64,000 nt of DNA, taken from an uncultured Bacteroidota bacterium. Lineage in GTDB: Bacteria; Bacteroidota; Bacteroidia; UKL13-3. A program made the translations under genes and the position numbers. Under the pieces are notes generated by a model. The model did not search any database and was not told where the DNA came from. It worked only from the letters and a program-made list of their open reading frames with translations. This document shows, piece after piece, positions 1 through 64,000 of this stretch. Location: positions 1 through 64,000 of the forward strand of contig CAINMV010000018.1 of the NCBI GenBank assembly GCA_903850915.1. Direction: 5' to 3'. Position 1 is the stretch's first letter. Every line of letters starts with the position of its first letter.

Positions 1-1
1 A

Positions 2-367
2 CCAACAATTTTACCCCCATTAAGTTTGTTTGAGGCCCTTGAAACAACCAAAATTCATAGCGTTGCAGGTAAGTTAAGTAAAGAAGCGGGATTGATTCAT
101 GTTCGCCCTTTTCGATCACCACACCATACGATTAGTGATGTGGCCTTGGTGGGGGGAGGGGGTAATCCTCAGCCTGGAGAAATATCCTTAGCCCATAATG
201 GAGTATTGTTTTTAGATGAATTACCAGAGTTTAAACGCCAGGTTCTGGAGGTAATGCGACAACCGTTGGAGGAACGTCAGGTGACCGTTTCGCGAGCTAA
301 ATTTTCAGTAGAATATCCGGCTAGCTTTATGCTTGTGGCATCAATGAATCCCTGTCCGTGTGGATAA
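2..367 (+). pseudogene. comM: yifB/comM 5' part, interrupted (Mg-chelatase-like AAA+ ATPase, partial)
   Basis: This is the central part of a YifB/ComM family AAA+ ATPase. ComM is a hexameric helicase that helps integrate incoming DNA during natural transformation. The gene enters from beyond the left edge, reads [20 protein letters not shown], and contains the Mg-chelatase core: the RPFRSPHH segment and the Walker B-like LFLDELPEF. It reaches the conserved MNPCPCG motif and then hits a stop at 365-367 supplied by the inserted element. The matching downstream half (GYFNHPEKDC onward) resumes at 7251 in a compatible frame, so one ancestral gene was split by the 6.9 kb insertion. The product lacks the C-terminal Mg_chelatase_C domain and is probably inactive. 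Identification is secure. Loss of function is inferred. Confidence 0.93.
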
Positions 368-477
368 AAGAATTATTTTGTATATTTGTTGTAACCATTG
401 ATAAATAAAGGAAAGTGATTTTAGTATTTAGTCGTTTATGTCAAATAAAAGACTATTTACCCGACTAAATAAACGAC
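357..477. other. left attachment region (attL) of the integrative element
   Basis: The 10-bp sequence CGTGTGGATA at 357-366 recurs exactly at 7251-7260. Removing one copy plus everything between restores an uninterrupted comM frame. Just inside this end lie TTTAGTCGTTTA (427-438) and CGACTAAATAAACGAC (462-477). Both recur near the right end: the first inverted at 7178-7189, the second directly at 7170-7185 with one mismatch. This arrangement of core repeat plus subterminal arm-type repeats fits a tyrosine-integrase attachment site. The exact crossover cannot be placed beyond the shared 10 bp. Confidence 0.75.
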
Positions 478-2462
478 AAGAAATGAATACATATAAAATC
501 CATTGTAAAAAGGTCGAGAGTAAGAATCTCAAAAATAAAGACTTATTCTATCTATATCTTTATTACCACCCAACAAAACAAAAACACCCAACATTATCTT
601 CATTAGGGATTAAAGTACCGAAAAGTTGTATTGTGTTTGAGAAAGTTGGTAGAAGTTATTCCACCAACTCAGTGGTAAAAATATCATCTAACTTACCCAA
701 TGAATACTTATTAAAAACTGGGTTTGATAGTGTAAACAAACTCAATAAATATTTACAAGAACAACTCGAAGAGTTTGTAAAAGTCAATGGTAAGAAAGAA
801 TATATTGAAAGAGATAAAAAGACTTTGAATGAATGGTTTGATATTTTAATTATGGAACTCGAAAATCAAGGAACTCGAAATAGATATGTTAATGTGAAGA
901 ACTTACTTGAATTGTTTCAGTCAGAAAGAAAAGGTGGAAGTCCTGTTATTTATATGAGTGAAATAGACCTTCAATTTATAAATCAATTTAAGAGTTGGTT
1001 GATGACTGAACCAAAATCACCAGAGGATTCTAGAAAACAGAATTCTTCAAATTCTTCTATTTATAAACTTAAGTGTCTAAAATCAGTTCTCAATAAAAGT
1101 CACTTCTCAAAGTATTATTCATTTATTGTAAAACCATTTGACCACATCACTTTAAGTGAAGTTAAACGACCTCATAAAGTTCTAACGATAGATGAAATTC
1201 AGGTTTTAATTAAAACGGATTTAGTTGAGGTTTATAGAAGAAAAATACCAACGAAAGAGGGATTGAGTTTATGGGGAAAACCAATTGAAGGTGGTGTAGA
1301 TGAACGAAATAAAAAGAATAGAAGATATACTTCAAAACATACTCTAAACGATGGGAGAAATTACTTTTTATTTCAATTTTTTTCACAAGGACTTAGAATT
1401 TCTGACCTTATTACATTAAGATGGTCTCACTTCATAAGAAGTCAAGGTGACCATCTTAAAATTGAGAAGATAATGGTTAAGACCCAAGAGTTAATTAAAG
1501 TACTTGTTAATCAGAATTTGACTACGATAATAAGTGAATACATTATAAGATATAGTGAATTACTGGAATCTGAAATAGTTGAATTGAATGAAATTAATAA
1601 GGAAATTGATAAAAGAAAAGTTTTGATTGAAAGTGAGTGTAATTATTTAGTCTGGGAGGAAGAGTTATGGTGGGATTATGTTCCAGAAGAATATAAAAAT
1701 ATATTATGTCAAAACATCAAGTTTAATAAAGATAACAACACCATAAAAAAAGGGTTTTACATTAATAGGACTATACTTAATCAGGTTACAGAATTGATGG
1801 GAGAAATTGATGAGGGTGATTTTACAGAAACCAAGAGTTTGAATGAAATAAATAAAATTTTATTCAAAATCAAGTTTAGTTCCAGTTCAAACCCAAATGT
1901 TATAGAAAACGAAGATAGAACAAGGTTGAGGTATGGTAGATTTATTAAAAAATACTTTCTAAAATTATTGATTCAAGATTACAATAGGTATGAGATATTA
2001 GTTAAATCGAAAAGAAATTCTAATACTGAGGAAGTTGAACTTAGAAAACATCACTTAATCAATGAAATGATAATGAAAGTTTCAAATTCACCTCATAAAG
2101 AGAATTTTGTGTTTGAGTTGTTACAAAATAAAGATTTTTTAAGAGTAGAAAAGAACCTTTTTAGTAAAATGGATAAGGAACAATATGTAAAGTTTCAATC
2201 TGTAAGAACTTATTATAATGGTTTATTGAAATTGGTTGGAGACCAATGTGGATTTGGAGATAAATTAACCTCACACGTCTCTCGTCACTCTTTTACATCA
2301 ATTACGATGGAACTAATTGATAACGTCAGTCCATTTGATTTGATGAATTCATTGGGTCATAAAAATGTATCAACTACTCAGATTTATATGAAAAGTTTTG
2401 GAGACAAAAGTGTTGAAAATATTAACAAAAAAGTTCAGAAATCACTGGGTCTTAGAAGATAG
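438..2462 (+). CDS. large tyrosine recombinase (integrase of the comM element)
   Basis: Site-specific tyrosine recombinase, most likely the integrase that placed this element in comM. It has an N-terminal arm-type domain, a SAM-like core-binding region (about residues 125-225) and a catalytic domain. Visible catalytic residues are Arg320 (GLRISDL), His613 and Arg616 (HVSRH), His641 (LGHKNVS) and Tyr650 (TQIYMKS). The Arg320-to-His613 spacing is about 290 residues, far above the roughly 100 usual in XerD-like enzymes, so about 190 charged residues are inserted inside the catalytic fold. The first ATG at 438 lies inside the terminal repeats. The in-frame ATG at 483 (Met16), just after them, may be the true start. 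It is transcribed away from attL, on the opposite strand to the rest of the cargo. Confidence 0.88.
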   Translation: MSNKRLFTRLNKRQEMNTYKIHCKKVESKNLKNKDLFYLYLYYHPTKQKHPTLSSLGIKVPKSCIVFEKVGRSYSTNSVVKISSNLPNEYLLKTGFDSVNKLNKYLQEQLEEFVKVNGKKEYIERDKKTLNEWFDILIMELENQGTRNRYVNVKNLLELFQSERKGGSPVIYMSEIDLQFINQFKSWLMTEPKSPEDSRKQNSSNSSIYKLKCLKSVLNKSHFSKYYSFIVKPFDHITLSEVKRPHKVLTIDEIQVLIKTDLVEVYRRKIPTKEGLSLWGKPIEGGVDERNKKNRRYTSKHTLNDGRNYFLFQFFSQGLRISDLITLRWSHFIRSQGDHLKIEKIMVKTQELIKVLVNQNLTTIISEYIIRYSELLESEIVELNEINKEIDKRKVLIESECNYLVWEEELWWDYVPEEYKNILCQNIKFNKDNNTIKKGFYINRTILNQVTELMGEIDEGDFTETKSLNEINKILFKIKFSSSSNPNVIENEDRTRLRYGRFIKKYFLKLLIQDYNRYEILVKSKRNSNTEEVELRKHHLINEMIMKVSNSPHKENFVFELLQNKDFLRVEKNLFSKMDKEQYVKFQSVRTYYNGLLKLVGDQCGFGDKLTSHVSRHSFTSITMELIDNVSPFDLMNSLGHKNVSTTQIYMKSFGDKSVENINKKVQKSLGLRR

Positions 2463-2513
2463 ATTTATAAAATCTACTATTCACAAAAAATGACTGAAAA
2501 CCACCTTTCTAAA

Positions 2514-2549
2514 CAAATAAACTTACTTCACTGGAAGTAAGTTTATTTG
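2514..2549. terminator. bidirectional hairpin between convergent recombinase genes
   Basis: A perfect 16-bp inverted repeat (2514-2529 and 2534-2549) with a 4-base ACTG loop. The stem is A/T-rich at its base, and the hairpin lies between the converging 3' ends of the integrase and the small recombinase, so it can serve both. There is no long uninterrupted T tract, so efficiency is uncertain. Confidence 0.65.
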
Positions 2550-2592
2550 GATCCTTTACATAGAATTTTCTTGAAGTTTTTCTTCTTTCTCG

Positions 2593-3183
2593 TTAAAAGG
2601 TTAAACTATCATATACATTATGAATTTCCTGTTCTCGAATACCTAAATATCTTTTTGTGATACTCATATTTGAATGACCAAATAACTCCATTAACAATAC
2701 TAAACTCTCGTTTGAATAGTTATTTACTTCCATAACTCTTCTTCCTAGAGTCTTTCTAAAAGTGTGAGTTGAAACATTACCTTCAAGTTTAACACGATAT
2801 TTAGACATTATCTCTTTTAGTTTTACATTAACATAAGATTTGTCAATTGATTTAGTCCCGTATTTATTAATGAAGATTAGTTCATTGAGATTTGATGAAT
2901 TAGTTTTCTTAACAATTCTCTGAACGATTTCTTTCAAATCTTTATTGATTTTGATACTTCTTGTCTTTTTGGTCTTTTGTTCATTTATAGTAAAGGTCTC
3001 ACCACTCAAAAGGTCTGAATATGTCAAAGTCAGTAAGTCTGATATTCTGAGACCAGTAAAAACACCAATTGATATCAATAAACAGAATTTATAATCTTCG
3101 TCTTTTTCTAATCTTGTTATTACTGAAATGAAATCATTCCAATCCATATAAGTTGTTGTTGTTATTTGTCCTTTCTTACTCAT
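2593..3183 (-). CDS. catalytic-domain-only tyrosine recombinase
   Basis: A 196-residue tyrosine recombinase made of the catalytic domain alone, with no SAM-like core-binding domain. The size is like that of the FimB/FimE inversion recombinases. All key residues are visible: Arg46 (GLRISDL), His140 and Arg143 (HTFRKT), His170 (FGHSNMS) and the nucleophile Tyr179 (TKRYLG). It therefore looks active rather than decayed. It lies last in the minus-strand cargo operon behind the restriction genes, separated by a 169-bp gap that holds two pairs of AACTTATACTT inverted repeats. Those repeats could be its binding or crossover sites. Its job is not evident: inversion, excision, dimer resolution or auxiliary integration are all possible. 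The family call is firm and the role is open. Confidence 0.85.
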   Translation of the reverse strand: MSKKGQITTTTYMDWNDFISVITRLEKDEDYKFCLLISIGVFTGLRISDLLTLTYSDLLSGETFTINEQKTKKTRSIKINKDLKEIVQRIVKKTNSSNLNELIFINKYGTKSIDKSYVNVKLKEIMSKYRVKLEGNVSTHTFRKTLGRRVMEVNNYSNESLVLLMELFGHSNMSITKRYLGIREQEIHNVYDSLTF

Positions 3184-3221
3184 TTGTTTTGTTTCTTATT
3201 ACAGAACAAATATAAGGATAA

Positions 3222-3335
3222 AACTTATACTTTTATATTTATTTCGACAAAAGTATAAGTTAAATTATACATAATATCGTAACTAACTGATTATCAATAC
3301 TATTAAACTTATACTTCTGACAAAAGTATAAGTTT
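3222..3335. repeat. two palindromic repeat pairs, recombinase-site-like
   Basis: AACTTATACTT and its complement occur four times as two inverted pairs. The first pair has perfect 13-bp arms at 3222-3234 and 3249-3261 with a 14-bp spacer. The second has perfect 12-bp arms at 3305-3316 and 3324-3335 with a 7-bp asymmetric spacer. GACAAAAGTATAAGTT is also directly repeated at 3246-3261 and 3319-3334. The 12-7-12 layout matches a tyrosine recombinase core site of the lox/dif kind. The repeats sit between the recombinase start and the restriction endonuclease stop. They could instead be repressor operators or weak terminators. Confidence 0.7.
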
Positions 3336-3352
3336 AGAAAAATCTATATTAT

Positions 3353-4456
3353 TTATTCACCGAAATATTTTTGAGAAATCTCACTCCATCTTATCTTGTG
3401 AATTACTTTCAATTCTTTATCAGAAACAACACTATCAGTGAAAATGGATAAAAACTCTTCTAAGTTTTCAATTAGTCTTAGATAGTATTTGAGTGTAGGT
3501 AAGAGACCATTGATGATAAGTTGACACCCGTGTATTTCTTTTAACTTATGAACTTTTGATATTACTTCACTATAATCATCTTCCTTTATTCCAAGAGTTG
3601 TAAGAATGTAATATCGTTTAGGATTATACTTATGAATTTTTTCGATAACCCTATTCACAATATGATTATCAATTTCAATTTCAAATTTTATTTCTAACGA
3701 CTCTAATAACATTCCATCACCTGAGAATACTTCGATGTCTCCACTTGTTTTAGATGTTCTATCTGATGAGGTATGACTACCAAGTTCTCCTAAGACACAA
3801 CCATCAAATCTTTTCATTTCCCTCAATAAGATTTGATAAATACAATAAAAAGATAAGACTGGAAGTTTTGAACCACCCGATATTTTATAGTTTTCAGAGA
3901 AAAACTCATTAAGTGAACCAATAATGTTTTCAATCGTAATTTTCTCAGGGTTCTCGATAGGTGAAACCTCAACTCTATTATCTTCTCTTAAATCAATTCC
4001 TCTTTTCAATAAAATTCTGAGAATATTTTCTGTTTGTTCTGAATTGTGTTGTATGAAATCTACTACTTCAAGAAAAGATTCTTTCACTTGTACACTTCCA
4101 ATTTTCCCATTATATTCCTTTAGGTAGGGATAAGGTTGTTCCAATGACCTTGTTAACCACCCAGACTCTGACATACTTGGTAACTCCAATTGTTTCATCG
4201 TAGGTGTTATGTATTTTGTATCAACACTACGACCTGAAAAACCACCTGTCATATTATCTTGATGGTAACGAATATCTTGATTTGGAAATAGAATTTTATG
4301 TATACCTAAAGTAATAATCACGGTAAACACCCCTCTTTGTCTTTCGATATTGTCTCCAATAACAATTAAAAAAGGGAGAATCTCAATTGGTATTTCGATA
4401 TCACTAATCGAAGAGGAGCTCTCGTAGATCTCCAATAATTTTTCCCGATGGTTCAT
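3353..4456 (-). CDS. type II restriction endonuclease, probably SacI-like family
   Basis: Restriction endonuclease partner of the adjacent cytosine-5 methyltransferase. I see GGFSGRSVDTKYITP (about residues 71-85) and ESGWLTRSLEQPYPY (97-111). I associate these with the SacI-like restriction endonuclease family from memory, without a search. A PD-(D/E)XK-type centre is plausible at Asp240 (SGDIEVF) with Glu255-Ile-Lys257 (LEIKF). Its start overlaps the methyltransferase stop by 53 bp, so expression is probably coupled and methylase-first. SacI cuts GAGCTC. One GAGCTC lies at 4416-4421 inside the overlap, but the site also occurs elsewhere in the window, so this says little about specificity. 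Restriction endonuclease is likely; the subfamily is tentative. Confidence 0.72.
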   Translation of the reverse strand: MNHREKLLEIYESSSSISDIEIPIEILPFLIVIGDNIERQRGVFTVIITLGIHKILFPNQDIRYHQDNMTGGFSGRSVDTKYITPTMKQLELPSMSESGWLTRSLEQPYPYLKEYNGKIGSVQVKESFLEVVDFIQHNSEQTENILRILLKRGIDLREDNRVEVSPIENPEKITIENIIGSLNEFFSENYKISGGSKLPVLSFYCIYQILLREMKRFDGCVLGELGSHTSSDRTSKTSGDIEVFSGDGMLLESLEIKFEIEIDNHIVNRVIEKIHKYNPKRYYILTTLGIKEDDYSEVISKVHKLKEIHGCQLIINGLLPTLKYYLRLIENLEEFLSIFTDSVVSDKELKVIHKIRWSEISQKYFGE

Positions 4457-5450
4457 TTGTTTTCTCTAATAAATTTTGTTCAATAATTTGTCTTGAAATC
4501 TCTTCTGTAATACTAACACTAACTGAATTACCAATTTGTCTATATTGTTCCCCATTTGTTGGGTGTTTAATATAATCTTCTGGAAACCCCATAATCCGAT
4601 AACATTCATTAATCGTTAGTTTTCTTACTTTATTCTCTTTTGGAATATAAATAAAAAACCTACCACTGGTTTCTTGTGATGGGAGGGTCGGGTGGTATCC
4701 ATCAACTGAATAAATTCTATTTGGTTGTCTATGAACTCTGTTCAGATGTTCTGAATTTGGTCTTACATCTCTAAATCCAGTTTTATTTCTATATCCAATA
4801 AATTTAAGACCAGAATCAGGTTGAACTTTCACATATTTACTATCTAATAAAGTATACTCATCTTCATCTATGTACTCAAAATTACCTTTCTTGTCTAAGA
4901 AGTCATTCAAAGGATTAGATTTTATGATTTTGATTTTATCAAAATCAAAGAAACCATATTTAGTTCCAATAATAAATATCCTTTGTCTATTCTGTGGTAA
5001 TCCAAAATCTTTAGTGTTTAATATTTTGTATGTTACGTTGTAACCCAAATCTTTTAAGGAACGAAGAATTACTGAGAATGTCCTTTTCTTGTCGTGATTA
5101 ATTAAGTGTTGAACATTTTCCAAGACGACAACCTTTGGTTTCTTAAAGTCTATTATGTTACAAACATCAAAGAAAAGAGTACCTCTTGTGTCTTCAAATC
5201 CAAGTTTCTTTCCTGATATACTAAATGGTTGACAAGGAAACCCACCTAACAAAACATCAAAATCTGGGATATCCTTCGGGTCAATTTTTGTAATATCTCC
5301 GTATGGTCTCTCACCAAAATTAGTTTCGTAAGTGTCCTGAACTTTAGAATTGAAATCCGAAGAAAAAACACATTCGAAATTATTTCTCTCAAATCCTATT
5401 CTGAACCCACCTATACCACAAAACAAATCTATAAACTTCATCGAACTCAA
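4404..5450 (-). CDS. DNA (cytosine-5) methyltransferase of a type II R-M system
   Basis: C5-cytosine DNA methyltransferase that transfers a methyl group from SAM to a target cytosine, protecting host DNA from the partner nuclease. The order of motifs is canonical. Motif I is FIDLFCGIGG (residues 6-15). Motif IV is GFPCQPFS with catalytic Cys73. Motif VI is ENV (111-113) and motif VIII is QNRQR (153-157). A target-recognition region follows, containing HPTLPS, and motif X is QIGNSV near the C-terminus. At 348 residues it is a normal monospecific enzyme. The nuclease gene starts inside its 3' end in another frame. It is part of the cargo of the comM element, and addiction to the R-M pair would stabilise that element. 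The target sequence cannot be read from the protein. Confidence 0.95.
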   Translation of the reverse strand: MSSMKFIDLFCGIGGFRIGFERNNFECVFSSDFNSKVQDTYETNFGERPYGDITKIDPKDIPDFDVLLGGFPCQPFSISGKKLGFEDTRGTLFFDVCNIIDFKKPKVVVLENVQHLINHDKKRTFSVILRSLKDLGYNVTYKILNTKDFGLPQNRQRIFIIGTKYGFFDFDKIKIIKSNPLNDFLDKKGNFEYIDEDEYTLLDSKYVKVQPDSGLKFIGYRNKTGFRDVRPNSEHLNRVHRQPNRIYSVDGYHPTLPSQETSGRFFIYIPKENKVRKLTINECYRIMGFPEDYIKHPTNGEQYRQIGNSVSVSITEEISRQIIEQNLLEKTNEPSGKIIGDLRELLFD

Positions 5451-5611
5451 TTGTATAATTTTAATTTTCTGAAAGTTACAAAAGACCCGTCAATACCCGT
5501 AAATCATATTCAAAATAAAGTTTGAAAAGTTATTGGTGTTAAGACATCTTTTGTAAGTTAATCTTGGGTGGAAAATTACATAAATAAAATGACATTTATA
5601 CAATCAAATCC

Positions 5612-6202
5612 TTAAGGATACTGAAGTTCAGTGTTTATTGGGTTTAACAATTTTGTAGTGTTGTAAATCAGAAATTCAGAATTGAGATAGTGAAGTTGTT
5701 TTGTATGATAGTTGATAAAATTATCTATGGAGTAAACCTCATCTCTCTTTTCATAATAGTTAATGTTAATACCCATTTTGTGAAAACAATTAGAGATATA
5801 TTGTTTCAATAAATTATGGGAAATTTCAGTGTTATTAAAACTCTTTTGTAGGAATATATGTGTGTGAAAACCTAATTCATCGATGTTGTCTGTTACATCT
5901 AAATAATTTGTTGTTACATTACCATTTCTTTGAACAGATTTAGATGTTTTAGAAAACTTACCCATATATAAATCGTCACCCAGAATAATGGATTTGTTTA
6001 TTTCAATTATTGAAACATATTTTAGATGTCGGTGAGGTTCATATATACCATAAAGTTTAGATACCTCTCTAAACATTTTCTTAATTAAAAATCTGAATTG
6101 GTTCAATGATTTCATTCCACTTATTGGTTTTATACATACATAAATGTAAGGGTCTTTGATGAGGTTCTTTACTTCTTTAAGGTAGGTTTCTTTAAGTGTC
6201 AT
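5612..6202 (-). CDS. HUH-type Rep/relaxase-like protein
   Basis: A 196-residue protein I do not recognise by overall similarity, but it has two features of HUH endonucleases in the right order. The first is a hydrophobic-flanked His-Thr-His (FHTHIFL, His113 and His115). Fifty residues later there is a Tyr-x-x-Lys (NYHTKQ, Tyr165 and Lys168), which could supply the nucleophilic tyrosine. Such enzymes nick one strand at an origin to start rolling-circle replication or transfer. Upstream in the same direction lie three small overlapping genes; downstream is the R-M pair. If real, this suggests the element replicates or mobilises as a circle after excision. The motif evidence is suggestive, and a structure comparison would decide it. 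Confidence 0.55.
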   Translation of the reverse strand: MTLKETYLKEVKNLIKDPYIYVCIKPISGMKSLNQFRFLIKKMFREVSKLYGIYEPHRHLKYVSIIEINKSIILGDDLYMGKFSKTSKSVQRNGNVTTNYLDVTDNIDELGFHTHIFLQKSFNNTEISHNLLKQYISNCFHKMGININYYEKRDEVYSIDNFINYHTKQLHYLNSEFLIYNTTKLLNPINTELQYP

Positions 6203-6324
6203 ATTTATTTGGATTTTATATATAGTAACAACTGACCCTTAAATTATAAGAGTAACAAATTATCAATATTGGTAAGTGTTTTTCATATCAAGTTTTATTT
6301 GGAGAGACTTGAACTCTCAATTAA

Positions 6325-6507
6325 TTACTTCCCTCTTTCAAGTTTTACTTTTATCTCATCAATCTGTATTTTCCATCTCAATATTTGTTTCTTTTTATTA
6401 TCCGTTTCTCCATTTAATTTCTTTTTATTACTTGAAATTCTGTCTTCAATGTTTCTTATCATTTGAAAATTCATAATATTCATTTTGAATTTTATCCAAT
6501 CTCTCAA
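6325..6507 (-). CDS. small hypothetical protein, predicted coiled coil
   Basis: Up to 60 residues, very rich in Lys, Glu, Asp and Asn, with a likely helical or coiled-coil C-terminal half (RNIEDRISSNKKKLNGE). It overlaps the preceding small gene. Starting at the internal Met at 6474 would cut that overlap to 29 bp. Its position in an overlapping run upstream of the HUH-like gene suggests it is translated, but nothing else supports it and no function is assigned. It could be a chance frame in low-complexity AT-rich DNA. Confidence 0.35.
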   Translation of the reverse strand: MRDWIKFKMNIMNFQMIRNIEDRISSNKKKLNGETDNKKKQILRWKIQIDEIKVKLERGK

Positions 6508-6703
6508 ACAGAACTTTTTCCATTATCTCAAACATCGTTCTTTCTGTATAAAGAAATTGGTTTTTATACTTCACAAATTCACGATGTTGAAGTTTGTGAA
6601 GTTCACGATGTAACTTTGATTTTGAAGACCCTATTAGTCTTCTTAGGGTATCAAAATCATAAAGTTTATCGTTTTCTTCTGATAGGTATCCTACGATTTT
6701 CAT
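6446..6703 (-). CDS. small hypothetical protein, possible winged-helix DNA-binding
   Basis: The open frame extends upstream to 6838, but the ATG at 6703 gives a compact 85-residue product that overlaps the upstream acidic gene by only 38 bp, so I chose it. The sequence DFDTLRRLIGSSKSKLHREL, followed by LQHREFVKYKNQFLYTE, has the pattern of a helix-turn-helix and beta-wing. This would fit a small regulator or Rep accessory factor. This is inference from pattern only. No family is recognised. Confidence 0.45.
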   Translation of the reverse strand: MKIVGYLSEENDKLYDFDTLRRLIGSSKSKLHRELHKLQHREFVKYKNQFLYTERTMFEIMEKVLFERLDKIQNEYYEFSNDKKH

Positions 6704-6953
6704 ATTGTTTTTTAATATTTTTATATTCTTTGACAAGTTCGTCAATGATATCATCATCTTCCGTTCTTTCAGAGTCCTCGTCATCAATTTCAACCATTCG
6801 TTTAAGTCGTTTTGGTAATTCATCATTTGTTTCCTCATCAGGGTTTTCTACCTCATCATCAAATTCAATGTCAGTTTGAGTGTTGTGGTCGTTAGAATAC
6901 TTTTCAAGTAAAAACCTGAAAAAGTTTGTTTGAATGTGTTTTTTCTTATTCAT
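6666..6953 (-). CDS. small acidic hypothetical protein, first gene of the element's minus-strand operon
   Basis: 95 residues: a basic N-terminus (MNKKKHIQ), a long acidic middle (residues about 28-72, dense in Asp and Glu) and a basic C-terminus ending RRIPIRRKR. It is the first gene of the minus-strand run that continues through the HUH-like, methyltransferase, endonuclease and small recombinase genes. Its promoter should therefore lie in 6954-7170, near attR. Highly acidic small proteins in mobile elements can act as DNA mimics or antirestriction factors, but nothing specific supports that here. Function unknown. Confidence 0.5.
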   Translation of the reverse strand: MNKKKHIQTNFFRFLLEKYSNDHNTQTDIEFDDEVENPDEETNDELPKRLKRMVEIDDEDSERTEDDDIIDELVKEYKNIKKQYENRRIPIRRKR

Positions 6954-7169
6954 TTTAGAGTAAGTTTTTTTATTGAACTGGAACGAAATGTCTTAGTCCA
7001 TAATCTTATATATCTAATTTCAATTTTGTTTATTGTACAAGTGGATTTTTTATGGACGTATATACATACAAGTACTGATGTTTGAATTCTTGAAAAAAAA
7101 CACTATATTGTATGTGTAAGGTTCTTTTCAAGTCTATTTCACTTTAAGATACTTTCAACCATATTTATA

Positions 7170-7260
7170 CGACTAATTAAACGACTAAAATATTTTAACT
7201 ATCGTATAACTAATTGAATATAAGTATTATATCTATTATGATTACTTGTTCGTGTGGATA
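7170..7260. other. right attachment region (attR) of the integrative element
   Basis: CGACTAATTAAACGAC at 7170-7185 matches 462-477 with one mismatch. TAAACGACTAAA at 7178-7189 is the inverted copy of 427-438. The core repeat CGTGTGGATA at 7251-7260 is identical to 357-366, and comM coding sequence resumes right after it. The element between the repeats is about 6,894 bp. Confidence 0.75.
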
Positions 7261-7735
7261 TTTTAATCATCCAGAGAAAGACTGTGTTTGTGGTCCGGGT
7301 GTGGTACAGAAATACTTGAATAAAATAAGTGGACCACTATTGGATCGGATAGATATTCATGTAGAGGTAACGCCAGTAAGTTTTTCTGAACTAAGTAGCA
7401 CCTCACGAGGGGTAGAACAAAGTGAAAAAATACGAGAGCGGGTAATTTTAGCACGGCAAATTCAAAACGATCGATTTAAAGGTGAAAACCAGGTATATAG
7501 TAATGCACAGATGAGCGGAAGACAAGTGAAAGAAGTATGTGAGATTTCGTTAGCTGGTCAAAATCTATTGAAGACCGCCATGGAGAGGTTGGGTTTAAGC
7601 GCAAGAGCGTACGATCGCATTTTAAAGGTATCTAGAACAATAGCTGACCTATCGGCGAGTAATGAGATCCGAATAGAGCATTTAGCAGAAGCAATACAAT
7701 ACAGAAGCCTAGATAAAGAAACGTGGGGAAACTAA
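7214..7735 (+). pseudogene. comM: yifB/comM 3' part, severed C-terminal region
   Basis: C-terminal portion of the comM product split by the element. Native sequence resumes in the core repeat and reads CGYFNHPEKDC, then the SGPLLDRIDIHVEV segment typical of YifB and the Mg_chelatase_C helical domain (LSARAYDRILKVSRTIADL, then IRIEHLAEAIQYR). An ATG inside the element (7214 or 7238) is in frame and could allow translation of this half alone, but it lacks the Walker motifs. About 170 residues remain, as expected for the missing end. It converges on purE with a 65-bp gap. Recombination between the 10-bp repeats would restore the gene. Confidence 0.92.
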
Positions 7736-7800
7736 TAAATAGCTATAGGATACAATCAAAACGAAAAGGTAAAAGTCATGCTTGAAATATCAAGAAATGG

Positions 7801-8292
7801 TTAAGAAAAACGCTTCACTTTTTCCATTACCTCGTCCGTCAATTTTTCTTTATAGCTAATAACTTTTTGTTGCAATGAAACATCAGAGGTTGCCAATATT
7901 TGCAGTGCAAGAATTGCAGCGTTTTTAGCCGCATTTAGTGCAACGGTAGCAACAGGTACCCCATTTGGCATTTGAAGTATCGAAAGAATCGAATCCCACC
8001 CATCGATACTATTGCTGCTTTTAACCGGAACTCCAATTATAGGTAGTGGTGAAATACTTGCCACCATGCCCGGCAAATGTGCTGCGCCACCAGCTCCAGC
8101 TATAATTACTTTAATACCTCTCAAATGTGCCGAGGTGGCATATTCCATCATACGGTGTGGTGTTCGGTGTGCAGAAACAATAGTCGCTTCGTATGGGATA
8201 TTTTGTTCTTTCAAAAAATCGGCAGCAGCTTGCATTATGGTCCAGTCGCTGTCGCTTCCCATGATAATGCCTATTAGTGGGTTTGAATTCAT
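7801..8292 (-). CDS. purE: N5-carboxyaminoimidazole ribonucleotide mutase
   Basis: Class I PurE, which converts N5-CAIR to CAIR in de novo purine synthesis, in the cytosol. The phosphate-binding N-terminus IIMGSDSDWTIMQ, the SAHRTPHRM motif with its catalytic His, and AGAGGAAHLPGM are all intact. The length (163 aa) is normal for a single-domain octameric PurE. Its start overlaps the purK stop by 4 bp (ATGA type), so the two are translationally coupled and supply consecutive steps. It is the last gene of a purK-containing run that begins with birA. Confidence 0.97.
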   Translation of the reverse strand: MNSNPLIGIIMGSDSDWTIMQAAADFLKEQNIPYEATIVSAHRTPHRMMEYATSAHLRGIKVIIAGAGGAAHLPGMVASISPLPIIGVPVKSSNSIDGWDSILSILQMPNGVPVATVALNAAKNAAILALQILATSDVSLQQKVISYKEKLTDEVMEKVKRFS

Positions 8293-9443
8293 GATTTTGT
8301 TTTTACGCGAATTTGATCTTTTATTTGATGCGATAATAAAATAGCCTCTTCAATATTGGTATCACAAACGGTAATGTGGCCCATTTTGCGAAATGGCTTT
8401 GTCGTTATTTTACCATACAAATGTAAATAAACCCCAGGGTTTGCAATAATCTTTTCGAAACCCTCGTACCAAACTTCTCCTGTGTGGTTTTTTTCACCAA
8501 TAAGGTTTATCATTACAGCGGGCTGTAATATTTGGGTGCTTCCTAAGGGTAAATTTAATATAGCTCGCAAGTGTTGTTCAAATTGGCTACAACCACAGGC
8601 TTCAATGGTATGATGTCCGCTATTATGCGCTCTTGGTGCTACCTCGTTTATAAAAATATTATCCCCTACATCAAGTAGCATTTCAACGGCGAGCAACCCA
8701 ACATGGTTAAAAACACGACTAACTTCAAGAGCGAGGTTTTTCATTTTTGAGGCTAAACTATCTGATATACGAGCCGGATATACGAGTACATCGAGTAGGT
8801 TTGCTTCATCATTAAAAACCATTTCTACAGCATCATAAACAACTGTTTCGCCTTTACCATTACGCGCAACGATTACCGCGAATTCGGTTTTTATTTTTAT
8901 TTTTTCTTCAATAACAGAGGCGCCATCCATTAACAAATCTAAATCAGAGTAATTGTTAATTATAGACACCCCCTTTCCATCATAACCGCCGGTACAAAGC
9001 TTTTGTACAAATGGAAATTTAAGGTTGCCTGTTTCTATTTGTTCAAGAATTGTTAATTTATCTTGATGGATCTGATATGGAGCGGTTGGAATGTTATTGT
9101 TGTTATAGAATTCTTTTTGGAGCCCCTTGTTTTGAATAATTCTTAAAACTGAAGGTTGAGGAAAAACACAAACCCCCTCTTTTTCAAGTTGTTCAAGAGC
9201 ATCAACATTTACATGTTCAATTTCAATGGTGAGTGTGTGGCAAGATTTTCCGAATTGATACACTGCATTGTAATCGTAATAACTTTTGCACACAACAAAT
9301 TCTCTACACAAAATTTTACAAGGGGCCTCTTGTTCGTTGGATAATACAGCAGTATTTAAGTCCCATTTCACAGCCTCTTCTAGGAGCATTTTGCCTAGTT
9401 GTCCACTACCAATAATTCCAAGTTTATGTTTTTGGGGTGTCAT
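8289..9443 (-). CDS. purK: 5-(carboxyamino)imidazole ribonucleotide synthase
   Basis: ATP-grasp enzyme that carboxylates AIR to N5-CAIR using ATP and bicarbonate, feeding PurE next door. The N-terminal KLGIIGSGQLGKML fingerprint, the ATP-grasp segments (FPFVQKLCTGGYDGKGV, VIEEKI) and the C-terminal NEVAPRAHNSGHHTIEAC motif are typical. I place the start at the ATG whose A at 9443 is the last base of the birA stop (TAATG). An upstream in-frame start at 9473 would add ten residues that look unrelated to the family. The product is 384 residues. It is tightly coupled to birA upstream and purE downstream. Confidence 0.96.
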   Translation of the reverse strand: MTPQKHKLGIIGSGQLGKMLLEEAVKWDLNTAVLSNEQEAPCKILCREFVVCKSYYDYNAVYQFGKSCHTLTIEIEHVNVDALEQLEKEGVCVFPQPSVLRIIQNKGLQKEFYNNNNIPTAPYQIHQDKLTILEQIETGNLKFPFVQKLCTGGYDGKGVSIINNYSDLDLLMDGASVIEEKIKIKTEFAVIVARNGKGETVVYDAVEMVFNDEANLLDVLVYPARISDSLASKMKNLALEVSRVFNHVGLLAVEMLLDVGDNIFINEVAPRAHNSGHHTIEACGCSQFEQHLRAILNLPLGSTQILQPAVMINLIGEKNHTGEVWYEGFEKIIANPGVYLHLYGKITTKPFRKMGHITVCDTNIEEAILLSHQIKDQIRVKTKS

Positions 9444-10258
9444 TATTTTGTTTGCGTTTTTATATTTTTCCAATATGCATCTCCATGCAAATAAACTTCT
9501 TTTTTGCCATCTATAAGCAAAACAATAGCCCCATCAGGTTGAATTTCGAGAATATCGCAAACATGAATTTTGTTATGAATTAGAAAAGATTCATTTTTTT
9601 TATTACCAAGGAGACAATCAAAATACGCTTCTTCCACATTTTTAAAATCTCCCGATAGAATGCGGAGATATTCAAACCGAATGAAACCAATTAACACATT
9701 TAAAACCTCACGGATTGAATAATCCTTATTTGTAATTATTTTTAAAGATGTTGAATTGTTGTTTTCGAAAACCGTTTGGTTCACATTTAAACCAATCCCC
9801 ACAATACATTGACGAATGTATTCGCCCTGAATATTATTTTCGATAAGGATCCCAGAAATTTTTTTATCATCGCAATAAATATCATTAGGCCACTTAATAC
9901 CAATGGATTTGGGTATAAACTGTTGAATGGTTTTATAAACGGCAAGAGCCAAGGCTTTACTAAGTAAAAAGGCTTGGGAGGCGTTGTATTTTGGTGGGGT
10001 TAGTAAAATACTTATAGTGAGGTTTTTTCCAGGTTCTACAAGCCAAACATTTTCTCGCTGTCCTCTTCCTTGGGTTTGATTTAATGCCCATACTAATGTT
10101 CCCTCTGTTAAAACCTCTTTTGCAGCAGCGGTTTTAAGGTAGTCGTTGGTACTTGTGAGCGTGTCAAATTCTAGAATTTTCTCAGGTAAAAAATCTAAAA
10201 TAGTGGGAGGGGTTGTCAAATTAAAATTGTTTAATTTTGCAGTCCGCAAATTTAACAC
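9443..10258 (-). CDS. birA: biotin--[acetyl-CoA-carboxylase] ligase
   Basis: Biotin protein ligase: activates biotin as biotinyl-AMP and attaches it to the lysine of carboxylase carrier domains. I see the substrate-binding segments TSTNDYLK, the GRGQR loop of the biotinyl-AMP site, IKWPNDIYC with the catalytic Lys, and GIGLNVN. There is no N-terminal helix-turn-helix, so it is a class I enzyme without repressor function. The ATG at 10258 lies only 5 bp from the divergent rsfS start and inside its promoter zone. A TTG around codon 14 may be the real start. The C-terminal small domain (about 220-271) is present. It heads the birA-purK-purE run. Confidence 0.92.
   Translation of the reverse strand: MLNLRTAKLNNFNLTTPPTILDFLPEKILEFDTLTSTNDYLKTAAAKEVLTEGTLVWALNQTQGRGQRENVWLVEPGKNLTISILLTPPKYNASQAFLLSKALALAVYKTIQQFIPKSIGIKWPNDIYCDDKKISGILIENNIQGEYIRQCIVGIGLNVNQTVFENNNSTSLKIITNKDYSIREVLNVLIGFIRFEYLRILSGDFKNVEEAYFDCLLGNKKNESFLIHNKIHVCDILEIQPDGAIVLLIDGKKEVYLHGDAYWKNIKTQTK
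10232..10239 (+). promoter_or_regulatory. Bacteroidota -7 element upstream of rsfS
   Basis: TAATTTTG fits the Bacteroidota -7 consensus TAnnTTTG and lies 24 bp before the rsfS ATG. A TTG at 10213-10215 is 16 bp upstream, a little closer than the usual spacing of about 19, so the -33 match is imperfect. Confidence 0.4.
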
Positions 10259-10263
10259 TGTTA

Positions 10264-10638
10264 ATGCATAAAATAAAACCCGTAAACGACGCCGACCAGT
10301 TAATTCCTGCCATTATAAAAGGAATTCAGGAAAAAAAAGGAAATGAAATAGTAAAACTTGACTTAAGGCAGCTTAAAACCAGAGCCACAGATGTATTTAT
10401 TGTCTGCCATGGCGACAGTACGACACAAGTTGATGCTATTTATAAAAGTATAGAAGAGGAGGTACACAAACTGGCCAATGAATGGCCTTGGCATACTGAA
10501 GGGCAGCAAAACTCTGAGTGGATTCTATTGGATTATATTAATGTTGTGGTCCATGTTTTTTTAAAAGACAAAAGAGAGTTTTATGGCATTGAAGATTTGT
10601 GGGGTGACGCTCAGGTGGAGCGAATAAAAGAAGCATAA
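10264..10638 (+). CDS. rsfS: ribosome silencing factor
   Basis: RsfS (Iojap/YbeB family) binds ribosomal protein L14 and blocks 50S-30S joining when nutrients are short. The diagnostic stretch is KLDLRQLKTRATDVFIVCHG, followed by WPWHTEGQQNSEWILLDYINVVVHVF and REFYGIEDLWGDA, all in canonical order. The frame is open from 10237, but the ATG at 10264 gives the family-typical N-terminus and leaves room for a TAnnTTTG promoter, so I use it (124 aa). It lies 81 bp upstream of ftsH in the same direction, a gene order seen in other Bacteroidota. Confidence 0.95.
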   Translation: MHKIKPVNDADQLIPAIIKGIQEKKGNEIVKLDLRQLKTRATDVFIVCHGDSTTQVDAIYKSIEEEVHKLANEWPWHTEGQQNSEWILLDYINVVVHVFLKDKREFYGIEDLWGDAQVERIKEA

Positions 10639-10719
10639 GCCAATCTCTGCCACAATGACGCAAGTATATATTGGAACAGCATTTGGAAGAGCAGATTCAC
10701 GAAATATCGATAATTTAAA

Positions 10720-12759
10720 ATGAGCGACGAAACAAAAGAGCCCGGGGGTGATTTTGAAACCCCAAAACAGCCGGAGCCAAAAAGATCAGTTACAACCGAC
10801 GACCTTTCTCCTAATAATAACAACAAGCCCTTGCGTAAACCACAGATTCCAAAATTTAATTTTTATTGGATTTATGGAATTGTAGTGTTGTTTTTGGTAA
10901 TCCTTTTAATGAAAGACGGAGATAATGCAGTGAGCACTACCTGGACTAAAGTTCAACGTGAAATGTTGCCCAACAAAGACATTAAAAAGTTTATTATTGA
11001 CCGTGAACACGGAAGGGTATATGTGGTGATTAACAAGGACGTGGTAAGGGTTAAAGAGCCCTATGCTAAAGACTTAAAGAGCCTTAATCCTGACATGCCC
11101 GCCGGACACTATTTTTTTTATGTTAGTGATTTAGAAAGTTTTAATCGTCAGCTAGAGGAATCGTTAAAACAATATGATCCAGATAAAACGATAGACGTTT
11201 CAACCGATCCAAACCGTGGCGACTGGACAGACATTTTTAAAAACGGCAACTTTATTATAATAATAATGGTTGTTGTTTTCTCTATAGTTATGTTTAGAAA
11301 GATGAGCGGTGGTGGTGCTGGTGGCGCTGGTGGTTCACAGATATTTAACATCGGAAGAAGCAAGGCAACACTATTTGATAAAGACACCAAGGTGAATATT
11401 AATTTTGCCGATGTGGCTGGATTAGAGGAGGCGAAACAAGAGGTAATGGAAATCGTTGACTTCTTAAAAAACCCTAAGAAATATACCAACTTGGGTGGTA
11501 AAATTCCTAAAGGAGCATTATTAATTGGGCCGCCAGGAACAGGCAAGACCCTTTTAGCAAAAGCCGTTGCTGGTGAAGCTAGTGTGCCCTTCTTCTCTTT
11601 ATCAGGAAGTGATTTTGTGGAAATGTTTGTTGGGGTGGGTGCTTCTCGTGTACGCGACCTATTTCGACAAGCCAAAGAGAAGGCACCATGTATTATTTTT
11701 ATTGATGAAATTGATGCAATTGGAAGAGCACGAGGTAAAAATTTAGTACAAGGTGGTAACGATGAACGAGAAAACACCTTGAATCAACTTTTAACCGAGA
11801 TGGATGGTTTTGGAACTGATAGCGGCGTTATTATTTTGGCTGCTACCAACCGTCCTGATATTTTGGATACCGCTTTATTGCGTCCAGGTCGTTTCGACCG
11901 ACAGATTGGCGTAGATAGACCAGACTTAAGCGGGCGCGAGCAAATTTTTAAAGTACACTTAAAAAGCTTGAAGCTAGATACCGGCGTTGATCCACATAAA
12001 CTTGCATTGCAAACGCCGGGATTTGTAGGTGCTGATATTGCTAATATTTGTAATGAAGCAGCTTTATTTGCCGCACGACGCAATAAACAAGCTGTAGAGA
12101 TGCAAGACTTTCATGATGCGATAGATCGTGTTATCGGTGGCTTAGAAAAGAAAAACAAACTTATCTCACCAGAAGAGAAAAAAATTGTGGCTTATCACGA
12201 AGCCGGACACGCTATTACGGGTTGGTTTCTTGAACATGCCGATCCTCTGGTAAAGGTAACGATCGTACCAAGAGGTGTTGCAGCCCTAGGTTATGCTCAA
12301 TATCTTCCAAAAGACCAATATTTATATACTACAGAGCAACTTACCGACAGTATGTGTATGACCCTGGGAGGACGAGCCAGTGAAGATATTATATTTGGAA
12401 AGATTTCTACAGGAGCACAAAACGATTTAGAGCGTATTACCAAGTTAGCCTATGGCATGGTTACGGTGTATGGTATGAACAGTAAAGTAGGTAATGTATC
12501 GTTTCATAATTTTAACCAAGATGAATTTTCGATGGGTAAACCCTATAGCGAGAAAACAGCGGAGTTAATTGATAATGAGGTGCGAGGAATTATTGATGCA
12601 GCATATACAAGAACAAAAAACTTGCTCATAGACAAGAGGGACCAATTGGAATTGTTGGCTAAAAAACTTTTAGAAAAGGAGGTATTATTTCAACAGGACC
12701 TTGAGGATTTATTGGGTAAGCGAGGTTGGGGAGCAAAACCAAGCGATGGAACGGTGTAA
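10720..12759 (+). CDS. ftsH: ATP-dependent zinc metalloprotease FtsH
   Basis: Membrane-anchored AAA+ protease that extracts and degrades membrane and short-lived cytosolic proteins. The N-terminus is cytosolic. The first membrane segment is at about 46-64, then a periplasmic domain of some 110 residues, the second membrane segment at about 177-193, and a Gly/Ala-rich linker. The AAA+ module has Walker A GPPGTGKT near residue 270 and Walker B IIFIDEID, with the second region of homology containing RPGRFDR. The zinc site HEAGH is at about 493-497. At 679 residues it is full length. A strong hairpin terminator follows. Confidence 0.98.
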
Positions 12760-12781
12760 AGAAAGAACACTATTTATTTAT

Positions 12782-12813
12782 AAAACGAAGCTCAATAGAG
12801 CTTCGTTTTTTTT
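12782..12813 (+). terminator. rho-independent terminator after ftsH
   Basis: Perfect 12-bp stem AAAACGAAGCTC / GAGCTTCGTTTT (12782-12793 and 12798-12809) with an AATA loop, followed by a T run to 12813. It lies 22 bp after the ftsH stop. Confidence 0.9.
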
Positions 12814-12840
12814 GATTATAAAACACAATAACCAACAAAA

Positions 12841-13167
12841 ATGATTTATCATATAACCCTACCTACACAGCTAGCTAAATTTAACGATAAGGATTACTAT
12901 GAGGCCGAATCTCTGCATTTAGAAAGCTTTATTCATTGCAGCACGCTAGCTCAATTAAAGGCTACCGCGAATCGTTATTACAGCAATGCAGATGAAATTG
13001 TAATATTTATTATTTCGGAGGATAAACTAGTTTCCGAATTAAAATATGAGATGGCTAAAATAGGAGAGGAGTTTCCGCATATTTACGGACCTATAAACAA
13101 ATCAGCTATTTTAGAAATGCGATGGTTTAAAGCAAACCATGGCGAGTTTCACATAGATATCGTTTAG
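12841..13167 (+). CDS. DUF952 domain protein
   Basis: A 108-residue cytosolic protein of the DUF952 family, whose biochemical role is not established. The family pattern is visible: an N-terminal MIYHIT, the EAESLHLESFIHCSTLAQL segment with conserved His and Cys, and the C-terminal FPHIYGPINKSAI. It stands alone between the ftsH terminator and the convergent DoxX-like gene, whose stop is 2 bp away. The family call is good. No function is claimed. Confidence 0.85.
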   Translation: MIYHITLPTQLAKFNDKDYYEAESLHLESFIHCSTLAQLKATANRYYSNADEIVIFIISEDKLVSELKYEMAKIGEEFPHIYGPINKSAILEMRWFKANHGEFHIDIV

Positions 13168-13168
13168 A

Positions 13169-14323
13169 TTATTGCATTAGTGCTTTTACCTCTTCGATAG
13201 AAGGGAAGTTATAGCTACTCCACTTTTTAATAACCACATCTTTTTTAATTAAAAGCAATCCAGGGTTGCTTCTAACCATCATTTTTATAGGCGTTGCGTC
13301 TAGGTTATAAAAGTCAACAAACAGCTGATAATCGTGTCGTAATTCTTCTGTCTCGGCATCGAGGCCGTTGGTTAAACCCCAAAACTCTTTACCTATTTTA
13401 CGCCAATCGTCGCTTAGTTTGGCTATTTTCTTGAATGCAGCTTTATTTGATTTATTCAAATCGTAACTTGTTAAAACTAACTTATAGTCATCGGCAAAAA
13501 ATGATTGCGTTACTTCGTTTCCGTCTTTGTCTTTAATAATAAAATCATGAATAGGTGCTTTAACGCCCTCATGTACTTTTACCGTTTTGCGGTCTTTATA
13601 TTTATAAAGCGAGTCAAGAACTTTGGTGTCGGGGAATTCGCGGTATAAGGCCTTTAGGCGCTCTTCATTGATAGTGCTATCTGCTCCCGTAGGTGTATAG
13701 CTATAAAGAAATGTATTTTCATAAACATCGGGGTCGTTGCTTACCATTCCAGCTTTAATGCTACTTCCAACCTTAAAGGGTAAAAAATCTTTTGTTGGCA
13801 AGTATAAATAGTTTTTTATTGTGAACCCCATACTCAAAAAGAAGACAACGATAAAGCCAACTAAACCGATAGCCCCATTTAACAGGGATTTCATATGTTT
13901 TAATCCGAATAACATCAGCACAATCAGTAGAAGAAAAACAGTGTCATTGAGAAATTCTCGCTCTACAGAAAACTTTACGGCATCACCAAAGCAACCACAG
14001 TCGGTAACCTTACCTGTAAGTGCAGAGAAGCCCACCAAAAACCAAAAGAAAAGCATCATTAAGAAGGTGCACCAAACGGTGAGTTTGGGTTTAATACCCA
14101 TGAAAAGAGCATATCCAATAAGTATCTCAATAATAGAGACCATACAAGCAATACCAAAGGCAAGCGGGTTAAGGGCGGTTAGGTTAAAAACCTCAAAATA
14201 TTCGTGTAATTTAAAACCAAATCCGGATGGGTCGTTGGCCTTCAGTAGCCCAGAGAGGATGAATACCAAGGCGATGATAACACGAGCAATGTTGGTAGCA
14301 ATTTTCATAATATTATTTTTCAT
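13169..14323 (-). CDS. DoxX/MauE-like membrane protein with C-terminal thioredoxin-like region
   Basis: An N-terminal four-helix DoxX-like membrane domain (residues about 10-140) includes the conserved SGLLKANDPSGFG segment and a cysteine pair in TDCGCFGDAV, reminiscent of MauE-type quinone/thiol chemistry. A fifth membrane span (about 150-170) precedes a soluble region of some 200 residues, probably periplasmic, ending in a thioredoxin-like pattern (MVRSNPGLLLIKKDVVIKKW). Bacteroidota commonly carry this architecture (BT_3928 type). The start overlaps the DUF1599 stop by 11 bp; the Met at 14308 would remove the overlap. The two form one operon. A role in envelope redox balance is inference. 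Confidence 0.82.
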   Translation of the reverse strand: MKNNIMKIATNIARVIIALVFILSGLLKANDPSGFGFKLHEYFEVFNLTALNPLAFGIACMVSIIEILIGYALFMGIKPKLTVWCTFLMMLFFWFLVGFSALTGKVTDCGCFGDAVKFSVEREFLNDTVFLLLIVLMLFGLKHMKSLLNGAIGLVGFIVVFFLSMGFTIKNYLYLPTKDFLPFKVGSSIKAGMVSNDPDVYENTFLYSYTPTGADSTINEERLKALYREFPDTKVLDSLYKYKDRKTVKVHEGVKAPIHDFIIKDKDGNEVTQSFFADDYKLVLTSYDLNKSNKAAFKKIAKLSDDWRKIGKEFWGLTNGLDAETEELRHDYQLFVDFYNLDATPIKMMVRSNPGLLLIKKDVVIKKWSSYNFPSIEEVKALMQ

Positions 14324-14861
14324 TTAAACGAATTAGTGCAAAAATAGCGTAGTTCATGATATCACGATAATTAGCATCGATACCTTCACTCATTATTGTT
14401 TCTCCTTTATTGTCTTCAATTTGTTTTACCCTAAAAATTTTCATTAAAATCAAATCGGTGAAGGTGTTGATTCTCATGTCGCGCCAAGCTTCACCATAGT
14501 CATGGTTTTTATCTTCCATTAGTGTTTTTGTTTTCGCCACCTCTTCTTCAAAAAGGCGCATTACCCTCTCCGATTGCATTTCTAACTCCACATCTTGCGG
14601 CATAACGAGCTGTATTAGTCCGATAATGCAATAGTTAATGATACCAGCATATTCATTAACCACATTTTCCTGTATTTTTTGTGTGCCCTTTTGTTCGATG
14701 CTTCTTATACGCTGTGCTTTAATAAAAATCTGATCAGTAATAGATGAGGTGCGCATAATGCGCCATGATGTACCGTAATCGATATTCTTTTTTTGGAAAA
14801 TATCACGGCATTGACGTATTATCGTGTCGTATTGTTGTGAGGTAATGGTTGTTGCACTCAT
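14313..14861 (-). CDS. DUF1599 domain protein
   Basis: 182 residues with two copies of the same motif: KKNIDYGTSWRIMRTSSITDQIFIKAQRI near the N-terminus and KNHDYGEAWRDMRINTFTDLILMKIFRV in the second half. Each is followed by a helix (YAGIINYCIIGLIQL and YRDIMNYAIFALIRL). This internal duplication is the hallmark of DUF1599 proteins. The all-alpha, MazG-like look of the repeats suggests nucleotide binding, but the function is not established. It is the first gene of a two-gene operon with the DoxX-like gene. Confidence 0.88.
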   Translation of the reverse strand: MSATTITSQQYDTIIRQCRDIFQKKNIDYGTSWRIMRTSSITDQIFIKAQRIRSIEQKGTQKIQENVVNEYAGIINYCIIGLIQLVMPQDVELEMQSERVMRLFEEEVAKTKTLMEDKNHDYGEAWRDMRINTFTDLILMKIFRVKQIEDNKGETIMSEGIDANYRDIMNYAIFALIRLNEK

Positions 14862-14960
14862 TCGGTTTGTAGGGCAAATATAAAATTAATGTTTTAATAA
14901 CGGCCAACACAAAGCTATGATCGGCAATAACATCACAAATTTTCACAATAAAAAAGAGCT

Positions 14961-15551
14961 ATGCATAACGATGAAATAAATTTATTAAGCCAGGATGGTG
15001 AAATGTATTACATTCCCCACCTTTTTAATTCCCGCGAAAGCGTTATGTTTTACAATGCACTTTTTCATGGGATTCAATGGAAACAACAAAAAATAAAAAT
15101 GTTTGGTCGCATATTAGACATGCCACGACTTACAGCATGGTATGGTGATGAGGGAAAAAAGTATAGTTATTCCAATGTTGAGAATATTCCACTGCCTTGG
15201 ACAGAAACACTTATAGAAATTAAAGAAAAAGTTGAACAACAAGCCGAAGAGGCTTTTAACAGTGTTTTAATTAATTTTTACCGGGACGGCTTTGATAGTA
15301 TGGGTTGGCATAAAGACGATGAAAAAGAATTGGGTTTGAATCCTGTTATAGCTTCGGTGTCGTTTGGTGGCACCCGGAAGTTTAAAATTAAGCATGTAAA
15401 CCAGCGTGAATTGAAGGCAGATATAGAGCTCGAAGATGGTAGTTTGCTTTTAATGCGGGGGGCTACTCAGCACTATTGGAGTCATAGCATACCCAAGACA
15501 ATGGCGAAAGTTGAACCAAGAATCAATCTTACCTTTCGAAACATTAATTAA
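14961..15551 (+). CDS. AlkB-like 2-oxoglutarate/Fe(II) dioxygenase
   Basis: Probable DNA or RNA dealkylation repair enzyme of the ALKBH2/3-like branch, acting on N1-methyladenine and N3-methylcytosine types of damage. I see MPRLTAWYGD, then NSVLINFYRDGFDSMGWHKDDE with the metal ligands His and Asp of HxD, SVSFGGTRKFKI, and the distal MRGATQHYWSHSIPK with the third ligand His. The 2-oxoglutarate-binding Arg is in PRINLTFR. The length of 196 is right for a stand-alone domain. It is divergent from the DUF1599 operon, and its stop is 9 bp from the convergent acyl-CoA dehydrogenase. Confidence 0.93.
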   Translation: MHNDEINLLSQDGEMYYIPHLFNSRESVMFYNALFHGIQWKQQKIKMFGRILDMPRLTAWYGDEGKKYSYSNVENIPLPWTETLIEIKEKVEQQAEEAFNSVLINFYRDGFDSMGWHKDDEKELGLNPVIASVSFGGTRKFKIKHVNQRELKADIELEDGSLLLMRGATQHYWSHSIPKTMAKVEPRINLTFRNIN

Positions 15552-15560
15552 TACACATAT

Positions 15561-16700
15561 TTATCTTCCAATAGCTCTAGCAATAACCAACTTTTGGATT
15601 TCGCTAGTACCCTCACCGATGGTACATAATTTGCTATCGCGATAGAATTTTTCGACAGGAAAATCTTTTGTATAACCATAGCCACCAAAAATTTGTACCG
15701 CATCGGTACTTACACGAACGGCCACTTCGCTTGCATAGTATTTTGCCATGGCACTCTCTTTTGTCATTGGCAAATGTTTGTTTTTAAGGTCAGCAGCTTG
15801 GTGTGTGAGTAATTCTGAAGCTTCAATTTGGGTAGCCATATCGGCTAGCTTGAAGCTAATGGCTTGAAATTCACCAATTGGTTTTCCAAACTGTTCACGT
15901 TCTTTTGCATATTTTACCGCAGCTTCAAATGCTCCTTTTGCAATACCTATAGATAGAGATGCGATTGAGATTCTGCCACCATCGAGAACCTTCATGGCTT
16001 GAATGAAACCCTCACCTTCGTTTCCCATGAGTTGGTTTTTATGAATTCGACAATTATCGAAAACTAATTCTGCCGTTTCACTAGCGCGCATGCCTAATTT
16101 ATTTTCTTTTTTCCCAGAGCCGAATCCTGGGGTACCACGTTCTACAATAAATGCAGAGATTCCGTGTGAGTCGAGCAATTCACCAGTACGCGCTAGCACC
16201 ACTGCCACATCGCCACTTTTTCCATGTGTAATCCAGTTTTTAGTTCCATTTAACACATAATAATCACCATCTTTTTTTGCAACACACTTCATTCGTAATG
16301 CATCACTTCCTGTATTGGCTTCGGTTAATCCCCATGCTCCAATCCATTCTGCTGTAGCTAGTTTAGGAAGGTATTTTTTCTTTTGCTCCTCGTTACCAAA
16401 TTGTAAAATATGGCCGGTACACAATGAATTATGAGCAGCAACTGAAAGCCCGATGCTACCACAAACCTTTGAAATTTCAGTTATCACCGTGATATATTCA
16501 TGGTAACCAAAACCACTTCCGCCATACTCTTGAGGAACGAGCACCCCCATAAGACCAAGTTCGCCTAGTTGTTTAAAGATATGAACTGGAAACGTCTGAC
16601 TTTCGTCCCACTCCATGATGTAGGGGCGGATATTCTTTTCGGCAAAGTCGCGCACCATTTGCGCAATCATAGTTTGGTTTTCGGTAGCAGCAAAGTTCAT
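15561..16700 (-). CDS. acyl-CoA dehydrogenase
   Basis: FAD-dependent acyl-CoA dehydrogenase (379 aa), which introduces the alpha-beta double bond in acyl-CoA. It resembles short-chain or branched-chain types (butyryl-, isovaleryl- or 2-methylbutyryl-CoA). The FAD/substrate segments [11 protein letters not shown] and [14 protein letters not shown], the [22 protein letters not shown] tail and the catalytic-Glu context [15 protein letters not shown] are all intact. It is monocistronic by position and converges with the AlkB-like gene. Substrate chain length cannot be told from the sequence alone. Confidence 0.95.
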
Positions 16701-16793
16701 AATAACAATTAAATTAGGTCGGGGCTATAGACAAAAAATGTTTTAATACACTCCCTATATAAGGAAGGCGCGAAGGTATTTTAAAAAATCGTT

Positions 16794-17729
16794 TTATTCA
16801 ACCGATACGTAATATTTTATTTTCTCATAAATATCAGTTGTAACCAATATCACGTTTTTTAAATCGTCTATTTGTTTGAAATTTCCATGCTGCTGTTGGT
16901 AATTTACAATTGCATTTGCAATTTTATAACGGAGATAGGGGTGTTTTCTTAGCTCCTCGATATTGCCAGAATTAATGTTTAAGGTAGTAATTTTCGATAT
17001 GTCTATGGTTAAAAAAGGGGTTATTGAATCCAACAAAGTGGCGCGGAAACCATAAACCTCAATTAATTGCGATAAACTAACAAAACCACCCAATGCGACT
17101 CTATATTTAATGATACGGCGCGCATAGCCCATTCCGATGCCTGGTAAAAGATCAAGCGTTGCGGAATCAGCGGTGTTGATTTCGATCGTAAGTTTCTTTT
17201 TTTCAATATTTTGGGGAGGTTGCCCTACAAATTCTTTGATGCTGTTGTTTTCTGGCAGGGTGATATATGGACTTAGCGCTTCAAATTGAGTTTTTTTGAT
17301 GCTATATATCTTTTTAAAATCAGCTTTGCTTTTTATTTCACCAACTTTACTTCGATAATTTTGAATAATACGAATTTGTTTATTGGAGAGCCCCAATTTT
17401 TCAAACTCTTCGTTGCTTGCCGTATTGGGGTTAAAGGGAAAGTACAGCGTCGTATTAATTGTTTCATGATCAGAATTATCTTTTTCGGGATAAGAACCAA
17501 TATCGTTATCTTTTGAGGATAAATCTCTCCTATTAAGATCATCGAGTGCCTTTGCTTTTTCGATGATTAGCGAATTATTGAAAGGCTTTTGTGATATCAA
17601 ATTTTTGATATCACAAAAGAACCAAATGATGGTAGTTATAAAAAGTAAAGCGAGAGCGGCTTTATATTCTTTGCGTGAGAAAGTAAAATATTTTCTCAAC
17701 GCCTGGCTAAATTCAGGATCTATTTGCAT
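16794..17729 (-). CDS. membrane-anchored helix-hairpin-helix protein (ComEA-like)
   Basis: 311 residues: a short cytosolic N-terminus, one membrane span (about 24-43, ALALLFITTIIWFF), then an extracytoplasmic region with helix-hairpin-helix repeats. Examples are NPNTASNEEFEKLGLSNKQIRIIQNYR (about 100-126), NTADSATLDLLPGIGMGYARRIIKYR (about 185-210) and NINSGNIEELRKHPYLRYKIANAIVNYQ (about 250-277). Such HhH modules bind double-stranded DNA without sequence specificity. The layout resembles ComEA, the DNA receptor of competence, although it has more HhH units than classical ComEA. This is notable because comM, another transformation gene, is broken in this genome. Confidence 0.85.
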   Translation of the reverse strand: MQIDPEFSQALRKYFTFSRKEYKAALALLFITTIIWFFCDIKNLISQKPFNNSLIIEKAKALDDLNRRDLSSKDNDIGSYPEKDNSDHETINTTLYFPFNPNTASNEEFEKLGLSNKQIRIIQNYRSKVGEIKSKADFKKIYSIKKTQFEALSPYITLPENNSIKEFVGQPPQNIEKKKLTIEINTADSATLDLLPGIGMGYARRIIKYRVALGGFVSLSQLIEVYGFRATLLDSITPFLTIDISKITTLNINSGNIEELRKHPYLRYKIANAIVNYQQQHGNFKQIDDLKNVILVTTDIYEKIKYYVSVE

Positions 17730-17805
17730 AAGTATTTATTACCTACGAAAGTAGCGAAATACTTAATTAAAAAAAGTAATATTTTTGTGTATTAGAGCCC
17801 CAGGT

Positions 17806-19242
17806 CTATTTTAAAGCGCGACGCCTTTCAACATCTTTCCATAAATAATATACAGGAAATCCGAGAGCAACAATAAACAAGCCAATCAGGGTTTCACCGC
17901 GAGATGTATCGTTATATAACAGCGCAAAGCAAATGAAAGCAGTGATTAAAATATAGAGCATTGGAACATATGGATATCCGAATGCTTTATATGGACGCTC
18001 AGCATCGGGTTCGTTTTTTCTTAGGATAAACAACCCCCCGATGGTAAGCATATAAAATAAAAGCGACGCAAACGTTGCGTAAGTGAGCAATGCACCATAT
18101 TTTCCAGACAGGCAAAGAATTGAAGCCCAAGCGCATTGCACCCATAGAGCATAAGCAGGCACTCCGTTTTTGTTTATTTCGGCAGCTTTGGTAAAAAACA
18201 AACCATCTTTAGCCATTGTTTGAAATAGTCGACCGCCGGCCAAAATAATACCATTGTTGCAACCGAAAGTAGAGACCATAATAAGTGCCGCCATAAGGTA
18301 TTTAGCAACACTTCCAAAGATGACGCTTACAGCAGCCGTTCCAACACGGTTTTCAGCCGCATTTTGTATTTCGCTCATAGGCAATAAAGCAAGGTATGCG
18401 ATGTTTGCAAGGCAATAGATAATAGTTACAATAAAAGTTCCCCAGAATAAACTTAAAGGAATATTTCGTTTCGGGTTTTCAATTTCAGCTGCAATGAATG
18501 TAACGTTGTTCCATGCGTCGCTACTAAATAGAGGATTAATTATAGAGGCTCCCAATGCAATAGCAAGGCCCCAACCCGATAACGGAATCCATTCTTTAGT
18601 TATTGTGCCATCCACCATTATTGAGCTAGTGGTACTTGCCTGCCAAGCGTTGCTAAAGTTTTCCCACAATGTATTTCCTTTTAATCCATAAATTAAACCC
18701 ACAAAGATTAGCCCAAATAATGCGATAAGTTTAGCAGAAGTAAAAACCAGTTGAATTATCTTTCCGTTATTTATTCCTTGCGTGTTTATGTATGTTAAGA
18801 ACACAATTAGAGCAATAGCGAGTAATTGAGAATAATGAACGGTAAATTCGAATGTTCCTATCGTTATAGCATTAAAAACAGGGTTGATTAAAAACGGAAA
18901 AAACTCACCGGCATAGTTAGCAAAAGCTACTGCTACGGCGGCGATAACGCCTGTTTGAATTACTGTAAAAACGGTCCATCCATATAAAAAAGCAGTGAGT
19001 TTATTATAAGCTCGCTGAATATATACATATTGTCCGCCTGCTGTTGGCATCATTCCCGCTAATTCGCCATAGCTAAGAGCGGCAATTATTGTGATTACTC
19101 CTGTAATAAGCCATAGTGCCATCATCCAACCAGCACTGCCCAAATCGCGGGCCATAAAAGTGCTTACTATAAAAATTCCGGAGCCTATCATACTACCGGA
19201 AACGAGCAACGTTGCATCTAAAAGTGATAATTTTTTCATCAA
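17806..19242 (-). CDS. APC family amino acid permease
   Basis: Twelve-span amino acid/polyamine/organocation transporter of 478 residues in the inner membrane. The first helix carries the substrate-binding break SGSMIGSGIFIV. Helix 6 follows ALGASIINPLFSSDAWNNVTFIAAEIENPKRNIP, and the C-terminal half has the KAFGYPYVPMLYI loop typical of LAT-like permeases. Its start is 2 bp from the stop of the second permease gene, so the two are co-transcribed. The substrate cannot be deduced. Confidence 0.93.
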   Translation of the reverse strand: MMKKLSLLDATLLVSGSMIGSGIFIVSTFMARDLGSAGWMMALWLITGVITIIAALSYGELAGMMPTAGGQYVYIQRAYNKLTAFLYGWTVFTVIQTGVIAAVAVAFANYAGEFFPFLINPVFNAITIGTFEFTVHYSQLLAIALIVFLTYINTQGINNGKIIQLVFTSAKLIALFGLIFVGLIYGLKGNTLWENFSNAWQASTTSSIMVDGTITKEWIPLSGWGLAIALGASIINPLFSSDAWNNVTFIAAEIENPKRNIPLSLFWGTFIVTIIYCLANIAYLALLPMSEIQNAAENRVGTAAVSVIFGSVAKYLMAALIMVSTFGCNNGIILAGGRLFQTMAKDGLFFTKAAEINKNGVPAYALWVQCAWASILCLSGKYGALLTYATFASLLFYMLTIGGLFILRKNEPDAERPYKAFGYPYVPMLYILITAFICFALLYNDTSRGETLIGLFIVALGFPVYYLWKDVERRRALK

Positions 19243-19243
19243 T

Positions 19244-20716
19244 TTATTTATTGAGTTTACTATTGTTTTTTGAATATGTGAAATAAATAACTAGACCGAT
19301 TAATAGCCAAACGCCTAAACGCAACCAATTGGTCCAGCCTAGTCCTAATATCATAAGGAAGCAAACCAATATACCTAGAATAGGGACAAAAGGCACAAAT
19401 GGTGTTTTAAACTTCCGAGGTAACTCAGGGTTTGTTTTTCTTAAAATAATAACACCAGCGCATACTAGCATAAAGGCAAACAACGTTCCTATACTTGTCA
19501 TGTCGCCCACAATATCACCTGGAATAAAGGCGGCGAATAAGCCAACAATTACTAAAATAAACAAGTTTGCTTTGTATGGTGTTTTATATTTCGGATGAAT
19601 TTCTCCTAGTGCCTTTGGCAATAAACCATCGAGGCTCATACTATAAAAAACACGAGATTGGCCTAATAGCATCACTAAAATTACAGAAGAGAATCCGGCA
19701 AGAATAGCAATTGTAACGAGCTGTGCGAGCCAGTCGTAACCAATCATGTATTTATGAATAACAAAAGCAACTGAGGCTTCCTTACCATTAGTTCTAAAGT
19801 CTTCTACGGTTCCAATACCGGTAAGTACATGGGCAAAAAGAATATATAAAATAGTACAAATTACCAACGATCCAAGAATTCCGATAGGCATATCTTTAGA
19901 CGGATTTTTAGCTTCTTGAGCGGCAGTACTAACAGCATCAAAACCAATGAATGCGAAGAAAACGACCCCTGCAGCTCCTATGACACCCCAGAAACCGCCA
20001 AAATTATGAGAAATATTTTGTGAGTCTACATACGTAGAAGAAGGTGGAATATAAGGCGTATGGTTTTCCACATTGATAAACCCCCAACCTAAAACAATAA
20101 TCATTATTACTATTGCCACTTTGGCAACTACAATTATTCCATTGACAAGTGACGATTCTTGTGTGCCCTTTATAAGCAACAAACTAAGCAAGGCAACAAT
20201 AATAAATGCGGGAAGGTTCACCATTCCATGAATACCAGTTGTAGACATTTCGAAAGGGGAGTGACACCACTGATAGGGTATAGCCTGCCAATGCAACACA
20301 TTTACTAGTAAGTTGTTTAAATACTCACTCCACGCAATACCAACAGTTGCGGCTCCTACGGCATATTCTAGAATCAAATCCCATCCAATTATCCATGCTA
20401 TAAATTCACCCATGGTAGCATAACTATAGGTGTAGGCACTTCCGGAAATCGGAATGGATGAGGAGAGTTCAGCATAACATAATCCAGCCAAACCGCAACC
20501 AATAGCAGCAACTATAAAACCCAACGTTACGGATGGTCCGGCATTTTGCGCAGCAGCAGCAGCTGTTCGAACAAAAAGACCCGCTCCGATGATAGCACCG
20601 ATTCCTAGTGCTACTAAATTTGTTGATGAAAGGGTTCGTTTTAAACCCTTCTCTGTTTCACTAGAGCTCATCATTAAATCGTTAATTGACTTTTTACGCC
20701 ATAAAAAACTTGCCAT
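19244..20716 (-). CDS. APC family amino acid permease, CAT-like
   Basis: 490 residues, about 12-14 membrane spans. The cationic amino acid transporter-like N-terminus has a cytosolic helix then LVALGIGAIIGAGLFVRTA, followed by GPSVTLGFIVAAIGCGLAGLCYAEL and FFAFIGFDAVSTAAQEAKNPSKDMPIGI. The last is a strong signature of the YfnA/CAT branch, so cationic or broad amino acid uptake is likely. It is the first gene of a two-permease operon. Divergent from the CHR transporter gene, with 70 bp between starts. Confidence 0.93.
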   Translation of the reverse strand: MASFLWRKKSINDLMMSSSETEKGLKRTLSSTNLVALGIGAIIGAGLFVRTAAAAAQNAGPSVTLGFIVAAIGCGLAGLCYAELSSSIPISGSAYTYSYATMGEFIAWIIGWDLILEYAVGAATVGIAWSEYLNNLLVNVLHWQAIPYQWCHSPFEMSTTGIHGMVNLPAFIIVALLSLLLIKGTQESSLVNGIIVVAKVAIVIMIIVLGWGFINVENHTPYIPPSSTYVDSQNISHNFGGFWGVIGAAGVVFFAFIGFDAVSTAAQEAKNPSKDMPIGILGSLVICTILYILFAHVLTGIGTVEDFRTNGKEASVAFVIHKYMIGYDWLAQLVTIAILAGFSSVILVMLLGQSRVFYSMSLDGLLPKALGEIHPKYKTPYKANLFILVIVGLFAAFIPGDIVGDMTSIGTLFAFMLVCAGVIILRKTNPELPRKFKTPFVPFVPILGILVCFLMILGLGWTNWLRLGVWLLIGLVIYFTYSKNNSKLNK

Positions 20717-20786
20717 ATTATCCTAGATTATTTTTGCAATATAAAAATTAATTGCAATATACAGTGGAAGCCATTATTTTTACCGA

Positions 20787-21962
20787 GTGAAGTTACGAAA
20801 TTTTATTTTTTTACGTGACGTCTTTATTCTTGCTTGTACCGCCTTTGGTGGCCCTCAGGTTCACCTTTCTATGTTTTTAAAAAAGCTAGTTAATCAGCGC
20901 CATTATTTAAGCGAGGATGAATTTTTAGAAATCACAGCTTTATGCAATGTTCTTCCTGGACCATCTTCTACCCAAACGATAACAGCGATTGGCTATAAAC
21001 AAGGAGGTCCATTACTGGCATTGATTACATTATTAATTTGGGCATTACCGGCATCTATATTAATTACATTAATAGTATTGGGATTCACCTTTTTTCCTGT
21101 TATCGATTTAGGATTCACAAAATTTATTATACAAATGGCCATTGGTTTTATCTTGGCTGGTGCCTACACGATGGGTAAAACAGTGGTTCACGACAAGCTA
21201 AGTATTATATTATTTTTTTTAGCTGCGCTAGTAGGCGTTTTATTTCCAACGCCGTATGTTTATCCACTTGTAATTGTAATAGGCGCTGTAGCGGCCAATA
21301 TATTTATTAAAGGATATATTTTTGAGCCCGTCGAGGGTGTTAAAATAAAATGGCGATACCTTGTTGCCTTTTTTAGTGTTTTAATTATTGCTGCCATAGT
21401 AGGTAAAGTTTCGCAACACCGAACAGTGCTACTGTTTGAAAACACGTATAGGTTTGGGAGTATGGTTTATGGTGGTGGAAATGTGCTTGTACCTTTGATG
21501 TATGAGCAATTTGTGGCATTCAAGCACTATATGACACCACACGAATTCTCGGTAGGTTATGGTTTGGTGCAGGCTTTACCAGGACCTATTTTTACACTTG
21601 GCACGTACACCTTTGGAATGAGTATGAGGGATTTTGGAGTTTGGTGGCAATTGGCGGGTTGTTTTTTGGGAATGATAGCTATTTTTTTACCTGGAGCGTT
21701 ACTTATTTTCTTTTTTTATCCGATTTGGCAACAGGTAAAAAGATATCCTATATTTAAGAAATCGGTGCAGGGAAGCAATGCGGTATCAACGGGTTTAATA
21801 CTTTCAGCAGCCATAATATTATCTAGGCCTATTTTGGAGCAAGGAAGTTTGCAAATTCAGAGTGCAATTTTAATTACTACCACATTTCTACTTGTTGCCT
21901 TCACAAAAATCCCATCACCTTATATTGTAATAGCGGCCATACTTCTTGGATTTGTTTATTAA
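20787..21962 (+). CDS. chrA: CHR family chromate ion transporter
   Basis: Two-domain CHR transporter (391 aa, inner membrane). The first CHR domain has FGGPQVHLSMF and CNVLPGPSSTQTITAIGY. The second, after about residue 195, has YGGGNVLVPLMYEQF and QALPGPIFTLGTYTFGM. This is a full-length bidomain protein of the kind that exports chromate, though many homologues have no proven chromate phenotype. The reading frame begins at a GTG at 20787, and no ATG gives a better N-terminus. It is followed closely by an exported-protein gene. Confidence 0.88.
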   Translation: MKLRNFIFLRDVFILACTAFGGPQVHLSMFLKKLVNQRHYLSEDEFLEITALCNVLPGPSSTQTITAIGYKQGGPLLALITLLIWALPASILITLIVLGFTFFPVIDLGFTKFIIQMAIGFILAGAYTMGKTVVHDKLSIILFFLAALVGVLFPTPYVYPLVIVIGAVAANIFIKGYIFEPVEGVKIKWRYLVAFFSVLIIAAIVGKVSQHRTVLLFENTYRFGSMVYGGGNVLVPLMYEQFVAFKHYMTPHEFSVGYGLVQALPGPIFTLGTYTFGMSMRDFGVWWQLAGCFLGMIAIFLPGALLIFFFYPIWQQVKRYPIFKKSVQGSNAVSTGLILSAAIILSRPILEQGSLQIQSAILITTTFLLVAFTKIPSPYIVIAAILLGFVY

Positions 21963-21998
21963 TAGAATAAAATTGTAATATTGCTTATGTGTTTCAAA

Positions 21999-22826
21999 AT
22001 GAAAATAGCTATACCCCTAATTCTTTTTTTCTTTTTTGCATTTAACCTTGCAAATGCCCAAAGCACAGAAATAGGATTACACTATCAGCCCAATAAATTT
22101 CATCTTACAAATCCAGCCGAGAAATCGACTACTAGTGAATATTCCCAAGTAGCTTCTACATTGGCTAGCGGGCGTTCTATCGGTATCTTTATAAATCGTA
22201 TCACCAACAAACAAAATGGATTTCAGGCAGATTTGGATTTTATGAGTCAACGTCAAAATTATAATTATTCCTCTTTGCTTGCAAATACAAATACCATTTA
22301 TACTCGCCTTAATACCTTTAATTTAGGCGTTTCTCATAATTTCTATTTTTGGGATTATGAAAATGACGACAACATCTTTTTTAGTTATGGCTTGAGTGGC
22401 AGATTTTTAATGAATTATACGGATTATTATAATGTAGAGATAGAAACCAAGATAAATGGTGTTGCACAAACAGACGCAAAAACCACGATTATTGAGAACG
22501 ACAACCTTATTACCACAGTAACACATAACGACACGCTGCAACTAGCGGGAGCAGAGGCAAAAACCGGAGCTTCACGTTACAGCAGTATTAATGTCGGCGC
22601 TAATTTTGGAATACACTTTTTACATTATTTTTCTGATAATTTTGCTTTAACAGCAGGCGCAAAGGCAATAGTTTATTTTATGGATCCAGAAAACAAAGCA
22701 TCAGAATTTTGGAGCACTACCTCAAAATTTAAATATAGTAATATTGCTACAGATGATAAAAGAGTGGCATCCAAGATGAGTTCTTTTGGAGTATCATTAT
22801 CTTTAGTTTATTGCTTGGGTAGATAG
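21999..22826 (+). CDS. exported hypothetical protein, probable outer-membrane barrel
   Basis: The ATG at 21999 gives a clean signal peptide (MKIAIPLILFFFFAFNLANAQ) cleaved after Ala-Gln-type residues. The frame is open to 21981, but that would bury the signal. The mature part, about 255 residues, alternates aromatic and polar residues in strand-like runs (GFQADLDFMSQRQNYNY, NTFNLGVSHNFYFW) and ends in SFGVSLSLVYCLGR. This fits a small beta-barrel. No family recognised. It follows chrA by 36 bp and may share its transcript. Confidence 0.7.
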   Translation: MKIAIPLILFFFFAFNLANAQSTEIGLHYQPNKFHLTNPAEKSTTSEYSQVASTLASGRSIGIFINRITNKQNGFQADLDFMSQRQNYNYSSLLANTNTIYTRLNTFNLGVSHNFYFWDYENDDNIFFSYGLSGRFLMNYTDYYNVEIETKINGVAQTDAKTTIIENDNLITTVTHNDTLQLAGAEAKTGASRYSSINVGANFGIHFLHYFSDNFALTAGAKAIVYFMDPENKASEFWSTTSKFKYSNIATDDKRVASKMSSFGVSLSLVYCLGR

Positions 22827-22839
22827 GCTATTTGTGTTA

Positions 22840-23178
22840 TTACCCGCCCGCCTTTTTAGCTTTGTAGCCAACTTTCGTTAAATAGGTTATAATTTTATCT
22901 CGAGCATCACCCTGAATAATTATTTCTCCTTCCTTGGCACTTCCACCAGCCCCACATAGTTGCTTCATTTTTTTCCCTAGGTCTTCCAAATCCTCTTCCT
23001 TACCTATAAACCCCTTCACCACAGTTGATACCTTACCACCTTTGCCCCTTTCTAACCAAACGCGTAAATCTTGCTTCGATGGTGGAATGGTTTCTAAGGC
23101 TTGGTTTTCCTCCGTAAATTCAAAATTTGGATTTGTGCTATAAACGACACCTTGTTTATTTTTATTCTTATTGCTCAT
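22840..23178 (-). CDS. SUI1/YciH-like translation initiation factor
   Basis: 112-residue member of the SUI1/eIF1 family (bacterial YciH), thought to tune initiation-codon selection on the 30S subunit. The C-terminal SUI1 fold is clear: VWLERGKGGKVSTVVKGF, then LGKKMKQLCGAGGSAKEGEIIIQGDARDKIITYL. The N-terminal 35 residues are a variable basic tail. Its start is 2 bp from the stop of the thioesterase gene, so the two are probably co-transcribed. Confidence 0.93.
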   Translation of the reverse strand: MSNKNKNKQGVVYSTNPNFEFTEENQALETIPPSKQDLRVWLERGKGGKVSTVVKGFIGKEEDLEDLGKKMKQLCGAGGSAKEGEIIIQGDARDKIITYLTKVGYKAKKAGG

Positions 23179-23180
23179 TG

Positions 23181-23582
23181 CTAGCGTAGTTTTTTTATTT
23201 CGTAAAATAGTTTTTCTAGTCTATCTCGTTTAATTATTTTTTGACCCTGCGACCCTTTAGCGATAATACGCTGTCCTTCTCTTGCTTCCCAGTTGCAGTT
23301 TATTGTATTTCCGTGAAGTTCCGTTATTTCTGCTTCGAAAGTGATTTCAGCCCCTAATAATGCGGGTGCCAAATGGTTGACATGAACAAAAGTACCAATA
23401 CCCTCCTCATCCTCTTCCTTCATCTCTAAAACGAAAAGTCGACAGCACCATTCTGCATCGCGCGCTATAGCGAATGTAGAATACACGGGATGCACGGTGC
23501 CACTTTCGAACGTTGCCAAGTCTCCACCAATAACGACGTGAGAATGCATTTTTTTGTTTCCTAGAGTAAAAATATCTTTCAT
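23181..23582 (-). CDS. hotdog-fold thioesterase, FlK-like
   Basis: A 133-residue single hotdog domain. The pattern TVHPVYSTFAIARDAEWCCRLFVLEM then GIGTFVHVNHLAPALLGAEITFEAEI and the strand NCNWEAREGQRIIAKGSQGQKII resembles the fluoroacetyl-CoA-thioesterase-like group of acyl-CoA thioesterases. The likely reaction is hydrolysis of a small acyl-CoA, with unknown substrate. It is the first gene of a two-gene unit with the SUI1-like gene. Divergent from the SDR gene, whose promoter lies in the 182-bp gap. Confidence 0.8.
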   Translation of the reverse strand: MKDIFTLGNKKMHSHVVIGGDLATFESGTVHPVYSTFAIARDAEWCCRLFVLEMKEEDEEGIGTFVHVNHLAPALLGAEITFEAEITELHGNTINCNWEAREGQRIIAKGSQGQKIIKRDRLEKLFYEIKKLR

Positions 23583-23727
23583 TTTAGTAGAGTAGCTTTT
23601 TTTATGAAGCAGCTAACAAAAGTAATCGGATTCATTCATATTCAAAAGTCTCATAAGCTTAAATTCCAAGATGTAGAATTGTTTTTTCAGTATTTTTGTT
23701 TATGTGAAAATATGTGGAATAAATTAA

Positions 23728-23757
23728 TTTGTACACGTCACGAATACGGTAAATTTG
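23728..23757 (+). promoter_or_regulatory. Bacteroidota promoter for the SDR-SRPBCC-TspO run
   Basis: TTTG at 23728-23731, an 18-bp spacer, then TAAATTTG at 23750-23757, matching -33 TTTG and -7 TAnnTTTG. The ATG at 23765 is only 7 bp downstream, so the mRNA would be nearly leaderless. Confidence 0.5.
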
Positions 23758-23764
23758 TAAACTA

Positions 23765-24481
23765 ATGATAGAAAGCAGCACAACACAAAAAACATTTTTA
23801 ATAGCTGGAGGTAGCAGTGGTATCGGCTATCAGCTATCTTGTATTCTTGAAAAAGAAGGACACAAAGTAATTGTATTATCACGGAATCGGAAATCGCTTA
23901 GTGAAACAATAACCCACCATAGTGTTGATTTCTCTGAAGATGTTCTTTCGTTTCCTGAACTTGAAATGCCGTTGCACGGTATCGCTTATCTTCCAGGAAG
24001 TATTAACCTTAAACCTTTCAAAGCTTTTACCAGGGCCGATTTTATAGCTGATTTTTCTTTAAATGTTTTAGGCGCAACTGAAACAATAAAAAAGTACTTA
24101 CCTAATTTAAACAAGGCGTCTCACTCAAAAGTTGTGCTTGTAAGTTCTGTGGCGGCTACAATTGGGATGCCTTATCATGCGCTTGTAGGTGCAAGTAAAG
24201 GTGCAATTGAAGGGCTAACAAAAACATTAGCTGCGGAGTTGGCTCCAAATATAAATGTTAACGCCATTGCCCCATCTTTGACTGACACACCAATGGCAGA
24301 AAAGTTTCTTAACACAGAAGAAAAAAGAAATGCAGGCATGGGAAGACACCCGATGCAACAAGTAGGTTCGGCTTATGATATGGCACAGTTAATCGCATTT
24401 TTACTTTCTATACAAGCTAATTTTATAAGTGGACAAATAATTCATGCCGATGGAGGCATGAGCAGCATTAGAAAATTTTAA
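23765..24481 (+). CDS. SDR family oxidoreductase
   Basis: Short-chain dehydrogenase of 238 residues. It has the NAD(P) motif GGSSGIG near the N-terminus, the catalytic Ser in VVLVSSVAA, YHALVGASKGAIEGL in place of the classical YxxxK helix, and NAIAPSLTDTPM. The usual YxAsK tyrosine appears as Tyr in MPYHALVGASK, with the Lys 8 residues on rather than 4, so the catalytic tetrad may be altered. The substrate is unknown. First gene of a close run with SRPBCC, TspO and flavin reductase genes, of a kind often seen near photolyase and carotenoid genes in Bacteroidota. Confidence 0.88.
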   Translation: MIESSTTQKTFLIAGGSSGIGYQLSCILEKEGHKVIVLSRNRKSLSETITHHSVDFSEDVLSFPELEMPLHGIAYLPGSINLKPFKAFTRADFIADFSLNVLGATETIKKYLPNLNKASHSKVVLVSSVAATIGMPYHALVGASKGAIEGLTKTLAAELAPNINVNAIAPSLTDTPMAEKFLNTEEKRNAGMGRHPMQQVGSAYDMAQLIAFLLSIQANFISGQIIHADGGMSSIRKF

Positions 24482-24499
24482 TAATTCCTATTTAAACTT

Positions 24500-24949
24500 A
24501 TGGTAACAAAACTAGTACAAGAACAATTTTTACCCATTACCTTAGATGAAGCATGGCATTTTTTTGCCACACCAAAGAATCTAAACGAAGTAACGCCAAA
24601 GGATATGATTTTTGAAATCACATCTGACTTACCTGATACGATGTATGAAGGTTTATTTATAACGTATAGAATAAAACCAATGTTTAACATACCACTCTAT
24701 TGGTGTACAGAAATTACACATATTAACGATCATGTTTTTTTTGTGGATGAACAGCGTCAAGGGCCATACCTTATTTGGCACCATGAGCATCATTTTAAAG
24801 CAGTAGATGGAGGTGTTCTTATGACCGATATTTTGCATTATGATATTGGTAAATCTATTTTTGGTTGGATTGCTGGTAAATTATTTGTCCATCAGAAGGT
24901 AAAAAAAATTTTTAATTATCGTTATCAAACACTAGAGACTTTTTTTTAA
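24500..24949 (+). CDS. SRPBCC family ligand-binding protein
   Basis: 149 residues of the START/Bet v1-like SRPBCC fold. The N-terminus LVQEQFLPITLDEAWHFFATPKNLNEVTPKDMIFEI and the middle WCTEITHINDHVFFVDEQRQGPYLIWHHEHHFKAVDGGVLMTDILHYDIG are typical of the CoxG/polyketide-cyclase-like group. It probably binds a small hydrophobic ligand in a cavity. It starts 18 bp after the SDR and is followed 3 bp later by the TspO-like gene, so all three are likely one transcript. Confidence 0.88.
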   Translation: MVTKLVQEQFLPITLDEAWHFFATPKNLNEVTPKDMIFEITSDLPDTMYEGLFITYRIKPMFNIPLYWCTEITHINDHVFFVDEQRQGPYLIWHHEHHFKAVDGGVLMTDILHYDIGKSIFGWIAGKLFVHQKVKKIFNYRYQTLETFF

Positions 24950-24952
24950 ACA

Positions 24953-25423
24953 ATGAATAAGCTAGGATTAAAACTACTTGTTAGTGTTGTTTTCTGTATG
25001 GCACTAGGTGCGCTTAGTGGCTTAAGCACTATGCGAGGTATTATTGAATGGTACCCGAAAATTGCTAAGCCATCATGGAATCCACCGAACGAGATTTTTG
25101 GACCAGTTTGGTCTTTGCTTTATGCGCTTATGGGAATAGCTTTAGGGCTAATTTGGCATAAACCGAAGGAAGGAAAAAATAAGGTGATAATATATTTTAT
25201 TATTCAATTGGCTCTAAATTTATTTTGGTCGATTTTGTTCTTTGTTTTTCATGAGGTTGGTTGGGCTTTTTTGGAGCTTCTATTAATGTGGATTATGATA
25301 TTTCTTACTATACGATCCTTTTATTCAATTAATAAAATAGCGGCATATTTATTATTGCCTTATATATGCTGGGTAAGTTTTGCGGGTATATTAAATTTTA
25401 CCATTTGGAACTTAGGCAGGTAG
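24953..25423 (+). CDS. TspO/MBR family tryptophan-rich membrane protein
   Basis: Five-span TspO/peripheral benzodiazepine receptor homologue (156 aa), a porphyrin/sterol-binding membrane protein implicated in tetrapyrrole and oxidative stress responses. Diagnostic segments: KPSWNPPNEIFGPVWSLLYALMGIALGLIW, LALNLFWSILFFVFH and YICWVSFAGILNFTIW. The conserved Trp residues and the PxWxPP motif are intact. It lies in the SDR-SRPBCC-TspO run. Confidence 0.95.
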   Translation: MNKLGLKLLVSVVFCMALGALSGLSTMRGIIEWYPKIAKPSWNPPNEIFGPVWSLLYALMGIALGLIWHKPKEGKNKVIIYFIIQLALNLFWSILFFVFHEVGWAFLELLLMWIMIFLTIRSFYSINKIAAYLLLPYICWVSFAGILNFTIWNLGR

Positions 25424-25452
25424 TTTTTTTAATATAGGTTAATATTTTAAAT

Positions 25453-26082
25453 ATGGAAATCAATAAGGAAGATCTTGAAAATTATCCTAATCGATATAGG
25501 GCGACTTTAATTAATTCCTTGTCAGGAATAAAGACGGCTGTTTTGGTAGGCACACAATCCAAAGAAGGGGTTACTAATTTAGCTATTTTTAATTCGTTGA
25601 TTCACATTGGTGCCAATCCGCCAAGATATGGATTGTTGTTTAGGCCAGACACGGTTCGTAGGCATACCTTGGAGAATATTTTAGCAGCCAAGGAATATAC
25701 GCTTAATTATTTAACCGCAAAAAATGCCAGTAAAGCACATCAAACTTCGGCGAAGTATTCTGATGGCTTCTCAGAATTTGATATGATAGGGTTTGAGCCA
25801 GTATTTAATGAGGTTTCATCAGCACCATTTGTCGCTGATGCCATTGTAAAAATAGCCATGCAATTTGAGGAGAGAATAGATATCAATATTAATGGAACAA
25901 TTTTAATTGTTGGTCGTTTGGTGAATATAGAAGTCGACAAAAAACTTATAAAAGAGGATGGTTTCGTTGCTTTGCACGAACTTGATTTATTAGCCTGTTC
26001 CGGATTGGATGCCTATTATAGCACTAGCTTTCTGGGAAGATATCGTTATGCCAAGCCCGAGCAGCATCCAGAAATGCTATAA
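25453..26082 (+). CDS. flavin reductase-like FMN-binding protein
   Basis: 209 residues of the flavin reductase / flavoredoxin (PNPOx-like split barrel) family: NSLSGIKTAVLVGTQSKEGVTNLAIFNSLIHIGANPPRYGLLFRP binds FMN, followed by HTLENILAAKEYTLNYL and SEFDMIGFEPVF. Found 30 bp after the TspO-like gene. It could reduce flavin for a partner oxygenase or itself be a quinone/flavin reductase. The physiological partner is not evident. Confidence 0.88.
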   Translation: MEINKEDLENYPNRYRATLINSLSGIKTAVLVGTQSKEGVTNLAIFNSLIHIGANPPRYGLLFRPDTVRRHTLENILAAKEYTLNYLTAKNASKAHQTSAKYSDGFSEFDMIGFEPVFNEVSSAPFVADAIVKIAMQFEERIDININGTILIVGRLVNIEVDKKLIKEDGFVALHELDLLACSGLDAYYSTSFLGRYRYAKPEQHPEML

Positions 26083-26195
26083 TTACCCAACATTTTGAAA
26101 AACCGAGACTAGTTTTTTTATTATTGCCAGATAAGTCAAAAAAAATCGTCTAAATTATACAAACCCATTAAAAGTATTATTTTATACTAGTTAAG

Positions 26196-26888
26196 ATGCT
26201 TTCAAAAGACCCCAATTATCACAATACGTTTTCGATAGATAACGTTATTTTTGGGTTTGATGAAGGAGACTTGAAAATATTGTTGATTGAGCGGGCTGAG
26301 GAAGCATTTATCGGACAGATGGCATTGCCTGGAAATTTAGTGCTAGAGGATGAAGATCTTGACCATGGTGCAGCACGTATTTTATTTGAGCTTACCGGCT
26401 TACAAAACGCTCATTTAGAGCAACTTTATACCTTTGGTGATGTTAATCGACATCCGCTGGGTCGCGTTATTACAGTGGCGTATTATTCATTGATTCGCAT
26501 AAAATCTGACGACCTGAAACCACGTATTTCCTTTGCTAAGAGGGCATCTTGGGTTTCGGTATCTAAAATCCCGAAATTAGCTTTCGACCATAACAGAATT
26601 TTAGAAATAGCATTAGAAAGATTGCGCGGACAATTGCGCTATCGACCAGTAGGCTTCGAGTTGCTTCCTGAAAAATTTACTTTGTCGCAACTGCAAGGCT
26701 TGTATGAAAGTATACTGCAGATAGCAATTGACACCCGTAACTTTAGAAAGAAAATAATAGGTTTCGATTTTTTAGTTGAGTTAGGTGAAAAACAAAAAGA
26801 GGTTTCACATCGAGCAGCAAAGCTATATCGGTTTGACAAAAAGCGTTACCAAAGCCTTGTTAAATTGGGGTTTAATTTTGAATTATAG
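26196..26888 (+). CDS. Nudix-domain transcriptional regulator (NrtR/AraR-like)
   Basis: 230 residues: an N-terminal Nudix fold (about 10-140) followed by a winged-helix region (about 155-230, YRPVGFELLPEKFTLSQLQGLYESI then DFLVEL). This architecture belongs to regulators of the NrtR family, where the Nudix domain senses ADP-ribose or sugar derivatives. The Nudix box around GNLVLEDEDLDHGAARILFELTGL lacks the REUXEE glutamates, so hydrolysis is unlikely and sensing is probable. The regulon is unknown. It could control the upstream SDR-TspO-flavin reductase run. Confidence 0.82.
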   Translation: MLSKDPNYHNTFSIDNVIFGFDEGDLKILLIERAEEAFIGQMALPGNLVLEDEDLDHGAARILFELTGLQNAHLEQLYTFGDVNRHPLGRVITVAYYSLIRIKSDDLKPRISFAKRASWVSVSKIPKLAFDHNRILEIALERLRGQLRYRPVGFELLPEKFTLSQLQGLYESILQIAIDTRNFRKKIIGFDFLVELGEKQKEVSHRAAKLYRFDKKRYQSLVKLGFNFEL

Positions 26889-26905
26889 TTCGATATTTTA
26901 AACCA

Positions 26906-27823
26906 TTATCCCATGATTGAATTGATATATTCCAATTTTTTTTCTAAAGCCAAATCGCTATCAATCCAATTAATTATATATCCGTCGCGTTCCAACTTTC
27001 TAAACCAAGTCATTTGCCTTTTTGCATATTGAATAATTGCCGTTTCAAGTAATTCAATTGCTTTCTTTAAATCATAAAGTCCATAGATATATTCAGTTAT
27101 GATTCTATATTCTAAACCCAAATAAATCAAACGTTCTTTTGGTATACCTTGTTCTAGTAATAATTTAACCTCTTCTATCAAACCATCTTGAATACGCTGT
27201 TCTAATCTTTTTTTAATTTTAATATTTCGTTCCTCAACGGTTGATAATATACTGAATAAAATAGGTTTTAGTTTCGGATACGGTATTTTTTCGTGATGAT
27301 TTTGCGATTTCCACTTTGCGATTTCTAGCGCTCTTATTGTTCTTTTAATGGTAGAGGTATCAGCGGTTTTTATAATTTCTTCCGGAAACGACTTTAAATT
27401 TTGAATTAGCTTTTCATGTTCCATTTTTTCAAGCTCATCTCTTAGGTCTTCATCGTTAGGGATATTAATATTTTGAAATTCTTTAAGCACTAAGTCAAAA
27501 TAAAGTCCGTTACCACCACAAAGAATAGGGAGCCGATTTGTTGCTTGGCATTTATCGAAGGCGTGTATGTATTTTTTCACAAATTCATAACTATGAAAAT
27601 TTGTGTTTACCCCACATATGTCTATTAATTCATAAGGGATTGATTCGCCATTGATTGTATATTCGTTGAGGTCTTTACCTGTTCCGATATTTAAGCCAGT
27701 ATATACTTGTCGGGAGTCGAAGCTTAATACTGTTCCTTGCTTTTGTTGAGCTAAATGAGCTGCAAGCTTCGTTTTTCCTGAGGCTGTTGGGCCTAAAATT
27801 ATGATACTATTGAAGGTATTCAA
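26906..27823 (-). CDS. miaA: tRNA dimethylallyltransferase
   Basis: MiaA transfers the dimethylallyl group to N6 of A37 in tRNAs reading UNN codons. The N-terminal P-loop GPTASGKTKLA, DSRQVYTGLNIGTGK, LCGGNGLYFDLVLKEF and the C-terminal GLEYRIITEYIYG and KRQMTWFRKL are all in place over 305 residues. Its start overlaps by 4 bp the stop of a Mom-like acyltransferase gene, giving tight translational coupling that is not part of the usual miaA context. The 3' end converges with the Nudix regulator. Confidence 0.96.
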   Translation of the reverse strand: MNTFNSIIILGPTASGKTKLAAHLAQQKQGTVLSFDSRQVYTGLNIGTGKDLNEYTINGESIPYELIDICGVNTNFHSYEFVKKYIHAFDKCQATNRLPILCGGNGLYFDLVLKEFQNINIPNDEDLRDELEKMEHEKLIQNLKSFPEEIIKTADTSTIKRTIRALEIAKWKSQNHHEKIPYPKLKPILFSILSTVEERNIKIKKRLEQRIQDGLIEEVKLLLEQGIPKERLIYLGLEYRIITEYIYGLYDLKKAIELLETAIIQYAKRQMTWFRKLERDGYIINWIDSDLALEKKLEYINSIMG

Positions 27824-28494
27824 GAAATATTTTTAATTAGTTTGTAATTTAATTTTTCTATCGAAGTAATAGAATTATCTAGTATAAACCCTAGCGCATA
27901 ATATGCATTTGGTTTACCCCAGCTTCTGTCAACGTATGTCATAACATCTCCTGGTTCTTTTTCGTTTTCAAAGTAACGAAGGAGTTTACTTAATCCACCA
28001 ACAACAGTTGTATTGTTTTTGTTACAAAAGCGTATCAGCTCAAACGATTTTTTATTTTTTGGAAGCCGATTCATAGGACGCCCCTTACTGAAGCACGCTG
28101 TGGCTACCAAAGTTTCGTTGAGGTACAAACCATAATTATACTGTGAATTGGCATAACCCATTACATGGTTTTCATCAACAAAAAGACGTGCTGTATCTTT
28201 ATTTATTTTTTTTATTAAACACTTTCGTCCATGGATCCGCCTTGTAACGCCGATGAGCGAACAAAGTCGTGATTTCGAAGCTTCCTTGTTTTTATTCCAT
28301 AGCGCTTTTGTGATCACGTGTGAAAACTTTGCTGTGTTTTCTATGTTATTCTCAGCGTGTTCCAGAATTAGAATTTCTTTTTCTGCGTTTACTATTATAA
28401 CACTTGCGTTGTAGTTTATCGTCTTCCAAATCGTGGTCGGTTCGATTATTTTTATGAAAGATTGAACCTCTTCAAAAAAAGCGTTGGTTGACAT
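27820..28494 (-). CDS. Mom-like GNAT-fold acyltransferase family protein
   Basis: About 224 residues from the Met at 28494 (the frame is open to 28503). The C-terminal half has the pattern of the phage Mom-like group of GNAT-fold proteins: SFELIRFCNKNNTTVVGGLSKLLRYF, then GDVMTYVDRSWGKPNAYYALGF. Phage Mu Mom modifies adenine in DNA. The N-terminal half contains a basic motif (HGRKCLIKKINK). It sits directly before miaA with a 4-bp overlap. A role in nucleic acid modification follows from the family, not from direct evidence. It could also be a phage remnant captured beside miaA. Function uncertain. Confidence 0.65.
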   Translation of the reverse strand: MSTNAFFEEVQSFIKIIEPTTIWKTINYNASVIIVNAEKEILILEHAENNIENTAKFSHVITKALWNKNKEASKSRLCSLIGVTRRIHGRKCLIKKINKDTARLFVDENHVMGYANSQYNYGLYLNETLVATACFSKGRPMNRLPKNKKSFELIRFCNKNNTTVVGGLSKLLRYFENEKEPGDVMTYVDRSWGKPNAYYALGFILDNSITSIEKLNYKLIKNIS

Positions 28495-28589
28495 ATTGTG
28501 CAAAGAGAGTGTTTATTTTATTAGAAACCAATGAAAATTTCGTTTATAACTCCAAATCGAATGCAATATCTTGGAAGTAATTTCACAGC

Positions 28590-29744
28590 ATGACTTTCAA
28601 AGATTTTTTATCCCCGCTTAATGCGGAAGAGTTTGGAGGCAATTCAGGGTCTGTTAATTTATATCGCAATCAAATTTATAGGTATATTGATCAATTTCCT
28701 AATTTGGAGGATGTTGATATTGTGCTCCTGGGTGTAAATGAATTGCGAGATCGAAACAACAATTTTTTAACTCCAGGGATTAGCTTTTCTGCGGACGCCC
28801 TGAGACGACAATTTTATCGTCTTTACAAAGGAAATTATGATGTAAAGGTTGCGGATATTGGAAATATTAATGCAGGCAATAGCTTTAGTGATTCAGCATT
28901 TGCGTTTCAAGAAACGATGCAACAGTTATTGGTGCTTAAAAAAATAGTTTTGATTTTTGGCTCACACCAAGAAATGATTTTATCTCACTATAAAAGTTTT
29001 GAGAGCACAACAAAAGCATTAAATTTTACAATTTTAGACTCATTTCTTGATTTAAGTGAGCAAGAAAATCAAGAAAGCTATCTTACACGCATTATCAAGC
29101 ATTCGCCGGGTTATTTATTCAATATTAGTCATGTTGGCAGCCAGATGTATTTAAATGAACCAGGCGCTTCTAAACTAATGGATAACATGTTGTTTGATGT
29201 TTGTAGATTGGGAATAGTGAGGAAGTCGATTTCAGATATAGAGCCTATTTTCAGAAATTCAGATCTAGTTTGTGTAAATATGTCATGTATAAAACAAGCC
29301 GATTTTCCAGCACAGCTTAATGGTGGCGCTAATGGGCTTTTGAGTGAGGAAATATGTACTTTAATGCGTTATGCAGGACTTGGGAATACAGTTCGAAGCC
29401 TTGGCTTGTATGATTATATTAGTGATTTGGATACGGGAGAGCAAAGTGCGAAACTAGCAGCGCAAATGATATGGCATTTTATTGATGGATTTTATAATCG
29501 AATAGAAGAAAACCCATTGCAAAATGATAACGATTTTATTCGCTATCGGATTGCGCTTCACTCTGACAATTCTAATGAAATGGTATTTTATAAAAGTAAA
29601 ATTACAGAGCGATGGTTTTTAGAGGTTACTTCTAATTTTCATAACAACAGCTTTGTATTACCATGTTCTTATACTGATTATTTGTCAGCCGTGAATGGTG
29701 ATATTCCCGATCGTTGGATGAAGGCTACGCAAAAATTAATGTAA
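28590..29744 (+). CDS. degenerate arginase/formimidoylglutamase-fold protein
   Basis: 384 residues aligning to the ureohydrolase fold, as in the Bacteroidota proteins often labelled formimidoylglutamase. The N-terminus has DIVLLGVNELRDR. Where arginases have GGDHS there is FGSHQE. The DAHxD motif reads DSFLD, and the DxDxxDP motif reads NMSCIKQADFP. Most manganese ligands are therefore gone and hydrolase activity is unlikely. As I recall, the same loss is widespread in this Bacteroidota family, so this is not a local pseudogene. It is intact, so a structural or regulatory role is possible. Confidence 0.75.
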   Translation: MTFKDFLSPLNAEEFGGNSGSVNLYRNQIYRYIDQFPNLEDVDIVLLGVNELRDRNNNFLTPGISFSADALRRQFYRLYKGNYDVKVADIGNINAGNSFSDSAFAFQETMQQLLVLKKIVLIFGSHQEMILSHYKSFESTTKALNFTILDSFLDLSEQENQESYLTRIIKHSPGYLFNISHVGSQMYLNEPGASKLMDNMLFDVCRLGIVRKSISDIEPIFRNSDLVCVNMSCIKQADFPAQLNGGANGLLSEEICTLMRYAGLGNTVRSLGLYDYISDLDTGEQSAKLAAQMIWHFIDGFYNRIEENPLQNDNDFIRYRIALHSDNSNEMVFYKSKITERWFLEVTSNFHNNSFVLPCSYTDYLSAVNGDIPDRWMKATQKLM

Positions 29745-29830
29745 TGTTTTGAATTATTTGAACCGCTTGTTTGAAAATTTCTAACTAAAAACGATATCGT
29801 TATTCAAAATCAGCCATTGAACGCTAATTG

Positions 29831-30733
29831 TTATACAACAAAACAAACGCCAATTAAAAATAGTAACGTAAATAGCAATGCAAATAAGGCTGTTTTTTTC
29901 AATAATCCATCCAAGATTTGATGCGAAGGATTTTTAAATAAAGGTTTAAAAATCAAAACGGCAATAACTAGAGAAACACCAGTTAAAACTAATAAAAGTA
30001 AATTTTTATTGGTAAGTGCGTATAATGAATTAGCTATAAATGGAATGGAGATTAGCGCGGTATGATAAATTATACCACCTCTTCTTCCAATCCTTACAGG
30101 TATAGTAATTTTTCCGGTAACTCTATCATTATCGAGGTCACGTAAATTGTTTAGGTTAAGAACGGCGGTGCTCCAGGCTCCAATACTTATAGCCGGTAAA
30201 AAAACCGATAATGAAATAGAATTTAACAATAGAAAATAGGTCCCTACAGATGCGACTAGACCGAAAAAAACAAATACAAAGATATCGCCCAAACCCTTAT
30301 AGCCGTATGGGTTTTTACCCATAGTATATTTTATTGCGGCCACAATACACGCTAATCCAATAAAAAAGTATACAATGAAGGTTAAATTAATATTTTTGAA
30401 TGCAAAAAAAAGCAAGGTCGTACCCACAAATAGTGTTATGATTGACGTCATTACTATTGCTTTTTTCATTGCATTTTCTGTAATTGCTCCTGATAGAACA
30501 GCTCTTGTGGGTCCATTTCTATTTTCGTTATCAGCCCCATTTTTAAAATCTCCGTAGTCGTTGGCGAAGTTGCTGAGTATTTGTAATAGTAACGCTGTTA
30601 CAATAGCCAATAAAAACACAGTAAGGTTAAGTTTTATTGGGTTCTCATGATATGCCATTGCACCGCCAGTAATAATACCAGCTATACTTAAAGGTAGTGT
30701 TCTTAGGCGCATGGCCTCAATCCAGTTTTTCAT
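29831..30733 (-). CDS. menA: 1,4-dihydroxy-2-naphthoate polyprenyltransferase
   Basis: UbiA-superfamily integral membrane prenyltransferase that attaches the polyprenyl tail in menaquinone synthesis. I see the first Asp-rich motif NFANDYGDFKNGADNENRNGP (about 57-77) and the second NLNNLRDLDNDRVTGKIT (about 190-210), with about eight or nine membrane spans over 300 residues. It is the last gene of a menA-recF-purA run, 5 bp after recF. Confidence 0.95.
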   Translation of the reverse strand: MKNWIEAMRLRTLPLSIAGIITGGAMAYHENPIKLNLTVFLLAIVTALLLQILSNFANDYGDFKNGADNENRNGPTRAVLSGAITENAMKKAIVMTSIITLFVGTTLLFFAFKNINLTFIVYFFIGLACIVAAIKYTMGKNPYGYKGLGDIFVFVFFGLVASVGTYFLLLNSISLSVFLPAISIGAWSTAVLNLNNLRDLDNDRVTGKITIPVRIGRRGGIIYHTALISIPFIANSLYALTNKNLLLLVLTGVSLVIAVLIFKPLFKNPSHQILDGLLKKTALFALLFTLLFLIGVCFVV

Positions 30734-30738
30734 TATTG

Positions 30739-31797
30739 TTAAAGATTTATCTTGTGTTCGTTTTCAAAAATTTCTTCACTTGTATGCGTTGTAATTACTT
30801 GTCCAACCAAATCGCTCTTAAGCAGCTTGATAAGTGATTTACATCGTGTGTTATCCAACCTATCGAAAATATCATCTAACAATAATATTGGTTTTATTTT
30901 AATTTCTGCCTCTATATATTGTAATTGTGCTATACGAAGAGCCAAGAGTATTGTTTTTTGCTGACCTTGCGATGCCCATTTTTTAGCAGGTTGGTTGTTA
31001 AATAAAAGCTCCATATCGTCTTTATGTATGCCCGATGTTGAATAGCCTAATGCCATATCCCGCCTATAGTTTCGTGATGCCGCTATGAGATAGTCTACCT
31101 CCTTAAATTCACTATTGTAAATTAAATTTATAGGCTCGTTTTTGTTTGCTATGGCTACATAGTTCATTAGGAACAGCGGATAAATTGCGTTGAAAAAATG
31201 TATTCTTTTATCATGAACATATTTATTTAATGGGGCAATTTGTTCATCGTAAAGAAGCAATAATGAAGAATCAAATGTGTTGTTTTTTTCGAATAGTTTT
31301 AGCTGTGCATTGCGCTGTTCCATCATCTTATTATATTTCATTAATGAAACAAGATAAACCGCATCGGTTTGTGATAAGGTGCTGTCGATGAATTTTCTTC
31401 TTTCAATGCTACCGCCTGTTACAATAGCAGCATCAGATGGAGCATTTGTTATTAAAGGAAGCAATCCGATGTGTTCATTTATTTTTTCGTAAGCGATACT
31501 ATTTTTTTTTAATACCTTTTTTCCACCATCGGCATAGCCAAAAAAGATGTGCTCTTCATTTGCCTTTCGCATAAAACTGCCATTTAAAACAAAGTAATTT
31601 TCATTTTCCTTGATGTTTTGAACATCAATAGAATTAAAGTAGCTTTTAGTTAGGCAAAGGTAATTGATGGCATCAATCAGGTTAGTTTTCCCACAGCCAT
31701 TATTACCACAAATGGCATTCAGTTTTGGTAAAAAGATTATCTCTTTATCCTGATGACTTTTAAAATTAACTACATGCAGCTTGTTGATGTAAAGCAC
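30739..31797 (-). CDS. recF: DNA replication and repair protein RecF
   Basis: SMC-like ATPase that helps load RecA at gaps. The N-terminal Walker A is in AICGNNGCGKTNLIDAINYL, the ABC signature region is WASQGQQKTILLALRIAQ, and Walker B is PILLLDDIFDRLD. The 352-residue length is typical. It sits between purA and menA in a tight minus-strand run, away from the dnaA-dnaN context it has in many bacteria. Confidence 0.96.
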   Translation of the reverse strand: MLYINKLHVVNFKSHQDKEIIFLPKLNAICGNNGCGKTNLIDAINYLCLTKSYFNSIDVQNIKENENYFVLNGSFMRKANEEHIFFGYADGGKKVLKKNSIAYEKINEHIGLLPLITNAPSDAAIVTGGSIERRKFIDSTLSQTDAVYLVSLMKYNKMMEQRNAQLKLFEKNNTFDSSLLLLYDEQIAPLNKYVHDKRIHFFNAIYPLFLMNYVAIANKNEPINLIYNSEFKEVDYLIAASRNYRRDMALGYSTSGIHKDDMELLFNNQPAKKWASQGQQKTILLALRIAQLQYIEAEIKIKPILLLDDIFDRLDNTRCKSLIKLLKSDLVGQVITTHTSEEIFENEHKINL

Positions 31798-31816
31798 TTC
31801 AATGGCATCAAATAAA

Positions 31817-33061
31817 TTAACGGAACAAGGTGGCGCTTCGATCTGGCCCCAAGGAAACTATCTTTATTTTAGTATTTAATTTTTCTTCTAGGTAATCAAT
31901 ATAATTTACCAATGATGGCGGCAAATCTAGGCCTTTTTGAGACCATCCTGGAATTGTTTTTAGCACAGGTGTAATATGCACATCACAGAGGTCGTAAGGT
32001 ACTTCTGTAGTGCTTTTACCATCAATTTGGTAGGCCTCACAGGCGTATATTTCTTCGAATCCATTAAGCACATCTGCCTTTGTCATTACAAGTTTTGTAA
32101 TACCGTTAAGCATAATGGTATAGTTTAATTGTGGTAAATCAATCCAACCTGTTCTTCTTGGTCGGCCTGTTGTTGCGCCAAATTCGTGGCCTTTCTGACG
32201 AAGCAATTCTCCCATTTCATTTTCTAATTCCGTAGGGAAGGGGCCACTACCAACACGTGTACAATAGGCCTTAAAAATTCCATATACGTCACCAATATGT
32301 TTTGGTGCTATTCCCAAACCGGTGCAAACGCCAGATGACAATGTATTTGAAGAGGTTACAAAAGGATAAGTTCCGAAGTCGATGTCTAACATACTTCCTT
32401 GGGCGCCTTCTGCTAGTATTTTTTTGCCGTTTTTTAAAGCGTTATTAATATAGTATTCGCTTTCTATACAGGTAAAGGTCTTTATAAAATCAATGGCCTC
32501 AAACCATTCCTTTTCTATAGTAGAATTATCAAATTCAAAATTTAAGGATTTGATATATTCGTGGTGTCTGGCCTTTTGTACGTTATATTTTTCGTTAAAA
32601 CCAGCATTAAACATGTCGCCGATTCGCAGTCCGGCACGACCAACTTTATCTTGATAAGCAGGAGAAATTCCTCGTAACGTTGATCCAATTTTAGCTTCAC
32701 CTTTGGCTGCTTCACTTGCCGCATCCATTGTTCGATGTGATGGTAAAATAAGATGGGCTTTTTTACTTATGAGGAGTCTATTTTTAATATCGGGGCAAAG
32801 AGGAGTTATCTTCTCAATTTCTTTTTTTAATAAAATTGGATCAATCACTACACCATTTCCAATAATATTCACGCAATGCGATTGAAAAATCCCCGAAGGA
32901 ATAGTGTTAAGTACTACTTTGTGCCCATCAAATTCTAATGAGTGTCCAGCATTGGGTCCTCCTTGGAATCGTGCGATTATATCGTAATCAGGCGCTAAAA
33001 AATCTACGATTTTCCCTTTTCCCTCATCTCCCCATTGAAGTCCTAAAATTACATCTACCAT
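31817..33061 (-). CDS. purA: adenylosuccinate synthetase
   Basis: GTP-dependent ligase of IMP and aspartate, the first committed step to AMP. The N-terminal GLQWGDEGKGKIVDFL with the catalytic Asp and Lys, FQGGPNAGHS, the IMP-binding GSTLRGISPAYQDKVGR and TGRPRRTGWIDLPQL are intact, as is the guanine site near SLGPDR. Length 414. First gene of the purA-recF-menA run, following fur by 32 bp in the same direction. Confidence 0.97.
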   Translation of the reverse strand: MVDVILGLQWGDEGKGKIVDFLAPDYDIIARFQGGPNAGHSLEFDGHKVVLNTIPSGIFQSHCVNIIGNGVVIDPILLKKEIEKITPLCPDIKNRLLISKKAHLILPSHRTMDAASEAAKGEAKIGSTLRGISPAYQDKVGRAGLRIGDMFNAGFNEKYNVQKARHHEYIKSLNFEFDNSTIEKEWFEAIDFIKTFTCIESEYYINNALKNGKKILAEGAQGSMLDIDFGTYPFVTSSNTLSSGVCTGLGIAPKHIGDVYGIFKAYCTRVGSGPFPTELENEMGELLRQKGHEFGATTGRPRRTGWIDLPQLNYTIMLNGITKLVMTKADVLNGFEEIYACEAYQIDGKSTTEVPYDLCDVHITPVLKTIPGWSQKGLDLPPSLVNYIDYLEEKLNTKIKIVSLGPDRSATLFR

Positions 33062-33093
33062 ATATTATCTATCAATTTTTATAATTTCAAAAA

Positions 33094-33612
33094 TTAACGC
33101 CCTGTCTTTTCTAGGGTTGGTCTTTCTAATGTTTGTATTTCTACTTCGTGTTTATCGCAATGCATACAAACACCCTTTTCATTGAAATGTGGTTTTCCAT
33201 ACAAATTTAAAGCGTGTTGGGTGATATCAAACTTTAATATTTCGCCCATCATTTGCTGAATTTGTTGAATTCTAGGGTCACAGAATTCTATTACTTGATT
33301 GCAACGATTGCATATTAGATGATCGTGTTGTTTATTTCCTACAGAAGGCTCAAACTGTGCAATGTTTTTTCCGAATTGATGTTTTGTGACCAAGTCGCAG
33401 GCTAGCAATAAGTCTAGCGTGTTATAAACAGTAGCGCGACTAACCCGATATTTTTTGTTTTTCATTTGCAAGAACAACTGTTCAACATCGAAGTGGCTTT
33501 TACGCGCATAAATTTCTTCCAGAATGGCATACCTTTCTGGTGTTTTACGGTGTGCATTTTTAGTGAGGAATTCAGTAAAAATTTGCTTTACCTTTTCTTG
33601 TATAGCAGTCAT
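33094..33612 (-). CDS. Fur family transcriptional regulator
   Basis: Metal-dependent repressor of the Fur/PerR/Zur family. It has an N-terminal winged helix ([15 protein letters not shown] and [14 protein letters not shown]) and a C-terminal dimerisation domain with [15 protein letters not shown] and a final GVCMHCDKH. The two CxxC pairs would bind structural zinc. From the Met at 33612 the product is 172 residues; the frame is open six codons further. Whether it responds to iron, peroxide or zinc cannot be told by eye. It precedes purA by 32 bp on the same strand. Confidence 0.93.
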
Positions 33613-33706
33613 AGTTGAAATAAAAAACAAAGTGGGAAATTAGCAGTAAACGTTCAAACGCAGAAATCTATTTATTCACCTTCATTTCATGGATATAGTA
33701 ATAAGC

Positions 33707-35122
33707 TTAAATCATACTGATTTTAATCATATTTGCTATTCCTTGCTCATTTAGAGGCATACTTCCGGTGTTAATTACCACGTCGCCATTGGTAACAAAA
33801 CCATGATCAATCAATATCTGTTGAACGTCTTTTATCGTGTCGTCGGTGCTTTCGAAACGATTATATGTAAAAGCGCTAACACCCCAACATAGGCTAAGCT
33901 GATTGATAATACTTTGTCTATCGCTAAAAATGTAGATTTCTGCATGCGGTCGAAAACTACTTAACTTAAAGGCTGTATATCCGCTACGAGTCATGCCTAT
34001 CATAGCTTTTGCGTCCACATCTTCAGCAATTTTGCAGGCGTTATAGCAAAGCGCGTCACTCAAGAAAGAAGGTGAATGTTTTTGAGGGATTAAATCGCGG
34101 GTATAAATTACCGCTTCTTTTTCTACCTCATCACATATTTTACGCATGGTTTTCACCACGAGTACCGGGTATTTGCCTACCGCAGTTTCACCACTTAACA
34201 TTACCGCGTCTGTGCCATCGTAAACGGCATTTGCAACATCGGTAATTTCACTTCTGTTTGGTTGCGTTTTATCAATCATACTTTCCATCATTTGCGTAGC
34301 TACTATAACAGGCTTTGCTCTATGAATACATTTGCGTATGATGCTTTTTTGAATGAAAGGTATTTTTTCCATTGGAACCTCAACACCAAGATCTCCACGG
34401 GCAACCATAATACCGTCGCTTTCACGAATAATCTCCGTGATGTTTTCTACAGCTTCTGGCATTTCTATTTTAGCAATTATTTTAATAAACGAACCCTTCG
34501 CGTTGATGATTTCTCTCAACTCTTGTATATCGCTCGGTTTTCTTACAAAAGATAACGCGATCCAATCTACTTTTTGGTCGATGGCAAAAAGTATATCTTC
34601 GTGGTCTTTAGGCGTGATGCAAGGCAAAGATATTTTAGTGTTCGGTAAATTAATTCCTTTATTTGAACTAAGAACCCCACCAATTACAAATTCTGCTTTT
34701 ACAGTTCCATTTTCATTCACTTCAACCACGCGAGTCACCAGCTTCCCATCATCTAGCATAATATGTTCACCGGGTTTTACATCTTTATGAAGATTAGGAT
34801 ATGATAGGTACACTTTTTCTTTATTGCCCAACACCTTTTCTCCGACGAACGTAATTATATCTCCTTCGATAAAGACGACACCATCGTTTTCCATCTTCCC
34901 AACCCGAAGTTTAGGGCCCTGTATGTCGGCTAATATGGCGATGTTTAATGTGTTTTCTTTATTTATTTCGCGAATCCAATTCATGATTTGCAACTTTTCT
35001 TCGTGCAGTCCATGGGAGAAATTTAGTCGGAACACATTAACACCAGCATTTACAAGCTGAAACAACATTTCCTTTGTGTTACAAGATGGGCCAACAGTGG
35101 CTATAATTTTAGTTTTACTCAT
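33707..35122 (-). CDS. pyk: pyruvate kinase
   Basis: Last enzyme of glycolysis: PEP plus ADP to pyruvate plus ATP. The N-terminus KTKIIATVGPSC, FRLNFSHG, LADIQGPKLRVGK, the active-site IIAKIEMPEAVENI and the cation site VARGDLGVEVPMEKIP are intact. The allosteric C-terminal domain (MTRSGYTAFKLSSFRP) is present. I chose the Met at 35122, directly before SKTKIIATVGPS; the frame opens at 35134. 471 residues. Confidence 0.97.
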   Translation of the reverse strand: MSKTKIIATVGPSCNTKEMLFQLVNAGVNVFRLNFSHGLHEEKLQIMNWIREINKENTLNIAILADIQGPKLRVGKMENDGVVFIEGDIITFVGEKVLGNKEKVYLSYPNLHKDVKPGEHIMLDDGKLVTRVVEVNENGTVKAEFVIGGVLSSNKGINLPNTKISLPCITPKDHEDILFAIDQKVDWIALSFVRKPSDIQELREIINAKGSFIKIIAKIEMPEAVENITEIIRESDGIMVARGDLGVEVPMEKIPFIQKSIIRKCIHRAKPVIVATQMMESMIDKTQPNRSEITDVANAVYDGTDAVMLSGETAVGKYPVLVVKTMRKICDEVEKEAVIYTRDLIPQKHSPSFLSDALCYNACKIAEDVDAKAMIGMTRSGYTAFKLSSFRPHAEIYIFSDRQSIINQLSLCWGVSAFTYNRFESTDDTIKDVQQILIDHGFVTNGDVVINTGSMPLNEQGIANMIKISMI

Positions 35123-35386
35123 GTGAATGATCAATTAAGTCTGAAAAAATCAAGCTTCAAATATACTCATAATGGCAGTTGTTTTTGTTAAAAAGTAGTG
35201 ATACACTTTAAATAAAGATTAATTTTTTAACACCTTCGTTTTTTCTCCTTCAGTATTTTTTTGTAAATTATTTCTCATATATCGAATTTGCTAAGACATT
35301 GGAACTAGTTTTGCATTAGCGAATAATAACTGCTTTAAAATGATGTGAAATGAAAGTATTAAAACGAATCCAATTCATAAAAATTG

Positions 35387-35394
35387 TAGTTTTG
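35387..35394 (+). promoter_or_regulatory. possible -7 element upstream of hldD
   Basis: TAGTTTTG matches TAnnTTTG and lies 21 bp before the hldD ATG. No TTG is seen at the expected -33 distance. A second match, TAGTTTTG at 35306-35313, lies farther upstream in the same 281-bp gap, which shows nothing else that I recognise. Confidence 0.35.
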
Positions 35395-35415
35395 AAGTCA
35401 TAAATTGAATTAATC

Positions 35416-36381
35416 ATGATTGTAGTAACAGGAGCCCTCGGTTTTATCGGTAGTTGTTTGATTAAGGAATTGAATCAACAAGGATATTTAGATATTGTAG
35501 CGGTTGATGATTTCACGAACACGAAAAAAGAAGTAAATCTGGCAGGTAAAACTATTTCACTTCGAGTAGATCGTTCTGAATACTTAGAATGGCAAAGGGC
35601 AAATCATATAGGCACACAATTTATTTTTCATATAGGCGCTCGAACCGATACCACTGAATTTAATATGGAAGTTTTCGAAAATTTGAATATTAATTATTCA
35701 AAAGAAATCTGGAAAATTTGTGTTGAATTTGGATTGCCTGTGGTTTATGCTTCATCTGCTGCCACGTATGGCAATGGAGAGCATGGATACGATGATGACA
35801 CAACGAAAATACCTTTATTGAAGCCACTGAATCCATATGGAGATTCGAAGCAGATATTCGACTTATGGGCATTATCGCAGGATCGAAAACCTTATTTTTG
35901 GGCAGGCCTAAAATTTTTTAATGTGTATGGCCCTAACGAATATCATAAAGGCAGAATGGCATCTGTTATTTTTCATGCTTACAATCAAATTACCTCAAAT
36001 AAAAAGTTACAGCTTTTTCAGTCGCATCGTTCCGACTTTAAAGATGGAGAACAACTACGAGATTTTGTTTATGTAAAAGATGTGATTAGTGTTTTGCTCT
36101 TTTTTATGCATCATCGTGAACATAGTGATATTTATAATTTGGGTACTGGCAATGCTCGTAGTTTTAATGCTTTAGGTAATGCTGTTTTTAATGCCTTGCA
36201 TTTAGAACCAACTATAAACTATATTGAAACCCCCATTGATATTCGCGATAAATATCAATATTTTACTCAGGCCAATATGCAAAAACTTTGTAGTATAGGA
36301 TATAACAAACCATTTACCTCATTGGAAGAGGGGGTTCACGATTATGTAACCAAATACTTAATGAAAAACATTTGTTATTAG
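35416..36381 (+). CDS. hldD: ADP-L-glycero-D-manno-heptose-6-epimerase
   Basis: SDR-fold epimerase that makes ADP-L-glycero-beta-D-manno-heptose for the lipopolysaccharide core. It has the NADP-binding GALGFIGSCLIKEL, the diagnostic HIGARTDTTEFN, YASSAATYGNGE, catalytic PYGDSKQIFD and FFNVYGPNEYHKGRMASV. 321 residues, full length. It is followed 12 bp later by the large sensor kinase. Confidence 0.95.
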   Translation: MIVVTGALGFIGSCLIKELNQQGYLDIVAVDDFTNTKKEVNLAGKTISLRVDRSEYLEWQRANHIGTQFIFHIGARTDTTEFNMEVFENLNINYSKEIWKICVEFGLPVVYASSAATYGNGEHGYDDDTTKIPLLKPLNPYGDSKQIFDLWALSQDRKPYFWAGLKFFNVYGPNEYHKGRMASVIFHAYNQITSNKKLQLFQSHRSDFKDGEQLRDFVYVKDVISVLLFFMHHREHSDIYNLGTGNARSFNALGNAVFNALHLEPTINYIETPIDIRDKYQYFTQANMQKLCSIGYNKPFTSLEEGVHDYVTKYLMKNICY

Positions 36382-36393
36382 TTAAAACAGAGG

Positions 36394-39300
36394 ATGTTTA
36401 AAAATTTTAAACCACGTAACTTTATTGTCTTTTTATTGCTTGGTTTACTATGTCTTTTTTATTCAATCCAGATTGACCAATCCGATATATCATTAAAGCA
36501 TAAGGACCATCGTGCCATACTAAAGGAGAAGTTTAAACGTAAGCTCAATGCTGAGGTTAATGCAATGAATGTAATGCTTGCTATGCAAACAGATTCATTT
36601 ATTACGATTTCTAACTCAAGCAACAAAAAGTATATTCATCAAATTTATCAGGGTGACTCAATTATTTCGTGGGACGACAATGCGATCGAGACCATTGATA
36701 TTTACAAATTAGAATCATCCCCTAGAATTTTAGAACTTAAAAACGGCATTTATTTGGTTGAAAAAAAGAAGCAAGGGCGATTAGTTCATGTACTTTTTTA
36801 TAGAATAATAAGCAATTATGAGATAAGCAATGCTTATCTAAAAAACGATTTAAACCCTGACTTTGAAATAACACAACCTTGTTTTATACGGTTAACACCT
36901 GCCACAAACTATGATGCAATTGAACTAAAAGAAAGCCTAACCTGCTTTGTTAATTTTGAAATACAACCCGAAGCATCACGTAGCGCACTTTTTTTGTTTA
37001 TTCTTGCTTTTCTCTTTCTCTGCCTTTCAATTAAACACCTCTGTGATTACCTTTTTAAGAAAGATTTTGTTCTTGGATTTACATTTTTGTTAGTAATTTC
37101 TATAGCATTTCGCGTAATGATGTCATATTATCATCTGCCGAAAATGCTCTTTGCTTCAGAAATATTTAATCCGCGTTATTTTGCATCTTCTGAATTTTTC
37201 CCTTCGTTTGGTGATTTGGTGCTTATGGTATCATTTTTTGTTTTAGATACTGTAGTAGCTCTTTATTATTTCGAGAAACTAAAAACTCAAAAGTTATTCC
37301 AAACAGCAACTTTAGGAAGATCTATGTTGCTAATATGTATTTTTAACTTTGCTTATTTAACATTTAAAATCATTTACGATTTGGTAATTGATTCGAAAAT
37401 AGCATTCGACCTTACTAATGTTTTTGATCTATCGTGGCTATCTCTTGCAGGTGTTTTGATTATTTTGTTAATGTATATTGTTACAATAAGTTTAAGCCAT
37501 TTATATTTTAAGTTTAGTAATAATAAGGAATCTCATTCGGTTTTTATAATCCAGCTTTTATTGCTTTTATTTTGGATTTTTATTTTCGGATTTTTTCAGA
37601 AAGAGGACTATTTTGGATGGAAGTTGGCAGCGACAATAATATTTTTAGTATTATTGGTTTTCGCTAAAAAGGCAATAGCTCCAAAACGATTTTTAGTGCG
37701 GCATCTACTTTATGGTTTAATTTTTGTTAATGTTTCCGCCATTTCTTTTTATTTCGACATAAATGAGAAAGCCAAAGCGGATAGTATTCTTTATGCAAGC
37801 CGACTTACAACACAAATAGATTATAGATCCGAAGAGATTTTAAGAGAGAAAGAAAAAGAAATAATTGCAGATACAACATTTCTTAACTTTTGTTTGACTA
37901 AACCAGAAAGCACTGAATTAAAGCAAATCATCACTTCTAAATTTATAAATAGTTATTTGGACAAATATGACTGCAATGCTTTTCTTTTTTTAAACGACAC
38001 CGCATCAGCATCTTTTTCTGGGCATATGTTAACGGAGCTTGAGAGTATTTACAAAAACCAAGGAATATTAGGTTTAGGAAATAATTTTCGTTTTGTAAAA
38101 AGCCCATCAGATTTCTTTGGCTATATCGGACGTTTTGAAACAAAGAGAAACGGAACGAATATTAAATTATTTATTAAGTTAAAACTACCACCGTATCAGC
38201 AAGATAATTATTTGCCTATTTTATTAGCAGGAAAGCCAACTACTTTCATGCGTAATAAACTTGAATACTCTTATGCGATATATAACAACAAAACATTGAT
38301 GCAGCAAGGAGGGTCTTTTCAGTTTCAAACCACTTATAATTTTGATTCTATTACAAGTTCCCCGAAAAGCATTTTTAAAGATGGTTATTCACATTTACTC
38401 TATCGCGATTCAGAAGCGCTTTTAGTAGTTATTACATCAAGGGCTCCATCCCTATTTTCTGTTTTAGCCAACGCGCTTTGTTTGTATATTGGGCTTTTGC
38501 TTTTAGGTTTCCTGTGGGTTGCACTAAGTTTTATTTTATTATTCCTTTTTTCATCAAACAAATATAATTGGGGAAAGGAGCGTATTAAATATGCATGGAG
38601 GAATAATTTAATTCGTTACGATTTAATTTACTTTAGATTTAGTACTCGAATAATAATAAACATTTTAAGCTTAGTTTTATTTATTTTTACTGTTACCACA
38701 ATTGTCACCATTGATTACATAAATTCTAAAATAAAAGAAGAAGCGAGAGTTGCATTTATAAGTAAATTAAAAGCAATAAACCGATATATTACAGAGGAGA
38801 AAATGCTTCAAAGTGATAATTTAAAAGGAGAGGCAGAGGCAAAACTATTAAAAGCAAGTGCTTTATTTACAACGGATATCAATGTTTATGATGCTCGAGG
38901 AAAATTATTTTTAAGTTCCAAGCCAGAAATATTTAATTCTGGTTTATTAAGCAATCGAATAAACTATTTTGCATATAGTAACATTATAAATCAAAAAGCA
39001 TCCTTGTTCACCGAAAATGAAAATATAGGATCGCTACTTTATACGTCTTATTATCAACCTTATTATGATCGAAATAGCAATACAACTTTTATAATAAACA
39101 CACCCTATTTTACGAGATCAATAGAGCATAATGCTCAGATATCCCTGTTCATTATAAACTTTTTAAATCTTTACGTAGCGTTGCTTATTCTGATGTTTGT
39201 AATATCTTATTGGGTTGCTCAAAGAACCACACAGCCCCTTTTACTATTACGCGACAAGTTAAAAGTGTTGCGGCTCGATCGCGAAAATGAATTCTTGCAT

Positions 39301-40065
39301 TGGATTCGTAACGATGAAATAGGGGAGCTAAGTAGAGAATATAATAAGATGGTGATTGATTTGAAAGAAAGTAAAGAAAACCTTGCTAAATCGGAACGCA
39401 CTGAGGCTTGGCGCGAAATGGCAAAACAGGTTGCACATGATATTAAGAACCCGTTAACACCAATGAAACTTAATTTGCAATATTTACAAAAGGCAATCGA
39501 AAACCAAGATCCGGATTTAAACGACAAATACCTTAACGTTTCGCAAAGTCTTATACGCCAAATTGATTCACTAACCGATATGGCAAACAACTTCAGCAAC
39601 TTTGCTCGTGTTCCTCAGGCATTTCCAGAAATTATTACTATTAGTGAAGAGCTTAATGCGCTTATTTCTTTATACGGTGCCACAGAATTTATGCAGATTA
39701 CAAGCCAATATAAAAATGAGTTTTTAAAGGTTTATATGGATAAAAATCACTTCTCAAGGGCTATTGGTAACATCTTAAAAAACGCCATTCAGGCTGTTGC
39801 TATTGGTAATCAAGGCGATATCGAGGTCGCTTTAGAAGAAGAATCAGGATCAGCACTAATTACGATACGTGATAATGGTATTGGAATTTCGGAGGCGATG
39901 GAACCTTTTGTTTTTGTCCCTAATTTCAGCACAAAAACTTCGGGTTCTGGGATTGGGTTAAGCAATTCCAAAACCCTAATTGAGCATGCAGGTGGAAGTA
40001 TATCCTTTCAATCAAAACCACAAGAAGGAACGAAGTTTTTTATTCGACTTCCATTAAAAAGCTAA
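36394..40065 (+). CDS. large NtrY-like membrane sensor histidine kinase
   Basis: 1223-residue kinase. The N-terminus has one membrane span, then an extracytoplasmic region, then a cluster of about seven to eight spans (roughly residues 190-450). A second large extracytoplasmic region follows, then a further span pair around 695-800 and a final span near 930-945, a HAMP-like segment (QPLLLLRDKLKVL), the phosphoacceptor box WREMAKQVAHDIKNPLTPMKL and the HATPase domain (N box NILKNAIQAV, G boxes DNGIGI and GSGIGLSN). It is much larger than classical NtrY. No response regulator is adjacent. The signal is unknown; position after hldD hints at an envelope role. Confidence 0.9.
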   Translation: MFKNFKPRNFIVFLLLGLLCLFYSIQIDQSDISLKHKDHRAILKEKFKRKLNAEVNAMNVMLAMQTDSFITISNSSNKKYIHQIYQGDSIISWDDNAIETIDIYKLESSPRILELKNGIYLVEKKKQGRLVHVLFYRIISNYEISNAYLKNDLNPDFEITQPCFIRLTPATNYDAIELKESLTCFVNFEIQPEASRSALFLFILAFLFLCLSIKHLCDYLFKKDFVLGFTFLLVISIAFRVMMSYYHLPKMLFASEIFNPRYFASSEFFPSFGDLVLMVSFFVLDTVVALYYFEKLKTQKLFQTATLGRSMLLICIFNFAYLTFKIIYDLVIDSKIAFDLTNVFDLSWLSLAGVLIILLMYIVTISLSHLYFKFSNNKESHSVFIIQLLLLLFWIFIFGFFQKEDYFGWKLAATIIFLVLLVFAKKAIAPKRFLVRHLLYGLIFVNVSAISFYFDINEKAKADSILYASRLTTQIDYRSEEILREKEKEIIADTTFLNFCLTKPESTELKQIITSKFINSYLDKYDCNAFLFLNDTASASFSGHMLTELESIYKNQGILGLGNNFRFVKSPSDFFGYIGRFETKRNGTNIKLFIKLKLPPYQQDNYLPILLAGKPTTFMRNKLEYSYAIYNNKTLMQQGGSFQFQTTYNFDSITSSPKSIFKDGYSHLLYRDSEALLVVITSRAPSLFSVLANALCLYIGLLLLGFLWVALSFILLFLFSSNKYNWGKERIKYAWRNNLIRYDLIYFRFSTRIIINILSLVLFIFTVTTIVTIDYINSKIKEEARVAFISKLKAINRYITEEKMLQSDNLKGEAEAKLLKASALFTTDINVYDARGKLFLSSKPEIFNSGLLSNRINYFAYSNIINQKASLFTENENIGSLLYTSYYQPYYDRNSNTTFIINTPYFTRSIEHNAQISLFIINFLNLYVALLILMFVISYWVAQRTTQPLLLLRDKLKVLRLDRENEFLHWIRNDEIGELSREYNKMVIDLKESKENLAKSERTEAWREMAKQVAHDIKNPLTPMKLNLQYLQKAIENQDPDLNDKYLNVSQSLIRQIDSLTDMANNFSNFARVPQAFPEIITISEELNALISLYGATEFMQITSQYKNEFLKVYMDKNHFSRAIGNILKNAIQAVAIGNQGDIEVALEEESGSALITIRDNGIGISEAMEPFVFVPNFSTKTSGSGIGLSNSKTLIEHAGGSISFQSKPQEGTKFFIRLPLKS

Positions 40066-40090
40066 TATTATTTTATGTAATAAATGCGAA

Positions 40091-41299
40091 TTAAGAGGTT
40101 ATCTTTTTCAGTTCTATTCGAATTGTTGTGCCTTTATTAACTTCGCTTTGGCGTACGTAAATTCTACCCTTGTGGTAAGCTTCGATTATTCTTTTCACCA
40201 GACTTAATCCCATACCCCATCCTCTTCTTTTTGTGGTGAATCCAGGATTAAAAATAGTTTTAAATTGATTTGCCTTAACCCCCTTTCCTGTATCTGAAAA
40301 ATCAATAGTAACGTGTCTATTAGATTCGGTTATAATGCATTTTATTGTTCCTTCGCCATTCATGGCGTCGATAGCATTTTTAGTTAAATTTTCAATTACC
40401 CATTCGAATAGTGGGATATTTAGCATACAAACAGCCTCAAATGAATTGTCAATATTTAAAATGAAATTGATTTTCTTACTGCTTCTCTTTTGCATGTAAT
40501 CCAGAGCGTTTTTTACCACATGATTTACGCTAGCCTCTTTAAGCAGCGGTTCGGAGCCTATTTTACTAAAACGCTCGGTAACTAGGTTAAGTCGCTGCAG
40601 ATCTTTCTCCATCTCCTCGATCAAGCTTGTTTCAATTTCTTTCGGATCGCTTTTAATTATTTCCATCCATGCCATCAGTGAGCTAATGGGTGTTCCAAGT
40701 TGGTGTGCTGTTTCTTTACTCATTCCTAACCACACTTTATTTTGTTCGCTTCTCCTAGATGCCGAGAAGGCTAGATATGACACCAAAAGAAATAATGAGA
40801 TGATGCCCAATTGAACAATCGGATAATAACGCAATTGTTTAAGAATGACACTTTCTTTATAATACAAAACATTATACCGTGTAGAGTCGCTAGGATCAAA
40901 ATAAAATTTTATGCTGTCGTTGGAATTCTGCATGCTCTGAAGTTGTTTCATCATAAAGTCGCTTTGTAAAAATTTTGGGTCAGCATCTTTTAATGTGTCG
41001 AAATTCAGCACCGAATTAATATTGCCTTTCTCATCAACTAAGATAACAGGAATTGTTTTGTTGGCTCGAATCACATTATTAACCAAATAATTAAGTGTTT
41101 CAGAATTCAAATCTTCGGAAGAAGAAATAAGTCGATAGGCATCGGCCCACTGTTGCATTTTGTTTCGCTCTTCGCGAGATAATTGTTTTACCATAAAATC
41201 GGTATACAATAAGGTAAAAATACCAATGGCAATGGCTACAACAAAAAGCCAGATTTTCCAGCGTTTCTTACGATCGTAAATCGATGGTTTGAGATTCAT
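40091..41299 (-). CDS. sensor histidine kinase
   Basis: About 402 residues from the Met at 41299. One membrane span near the N-terminus and a second (about 168-183, IISLFLLVSYLAFSA) flank an extracytoplasmic sensor of some 130 residues. The phosphoacceptor region is WLGMSKETAHQLGTPISSLMAW, a form common in Bacteroidota. The HATPase domain has NLTKNAIDAM, DTGKGV and RRGWGMGLSLVKRI. Its 3' end converges with the NtrY-like gene. No regulator is adjacent, so it is an orphan kinase. Confidence 0.92.
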   Translation of the reverse strand: MNLKPSIYDRKKRWKIWLFVVAIAIGIFTLLYTDFMVKQLSREERNKMQQWADAYRLISSSEDLNSETLNYLVNNVIRANKTIPVILVDEKGNINSVLNFDTLKDADPKFLQSDFMMKQLQSMQNSNDSIKFYFDPSDSTRYNVLYYKESVILKQLRYYPIVQLGIISLFLLVSYLAFSASRRSEQNKVWLGMSKETAHQLGTPISSLMAWMEIIKSDPKEIETSLIEEMEKDLQRLNLVTERFSKIGSEPLLKEASVNHVVKNALDYMQKRSSKKINFILNIDNSFEAVCMLNIPLFEWVIENLTKNAIDAMNGEGTIKCIITESNRHVTIDFSDTGKGVKANQFKTIFNPGFTTKRRGWGMGLSLVKRIIEAYHKGRIYVRQSEVNKGTTIRIELKKITS

Positions 41300-41421
41300 A
41301 ATATAAAGACATCGCAAAATAAAGGTTTATATTGTGTTTTTTATAAAATGGATTTTTTTATTATTAAAAATATAGAAATTCAGGCGTTGTAAAATGCAAT
41401 TTTTTTAGTTATTTGTATTTG

Positions 41422-43515
41422 ATGATGAAAAAGCATTTCATTGCAAAAAAATGCATTGTTTATTTCTTTTTATTTCTGGGATTATGCATCTCGGAAACTT
41501 CCTTAGCGCAACAAAACATAGAAGTTAGTCATGCTGTTTTATCTTCCAATAACCAAGGTATTCCAATACATGAGTTTTGTCCAGTTTTTATTGATAGCAG
41601 CAAGTACAATGAAATTGAGGATGTATTAAATAAGTCTTTTCAATTAATTGATTTTTCACGATTTAAAAGCCACGGATTCGATTTCGGAAAGATGAACTTA
41701 TGGTATAAAATAGACTTACAGAATACCGATTCTTTAACGCTCAACGCTTTTATTATAGCTAGTAAATCCGATAAGTTGGATTTGTTTTATTTCGATAACA
41801 ATGTCATTAAAATTCAAAAGGCTGGTTTTGGTTGTTCTAAAGACGAATTATCAGATCCAGATTTACCCTATACTTTTAAATTGGTAATTTCACCCCAAAG
41901 TAAACAAACGTTCTTTCTAAAAGTAGAAACATATTATCGTCTATGTCAGTTGCCCAAACTACTTTTATTTTCGCCTGAAAACTATCAAAACTATCAGTCC
42001 CAAAATACAATTAAGTCCTTTTCTTCTGTCGTATTGCAGAGTTGTTTTTTAGCATGTCTATTATTTATGCTTTTTTTTGTTATACTTCAGTTTTCTCGAA
42101 ATTATTATTTGGGTTATGTATATTACGGAAGCTTTATCATTATTAGTTTTTTTATTTTTCTACGATATTTTGAATATAACGCTGATATTCGAGTAATTAC
42201 ATCTTATTTTCCATCGTATTATTATTGTTCTGAAAATATCCTAACAGCCATAGGCATTCTTTTTTATTTGAAATTTGTGGCTTATTTTCTGGAAACAGCA
42301 ACCTTGCAAACTAATTTGGATCGTTTTATTAATGTTGCTGTTAGCTTATTGTTTATCTTTATTGTTGCCGATTTTGTCCTACTAATTATTCAACCTTACA
42401 ACTTTAATAATATTTATTTTTTTGCATTGGAGAAAACCATCAACTATAGCATTTTACTTATCACATTAGTCTTAGTTTTATTTAATAAAAATATCTTATC
42501 GCGTTATATATTCATAGGAACTATTTCGCTTTTTTTAGGTTTAATTTTTTCATCCCTAGTTGCTTACACCCATATTACTAGTTTTAACGTATACAAGGTT
42601 CCAATTGAATTTTCTGAAATTGGTGTTCTTCTCGAAATACTCTTTTTGTCTTTTGGATTAGGGCATAAAAGTAGATTAAGTGAACTGGGTAAAACAGATG
42701 CACAAGTAGAGCTAATCAAACAATTACAAGAGAATCAAAAACAGCAGTTACAAACCAACGAACAGCTTGAGGATGAGGTGAAACGGCGCACTGATGAAGT
42801 ACTTAAAATAAACAAGCATTATGAGGATCAGAGAATTCAGCAGATGCGTGCTAATTTTCAAAAGAAGATAATTGAAACGGAGATGGCGGCATTGCGTGCA
42901 CAGATGAATCCGCATTTTATCTTCAATTGTCTCAATTCTATTAATCTCTTTATTTTAAAAAGTGAACCAGAGATAGCTTCTGATTATCTCACAAAGTTTT
43001 CTCGTTTAATTCGTTTGGCATTAGATAATTCTAGATCACAGTTGGTTACGCTTAGTAACGAGATAATGGCCATAAAGCTGTATATTGAGATGGAGGATTT
43101 GCGGTTTTCAAATAAGTTTGTGTATGAAATAATTATTGATGATAATATTGATATTGAAAATACAGAGATACCTCCCATGCTTTTGCAACCCTATGTAGAA
43201 AACGCCATTTGGCATGGTTTAATGCAATACGGAGGAGAAGGGAAAATAACGTTGCATTTTAGTTATCGCGAAAACCAAATTACAGTTATCATTGATGATA
43301 ATGGTATTGGGCGAAGCCAAGCCCGTCGAATGAAAAGTAAGTCGGCTACAGAGCACAAATCACATGGCATGAAGGTTACCGCGGATAGAATAGATATGAT
43401 AAATAAAATTTACGACACGTTAGCTCGTGTTGAGATTATCGATAAAACCAATGAGAACGGGGAAGCATTTGGCACGACTGTAAAAATTCAGATACCTTTG
43501 AAGCAGCAATACTAA
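41422..43515 (+). CDS. 7TMR-DISM LytS-type sensor histidine kinase
   Basis: Signal peptide (ending SLAQ), then an extracytoplasmic 7TMR-DISMED2-like beta domain (about 35-190) and seven membrane spans (about 200-415). A coiled coil of some 70 residues leads to a HisKA_5 kinase core with ALRAQMNPHFIFNCLNSINLFI and HATPase motifs (LLQPYVENAIWHGL, DDNGIGRSQA). I use the ATG at 41422; the frame opens at a TTG at 41413. It is followed 12 bp later by a LytTR response regulator, its probable partner. Confidence 0.94.
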   Translation: MMKKHFIAKKCIVYFFLFLGLCISETSLAQQNIEVSHAVLSSNNQGIPIHEFCPVFIDSSKYNEIEDVLNKSFQLIDFSRFKSHGFDFGKMNLWYKIDLQNTDSLTLNAFIIASKSDKLDLFYFDNNVIKIQKAGFGCSKDELSDPDLPYTFKLVISPQSKQTFFLKVETYYRLCQLPKLLLFSPENYQNYQSQNTIKSFSSVVLQSCFLACLLFMLFFVILQFSRNYYLGYVYYGSFIIISFFIFLRYFEYNADIRVITSYFPSYYYCSENILTAIGILFYLKFVAYFLETATLQTNLDRFINVAVSLLFIFIVADFVLLIIQPYNFNNIYFFALEKTINYSILLITLVLVLFNKNILSRYIFIGTISLFLGLIFSSLVAYTHITSFNVYKVPIEFSEIGVLLEILFLSFGLGHKSRLSELGKTDAQVELIKQLQENQKQQLQTNEQLEDEVKRRTDEVLKINKHYEDQRIQQMRANFQKKIIETEMAALRAQMNPHFIFNCLNSINLFILKSEPEIASDYLTKFSRLIRLALDNSRSQLVTLSNEIMAIKLYIEMEDLRFSNKFVYEIIIDDNIDIENTEIPPMLLQPYVENAIWHGLMQYGGEGKITLHFSYRENQITVIIDDNGIGRSQARRMKSKSATEHKSHGMKVTADRIDMINKIYDTLARVEIIDKTNENGEAFGTTVKIQIPLKQQY

Positions 43516-43527
43516 TTTGAAATCTAT

Positions 43528-44268
43528 ATGAATGTTGTAATTATTGATGATGAAATCTATTGCTGTGAGGTCTTGCAGCTTTTATTACAGAAACATTGTA
43601 AACAGGTAGCGAACATACGTTTGTTTAGCAATGCTTCTGAAGGTTTGGCATTTATTCGTTTTAATCCTCCTGATATTTTATTCTTGGATATTGAAATGCC
43701 TATCATCAATGGATTTGATTTATTAAATGAATTGGGTGAGATTAATTTTAATGTTATTTTCACTACAGCATACGATAAATATGCAGTTAAGGCATTTAAA
43801 TTTAATGCGATTGATTATTTATTAAAACCCATTGATAAAGATGAATTGGTAAAAGCCGTTCAAAAGGTGATTGATAAGAAGCCAGAAGAGCGCAAGCAAG
43901 GCAATGAAATTTTAAAGCAGAAGGCTGTTTTTCAAAAAAACCCCGATCTTTTGGCTATCTCAAGTATGGATGGAATAACATTTATTGAGATAAAAGACAT
44001 TGTTTATTGTGAGTCCGACGGAAGTTACACCGCCTTTTACTTCATTGATAACCGTAAAATACAAACGTCAAAGCCAATTAAAGATGTTGAAGAAACATTA
44101 TCTGAAAGTTCGTTTTATAGAGTACATCAGTCGTATTTAATTAACATGAAACATATTAGAAAGTATAATCGTGGAGATGGAGGTGAGGTGGTGATGAGTA
44201 ATGGTAAGACGATTAATGTATCTCGCCAGAAAAAACAGGAGTTTCTAAGTTTCTTCTCAAAGATTTAA
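43528..44268 (+). CDS. LytTR family response regulator
   Basis: 246 residues: receiver domain with phosphoacceptor in ILFLDIEMPIINGF, TTAYDKYAVKAFKFNAIDYLLKPI and the switch Lys, then a C-terminal LytTR DNA-binding domain (ISSMDGITFIEIKDIVYCESDGSYT, SFYRVHQSYLIN, KTINVSRQKKQEF). Paired with the LytS-like kinase just upstream. It may regulate the phosphatase gene that starts 24 bp later, though this is only positional. Confidence 0.95.
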   Translation: MNVVIIDDEIYCCEVLQLLLQKHCKQVANIRLFSNASEGLAFIRFNPPDILFLDIEMPIINGFDLLNELGEINFNVIFTTAYDKYAVKAFKFNAIDYLLKPIDKDELVKAVQKVIDKKPEERKQGNEILKQKAVFQKNPDLLAISSMDGITFIEIKDIVYCESDGSYTAFYFIDNRKIQTSKPIKDVEETLSESSFYRVHQSYLINMKHIRKYNRGDGGEVVMSNGKTINVSRQKKQEFLSFFSKI

Positions 44269-44291
44269 CATATCAATTGTATTTTTGCAGA

Positions 44292-45920
44292 ATGAGATAT
44301 ACCTTGGCGTTTTTTTTCTGCTTTTCTTTCGGTTTTTTTTCGTTGCAAGCTCAGCCATTGCAGCGACCAAAGTTAGTGGTCGGTATCGTGGTTGATCAAA
44401 TGAAATTTGATTATATCTATCGCTATTGGGATAAATTAGGAAATGGAGGATTTAAGCGACTTGTAAAAGAAGGATTTGAATGTAGTAATACAAAGTATAA
44501 TTATGCTCCTACACATACAGGACCAGGACATGCAAGTATATATACCGGAACTACACCTAATTTACATGGTATAATAGGCAATGATTGGTATGACAGAGTT
44601 ACCCATAAAAATGTTTATTGCTCAGAGGATGTTAGTGTCAAAACGATCGGTGCTGAAGGCTCGGTGGGTTTGATGTCGCCTCGCAACCTATTAACAAATA
44701 CCATAGGAGATGAATTGAAACTTGCCACTAATTTTAAATCTAAAGTTATCGGTATCGCGTTAAAAGATAGAGGCTCTATTTTACCTGCTGGACATGCAGC
44801 AAATGCAGCCTATTGGTTTGATAATAAAACAGGAAATTGGGTAACAAGCAGTTATTATATGCAAGAGTTACCTTCTTGGGTAAATGCATTTAATGCGATG
44901 AAATATCCTGAAAAATATATTTCGCAAGCATGGACTACCCTGTTTGATATTTCAACCTATACCGAATCGACGGCTGACGACACTCCGTATGAGAATTTAT
45001 ATAAAGGTGAAGTCTCACCTACGTTTCCGCACGATTTCTCGAAATTAAAAAACAAAGACTTTGAAAATGTTCGTCGAAGTCCCTTTGGGAATACACTTAC
45101 CAAAGATTTTGCTAAAATGGCTATAACCAATGAGCAATTGGGTGCCGACGGCATTACCGATATGCTTTGCTTGAGTTTTTCTGCCACAGATTATATTGGG
45201 CATCAATTTGGGCCAAATTCAATTGAAGTGGAGGATTGTTATTTGCGTTTGGATAAAGATTTAGAAGATTTATTGAACTTTTTGGATAAGACCATTGGAA
45301 CGAAGAACGTGCTTTTGTTTTTAACTGCGGATCATGGTGCAGTGCAAAATCCACAGCTTCTCCTCGACTATAAGTTTAATGCTGGGTTTTTAGATCCAAA
45401 ATTAGTAGAGAGCACGGCAAAAATTTTTTTACTTAATGAATACCAAGACACTTTACTTTTAGAAGCCCTCGGCGATCAGTGTTTCTATTTAAATCACGAG
45501 TTAATTAAATCCAAGAAACTAAATTTTGAGATGTTGTGCAATGCTTTATCACAAGAGCTGATGAAAATCCCACAGATCTCTAATGCTTTTGCTGCTTCAT
45601 TATTAAACAATGCATTAATCAATGACAAATGTCTGCATTTTTCACAGATGTCGTATAATGTCCGTCGCAGTGGCGATGTGTATTACACGTTAATGCCCAA
45701 TTACATTGAAGGAACAAACCAAAAGGGAACAACACACGGAGCGGCTTTTGCTTATGACATTCACGTTCCACTTTTTTTCTATGGTTATAATATAACGAAA
45801 GGAAATACCAATTTACCGGTAAATATTACCGATATTGCTCCCACCATTTCGTCAATATTGAAAATTGAATTTCCGAATGGTTGTTTTGGTAATCCTGTAA
45901 AAATGAAGGCCAAGAAATAA
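44292..45920 (+). CDS. pafA: PafA-type alkaline phosphatase
   Basis: Exported phosphomonoesterase of the PafA group, which uses a catalytic Thr. Signal peptide MRYTLAFFFCFSFGFFSLQAQ. The zinc site begins VVGIVVDQMKFDY, the nucleophile lies in APTHTGPGHASIYTG, and later metal ligands are in CLSFSATDYIGHQFG, FLTADHGAV and GTTHGAAFAYD. About 542 residues. The frame opens at a TTG at 44277, but the ATG at 44292 begins the signal peptide. TATTTTTG at 44280-44287 resembles a -7 element but is only 4 bp from the ATG, so it would give a leaderless message. Confidence 0.92.
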   Translation: MRYTLAFFFCFSFGFFSLQAQPLQRPKLVVGIVVDQMKFDYIYRYWDKLGNGGFKRLVKEGFECSNTKYNYAPTHTGPGHASIYTGTTPNLHGIIGNDWYDRVTHKNVYCSEDVSVKTIGAEGSVGLMSPRNLLTNTIGDELKLATNFKSKVIGIALKDRGSILPAGHAANAAYWFDNKTGNWVTSSYYMQELPSWVNAFNAMKYPEKYISQAWTTLFDISTYTESTADDTPYENLYKGEVSPTFPHDFSKLKNKDFENVRRSPFGNTLTKDFAKMAITNEQLGADGITDMLCLSFSATDYIGHQFGPNSIEVEDCYLRLDKDLEDLLNFLDKTIGTKNVLLFLTADHGAVQNPQLLLDYKFNAGFLDPKLVESTAKIFLLNEYQDTLLLEALGDQCFYLNHELIKSKKLNFEMLCNALSQELMKIPQISNAFAASLLNNALINDKCLHFSQMSYNVRRSGDVYYTLMPNYIEGTNQKGTTHGAAFAYDIHVPLFFYGYNITKGNTNLPVNITDIAPTISSILKIEFPNGCFGNPVKMKAKK

Positions 45921-45953
45921 TATTTTTTAATTTGGCTTATTAAACCAGAACTA

Positions 45954-47882
45954 TTGATCATTACACCTGAGCGGTTATTTATAAAGTATTATAGAAATTA
46001 CACACCTCGTTGGATTGTTTTCTTGTTTGATGTTTTGGCATCTGGGTTTTCTTTTTCTTCAATTTCATTCATTGTACTTAATTTTTCAATTGCACCATTC
46101 GGATGGAATTGGCTTGCGGCATCAACGGCCATGGTTCTAATTTTTCGAATAATCTCATTTTTAATTACTCGAATTTATCATGGATTATTGCGATATACTA
46201 GTATTTATGATGCAATGCGGATTTTTGTTGCAGTGTTTTCTAGTAGCTTAGTTTTGATCGTTTTTGATTATATACTTTTCAAAGTTAATAAATCGGATAT
46301 CTATTTTATACCAATTCAAATTTTGGTAATTGACTTTTTTGTAACTTTAAGTCTGTTATCTGCACCGCGTATTGCATACAAGTTGCTTTTTAGTTATTAT
46401 CAAGGCAGATCCAAAGGAATTAAAGAAGGCATTGCCATTTTTGGAGCTGGAGAGTCTGGAATTATTGCCAAAAGGTCGATAGATAAGGATTATCTTTCTG
46501 TATATAAAGTATCTGCTTTTTTAGATGATGATGAGAAGAAGATAGGTAAAACTATAGAAGGAATAAAAATTTATAATATTTATGAAAACAATTTTGAAGA
46601 ATTAGTAAAGCAGCTTAATATAAAAACGTTATTAATTGCTAGTCAAAGTATTTCAGCTCATCGCAAAAAAGAACTAATCGAAATGTGTTTGGGGTTAAAC
46701 ATTAAAGTGAAAAGTGTTCCGAGACTCGAACGTTGGATTAATGGTGAGTTAAGTTTAGCACAGTTTCAAAACGTAAATATTGAAGACCTCTTGGATCGGG
46801 ATGAGATTGTTTTAGACAGAAGAACAATATCTCATCAAATTAGTGGTAAACGCATATTAGTGACAGGGGCGAGTGGCAGCATTGGCAGTGAGATAGCAAG
46901 ACAGTTGAGCCATTTTTATCCAGAAAAAATTTATTTACTCGACCAAGCTGAATCACCATTATATGAGTTAGATATGGAGCTTCGTGAAAAGATGCATTTC
47001 AACAATTTCGAAATTGTTGTTGGAGATATTAGGAACGAGATTCGAATGGAGCATTTATTTAAAAGCTTCAGACCACATTTAGTTTACCATGCGGCAGCCT
47101 ATAAGCATGTTCCTTTAATGGAAGATAATCCAAGTGAAGCCATAAATACCAATGTTTATGGTACCAAGGTCCTTGCCGATTTATCGGTTAAATATGAAAT
47201 TGAAAAGTTTGTTTTCATTAGCACCGACAAAGCAGTGAATCCCTCCAGTGTTATGGGTTGTAGCAAAAGAATAGCTGAAATATATATTCAGTCACTTGAT
47301 GAATATTTAAAAAAAGTAGGCAATCAGAATTACACTCAATTTATAACCACACGTTTTGGCAATGTATTGGGTTCCAATGGCTCTGTAATGCAAATTTTTC
47401 GGAAACAAATTATGGAGGGTGGTCCCGTTACGGTAACACATCCAGAAATAACACGTTATTTCATGACAATCCCCGAGGCGTGTCAGTTGGTTTTGGAAGC
47501 TGGAGCTTTGGGCAAAGGGGGTGAAATTATGATTTTTGATATGGGCGAAAGCATAAAAATTGCTGATTTAGCAAAGAAGATGATTCGATTGGCTGGATTG
47601 GAATTAGGTAAGGATATTCAGATTGTGTTTTCCGGTTTGCGTCCTGGAGAGAAAATAAAAGAAGAGCTTTTGAATGTTAAGGAAACGACCTTACCCACGC
47701 ACCATAAAAAAATACTTGTAGCACAAGTTCAAAGCTACAACTATGAAAGAGCCTATCGTGAGTTGTATGACCTCATTAGACTCTTTGAAACTCAGAATAA
47801 TGAAAGTATTGTATCTAAAATGAAACTTATAGTACCTGAATTTATCAGCAAAAATTCTATTTTTGAAAACCTTGATACTTAA
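45954..47882 (+). CDS. membrane nucleoside-diphosphate-sugar 4,6-dehydratase (CapD/WbpM-like)
   Basis: 642 residues. Four membrane spans (about 20-135), a CoA-binding-like Rossmann region (about 155-275) and a C-terminal SDR dehydratase domain: VTGASGSIGSEIARQL (about 302-317), YHAAAYKHVPLMEDNP, ISTDKAVNPSSVMGCSKR where Met replaces the classical catalytic Tyr, and FGNVLGSNGSV. It matches the WbpM/CapD group that makes 4-keto-6-deoxy UDP-sugars for surface glycans. The only start giving this N-terminus is a TTG at 45954. Confidence 0.93.
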   Translation: MIITPERLFIKYYRNYTPRWIVFLFDVLASGFSFSSISFIVLNFSIAPFGWNWLAASTAMVLIFRIISFLITRIYHGLLRYTSIYDAMRIFVAVFSSSLVLIVFDYILFKVNKSDIYFIPIQILVIDFFVTLSLLSAPRIAYKLLFSYYQGRSKGIKEGIAIFGAGESGIIAKRSIDKDYLSVYKVSAFLDDDEKKIGKTIEGIKIYNIYENNFEELVKQLNIKTLLIASQSISAHRKKELIEMCLGLNIKVKSVPRLERWINGELSLAQFQNVNIEDLLDRDEIVLDRRTISHQISGKRILVTGASGSIGSEIARQLSHFYPEKIYLLDQAESPLYELDMELREKMHFNNFEIVVGDIRNEIRMEHLFKSFRPHLVYHAAAYKHVPLMEDNPSEAINTNVYGTKVLADLSVKYEIEKFVFISTDKAVNPSSVMGCSKRIAEIYIQSLDEYLKKVGNQNYTQFITTRFGNVLGSNGSVMQIFRKQIMEGGPVTVTHPEITRYFMTIPEACQLVLEAGALGKGGEIMIFDMGESIKIADLAKKMIRLAGLELGKDIQIVFSGLRPGEKIKEELLNVKETTLPTHHKKILVAQVQSYNYERAYRELYDLIRLFETQNNESIVSKMKLIVPEFISKNSIFENLDT

Positions 47883-47978
47883 GATTTATAATAAGTTTTC
47901 TTTACATAATAGCTGTTAATAATAACACTTATTTACAATCGAATGTTACATCTTCGCATTATTAAATTTAGTATAGAT

Positions 47979-48458
47979 ATGAAACGCATATTCTTTTTTC
48001 TTATTATCACAATTGCTTTTTTTAGTGTAAATGCACAAAATCTGAAGCCCAAAAAACCGGCAAAAGCCAAAACCACGAAGAAGGCAATTATGGCAGCACC
48101 AGTTAGTCCCGCTATTATTTATGATAAAGCCGAAATACTATTCGATACCACATCGCACGACTTTAAAGAAATATTTGAAGGGCAAGACGCTATTTATATA
48201 TTCAAATTCTATAATATAGGAAGAGAACCGTTAACGATAACCGATGCGCATCCTGGCTGCAGTTGCACAGTCAGTGATTATACCAAAGAGCCGGTAATGC
48301 CTGGTAAAAGTGGTTCTGTTACTGTTAAATATGCTACCCATGGCCGCATGGGAACCTTTGCGAAGTCGGTTTCTGTCACTTCTACATCATATAAAACGCC
48401 AGTGGTAACACTAATTATAAGCGGTAATGTAATCGCAGCTCCTCAGGAAACACGATAA
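47979..48458 (+). CDS. exported DUF1573 protein
   Basis: From the ATG at 47979 (the frame opens at 47943) there is a signal peptide MKRIFFFLIITIAFFSVNAQ, a basic linker rich in Lys and Ala, then one DUF1573 Ig-like domain: TSHDFKEIFEGQDAIYIFKFYNIGREPLTITDAHPGCSCTVSDYTKEPVMPGKSGSV. About 160 residues. The domain is related to ASPM-SPD-2-Hydin modules. Function unknown, likely envelope or periplasmic. A second DUF1573 gene follows. Confidence 0.93.
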   Translation: MKRIFFFLIITIAFFSVNAQNLKPKKPAKAKTTKKAIMAAPVSPAIIYDKAEILFDTTSHDFKEIFEGQDAIYIFKFYNIGREPLTITDAHPGCSCTVSDYTKEPVMPGKSGSVTVKYATHGRMGTFAKSVSVTSTSYKTPVVTLIISGNVIAAPQETR

Positions 48459-48490
48459 CCGCAATATTGTAAAATAATGTTAAGCACTAT

Positions 48491-48520
48491 TGACAGTCCC
48501 TCAATTACAATTACTTTTGA
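48491..48520 (+). promoter_or_regulatory. Bacteroidota promoter of the second DUF1573 gene
   Basis: TTG at 48491-48493, exactly 19 bp, then TACTTTTG at 48513-48520, matching the -33 and -7 consensus of Bacteroidota. The ATG is 47 bp downstream, a normal leader. This suggests the gene has its own promoter rather than relying on its upstream paralogue. Confidence 0.65.
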
Positions 48521-48567
48521 ATCCTAAATCAACAATCATTAACCCAATTAAGATTATTACACGTACC

Positions 48568-49107
48568 ATGAAAAAGTTCACATTAACCCTTGCTACTCTT
48601 GCCTTAGGTGCAATTGTAACATTTGCTCAAACACCTGCTGCAGGTGCTAAAAAAGCTGCTCCAGCGAAACCATCAACAGCAACAGCTCCAGCTAAAGGAA
48701 CTGCAACACCTGCAGCAGCAGCTCCTTCAACACCAGCTTCAACGCAGCCAGATTTTTTATTTGAAGCCGAAAGTCATGATTTTGGTTCTGTACCTGAAGG
48801 AACTCAAGCTACTTATGAATTTAAATTTACAAATGTTGGTAAAGAGCCATTAATCATTAGCAACGTTCAAGCTTCTTGCGGTTGTACTACACCAAAATGG
48901 AGTAATGAGCCAATAGCACCAGGAAAAACGGGAACTGTTACCGCCTCTTACAATTCAAGTGGTCGTCCAGGTCCTTTCACAAAAACGATCACTGTTACAT
49001 CAAATGCTAAGTCTAGTCCAAAAGCATTAACCATCAGTGGTGTTGTTGAGGCTAAACCAGTTGAACAACCATCGCCAGTAGTTGTTCCAGAACAACCAAA
49101 AAACTAA
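48568..49107 (+). CDS. exported DUF1573 protein with Ala/Pro-rich linker
   Basis: The true start is the ATG at 48568, which begins a signal peptide (MKKFTLTLATLALGAIVTFAQ); the open frame from 48490 covers the promoter and leader. A linker of about 45 residues of Ala, Pro, Thr and Lys leads to a DUF1573 domain (SHDFGSVPEGTQATYEFKFTNVGKEPLIISNVQASCGCTTP) and a Pro-rich tail. About 179 residues. Tandem paralogue of the gene upstream. A hairpin terminator follows. Confidence 0.93.
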   Translation: MKKFTLTLATLALGAIVTFAQTPAAGAKKAAPAKPSTATAPAKGTATPAAAAPSTPASTQPDFLFEAESHDFGSVPEGTQATYEFKFTNVGKEPLIISNVQASCGCTTPKWSNEPIAPGKTGTVTASYNSSGRPGPFTKTITVTSNAKSSPKALTISGVVEAKPVEQPSPVVVPEQPKN

Positions 49108-49127
49108 TTTATTTTTAAAAAATATTT

Positions 49128-49158
49128 AAAACCTCTCCTAATTAGGAGGGGTTTTTTT
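49128..49158 (+). terminator. rho-independent terminator after the DUF1573 pair
   Basis: Stem AACCTCTCCTAA / TTAGGAGGGGTT with one G-T pair, followed by a run of seven T ending near 49158. It lies 22 bp after the stop. Confidence 0.85.
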
Positions 49159-49204
49159 ATTTCAAGGTTTTCTGTGTTTCTTGCATCTTTTAAAAGTATA
49201 GTTT

Positions 49205-50041
49205 ATGAGAAAGTTCATCTTTTTTTTATTTACTGGATTATGTTGTTTATTGAGCTATCAGGTATTTACCAATGCTGGAGGCCCTACCTCTGGCGTGGCA
49301 GGTGAACCGCCATTAAATGAAACCTGTGCCGAGGCGGGATGTCATACAGGAAGTGCATTAAATAGTGGTGGTGGAACAACAACTATAGACGTTAAAGACT
49401 CTCTTAATAATAAAGTTACAAGTTATATTCCCAATCATACCTATACTGTTACCCTCTCTGTTGCCGAAGGCGTTAAAACGCGATATGGTTTTGAAGCTAT
49501 AGTAATGAAAGGCACTGGCAGCATTGCAAATTCCATTGGTTCTATAGTTGTTACTGATGCCACGCGCACACAATTGTTTGGTGGAAGCAAAAAATACATC
49601 ATGCATAAGTCGGGAGGAATTGATTTTACTGGTAATACAGGATCATGGTCTTTTAATTGGAAAGCACCCTCTAATAACAACGGCGTCGCCACCATCTATG
49701 CCGCTTTTAATGCATCAAATAAAAATAATGCTGTTGGCGGAGATAAAATATATACACAAGCGCTCGATATCACGGGTACCGGACCCTTTGTGGGTATAGA
49801 ATCAGGCAATTATTTAAAGCCCATAGCGGTTTATCCGAATCCGGCGCAATCTATGATAACAATGGCGTTGAGAGAATCAGCATGGGTTACTCTTTATAAT
49901 AGTAAGGGAGATACCGTGCTACGTTTTTTTGTTTCCGAATCAACAAATCAATATGATATTTCTGAACTTGAACCAGGGGTATATTTTGCCAATTGCTCTT
50001 TAGAAGGACGTGTTCAATCCTTTAAAATTATTAAGCAATAG
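49205..50041 (+). CDS. choice-of-anchor V protein with type IX secretion sorting tail
   Basis: 278 residues with a signal peptide (MRKFIFFLFTGLCCLLSYQ). The mature N-terminus contains NETCAEAGCHTGSALN, a CxxxxCH that may bind heme, as in choice-of-anchor V (Reelin-like) proteins, followed by a beta domain of about 160 residues. The last 75 residues are a type A sorting domain: VYPNPAQSMITMAL, ending YDISELEPGVYFANCSLEGRVQSFKIIK. It should therefore be exported by the type IX system and attached to or released from the cell surface. Function unknown. Confidence 0.88.
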   Translation: MRKFIFFLFTGLCCLLSYQVFTNAGGPTSGVAGEPPLNETCAEAGCHTGSALNSGGGTTTIDVKDSLNNKVTSYIPNHTYTVTLSVAEGVKTRYGFEAIVMKGTGSIANSIGSIVVTDATRTQLFGGSKKYIMHKSGGIDFTGNTGSWSFNWKAPSNNNGVATIYAAFNASNKNNAVGGDKIYTQALDITGTGPFVGIESGNYLKPIAVYPNPAQSMITMALRESAWVTLYNSKGDTVLRFFVSESTNQYDISELEPGVYFANCSLEGRVQSFKIIKQ

Positions 50042-50142
50042 GATTACGCATGGCTGGATTTCCCTACATAAAAAGACATGCTATAGTTTAAATAATCTAT
50101 TTTAGTAATCGCATTGGATTGGAAGTGAATCCTAAAAACAAT

Positions 50143-50688
50143 TTATCTTTTTTGCCTAGGCAATACTTTTTCTTTGGGAATTAATTGTGCGATGCCTTTT
50201 TTTGCACATAACCTCATGGCGGGCGACTCATCATCTTTTAAAAGCTGAAGTAAGGGTATTAATTCTTCACCCAGTTCTTTATATAGGTGGCATATTTCCA
50301 ATAAATTATAGATAGCATAAACGCGAATGGCAATAGCTTCTCTGTCATTATATACAATTTTAAAACAATAATCTGCAAGCATTCCAAGTATTGACTCGGG
50401 CACTTTTGTAAACATGAAGCAGCGTAAGGTGTTTCGTTTTATGGCATCATGTAAATTAAGTGTACTTAGGTTTTTGATAAGCCTAGGAACATATTTTTTT
50501 ATTAAAGTTGGGTTAGTTTCCGCACAATAGCGCATCACCCAAGCAGCTCTTTGCGCCAATACCGGCTCATTGGCAAATAAAACTTCTATTAGAATTGCAA
50601 AGCGTTCTTTGTTATTTCCAATATACGATACGAGAGAGGAGGTTTGTTTTTTCGAGTGTTCTTTTAATAAGGCAGCTTTAATATCCAT
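50143..50688 (-). CDS. HEAT-repeat-like protein
   Basis: About 181 residues from the Met at 50688; the frame opens at 50712. Wholly helical pattern of HEAT/ARM-like repeats: FAILIEVLFANEPVLAQRAAWVMRYCAE, LHDAIKRNTLRCFMF, REAIAIRVYAIYNLLEICHLY and ESPAMRLCAKKGIAQLI. Such repeats make scaffold surfaces for protein binding. No signal peptide, so cytosolic. Specific role unknown. The 251-bp gap to recA holds the recA promoter. Confidence 0.72.
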   Translation of the reverse strand: MDIKAALLKEHSKKQTSSLVSYIGNNKERFAILIEVLFANEPVLAQRAAWVMRYCAETNPTLIKKYVPRLIKNLSTLNLHDAIKRNTLRCFMFTKVPESILGMLADYCFKIVYNDREAIAIRVYAIYNLLEICHLYKELGEELIPLLQLLKDDESPAMRLCAKKGIAQLIPKEKVLPRQKR

Positions 50689-50930
50689 CGGTAGCACCAA
50701 CATATAGAACAAATATAGCGCATCGGAACGATGCTTTTACAATAATTGGAATTAATGTTAATTCAGTTTCTTCATCGCAGCGGTCTTTAATAGCGTCCTT
50801 AGGCCTTTGTTTCATGAGAGTTTTTATGTTTAAGGAAGTTGGGCAACATTTTTTTGTTGATGGGGATTGGAATGCTAAAATTCTTAGCGGGTTTATTTGC
50901 TATAATGAAAGAATTTCAACCTACACCCTT

Positions 50931-50938
50931 TACTTTTG
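50931..50938 (+). promoter_or_regulatory. possible recA -7 element
   Basis: TACTTTTG matches TAnnTTTG and lies 25 bp before the recA ATG. No TTG at the expected -33 spacing. I saw no LexA-like palindrome in the 251-bp gap. Confidence 0.4.
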
Positions 50939-50963
50939 CCTTCTCAAATAAATTTATACCAAC

Positions 50964-52007
50964 ATGGCTAAAGAACCAAAAGAAGCAGTAAACGAGAATA
51001 AGGAAAGAATGAAAACCTTACAACTCACCATTGAAAAATTAGAAAAAGAATATGGCAAAGGCGTAGTAATGCGGATGAGTGATACTCGCATAGAGCCATT
51101 AGAAGTGATTCCAACAGGCTCCCTAGGATTAGATATTGCGCTAGGCGTTGGGGGCCTTCCAAAGGGTCGTGTCATTGAAATTTATGGGCCAGAAAGTTCA
51201 GGTAAGACTACATTAAGCATGCATGCCATAGCAGAATGTCAAAAGCAAGGCGGAATGGCCGCATTTATTGATGCTGAGCATGCTTTTGATAAAACCTATG
51301 CAGAGAAGCTGGGAATCGACATTTCAAACTTATTAATTGCACAACCAGATAATGGTGAACAGGCGTTAGAAATTGCCGATAATTTAATTCGTTCAGGAGC
51401 AATCGACATCATTGTTATTGACTCCGTAGCAGCATTGGTGCCCAAAGCTGAAATTGAAGGGGATATGGGCGATAGTAAAATGGGTTTACAGGCTCGATTG
51501 ATGAGCCAGGCATTGCGTAAGCTTACAGGTTCTATTAATAAAACCAACTGTGTTTGTATCTTTATTAATCAGCTGCGTGACAAAATTGGTGTTATGTTTG
51601 GAAGTCCAGAAACTACCACAGGCGGTAATGCACTTAAGTTTTATGCTTCTGTTCGTTTGGATATTCGTCGTATCGGACAAATAAAAGATGGAGATGCCAT
51701 TGTTGGTAATCGTACGAAAGTGAAGGTGGCAAAAAATAAAGTCGCACCACCCTTTCGAGTGGTTGAGTTTGATATTAACTACGGAGAGGGTATTAGTAAG
51801 GTAGGTGAAATTGTTGATTTGGGTGTTGATTTTGAAATAATCAAAAAAGCAGGATCATGGTATAGTTATAATGAAACTAAAATTGGTCAAGGGCGTGATG
51901 CTGTAAAACAGATGTTACTTGATAATCCTGAGATGAGCCTTGAAATTGAGAACCAAATTCGCACAGCGGCGCAAGCTACAATTAAGACAAAACAGGAAAT
52001 TGATTAA
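50964..52007 (+). CDS. recA: recombinase RecA
   Basis: Central strand-exchange protein and SOS co-protease. Walker A is [14 protein letters not shown], Walker B is [29 protein letters not shown], the [36 protein letters not shown] core and the C-terminal domain are complete over 347 residues. A perfect terminator follows. It marks the last native gene before the composite island at 52.1-59.9 kb. Confidence 0.98.
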
Positions 52008-52070
52008 TTCACGCTTAACAAGGCTAATAAATATTTGTAAATAATTTAGACGTCAAAAATTTATAAATTT

Positions 52071-52108
52071 AAAAATCATCGTTTACAAATAAACGATGAT
52101 TTTTTTTG
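52071..52108 (+). terminator. rho-independent terminator after recA
   Basis: Perfect 15-bp stem AAAAATCATCGTTTA / TAAACGATGATTTTT (52071-52085 and 52090-52104) with a 4-base loop and a T run to 52108. Confidence 0.9.
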
Positions 52109-52185
52109 CAATTAAGATTTCATAGCTGTTTAATAAATGAGCCATTAGAATTGGAAGGTATTTTTCATTTCTTAATTATCATGTT

Positions 52186-52602
52186 ATGGTAACAGTATCA
52201 GGTTACAAAGTCCGTCAAAATAAAGACGGCGATGAGTTTATTGCTTTAGAACTAACAGGTTCAGTAGAGCTCATTCAATCAACACAGACCGGTAACTATT
52301 ATGCCACTGTCCGAAAGGTATCCATGCCTTCGACGTTAGATGAGACAGTAGCAAAACTATCTGTAGGCCAACAGATGCAGGGAGATATCGTAAGAGTACC
52401 ATGTGACTCTTATACCTATACTGTGAAGCGTACAGGAGAAAAGATAAGCCTTGCATACAGCTATGCATATCAGCCTGCCGGTAGTAAGGAAGTAGTTGGT
52501 CATGGAGAAGTGGAAATCGAGGAACCAAGAACATCTCCTTCAAAGGCAAACAGTGCAGGTATCTCGTCTGCTGCCAGCAGGAACAGAAAAGTAATGTCAT
52601 AA
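52186..52602 (+). CDS. hypothetical protein of a mobile-element fragment
   Basis: 138 residues not assigned to a family. It begins MVTVSGYKVRQNKDGDEFIALELTGSVELI, a beta-rich segment, and ends with a disordered Ser/Ala/Arg-rich tail. Base composition is visibly higher in G+C than in recA upstream. A terminator follows, and the next genes encode a RecA-fold ATPase and a DUF3871 protein, both typical of Bacteroidota plasmids and conjugative elements. It is therefore probably cargo or a replication accessory of such an element. No function is claimed. Confidence 0.7.
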   Translation: MVTVSGYKVRQNKDGDEFIALELTGSVELIQSTQTGNYYATVRKVSMPSTLDETVAKLSVGQQMQGDIVRVPCDSYTYTVKRTGEKISLAYSYAYQPAGSKEVVGHGEVEIEEPRTSPSKANSAGISSAASRNRKVMS

Positions 52603-52622
52603 ACCTATCAAATCATGTGAGC

Positions 52623-52657
52623 AGGGGGTTGGAGTAATATCCAGCCTCCTTTTTTTA
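52623..52657 (+). terminator. hairpin terminator with G-T pairs
   Basis: AGGGGGTTGGA (52623-52633) pairs with TCCAGCCTCCT (52640-52650) through two G-T pairs, with a 6-base loop and seven T after it. It lies 20 bp after the stop of the small gene. Confidence 0.75.
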
Positions 52658-52697
52658 TGCCTGAAACTTTCGTTAACAATCAAAAAAATAAAAACAA

Positions 52698-53588
52698 ATG
52701 CAACTACAAACAGCATCAAAAAAGAAAGCCAAGATAAAAATGGCTTTACAGGGACCATCAGGGGCAGGTAAAACAAAGAGTGCTCTCCTTATAGCCTATG
52801 GAATATGTGGGTCATGGGATAAGATAGCAGTAATAGATACAGAGAACCACTCTGCTGATCTGTATGCCGACATGGGTAACTACAATGTCGTACCGTTAGC
52901 TGCTCCTTTTACACCCGAAAGATACATACTGGCTATTGACCTATGCCTTGCAGCAGGGATTGAGGTAATCATCCTTGACAGTATCTCTCATGAGTGGGAA
53001 GGTTCCGGTGGTATACTGGATATTCATTCAGGTATGATAGGAAATAGCTTCACTAACTGGAGCAAGTTAACTCCCAGACATAATTCATTTGTTCAGCACC
53101 TGCTGCAGTGTGATGCACATGTTATAGGCACCATTAGAGCTAAACAGGAATACGTGCTATCTGAGAAAAACGGAAAACAGGTTCCTGAGAAAGTGGGCCT
53201 AAAAGGAATCACAAGAGATGGTATGGACTACGAGTTCACCGTAGTACTGGATATCAACCAAAAGCATCAGGCAACTGCCTCAAAGGATAGAACCGGTTTA
53301 TTCATGGATAAGCCGGAGTTCATTCCTACAGTAGATACCGGCTCACAGGTACTACGTTGGTGTAACACAGGTACAGAGGCAGCAGCACCGGTAGCCGTTG
53401 AAGATGTCATACAGGCCATCCATGAATGCACCACAATTGCAGAGTTATCAGCTATGTACTACCAATTCCCTTCCTATCAGGAATCATTGAAGCAGGATTT
53501 CAGCAAAAAGAAAGACGGAATCATCAATTCACTCAATCAACAAAAGCAATTACAAAATGAAACAGCAACAGCAGCAATCAGTAACTAA
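52698..53588 (+). CDS. RecA-fold AAA family ATPase of phage/plasmid type
   Basis: 296 residues. Walker A is GPSGAGKTKSALLIA near residue 20 and Walker B is VIILDSISHEWEG. The stretch LLQCDAHVIGTIRAKQEYVL followed by GLKGITRDGMDYEFTVVLD is typical of Sak4-like/AAA_24 single-strand annealing ATPases coded by phages and mobile elements. It overlaps the next gene by 32 bp. The C-terminal 80 residues are less conserved, with an all-helical look. Probably a recombination helper of the element that left this fragment. Confidence 0.82.
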   Translation: MQLQTASKKKAKIKMALQGPSGAGKTKSALLIAYGICGSWDKIAVIDTENHSADLYADMGNYNVVPLAAPFTPERYILAIDLCLAAGIEVIILDSISHEWEGSGGILDIHSGMIGNSFTNWSKLTPRHNSFVQHLLQCDAHVIGTIRAKQEYVLSEKNGKQVPEKVGLKGITRDGMDYEFTVVLDINQKHQATASKDRTGLFMDKPEFIPTVDTGSQVLRWCNTGTEAAAPVAVEDVIQAIHECTTIAELSAMYYQFPSYQESLKQDFSKKKDGIINSLNQQKQLQNETATAAISN

Positions 53589-53988
53589 GGAAGAAGTAAA
53601 GCCTGTGGGGGAATATCTCCCACAGGTAATCAACCAGATAGAAGTAAAATCATCCGGCAGGGCATTTATAGAAAGCAATACCGTTGAAGGTTCTCTTTAC
53701 GAGATCAATAATTCACATCTTATACCTGTATTCCTTCGGGAGAACCAGCCATTAATCAGCCAGGGAGAGTTTATTGATGCCACTATGCAGGCGGTTAGCC
53801 GTACATTCTCAGGAGAACGTATTTTAAGCCCCAATATCAGGCTATCTCACCCGATCAAGGGCAGAGTGCCAGATGCGAGGAATAAGCCGGCAAATGAACT
53901 GCGTGAGTGGGAGAAGACACTGTATTACGACAGATTAGCTTTCCTTATTGAAATACCCAGTGTAAATCGTCAGCATAAAGTGGACTGA
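53557..53988 (+). pseudogene. DUF3871 protein, truncated by the IS
   Basis: The N-terminal 140 residues of a DUF3871-type protein: SSGRAFIESNTVEGSLYEI, IPVFLRENQPLISQGEFIDAT, LSPNIRLSHPIKGRVPDA and KPANELREWEKTLYYDRLAFLIEIPS. Family members, as I recall, are more than twice this long. The last few codons and the stop come from the IS left end, which starts at 53976. The gene was therefore broken by the insertion. DUF3871 genes occur on Bacteroidota plasmids and conjugative transposons. No counterpart of the missing half is seen after the IS, so the insertion was accompanied by a deletion or rearrangement. Confidence 0.85.
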
Positions 53989-54043
53989 AAAAGAATATAA
54001 CTTTAGATAGTGTTTCCATTGTTAACCAACAAAAAATGTAAAC

Positions 54044-54397
54044 ATGGAATCAAAGAAAAAGCAGTCCACAGAAAACTTCATCAAGGATATCCGCAGAAAG
54101 ACACGGAGGTTATTTACCTCTGACCAGAAAATCATGATTGTTATGGAAGCCCTACGAGGGGAGCTTTCAACAGCAGAGATCTGCCGTAAGTACACAATTA
54201 CCCAATCCATGTTCTATAAGTGGAACAAGGAATTTATTGAGGCTGGTAAAAAGCGACTTACTGGTGATACTACCAGGGAAGCCACTAGTGATGAAGTAAC
54301 AGAACTTCGCAAAGAGAACCAGCGACTTAAAGAGATGGTAGCAGACCTGATGCTGCGCTATGACATCGTAAAAAAAAGCTTAACCATTCTGGAATAA
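54044..54397 (+). CDS. IS3-family transposase OrfA
   Basis: 117-residue OrfA with a helix-turn-helix (FTSDQKIMIVMEALRGELSTAEICRKYTITQSMFYKWNKEFI) and a leucine-zipper-like C-terminus (DEVTELRKENQRLKEMVADLML). It ends 20 bp before the OrfB ATG. Near its end, at 54370-54376, A AAA AAA lies in the heptamer phase of a -1 frameshift site, and the -1 frame is open into OrfB. A fused OrfAB would therefore be the active transposase, as in IS3 elements. Confidence 0.92.
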   Translation: MESKKKQSTENFIKDIRRKTRRLFTSDQKIMIVMEALRGELSTAEICRKYTITQSMFYKWNKEFIEAGKKRLTGDTTREATSDEVTELRKENQRLKEMVADLMLRYDIVKKSLTILE

Positions 54398-54417
54398 GTG
54401 TAAAATACGGTAAGTAT

Positions 54418-55401
54418 ATGCGATTGACAGCATCAGAAAAGGAAGAAATCATCCGACTGGTTGATGGCTCTGATTTGGGGGTAAACAGAACCTTACGGGA
54501 ATTAGGCATTAATAAAAGCACTTTCTACAAGTGGTATCAAGCCTACACAGAGGAGGGTATCAATGGATTACAACCACCTGGGAGGCGGAGCAAGCAGCAA
54601 TGGAATACTATTCCCCAGGAACAGAAGAATCTGGCAGTAGAACTGGCTTTGGAACACCCGCAGCTATCCTCGAGAGAACTGGCATTCAAACTTACAGATG
54701 AGCAGCAGGTATTTATATCAGAATCCAGTGTTTACAGGATATTGAAGGCAAGGGGGCTTATTACGTCACCAGCACACATTTTGCTATCGGCAGCAGATGA
54801 GTTCAGTGACAAACCAGCCTTTGTGCACCAGCTATGGCAAACAGACTTCACCTACTTCAAAATACTTGGATGGGGGTGGTATTACCTGAGTACCATACTG
54901 GATGATTACAGCCGTTTTATTGTACACTGGGAGCTTTGTAGCACCATGAAAGCAGAAGATGTGAAGCAGACTGTGGCAACAGCCATTAAAAAGGCAAAAC
55001 TGGTCTCTAAACAACGCCCAAAGCTGCTATCTGACAATGGAGCCTGTTACGTATCATCTGAGCTTAAAAAGTACCTGAAAAGTGAGGATATCATCCCAAT
55101 ACATGGCAGACCGATGCATCCTCAAACACAAGGAAAAATTGAACGCTACCATCGTTCAATGAAAAATGTGGTCAAGTTGGATAACTATTATTGCCTTGAA
55201 GAGTTGGATGATGCGCTGAAGCAATTTGTTCAGTATTACAACCATCAGCGTTATCACGAATCTTTGAACAACCTGACCCCAGCGGATGTATATTATGGGA
55301 GAGGTGATGCAATACTCAAGGAAAGAGAACGCATCAAACAGATGACTTTAAGCAGAAGGAAAAACAGGTATTTTTTACAGAAATTAACCCCTATCACTTG
55401 A
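54418..55401 (+). CDS. IS3-family transposase OrfB (DDE catalytic part)
   Basis: 327 residues: an N-terminal helix-turn-helix (GVNRTLRELGINKSTFYKWYQAY), then an integrase catalytic core with the first Asp in WQTDFTYFKIL, the second in LLSDNGACYVS and Glu in TQGKIERYHRS, completing the DDE triad. The C-terminus has YYNHQRYHESLNNLTPADVYYG. The gene is intact, so the IS may still be active if frameshifting yields OrfAB. Confidence 0.94.
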   Translation: MRLTASEKEEIIRLVDGSDLGVNRTLRELGINKSTFYKWYQAYTEEGINGLQPPGRRSKQQWNTIPQEQKNLAVELALEHPQLSSRELAFKLTDEQQVFISESSVYRILKARGLITSPAHILLSAADEFSDKPAFVHQLWQTDFTYFKILGWGWYYLSTILDDYSRFIVHWELCSTMKAEDVKQTVATAIKKAKLVSKQRPKLLSDNGACYVSSELKKYLKSEDIIPIHGRPMHPQTQGKIERYHRSMKNVVKLDNYYCLEELDDALKQFVQYYNHQRYHESLNNLTPADVYYGRGDAILKERERIKQMTLSRRKNRYFLQKLTPIT

Positions 55402-55482
55402 AAACTAAAAAAAAATAACTTAACTTCGTAAAATCAAGAAACAATATCTAACAATAAGTCCACTTTAGTTTGACTACATACA

Positions 55483-56445
55483 ATGCTATCAAGCGTAAAC
55501 AATACACCCGTTTATCCTATATCATTAGGTGGAGCAGGGCTTGGGTCGTGTGAGGAAAAGGTTTTCTTTAGTAAACCGGTTAGCGACCATACCGCTATCG
55601 AAACCGTGCTATTTGCCCTGGAGAACAAGATCAATCTTATTGACACCTCTCCTTTTTATGGGAATAGCGAAAAGAAGATCGGGATAGCATTAAAGGAGTA
55701 TAATAACCGCCAATCAATAATTCTTTCTACAAAAGCGGGAACCCACCCGGTATATGGCGGATACTCGGCCGAAAAATTGCAGCGAAGCATAGATAGCAGC
55801 CTAAAGACCTTAAATACCGACTACCTGGACATTTTACATATTCACGACCCTGCGGCGAAAGATCTGGATGACCTATTGGGTAAGGGTGGAGCGATGGATG
55901 TGCTGCTGAGAATGAAGAAAGAAAAGATAATACTCAATATCGGCCTTGGCGTACGGGATCATGACCTGCATAGAAAATTTATGGCTTCGGGGTATGCCGA
56001 TGTTATTATGCCTTATATGGACTATAACCTGCTACGCACAAGTGCCGAGGGATTGTTGCAGGAAGCGTTGAAAAATGATGTGGGCGTAATGGTGGGATCG
56101 GCTTTATGCATGGGCTTGCTTTCAGGCAAAGATCCCGCCAAATGCGAAATCGTTCATTACGATATTGCTAAAGAAGGTATCCTGGAAAAGGCTACAGAAG
56201 TATATAACTGGTGTCTTGAAAATAGCATCGATATACTGTCGCTGAATTACAGATTTATACTCGACAACCCGGCAATAAATACAATTGTAATTGGGGCTGC
56301 TTCAAAGGATGATGTAGCCGCAAGCTTAAAAGCATATAAGGAACCGATTGACACGATAATACTGGAGTCTTTTAAAAGCAAGTTCATTTCACAAACAAAA
56401 TTGAGAAAGCAATATGGCAAAGCAGTTACTAAAATACAAAGATGA
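55483..56445 (+). CDS. aldo/keto reductase, L-galactose dehydrogenase-like
   Basis: 320-residue AKR most like the L-galactose dehydrogenase / D-threo-aldose 1-dehydrogenase branch, which oxidises an L-sugar at C1 with NAD(P) to its lactone. I recognise by eye the same order of blocks as in the plant enzyme: ISLGGAGLGS, INLIDTSPFYGNSEKKIG with Asp54 and Tyr59, LSTKAG with Lys84, YSAEKLQRSIDSSL, and DYLDILHIHDPA with the His of the tetrad. The start lies 15 bp after the IS right end, so the native promoter may be lost. The next gene begins 32 bp inside its 3' end. In context the substrate is probably L-galactose. D-arabinose or L-fucose remain possible. Confidence 0.85.
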   Translation: MLSSVNNTPVYPISLGGAGLGSCEEKVFFSKPVSDHTAIETVLFALENKINLIDTSPFYGNSEKKIGIALKEYNNRQSIILSTKAGTHPVYGGYSAEKLQRSIDSSLKTLNTDYLDILHIHDPAAKDLDDLLGKGGAMDVLLRMKKEKIILNIGLGVRDHDLHRKFMASGYADVIMPYMDYNLLRTSAEGLLQEALKNDVGVMVGSALCMGLLSGKDPAKCEIVHYDIAKEGILEKATEVYNWCLENSIDILSLNYRFILDNPAINTIVIGAASKDDVAASLKAYKEPIDTIILESFKSKFISQTKLRKQYGKAVTKIQR

Positions 56446-57988
56446 AGGAATTGTAAAATCATCGGGTGGTTTGATCCCGAAGGATGTTTATAAACTCATC
56501 CTTGATAATGTGCCATTGGTATGTGTAGACCTGGTAATCGTGCGCGACAATAAAGTGTTTCTCATTAAACGCCGGAACAAACCCTGCGAAGGAATTTACT
56601 GGGTACAGGGCGGGCGAATGTTTAAGAACGAAGACATAGAAGAATGCGGCATTAAGAAGACAGCCGCCGAATTAAATATTCCGGCAGACAAGATCAGGAT
56701 CACTAAATACCTGGGCACATTCTCCAGCGAATTTAATGACTCGGAGCAGGGCAGCGCCTCGCATACCGTGAACATTACTTTTCAGGCAGAAATAGACGAC
56801 ATCCCGTTGACCTTCGACGCCGACCATTCAGACGGCAAATGGTTTGACATAAACGGCTCCCTTCCTTCAGAATTGGAAGGGCAGTATACCCATCACCCCT
56901 ATGTAACCGGACTGCTCAAAATCATAGAGCCGCAAAGAAGAATGGTGACGGATAAGATCAAAGTGCTGGTAACAGGTGCCGCCGGATTTATTGGTTCTCA
57001 CCTGGGAAAACGCCTTAAGAGCGAGGGGTACTATGTAGTAGGGGCTGATTGGGTAGCACCCGAATTTATGGAGCCAAATGATTTCTGCCATGAGTTTCTG
57101 AATGTGGATCTGCGTGTAATGCGCAATTGCCTGAAAGCATGTGAAGAGGTGGACTGGGTGTTCAATCTTGCTGCAGATATGGGCGGCATGGGCTTTATTC
57201 AAAGCAACCATAGCAGGATAGGGTACAACAATACAATGATCAGCTTAAATGTGCTTGAAGCTGCAAGAAGCAAGGGTGTAACACGGTTCTTTTATTCATC
57301 GAGCGCCTGTGTATATCCGCTGCACAATCAGAACGACTCTGACAATACTATAGGCCTGAAAGAGGAATCTGCATGGCCGGCATATCCGCAGGATATTTAT
57401 GGCCTCGAAAAGTTGTATGCCGAAGAGATGGCAACAAAGTATGCTGAAGAGTTTCCTGAGTTGCAGGTTCGCATTGGCCGCTTCCATGGAATTTATGGGG
57501 AGTATGGCACATGGAAGGGCGGCAGAGAAAAGGTACCGGCCGCTTTTTGCCGCAAAGCAGCAACCTCTGAGCATCTATTTGAATTGTGGGGCGATGGGCA
57601 TCAAAAACGCTCTTTTTGCTACATCGATGATTGCGTGGAGGCTGTGATACGCATCATGAAGTCGGACTATAGCAAGCCGCTCAATATTGGTTCTGAAGAA
57701 ATGATCTCGATGAATGATTTTGCCAGGCTGGTGATGAAGATAGCGGGGAAAGACCTTGCTCTTAAAAATATTAAAGGGCCGGAAGGCGTGCGGGGCAGGA
57801 ACTCCGATAATGACCTGATTGAAAAAGTGCTGGGATGGAAACCGTCCATTCCGCTGGAAACAGGCATAAGAAAAACATACGACTGGATCAGTGCGCAGGT
57901 TCAGGCGGAAAAACTGAGTGGACTAAACACTTCTCTTTACAGCGAATCAACGGTGGTGGCCACCGAAGCCTCAGACATAAATGATTAA
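56414..57988 (+). CDS. Nudix::GDP-mannose 3,5-epimerase fusion
   Basis: 524-residue two-domain protein. Residues about 20-170 are a Nudix fold resembling GDP-mannose mannosyl hydrolase: LVCVDLVIV with Asp39, IYWVQGGRMF with Arg68, the atypical box KKTAAEL, and FDADHSDGKWF with His138 aligned to the catalytic His of that enzyme. Residues about 182-495 are an SDR epimerase nearly block-for-block like plant GDP-mannose 3,5-epimerase: TGAAGFIGSH, NLAADMGGMGFIQSNHS, SSSACVYP with Cys299, YGLEK with Tyr329 and Lys333, GTWKGGREK with Lys373, GPEGVRGRNSDN. All plant catalytic residues are matched. The epimerase should make GDP-L-galactose. I infer the fused Nudix domain then releases L-galactose and GDP. 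Confidence 0.88.
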   Translation: MAKQLLKYKDEGIVKSSGGLIPKDVYKLILDNVPLVCVDLVIVRDNKVFLIKRRNKPCEGIYWVQGGRMFKNEDIEECGIKKTAAELNIPADKIRITKYLGTFSSEFNDSEQGSASHTVNITFQAEIDDIPLTFDADHSDGKWFDINGSLPSELEGQYTHHPYVTGLLKIIEPQRRMVTDKIKVLVTGAAGFIGSHLGKRLKSEGYYVVGADWVAPEFMEPNDFCHEFLNVDLRVMRNCLKACEEVDWVFNLAADMGGMGFIQSNHSRIGYNNTMISLNVLEAARSKGVTRFFYSSSACVYPLHNQNDSDNTIGLKEESAWPAYPQDIYGLEKLYAEEMATKYAEEFPELQVRIGRFHGIYGEYGTWKGGREKVPAAFCRKAATSEHLFELWGDGHQKRSFCYIDDCVEAVIRIMKSDYSKPLNIGSEEMISMNDFARLVMKIAGKDLALKNIKGPEGVRGRNSDNDLIEKVLGWKPSIPLETGIRKTYDWISAQVQAEKLSGLNTSLYSESTVVATEASDIND

Positions 57989-59327
57989 AGAAGAAAATTA
58001 TAAATGGGAAAACTGGGCGGGCAATCACTCATGCATTGCTGCAAACTATTTCGAGCCTGAAACGGCTGATCAGATAGCTGATATTATTGGCTATGCTGTC
58101 AGCAACCGGCTAAAGGTTCGGGTAGTAGGTTCAGGCCATTCGTTTACGCCCCTTGCATTGAGCAATGAAGTATTGGTTTCGCTCAAACACCATGGGAAGC
58201 TGGTATCCATTGAAAACAACTTTGTAACGTGTCAGGGCGGAATGTTGCTGCATGAGCTGTACACGATCTTGCAGGAGAACAAACTGTCTCTTGCGAATTT
58301 TGGCGTCATCAACAAACAAACCGTTGCAGGGGCAATTGCCACGGGCACCCACGGCAGCGGACTAACGCATAAAAGCCTGTCGTCTCTGATACACACCATG
58401 AAGATAATGACCTCTTCAGGCAGTATCATTGAAATCGATGAAAACACCGTTATACATACCAACAACAAGGAGTTTAATTTGCTCAATGCAGCTGCTATTT
58501 CTCTTGGCTTGTTAGGCATCGTTTTAGAGGTTACGTTTAAATGTGAGCCGCTGTTCTTTCTGCAATCAGAGGAGCATGTTATTAGTTTCGATGAGTACCT
58601 TGATTCGATGGATGATGATGCGCGGCGTTATGAGTATTTTAAAGCCTGGTGGTTTCCGCATACCGACAAAGTCTACGTATACAAAACCGGGCGAATAGCG
58701 GAGGGCTTTGGAGGCCGGGGCAAATATGAGCAGTACACTGCGGAGCAGCGGTCGCTCGATCTTGAGATAGATAAAGTAACCGCTCCCATGTTCATAGACA
58801 GCAATGACGACGCTACATTGATCCCTGAAATAAACAGACACTGCGTGGAACGCTTTTTCACACCACGGGTGAGGCTGGGCAGCAGTTTTGAAATTTTGGT
58901 GCATGATGAAACAGTGCCCATGATCGTTTCGGAGTATGGACTATCTATGGAAAATGACATTCACAAAAAGGCGCTGCGGGCGTTTAGGGACACTTTGGAG
59001 CGTTCAACGATCAAAGCTCATTTCCCGGTGGACCTTAGATATGCAGGTGCAGAACGTGCCTGGCTCAGTCCTTCTTACAATCGGGATACATTTTATATAG
59101 GCATGTGTGTGCGTGAGTACAAAAAGAAGGAAATTCCCGCTTCAATGAAGTTGTTCTTTGATGTAATGCGCAACTACGATGCCCGGCTCAATTGGGGCAA
59201 GCTTTCTGATTCAACAAGGGGGGAGTTGAAAATTACGTATCTTATGCTGGATGATTTCAACGGAATCAGGCGTTTTTTGGATCCCCATGACATTTTTCAA
59301 AATGATTACTTAAAGAGCATTTTATAA
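57981..59327 (+). CDS. sugar-1,4-lactone oxidase (GULO/ALO/GalLDH-like, FAD)
   Basis: 448-residue VAO-family flavoprotein like L-gulono- and L-galactono-1,4-lactone oxidases, which make L-ascorbate from the lactone. The N-terminal FAD domain has RVVGSGHSFTPLA, where His53 is positioned like the histidine that covalently holds FAD in this family, and ATGTHGSG (121-127). The C-terminal substrate domain ends with a form of the HWxK motif, here NWGK (404-407) with Asn in place of His, and RFLDPHDIFQNDYL. It overlaps the fusion gene by 8 bp and shares one base (TAATG) with the next gene. No signal peptide is seen, so it is likely cytosolic. Alternatives are D-arabinono-lactone or alditol oxidase activity. 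Confidence 0.87.
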   Translation: MIKEENYKWENWAGNHSCIAANYFEPETADQIADIIGYAVSNRLKVRVVGSGHSFTPLALSNEVLVSLKHHGKLVSIENNFVTCQGGMLLHELYTILQENKLSLANFGVINKQTVAGAIATGTHGSGLTHKSLSSLIHTMKIMTSSGSIIEIDENTVIHTNNKEFNLLNAAAISLGLLGIVLEVTFKCEPLFFLQSEEHVISFDEYLDSMDDDARRYEYFKAWWFPHTDKVYVYKTGRIAEGFGGRGKYEQYTAEQRSLDLEIDKVTAPMFIDSNDDATLIPEINRHCVERFFTPRVRLGSSFEILVHDETVPMIVSEYGLSMENDIHKKALRAFRDTLERSTIKAHFPVDLRYAGAERAWLSPSYNRDTFYIGMCVREYKKKEIPASMKLFFDVMRNYDARLNWGKLSDSTRGELKITYLMLDDFNGIRRFLDPHDIFQNDYLKSIL

Positions 59328-59849
59328 TGAGCGCAAGCAGCCTGATGAGGCGATTCAGGGGAGAGATACTGCGATCGAAAAAAATGGTTAATGATGATGA
59401 AAGCAAAATTCTTGATTTTCATGAAATGGAGCTTTTTGAAGAATTTTCAGCAGATGCCATTGTGAAACTTAAAAGCTTCCTGACTGAAAAAACGTTTATG
59501 GCGAACGACTATATTTTCAGGATGGGCGAGGTGAATAATGAAATATATTTCATTCGAAATGGCAATGTAAAAATGGTGTTACCGGTGGGTGATAGCAAAA
59601 ACCTGCATCTGGTCTCGATTGGCAAAGGTGGCATTTTTGGCGAGATGACATTCGTTGATAAAAAGAAGCGCTCTGCCGATGCCGTTGCCATCGAAACTGA
59701 GTTTGTATATCTTATCGCCCGAAAAATTTGAGGAAATTACAGCTATATACCCTGAAATAGCAGGGGAATTCTATCAACAATTAGTGCTCCTGACGATCAA
59801 CCGATTGAGGGAAAGCAATGTAACGTTGAAGGTATTGAGGGAAAATTAA
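59327..59849 (+). pseudogene. cyclic-nucleotide-binding domain protein, frameshifted
   Basis: The first frame (59327-59731) gives a cNMP-binding beta-roll: FLTEKTFMANDYIFRMGEVNNEIYFIRNGNVKMV, GKGGIFGEMTFVDKKKRSADAVA, EFVYL. It then runs out of frame at 59711-59716. The continuation SPEKFEEITAIYPEIAGEFYQQLVLLTINRLRESN is in the +1 frame and ends at 59849. Skipping one base at CTTATCG restores one protein of about 173 residues. There is no DNA-binding helix-turn-helix. Either a recent one-base insertion, a sequencing error or a +1 frameshift site. It is the last gene of the sugar operon and may be its second-messenger-linked partner. Confidence 0.75.
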
Positions 59850-59876
59850 AAACCAACCGGGTTTTTGATTTTTTTA
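59848..59876 (+). terminator. terminator closing the sugar-lactone operon
   Basis: AAAAACC (59848-59854), loop AACCG, GGTTTTT (59860-59866), then a T-rich run. It overlaps the stop of the cNMP gene. The 178 bases from 59877 to 60054 hold nothing that I recognise. They include a short GC-richer patch with no convincing gene. Confidence 0.65.
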
Positions 59877-60054
59877 CCAATGTTGAATTTCAAGGCACAA
59901 ATTTACTTGAAAGTTTGCCGCTTATATCCAGTACAATGCATAAGCAATCATTGCTCCTGCACCCCGGCCAGCGCGGTGTTAAAGCTCCTGATCTGGAGTA
60001 TTGTTTTTCTGAAATCTGCAAGAAGCCGCGTTATCAAAGTAATAAAATAAAAAC

Positions 60055-60360
60055 TTACTTTGATTTACTAGGTGTAGACGTTTTTTTAGGTTCGGTGCTC
60101 GTTGCTTTCTCTGTTGTTTTCGGTTTTTCGTTCGATTTGGTTCCTGTCTCATCAGGCTTGCATACCTTACATGCTGTATAGCCTGCTTTTTTAGCTTCTG
60201 TAATAGTCATTCCTGTTTTGCCTGTACCAGCCACAGTACAGTTTTTCATGTGGTATTTTTTCCCAGTTTCTTGAACGTAAACAGTTTGTGAAAATGTTTT
60301 TGTGGCAATGAAGAACAAAAATGTGACAATGCAAACAATAGTTTTGATACTTAATTTCAT
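60055..60360 (-). CDS. small exported protein with an Ada-type zinc-binding-like motif
   Basis: 101 residues with a signal peptide (KTIVCIVTFLFFIATKTFS). The mature N-terminus VYVQETGKKYHMKNCTVAGTGKTGMTITEAKKAGYTACKVCKP carries the H-x3-C...C-x2-C spacing seen in Ada metal-binding domains and in secreted nucleases that carry them. The C-terminal 35 residues are a Lys/Thr/Pro-rich tail. It probably binds zinc, possibly DNA, outside the cytoplasm. It is the first native-looking gene after the island. Confidence 0.7.
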   Translation of the reverse strand: MKLSIKTIVCIVTFLFFIATKTFSQTVYVQETGKKYHMKNCTVAGTGKTGMTITEAKKAGYTACKVCKPDETGTKSNEKPKTTEKATSTEPKKTSTPSKSK

Positions 60361-60517
60361 GGATTTGTAGATTGATTATTTTTTCTCAAATATATCGCGT
60401 AGGAAAACTTTTATAGTGAAACAGATGTTAATTTTTATGAAATGTAATATTTAATCTTAAAGTGTAGTTAAATTTTTATGAGCCGATGCAAAATAATTAC
60501 GAATAATATGATTTTGA

Positions 60518-60988
60518 CTAATGCACAATTTTATTGGCACAATAACTACTTGCAAATGCATCGGGTTTAGCTTTAAAAACGAAACCCATGCTTAAAATAT
60601 AGCCCATGGCCTCACTTAAAGCCGTATTCGATTTAAAACTTGGGTTTGTATTTATATCTGCATGTACCTCTAAATCTATATGGTATTTATCCAATAAGTC
60701 GCAAAGCTGATAAGCCACTTCAATCGACTTAGAAACTTCAATGAGCATGCGCTCTTTAATGCCCATTTTTTGTTTAGAATTGTCGGATCGGATATACATA
60801 AATCCACCACGTTTTTCTCTAAGAAAAACAATCACCGTAGCAAATTCAATATTAGTACCATAAACTTGGGAGTCAGTCCCAATGCACACTTTGAGCTTAT
60901 TCCCAATTTCTTTTTCACGCTGAAGCGTGAGTTCAACTTCACGTATTATGGACTTATTTAGCTGTTCGCCGTTTAATTTACGCCACAT
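60518..60988 (-). CDS. YkuK-like RNase H-fold protein (DUF458)
   Basis: 156 residues with the RNase H-like pattern of the DUF458/YkuK family: LKVCIGTDSQVYGTNIEFATVIVFL (about 33-57), SIEVAYQLCDLLDKYHIDLEVHADINTNPSFKSNTALSEAMGYIL and FKAKPDAFASSYCANKI. The Asp residues in GTDSQ and HADIN and in KPDAF could form a metal site, but nuclease activity is not established for the family. Monocistronic by position. Confidence 0.85.
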   Translation of the reverse strand: MWRKLNGEQLNKSIIREVELTLQREKEIGNKLKVCIGTDSQVYGTNIEFATVIVFLREKRGGFMYIRSDNSKQKMGIKERMLIEVSKSIEVAYQLCDLLDKYHIDLEVHADINTNPSFKSNTALSEAMGYILSMGFVFKAKPDAFASSYCANKIVH

Positions 60989-61103
60989 TATGCACTAAAG
61001 TTATTAAAGCTAAATGCAAGTTAGCATGGCTTTGAGGCAAATGGGAATTATTTATAAACAATGATGTTTATAAGACGAATTATAAAAGGCAAAACGGCGA
61101 TAT

Positions 61104-61673
61104 TTATAAATGACAATAGGAAAGCCAATTTTTTAATAACGGCAATCCATATTGGGTTAAAATTGCTTCAGGATGAAATTGCACGCCCCACATTGGCAAT
61201 GTTTTATGCGCTAAAGCCATTATTTCATGATTCTTACTTTCGGCAATGCATTTCAAGGGTGTATTTTCTATTTCAGTAATTACTAATGAGTGGTACCGAC
61301 ATACATTAAATGATGCTGGTATTTCTTTAAATAATAGATGTTGCGTATGCTTTATCAAACTTACTTTGCCATGCATGGGTTGTTCGGCTTTAACTAGGGT
61401 GCCACCAAAATAGCTGCCAATAGCTTGGTGTCCAAGGCACACGCCCATAGTTGGTATTTTGTTTGTAGCACAATAGGCTACCATATGCATTAAACATCCC
61501 GATTCTTGTGGCGTTTTTGGACCAGGAGATAATACAACATGGGTAAATTCAAGCCCAACAATATCATCGATAGCATCGGTGTTCTCTCTAACAATTACCT
61601 CTTCATGGCATTGTTGCAAATAATCCTTTAGGATAAAAGAAAAGGAGTCGTAATTATCAAGCAAAAGTATCAT
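61104..61673 (-). CDS. pabA: anthranilate/aminodeoxychorismate synthase glutaminase component
   Basis: Class I glutamine amidotransferase of 189 residues that supplies ammonia to chorismate-using synthases. It has DNYDSFSFILKDYL, VVLSPGPKTP, the nucleophile Cys in MGVCLGHQAIG and the His-Glu pair in WGVQFHPEAI. No trpE or pabB neighbour is visible, so assignment to folate (pabA) or tryptophan (trpG) synthesis is not certain; in many bacteria one protein serves both. Confidence 0.9.
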   Translation of the reverse strand: MILLLDNYDSFSFILKDYLQQCHEEVIVRENTDAIDDIVGLEFTHVVLSPGPKTPQESGCLMHMVAYCATNKIPTMGVCLGHQAIGSYFGGTLVKAEQPMHGKVSLIKHTQHLLFKEIPASFNVCRYHSLVITEIENTPLKCIAESKNHEIMALAHKTLPMWGVQFHPEAILTQYGLPLLKNWLSYCHL

Positions 61674-61751
61674 TGATATTCCAATAACGATAATACCTAT
61701 TATTAATAATGTTTGTATAGGCGAAGTTTAAAAAAGCAATGAGGTAAAACA

Positions 61752-64000
61752 TTAACGGATTAACGTTACAGCACCTTTATATTCATGGGTGATATTCTTT
61801 TCATCCACTACTGTAACCACATAGTAGTAAACACCTGAAGGCATTTCATGGTCGTGGCTTGTGCCATCCCACCATTTTCCATCTGGCATTTCCCAGTCGT
61901 AAATTAATTCACCCCAGCGACTAAATACTTGTCCTTTCATGGACAGTATTGCCTGATATTCTATTTCAAAAACGTCATTAAGTTGATCGCCATTAGGGGT
62001 GAACACCGAAGGTAAAATCATAATAAAACGATGATCAACAATAATCAGCATTTGGAAGGTATCATTACATCCGCTTGAATCGAAGGCAATTAACTGTGCG
62101 TAGTAGTTTCCTTTTTTCTTGTAGATGTGTGCTGGTGATATTTGTGTAGATGTATCTCCATCACCGAAATGCCAAAGGCATCCTGTGTAGTTTAAACTTG
62201 TGTTAGTAAAAGTAACAGTCAACGGAATATATCCTGTGGTTGGGTTAGCCGTGAACGCTGCTGTAGCTTTTGGTAGCACCGTAATAGTTACCCATTGCGT
62301 ATCTGAAAAACATTTTCCATCGGTACCAATCACCCAATATTTTGTAGTTTTGGTAATTGGAACAGTAATGTTACTATCAGTAGCGCCAGTACTCCATTGA
62401 TAATTTTTAGTGCCACGTGCTTGTAGTTTAACTGTACCCGGGCAGATGGTATCATCCGGCGAAACGGTCATTTTTGGTTTTAGTAATACCTTAATTCGTA
62501 TCGTATCCGAGAAATTACAATCTTTATTGGTGTAGTTTACATAAAATATGGTGTCTCTTGATGGCACAACAGTAATTACTTTGGATGAGTCGTTGGTACT
62601 CCAACGTACTGTTGTCCACGGTGGAGTATGGTTTGCTATTAATGTTAATGGACTTCCTTCGCAAATAGTATTTAGAGCCACACCGCTGGAAATTCTAGGT
62701 TTAGAATATGAATAAATTAACACCGTATCGCTATTATCGCAAGGCCCTGGCCCGGTAACACGAACCCAGAATTTCTGAGGTAAGTTGGTTAAGGTATCCG
62801 TTTTAATGGTTACGGTAATTGTTTGTGAAGTGTCGCCAGTGCTCCAAACTCTTTTCATACCTATCGGCGCTGTAAGTACAGTTGTTCCGCCATCGCACAA
62901 AATAAGATCGTTACCTAAATCTACGGCAGGCAAAGGAATTACAGTAATTACCACGGTATCGAACGTATAGCATGGTATAGTTCCAGATTGACCTCTTACC
63001 CAATAGGTAGTAGTTGCCATTGGTTTTATGTTGATAGTGGCTGAAGTATCGCCTGTGCTCCACACATAACGATTAGAAGTGCCAAAGGTGCTTAATACCT
63101 TTGTAATTCCTTGGCAGAAAGAGGTGTCGTTATTGGTTTTTATTGTTGGAACTGGTAAAACGGTAATAGTTACGGTGTCGAAAGAAAAACAAGGAACATT
63201 TGATGTTTGACCTCTTACCCAATACGTATAAACACCTGGAGTGGTAGGTAATACGGTAATGCTTTGCGTGGTGTCGCCAGTTTTCCAAACATACCTGTTG
63301 GCTGTGCCATTGGCGGTTAAGGTTTTTGAGTTACCCAAACAGAACGTTGTATCGTTATTTGTTACAATAATTGGCAAAGGAAGAACGGTTATTTTTACGG
63401 TATCAAAAGCAAAACAAGGGATGTTACCGTTTTGACCTCTTACCCAAATATTAGACGTGAAACTTGGCGTAATTGTAATTGATTTTGTGGTATCGCCCGT
63501 GCTCCATAAGTAACGATTACTATTTCCTGTTGCTGTTAAAACCTTTGATGTTCCTTGGCAGAAGGTTGTATCGTTGTTGGTGAATACGCTAGGTAATGGC
63601 AAAACAGTAATGCTCATCGTATCATACGAAATACAAGGAATGGTATCTCTTTTACCTCTTACCCAATATTTATAGGTGCCTACTGCAGGTGGTAATACTG
63701 TAATCGTTTTTGTGGTATCTCCAGTACTCCACAGATAACGATTAGCTGTTCCATTGGCTGTTAATGTTTTCGAATTACCCAAACAGAATGTTGTATCATT
63801 TCCATTATTTATTACAGGCAATGCCCAAATATATACCCATGCGCTATCGTAAGCAAAACAAGGAATAGTATCTACTTGTCCTCTAACCCAATATGCTGTA
63901 CTTGAACTTGGCGAAACCGTAATGCTTTTAGTGGTATCACCAGTGCTCCAATAATACCTATTTGCTGTGCCCGTGGCCGTTAATACGGTGGACCCACCTT
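61752..64000 (-). CDS. large repetitive surface protein with gliding-motility C-terminal domain (partial)
   Basis: The gene continues upstream past the right edge: the frame stays open to 63998. About 749 C-terminal residues are visible. They contain about eight tandem units of roughly 73-80 residues. The core of a unit reads NRYLWSTGDTTKSITV, then YWVRG, IPC, FDTVxITVLPLP and NNDTTFCxGxSKxL, with two conserved Cys per unit. A PKD-type domain follows (CLWHFGDGDTSTQISPAHIYKKKGNYYAQLIAFDSSGC), then a CHU_C/type B sorting domain (LPSVFTPNGDQLNDVFEI, ending EYKGAVTLIR). Exported by the type IX system, cell-surface. The repeats are near-identical at DNA level, so the unit number may vary. Confidence 0.92.
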   Translation of the reverse strand, partial: GGSTVLTATGTANRYYWSTGDTTKSITVSPSSSTAYWVRGQVDTIPCFAYDSAWVYIWALPVINNGNDTTFCLGNSKTLTANGTANRYLWSTGDTTKTITVLPPAVGTYKYWVRGKRDTIPCISYDTMSITVLPLPSVFTNNDTTFCQGTSKVLTATGNSNRYLWSTGDTTKSITITPSFTSNIWVRGQNGNIPCFAFDTVKITVLPLPIIVTNNDTTFCLGNSKTLTANGTANRYVWKTGDTTQSITVLPTTPGVYTYWVRGQTSNVPCFSFDTVTITVLPVPTIKTNNDTSFCQGITKVLSTFGTSNRYVWSTGDTSATINIKPMATTTYWVRGQSGTIPCYTFDTVVITVIPLPAVDLGNDLILCDGGTTVLTAPIGMKRVWSTGDTSQTITVTIKTDTLTNLPQKFWVRVTGPGPCDNSDTVLIYSYSKPRISSGVALNTICEGSPLTLIANHTPPWTTVRWSTNDSSKVITVVPSRDTIFYVNYTNKDCNFSDTIRIKVLLKPKMTVSPDDTICPGTVKLQARGTKNYQWSTGATDSNITVPITKTTKYWVIGTDGKCFSDTQWVTITVLPKATAAFTANPTTGYIPLTVTFTNTSLNYTGCLWHFGDGDTSTQISPAHIYKKKGNYYAQLIAFDSSGCNDTFQMLIIVDHRFIMILPSVFTPNGDQLNDVFEIEYQAILSMKGQVFSRWGELIYDWEMPDGKWWDGTSHDHEMPSGVYYYVVTVVDEKNITHEYKGAVTLIR

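Follow-up and report, generated by a model that had tools for sequence, protein, structure and literature searches.

A probable composite recombination site made of paired palindromes next to a catalytic-domain-only tyrosine recombinase in a comM-inserted Bacteroidota element

What purpose is served by two palindromes that are built from the same arm and lie just upstream of the gene for a small tyrosine recombinase (TR)? In the window, i.e., the whole 64-kb stretch of Bacteroidota DNA analyzed here, four exact copies of AACTTATACTT are found at 3222-3232 (plus strand), 3251-3261 (minus strand), 3306-3316 (plus strand), and 3324-3334 (minus strand), which confirms their arrangement as two inverted pairs pointed out in an earlier note on this DNA. 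The first pair, termed the core and proposed as the crossover site (3305-3335, minus strand), is a perfect 12-7-12 inverted repeat with arms at 3306-3316 and 3324-3334 that measure 12 bp with positions 3305/3335 and 13 bp if 3304/3336 are counted, separated by the spacer CTGACAA (plus strand, 3317-3323); the 12-bp arms and the asymmetric 7-bp spacer described before were thus found as stated. Read on the minus strand, the core is AACTTATACTT ttgtcag AAGTATAAGTT, and its dimensions are those of crossover sites with inverted arms of about 11-13 bp and a spacer of 6-8 bp. In the second pair (3222-3261, minus strand), proposed as an accessory site and operator, the arms 3222-3232 and 3251-3261 are 18 bp apart (11-18-11). 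The distance between the two pairs is 73 bp, left arm to left arm, and both sit between the start of the small TR gene and the 3' end of a gene for a 367-aa protein. The octamer TATATTTG (3207-3214, minus strand), 7 bp past the right accessory arm, fits TAnnTTTG, a promoter element of Bacteroidota, and we take it to be a candidate promoter element of this kind.

The number of 11-mer copies as such is not unusual: at one mismatch, five are present in the 64 kb versus 2.77 expected, and 10 of 100 shuffles reach five. What is unusual is the presence of four exact, paired copies within 114 bp. Among 60 dinucleotide shuffles of window positions 1-7300, none contained two copies of the 11-mer, nor did any contain a perfect inverted repeat with 12-bp arms and a 5-9 bp spacer. 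The window as a whole harbors three other perfect palindromes of the size class of the core, at 2516, 17587, and 52072. One of these, at 2516-2547, is the inverted repeat AATAAACTTACTT..AAGTAAGTTTATT between two convergent recombinase genes, which is absent from the list of the terminator scan; the other two (17588-17617 and 52073-52102) are 12-6-12 palindromes outside the element under consideration.

The recombinase itself (196 aa, 2593-3183, minus strand) consists of a catalytic domain only (PF00589, E 9.8e-19). It carries the catalytic R-K-H-R-H-Y set of tyrosine recombinases, and an alignment of 24 sequences, that of the window among them, shows no variation at R46, K70, K73, H140, R143, H170, and Y179, which bears out the previous statement that the neighboring recombinase has all catalytic residues. 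Its AlphaFold2 model (mean pLDDT 84.5) has the fold of the XerA, XerH, and Cre catalytic domains, with XerA (5hxy, E 6.7e-8) as best PDB match and further matches to XerH, Tn1549 Int, and Cre; unlike Xer proteins and Cre, however, the small TR is devoid of a core-binding domain. Its size, which had been compared with that of fimbrial invertases, proved to be a poor guide to identity, as the NCBIfam model for tyrosine-type invertases gave 20.9 bits against a cut-off of 222.

Close relatives of the small TR were collected by a peptide-pattern scan using one genome per species (84,980 species), which yielded 22 relatives, 19 of which could be aligned at 61-87% identity. The family is uncommon, being present in 8 of 147 relatives and in 3 of 395 genomes of the phylum at strict E-values (own genome counted in both). 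In all 23 loci (window plus 22 relatives), the core arms could be assigned at an offset of 18 (11-7-11 geometry), and those of the second pair, always inverted, at an offset of 28 (4 loci) or 29 (19 loci); the distance from pair to pair is 73-74 bp in 11 loci and 91-98 bp in 12. This layout is kept although the DNA between the arms has diverged. Some of the accessory arms are weak (in L027-L033 and L035-L037), the left one of L035 having been placed by hand, and L019 shows an altered motif at the expected place of the core. A mechanical scan allowing up to 5 mismatches of 22 recovered a core next to the TR gene, at -112 to -194, in 21 of the 22 relative loci. A permutation test on arms evolving together within this close family gave a modest signal that is confounded by kinship (13 of 5000 swaps reached the observed value). 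The second palindrome as a further crossover site can be dismissed because its arms are 17-18 bp apart, and we infer that it is better read as an accessory site and operator.

Our preferred reading, to which we assign a probability of roughly 0.72, is that the paired palindromes together make up a composite recombination site for the neighboring 196-aa TR, with a core and an accessory/operator pair, of a compact resolution type. Two TR protomers would bind the inverted core arms (3305-3335) and exchange strands across the asymmetric 7-bp spacer, while two more would bind the wider pair (3222-3261), whose arms would be too far apart for strand exchange and which may have an accessory function and also act as an operator for the TR promoter. 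Since there is one site per element, the natural reactions would be expected to join two circular copies or two elements. The site could thereby mediate the resolution of multimers and, in the reverse direction, fusion with another core-bearing circle, and such a fusion would add foreign DNA right next to the core on its outer side, in keeping with the homology breaks at this position that are described below. The earlier idea that a candidate crossover site of the tyrosine recombinase type is accompanied by its own recombinase, which possibly acts on a circular form, has thus gained ground: all 22 closer relatives have the layout, as do 15 of the 28 distant ones.

Among more distant sequences, tblastn searches detected small-TR relatives in 249 plasmid and 63 phage records, some of them on complete circular plasmids with annotated replication genes. 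A strict first search for four like arms returned only L007 among 13 loci, and L043 was then spotted by eye. In a looser geometry search of 28 distant loci, run without L008, L009, L039, and L040 and with 20 shuffles each, 15 loci scored above all of their shuffles and 13 did not; L049, L054, L055, and L059 beat the shuffles by just 1-2 points, and for L064 only about 85 upstream bases were on hand. The layout is clear, with other arm sequences, in the Bacteroidota loci L007, L005, and L046, and less clear in L004. Lactobacillales plasmids (L043, L045, L048, L062, and narrowly L049) display offsets of 18 and 28 and a distance of 73 bp in five of five tested, and Bacillus plasmids (L053 and narrowly L054) have the same layout with a distance of 83 bp. 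The change in arm sequence affects both pairs, the arms being GGTGGCACTT-like in L007, GATACATGATTT-like in the Lactobacillales plasmids, and ATYTTACAYA-like in the Bacillus plasmids. Because some distant Bacteroidota as well as plasmids of Bacillota have the layout with different arms, the arms appear to track the TR, and this joint arm change at constant spacing is the best evidence at the sequence level that a single protein, the neighboring TR, may act on all four arms. Strict helical phasing of the two pairs was considered and discarded: the distances of 73-74 and 91-98 bp in the closer family would correspond to 7 and roughly 9 turns, but those of distant loci include 79, 83, 91, 92, and 101 bp, of which 79, 83, 92, and 101 bp do not fit. 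In L043 and L045, inspection by eye also revealed a terminator-like hairpin between the pairs. On the Geobacillus plasmid L074, a search with up to 6 mismatches of 20 and three spacer lengths produced 10 core-like hits, which were regarded as noise except for the TR-proximal one.

Could the arms be no more than an operator? All four lie upstream of the TR gene, and the operator idea draws on TAnnTTTG following the accessory pair at an equal distance in 7 of 23 loci, as would suit autorepressor sites for the TR or for an element-encoded repressor, with no crossover taking place there. We consider this unlikely: the core geometry is constant in 23 of 23 loci, the core spacer begins with YTG in 17 of them, the arm sequence changes along with the TR, and six Lactobacillales plasmids carry intergenic core-like sites far from the TR gene, all in one orientation.

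A different role, that of an attP-like integration site with the small TR as the integrase of the element, has to be weighed against the setting of the locus. The element of about 6.9 kb interrupts comM, the two pieces of which match PF01078, and joins it at 344-366 (left junction, plus strand, with the shared end sequence TGTCCGTGTGGATA) and 7238-7260 (right junction, plus strand, TGTTCGTGTGGATA); the element ends have TGTYCGTGTGGATA in common. In the congener G002, comM is uninterrupted at the insertion place (visible only in L068 of the three congener loci), and comM pieces were found in L019, L020, and L023 in addition to the window. Near one end of the element lies the gene for a large tyrosine recombinase of 674 aa with a SAM-like core-binding domain according to Pfam (438-2462, plus strand), which clusters with a protein in 8 of the 22 relative loci. 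This protein is probably the integrase of the element, and integration into comM would be a separate event, catalyzed by the 674-aa TR and not by the small one. Repeated CGACTAAATAAACGAC-like motifs near both element ends (428-478 and 7169-7190), noticed by eye, are possibly arm-type sites of the large recombinase.

The remaining genes of the element add to this picture as follows. The cargo includes a C5 DNA methyltransferase (4404-5450, minus strand; PF00145, E 6e-96; a type II methyltransferase according to PADLOC), whose gene overlaps that of the 367-aa protein (3353-4456, minus strand). For the latter, no family match and no PDB sequence match was obtained; it is probably a restriction endonuclease, judging from its position only. 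Genes for DNA methyltransferases or restriction-modification enzymes are located to the left of the core in the window element and in L021-L027; L034 is counted as well, solely because one of its proteins clusters with the L024 enzyme. Among the genes covered by the scan in L017, L018, L020, L028, L035, L036, and L037, none of this kind was seen. An orphan protein, likewise of 196 aa (5612-6202, minus strand), has only a sub-threshold Pfam match, and a poor AlphaFold2 model (mean pLDDT 49.3); relatives were found neither in 195 other genomes nor in the plasmid collection or the viral contigs. The idea of an HUH replication protein, suggested by an HxH motif seen by eye, received no support from relatives, from a family above cut-off, or from the model. 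Homology searches, family searches, and the structure model of this orphan thus provided no proven replication gene for the window element. A small protein encoded at 6446-6838 (minus strand) weakly matches a winged-helix family (HTH_34), scoring 22.2 bits where Pfam requires 27. Pfam scanning of seven element proteins revealed no Tn3-family transposase, and no RNA families or tRNAs were found in the window.

An attP-like site would be in line with homology among relatives often being bounded by the core and the TR stop codon, as in a unit with defined ends. When the window element was compared with 11 of the 22 close relatives, homology in seven cases ran as far as the core and ended no more than 3 nt from its outer edge; it ended at the gene start in L019, L024, and L025, and near the accessory pair in L034. 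Of 28 pairs of eight Lactobacillales plasmids, which are not independent, 27 show the break at -137 to -157, where the core has its outer edge, and one pair shares the flank beyond the core. In the pairs L073-L078, L073-L079, and L078-L079 (the last 97.7% identical), DNA is shared past the TR stop codon and the break is still at the core. Considering segments of at least 150 bp among the eight plasmids, 28 of 78 ends have a site centre no more than 40 bp away in both partners, 27 of these at the TR-proximal core. Homology also breaks at the TR stop codon in 25 of the 28 plasmid pairs, where no site at the TR 3' end that might explain this was seen by eye, so that part of the pattern may only mark the end of selection in fast-changing DNA. 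We nevertheless regard the attP-like reading as improbable: a search for another core at the opposite end was negative, the core arms are both TR-specific and not a hybrid with a target, a large TR and comM junctions of its own are present in the window element, and the Polaribacter loci keep one flank across the core. The Polaribacter locus L031 also contains four diverged intergenic repeats of about 115-155 bp left of the core (1205-1365, 2597-2751, 4924-5061, and 6054-6168), which are reminiscent of integron attC sites.

That the palindromes act at the RNA level, as hairpins or terminators of the restriction gene, appears very improbable to us, even though minus-strand RNA folds at -13.7 kcal/mol (z -4.2) and -12.9 kcal/mol (z -6.1), since a terminator scan of positions 2400-3500 found none and unequal core arms in several relatives (L017, L019, L022) would break the pairs.

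Second core sites were sought in the genome and in the relative loci. An exact match to the core is found at a single place in the own genome (37 contigs, 2.94 Mb), and allowing up to 3 mismatches adds one place (contig C14, 3 mismatches) versus eight for the reversed control pattern; the viral contigs contain no exact match. The above-mentioned mechanical scan gave four hits elsewhere (L019, L024, L030, L031), accessory-pair overlaps aside, with shuffles yielding 0-1.2 per locus, i.e., these hits are at shuffle level. In three further Bacteroidota subfamily loci (L012, L013, and L015), no core besides the TR-proximal one was detected, except for a 5-mismatch hit in L012. At L023 6242, 1.6 kb left of the core, a perfect left arm AACTTATACTT-TTG is combined with a poor right arm; this could be a half-decayed second site. 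A fim-type invertible switch, which would call for a partner site at another place, is hardly credible despite the size class of the recombinase and its weak match to the invertase model, because no convincing second core was found in the genome, the Bacteroidota loci have a single one, and two inverted sites bounding a switch were found in neither, leaving the earlier suggestion of expression control by inversion unsupported.

Additional core-like sites were encountered in Lactobacillales plasmids. Searches with the TR-proximal arm motif uncovered five sites in pCP1 and as many in a Desemzia plasmid, every one of them having a 6-bp spacer. From these sites, the pattern ATACAYGATTT-N6-ATTTCATGTAT (up to 3 mismatches) was drawn and applied to 10 chosen complete Lactobacillales plasmids. 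It identified 27 sites, one being readable on both strands and counted once, against none for the reversed control. Ten are TR-proximal, and the other 17 are distributed over six plasmids (4, 4, 1, 1, 2, and 5), nine of them in the four plasmids that did not supply the pattern. All 17 point in the same direction as the core of their own plasmid, and they lie between annotated genes, one overlapping a gene by one base, according to the PLSDB gene table, which is incomplete. They are too distant from the TR gene to be its operators. A low-threshold weight-matrix scan added three hits (L076 6405, L077 159 and 3664), and when the spacer was given other lengths, each plasmid yielded 0-3 hits per length, compared with 0-1 in shuffles. 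A single site is present in 4 of the 10 Lactobacillales plasmids and in both Bacillus plasmids scanned (6 of 12 in total), and the array plasmids (L071, L072, L073, L075, L076, and L077) carry 2-6 intergenic core-like sites in one orientation. In each of these six, one site has the spacer TAAGCA or CAAGCA, which in five is the site farthest from the recombinase. A segment with the cadD/arsR pair is shared, at 89% identity, by pCP1, where it occupies the second array position, and pBE5_3, where it occupies the first. On both plasmids the segment begins at a site; the opposite end lies close to a site in pCP1 but extends 266 bp past one in pBE5_3. As a further observation, the recombinase WP_023179913.1 is encoded on L072, L075, and L079, plasmids of Desemzia, Carnobacterium, and Tetragenococcus, with differing neighbors.

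Taken together, the plasmid sites and the homology breaks suggest module exchange, in a pdif- or integron-like manner, by a dedicated small TR. This leads to a broader model that we advance only tentatively and consider somewhat less likely than not: catalytic-domain-only TRs of Bacteroidota elements and Bacillota plasmids might take up circular modules at a composite site, consisting of a core and an accessory pair 73-101 bp away, beside the recombinase. The modules would be circular, bounded by single core-like sites in one orientation, and the process would resemble that of integrons but employ short double-stranded palindromes and a non-IntI recombinase. In Lactobacillales plasmids, it might have produced the arrays of one- to few-gene modules (cadmium efflux, antitoxin, bacteriocin immunity), and in Bacteroidota, comM-inserted and other elements may exchange restriction-modification cargo at the core. 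A literature search, thin on subscription journals and hence weak evidence of absence, found no description of the small-TR family or of the arrays. Two of the plasmids, pWNCR9 and pWNCR15, are listed in PMC4224046, in the available part of which core-like sites go unmentioned.

If the composite-site reading is right, a very small recombinase and a self-contained site of about 115-140 bp would constitute, in two phyla or more, a unit for resolving and joining mobile DNA. The arrays would then represent a further route, besides integrons and Xer/pdif, by which Gram-positive plasmids collect single genes. The constant arm spacing and the several natural arm/TR pairings would also offer a ready set for studying how DNA is chosen without a core-binding domain.

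How does this system compare with known ones? Invertases of the FimB/FimE type are small and devoid of a core-binding domain, features shared by the small TR, but our locus is not a fim switch, because there is a single site and no invertible segment was found. A parallel in position is TnpI/IRS of Tn4430 and Tn5401, as outlined in the accessible part of PMC7157771, where a tyrosine recombinase has a four-subsite site directly upstream, with the core IR1-IR2 for crossover; in Tn5401, TnpI binding to its site is described there to modulate expression as well. The window TR likewise has a four-arm site just upstream of its own gene, yet this is not TnpI/IRS because the accessory arms are inverted in 23 of 23 loci, whereas DR1-DR2 are direct repeats; the partner Tn3-family transposase was not seen here, and the small TR has a catalytic domain only, TnpI being set apart by description. 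Two inverted pairs also make up rst in the Tn4651 subgroup, with IR1-IR2 as crossover site and IRa-IRb, again according to the available text of PMC7157771. However, rst lies between divergent genes and is served by two proteins, TnpS and TnpT, whereas here one TR has the site upstream; the gene farther upstream runs in the direction of the TR, and the absence of a divergent TnpT-type helper sets the locus apart from rst. The pdif modules of Acinetobacter plasmids, in the portion of PMC13141974 at hand, are gene modules bounded by short XerC/XerD sites with a 6-bp spacer, a spacer length also seen in the Lactobacillales sites. Those sites rely on the XerC/XerD of the host and alternate in orientation, whereas the present composite sites have a dedicated TR; judged on orientation, with 17 of 17 extra sites pointing one way, and given the own recombinase, we do not count them as pdif. 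The arrangement in the six Lactobacillales plasmids is finally akin to that of integrons (IntI/attI/attC) in combining a recombinase-adjacent site with single intergenic sites in one orientation, but it does so with ordinary short palindromes and with a TR that is not IntI by NCBIfam (integrase_gron, 24.9 bits against a cut-off of 265).
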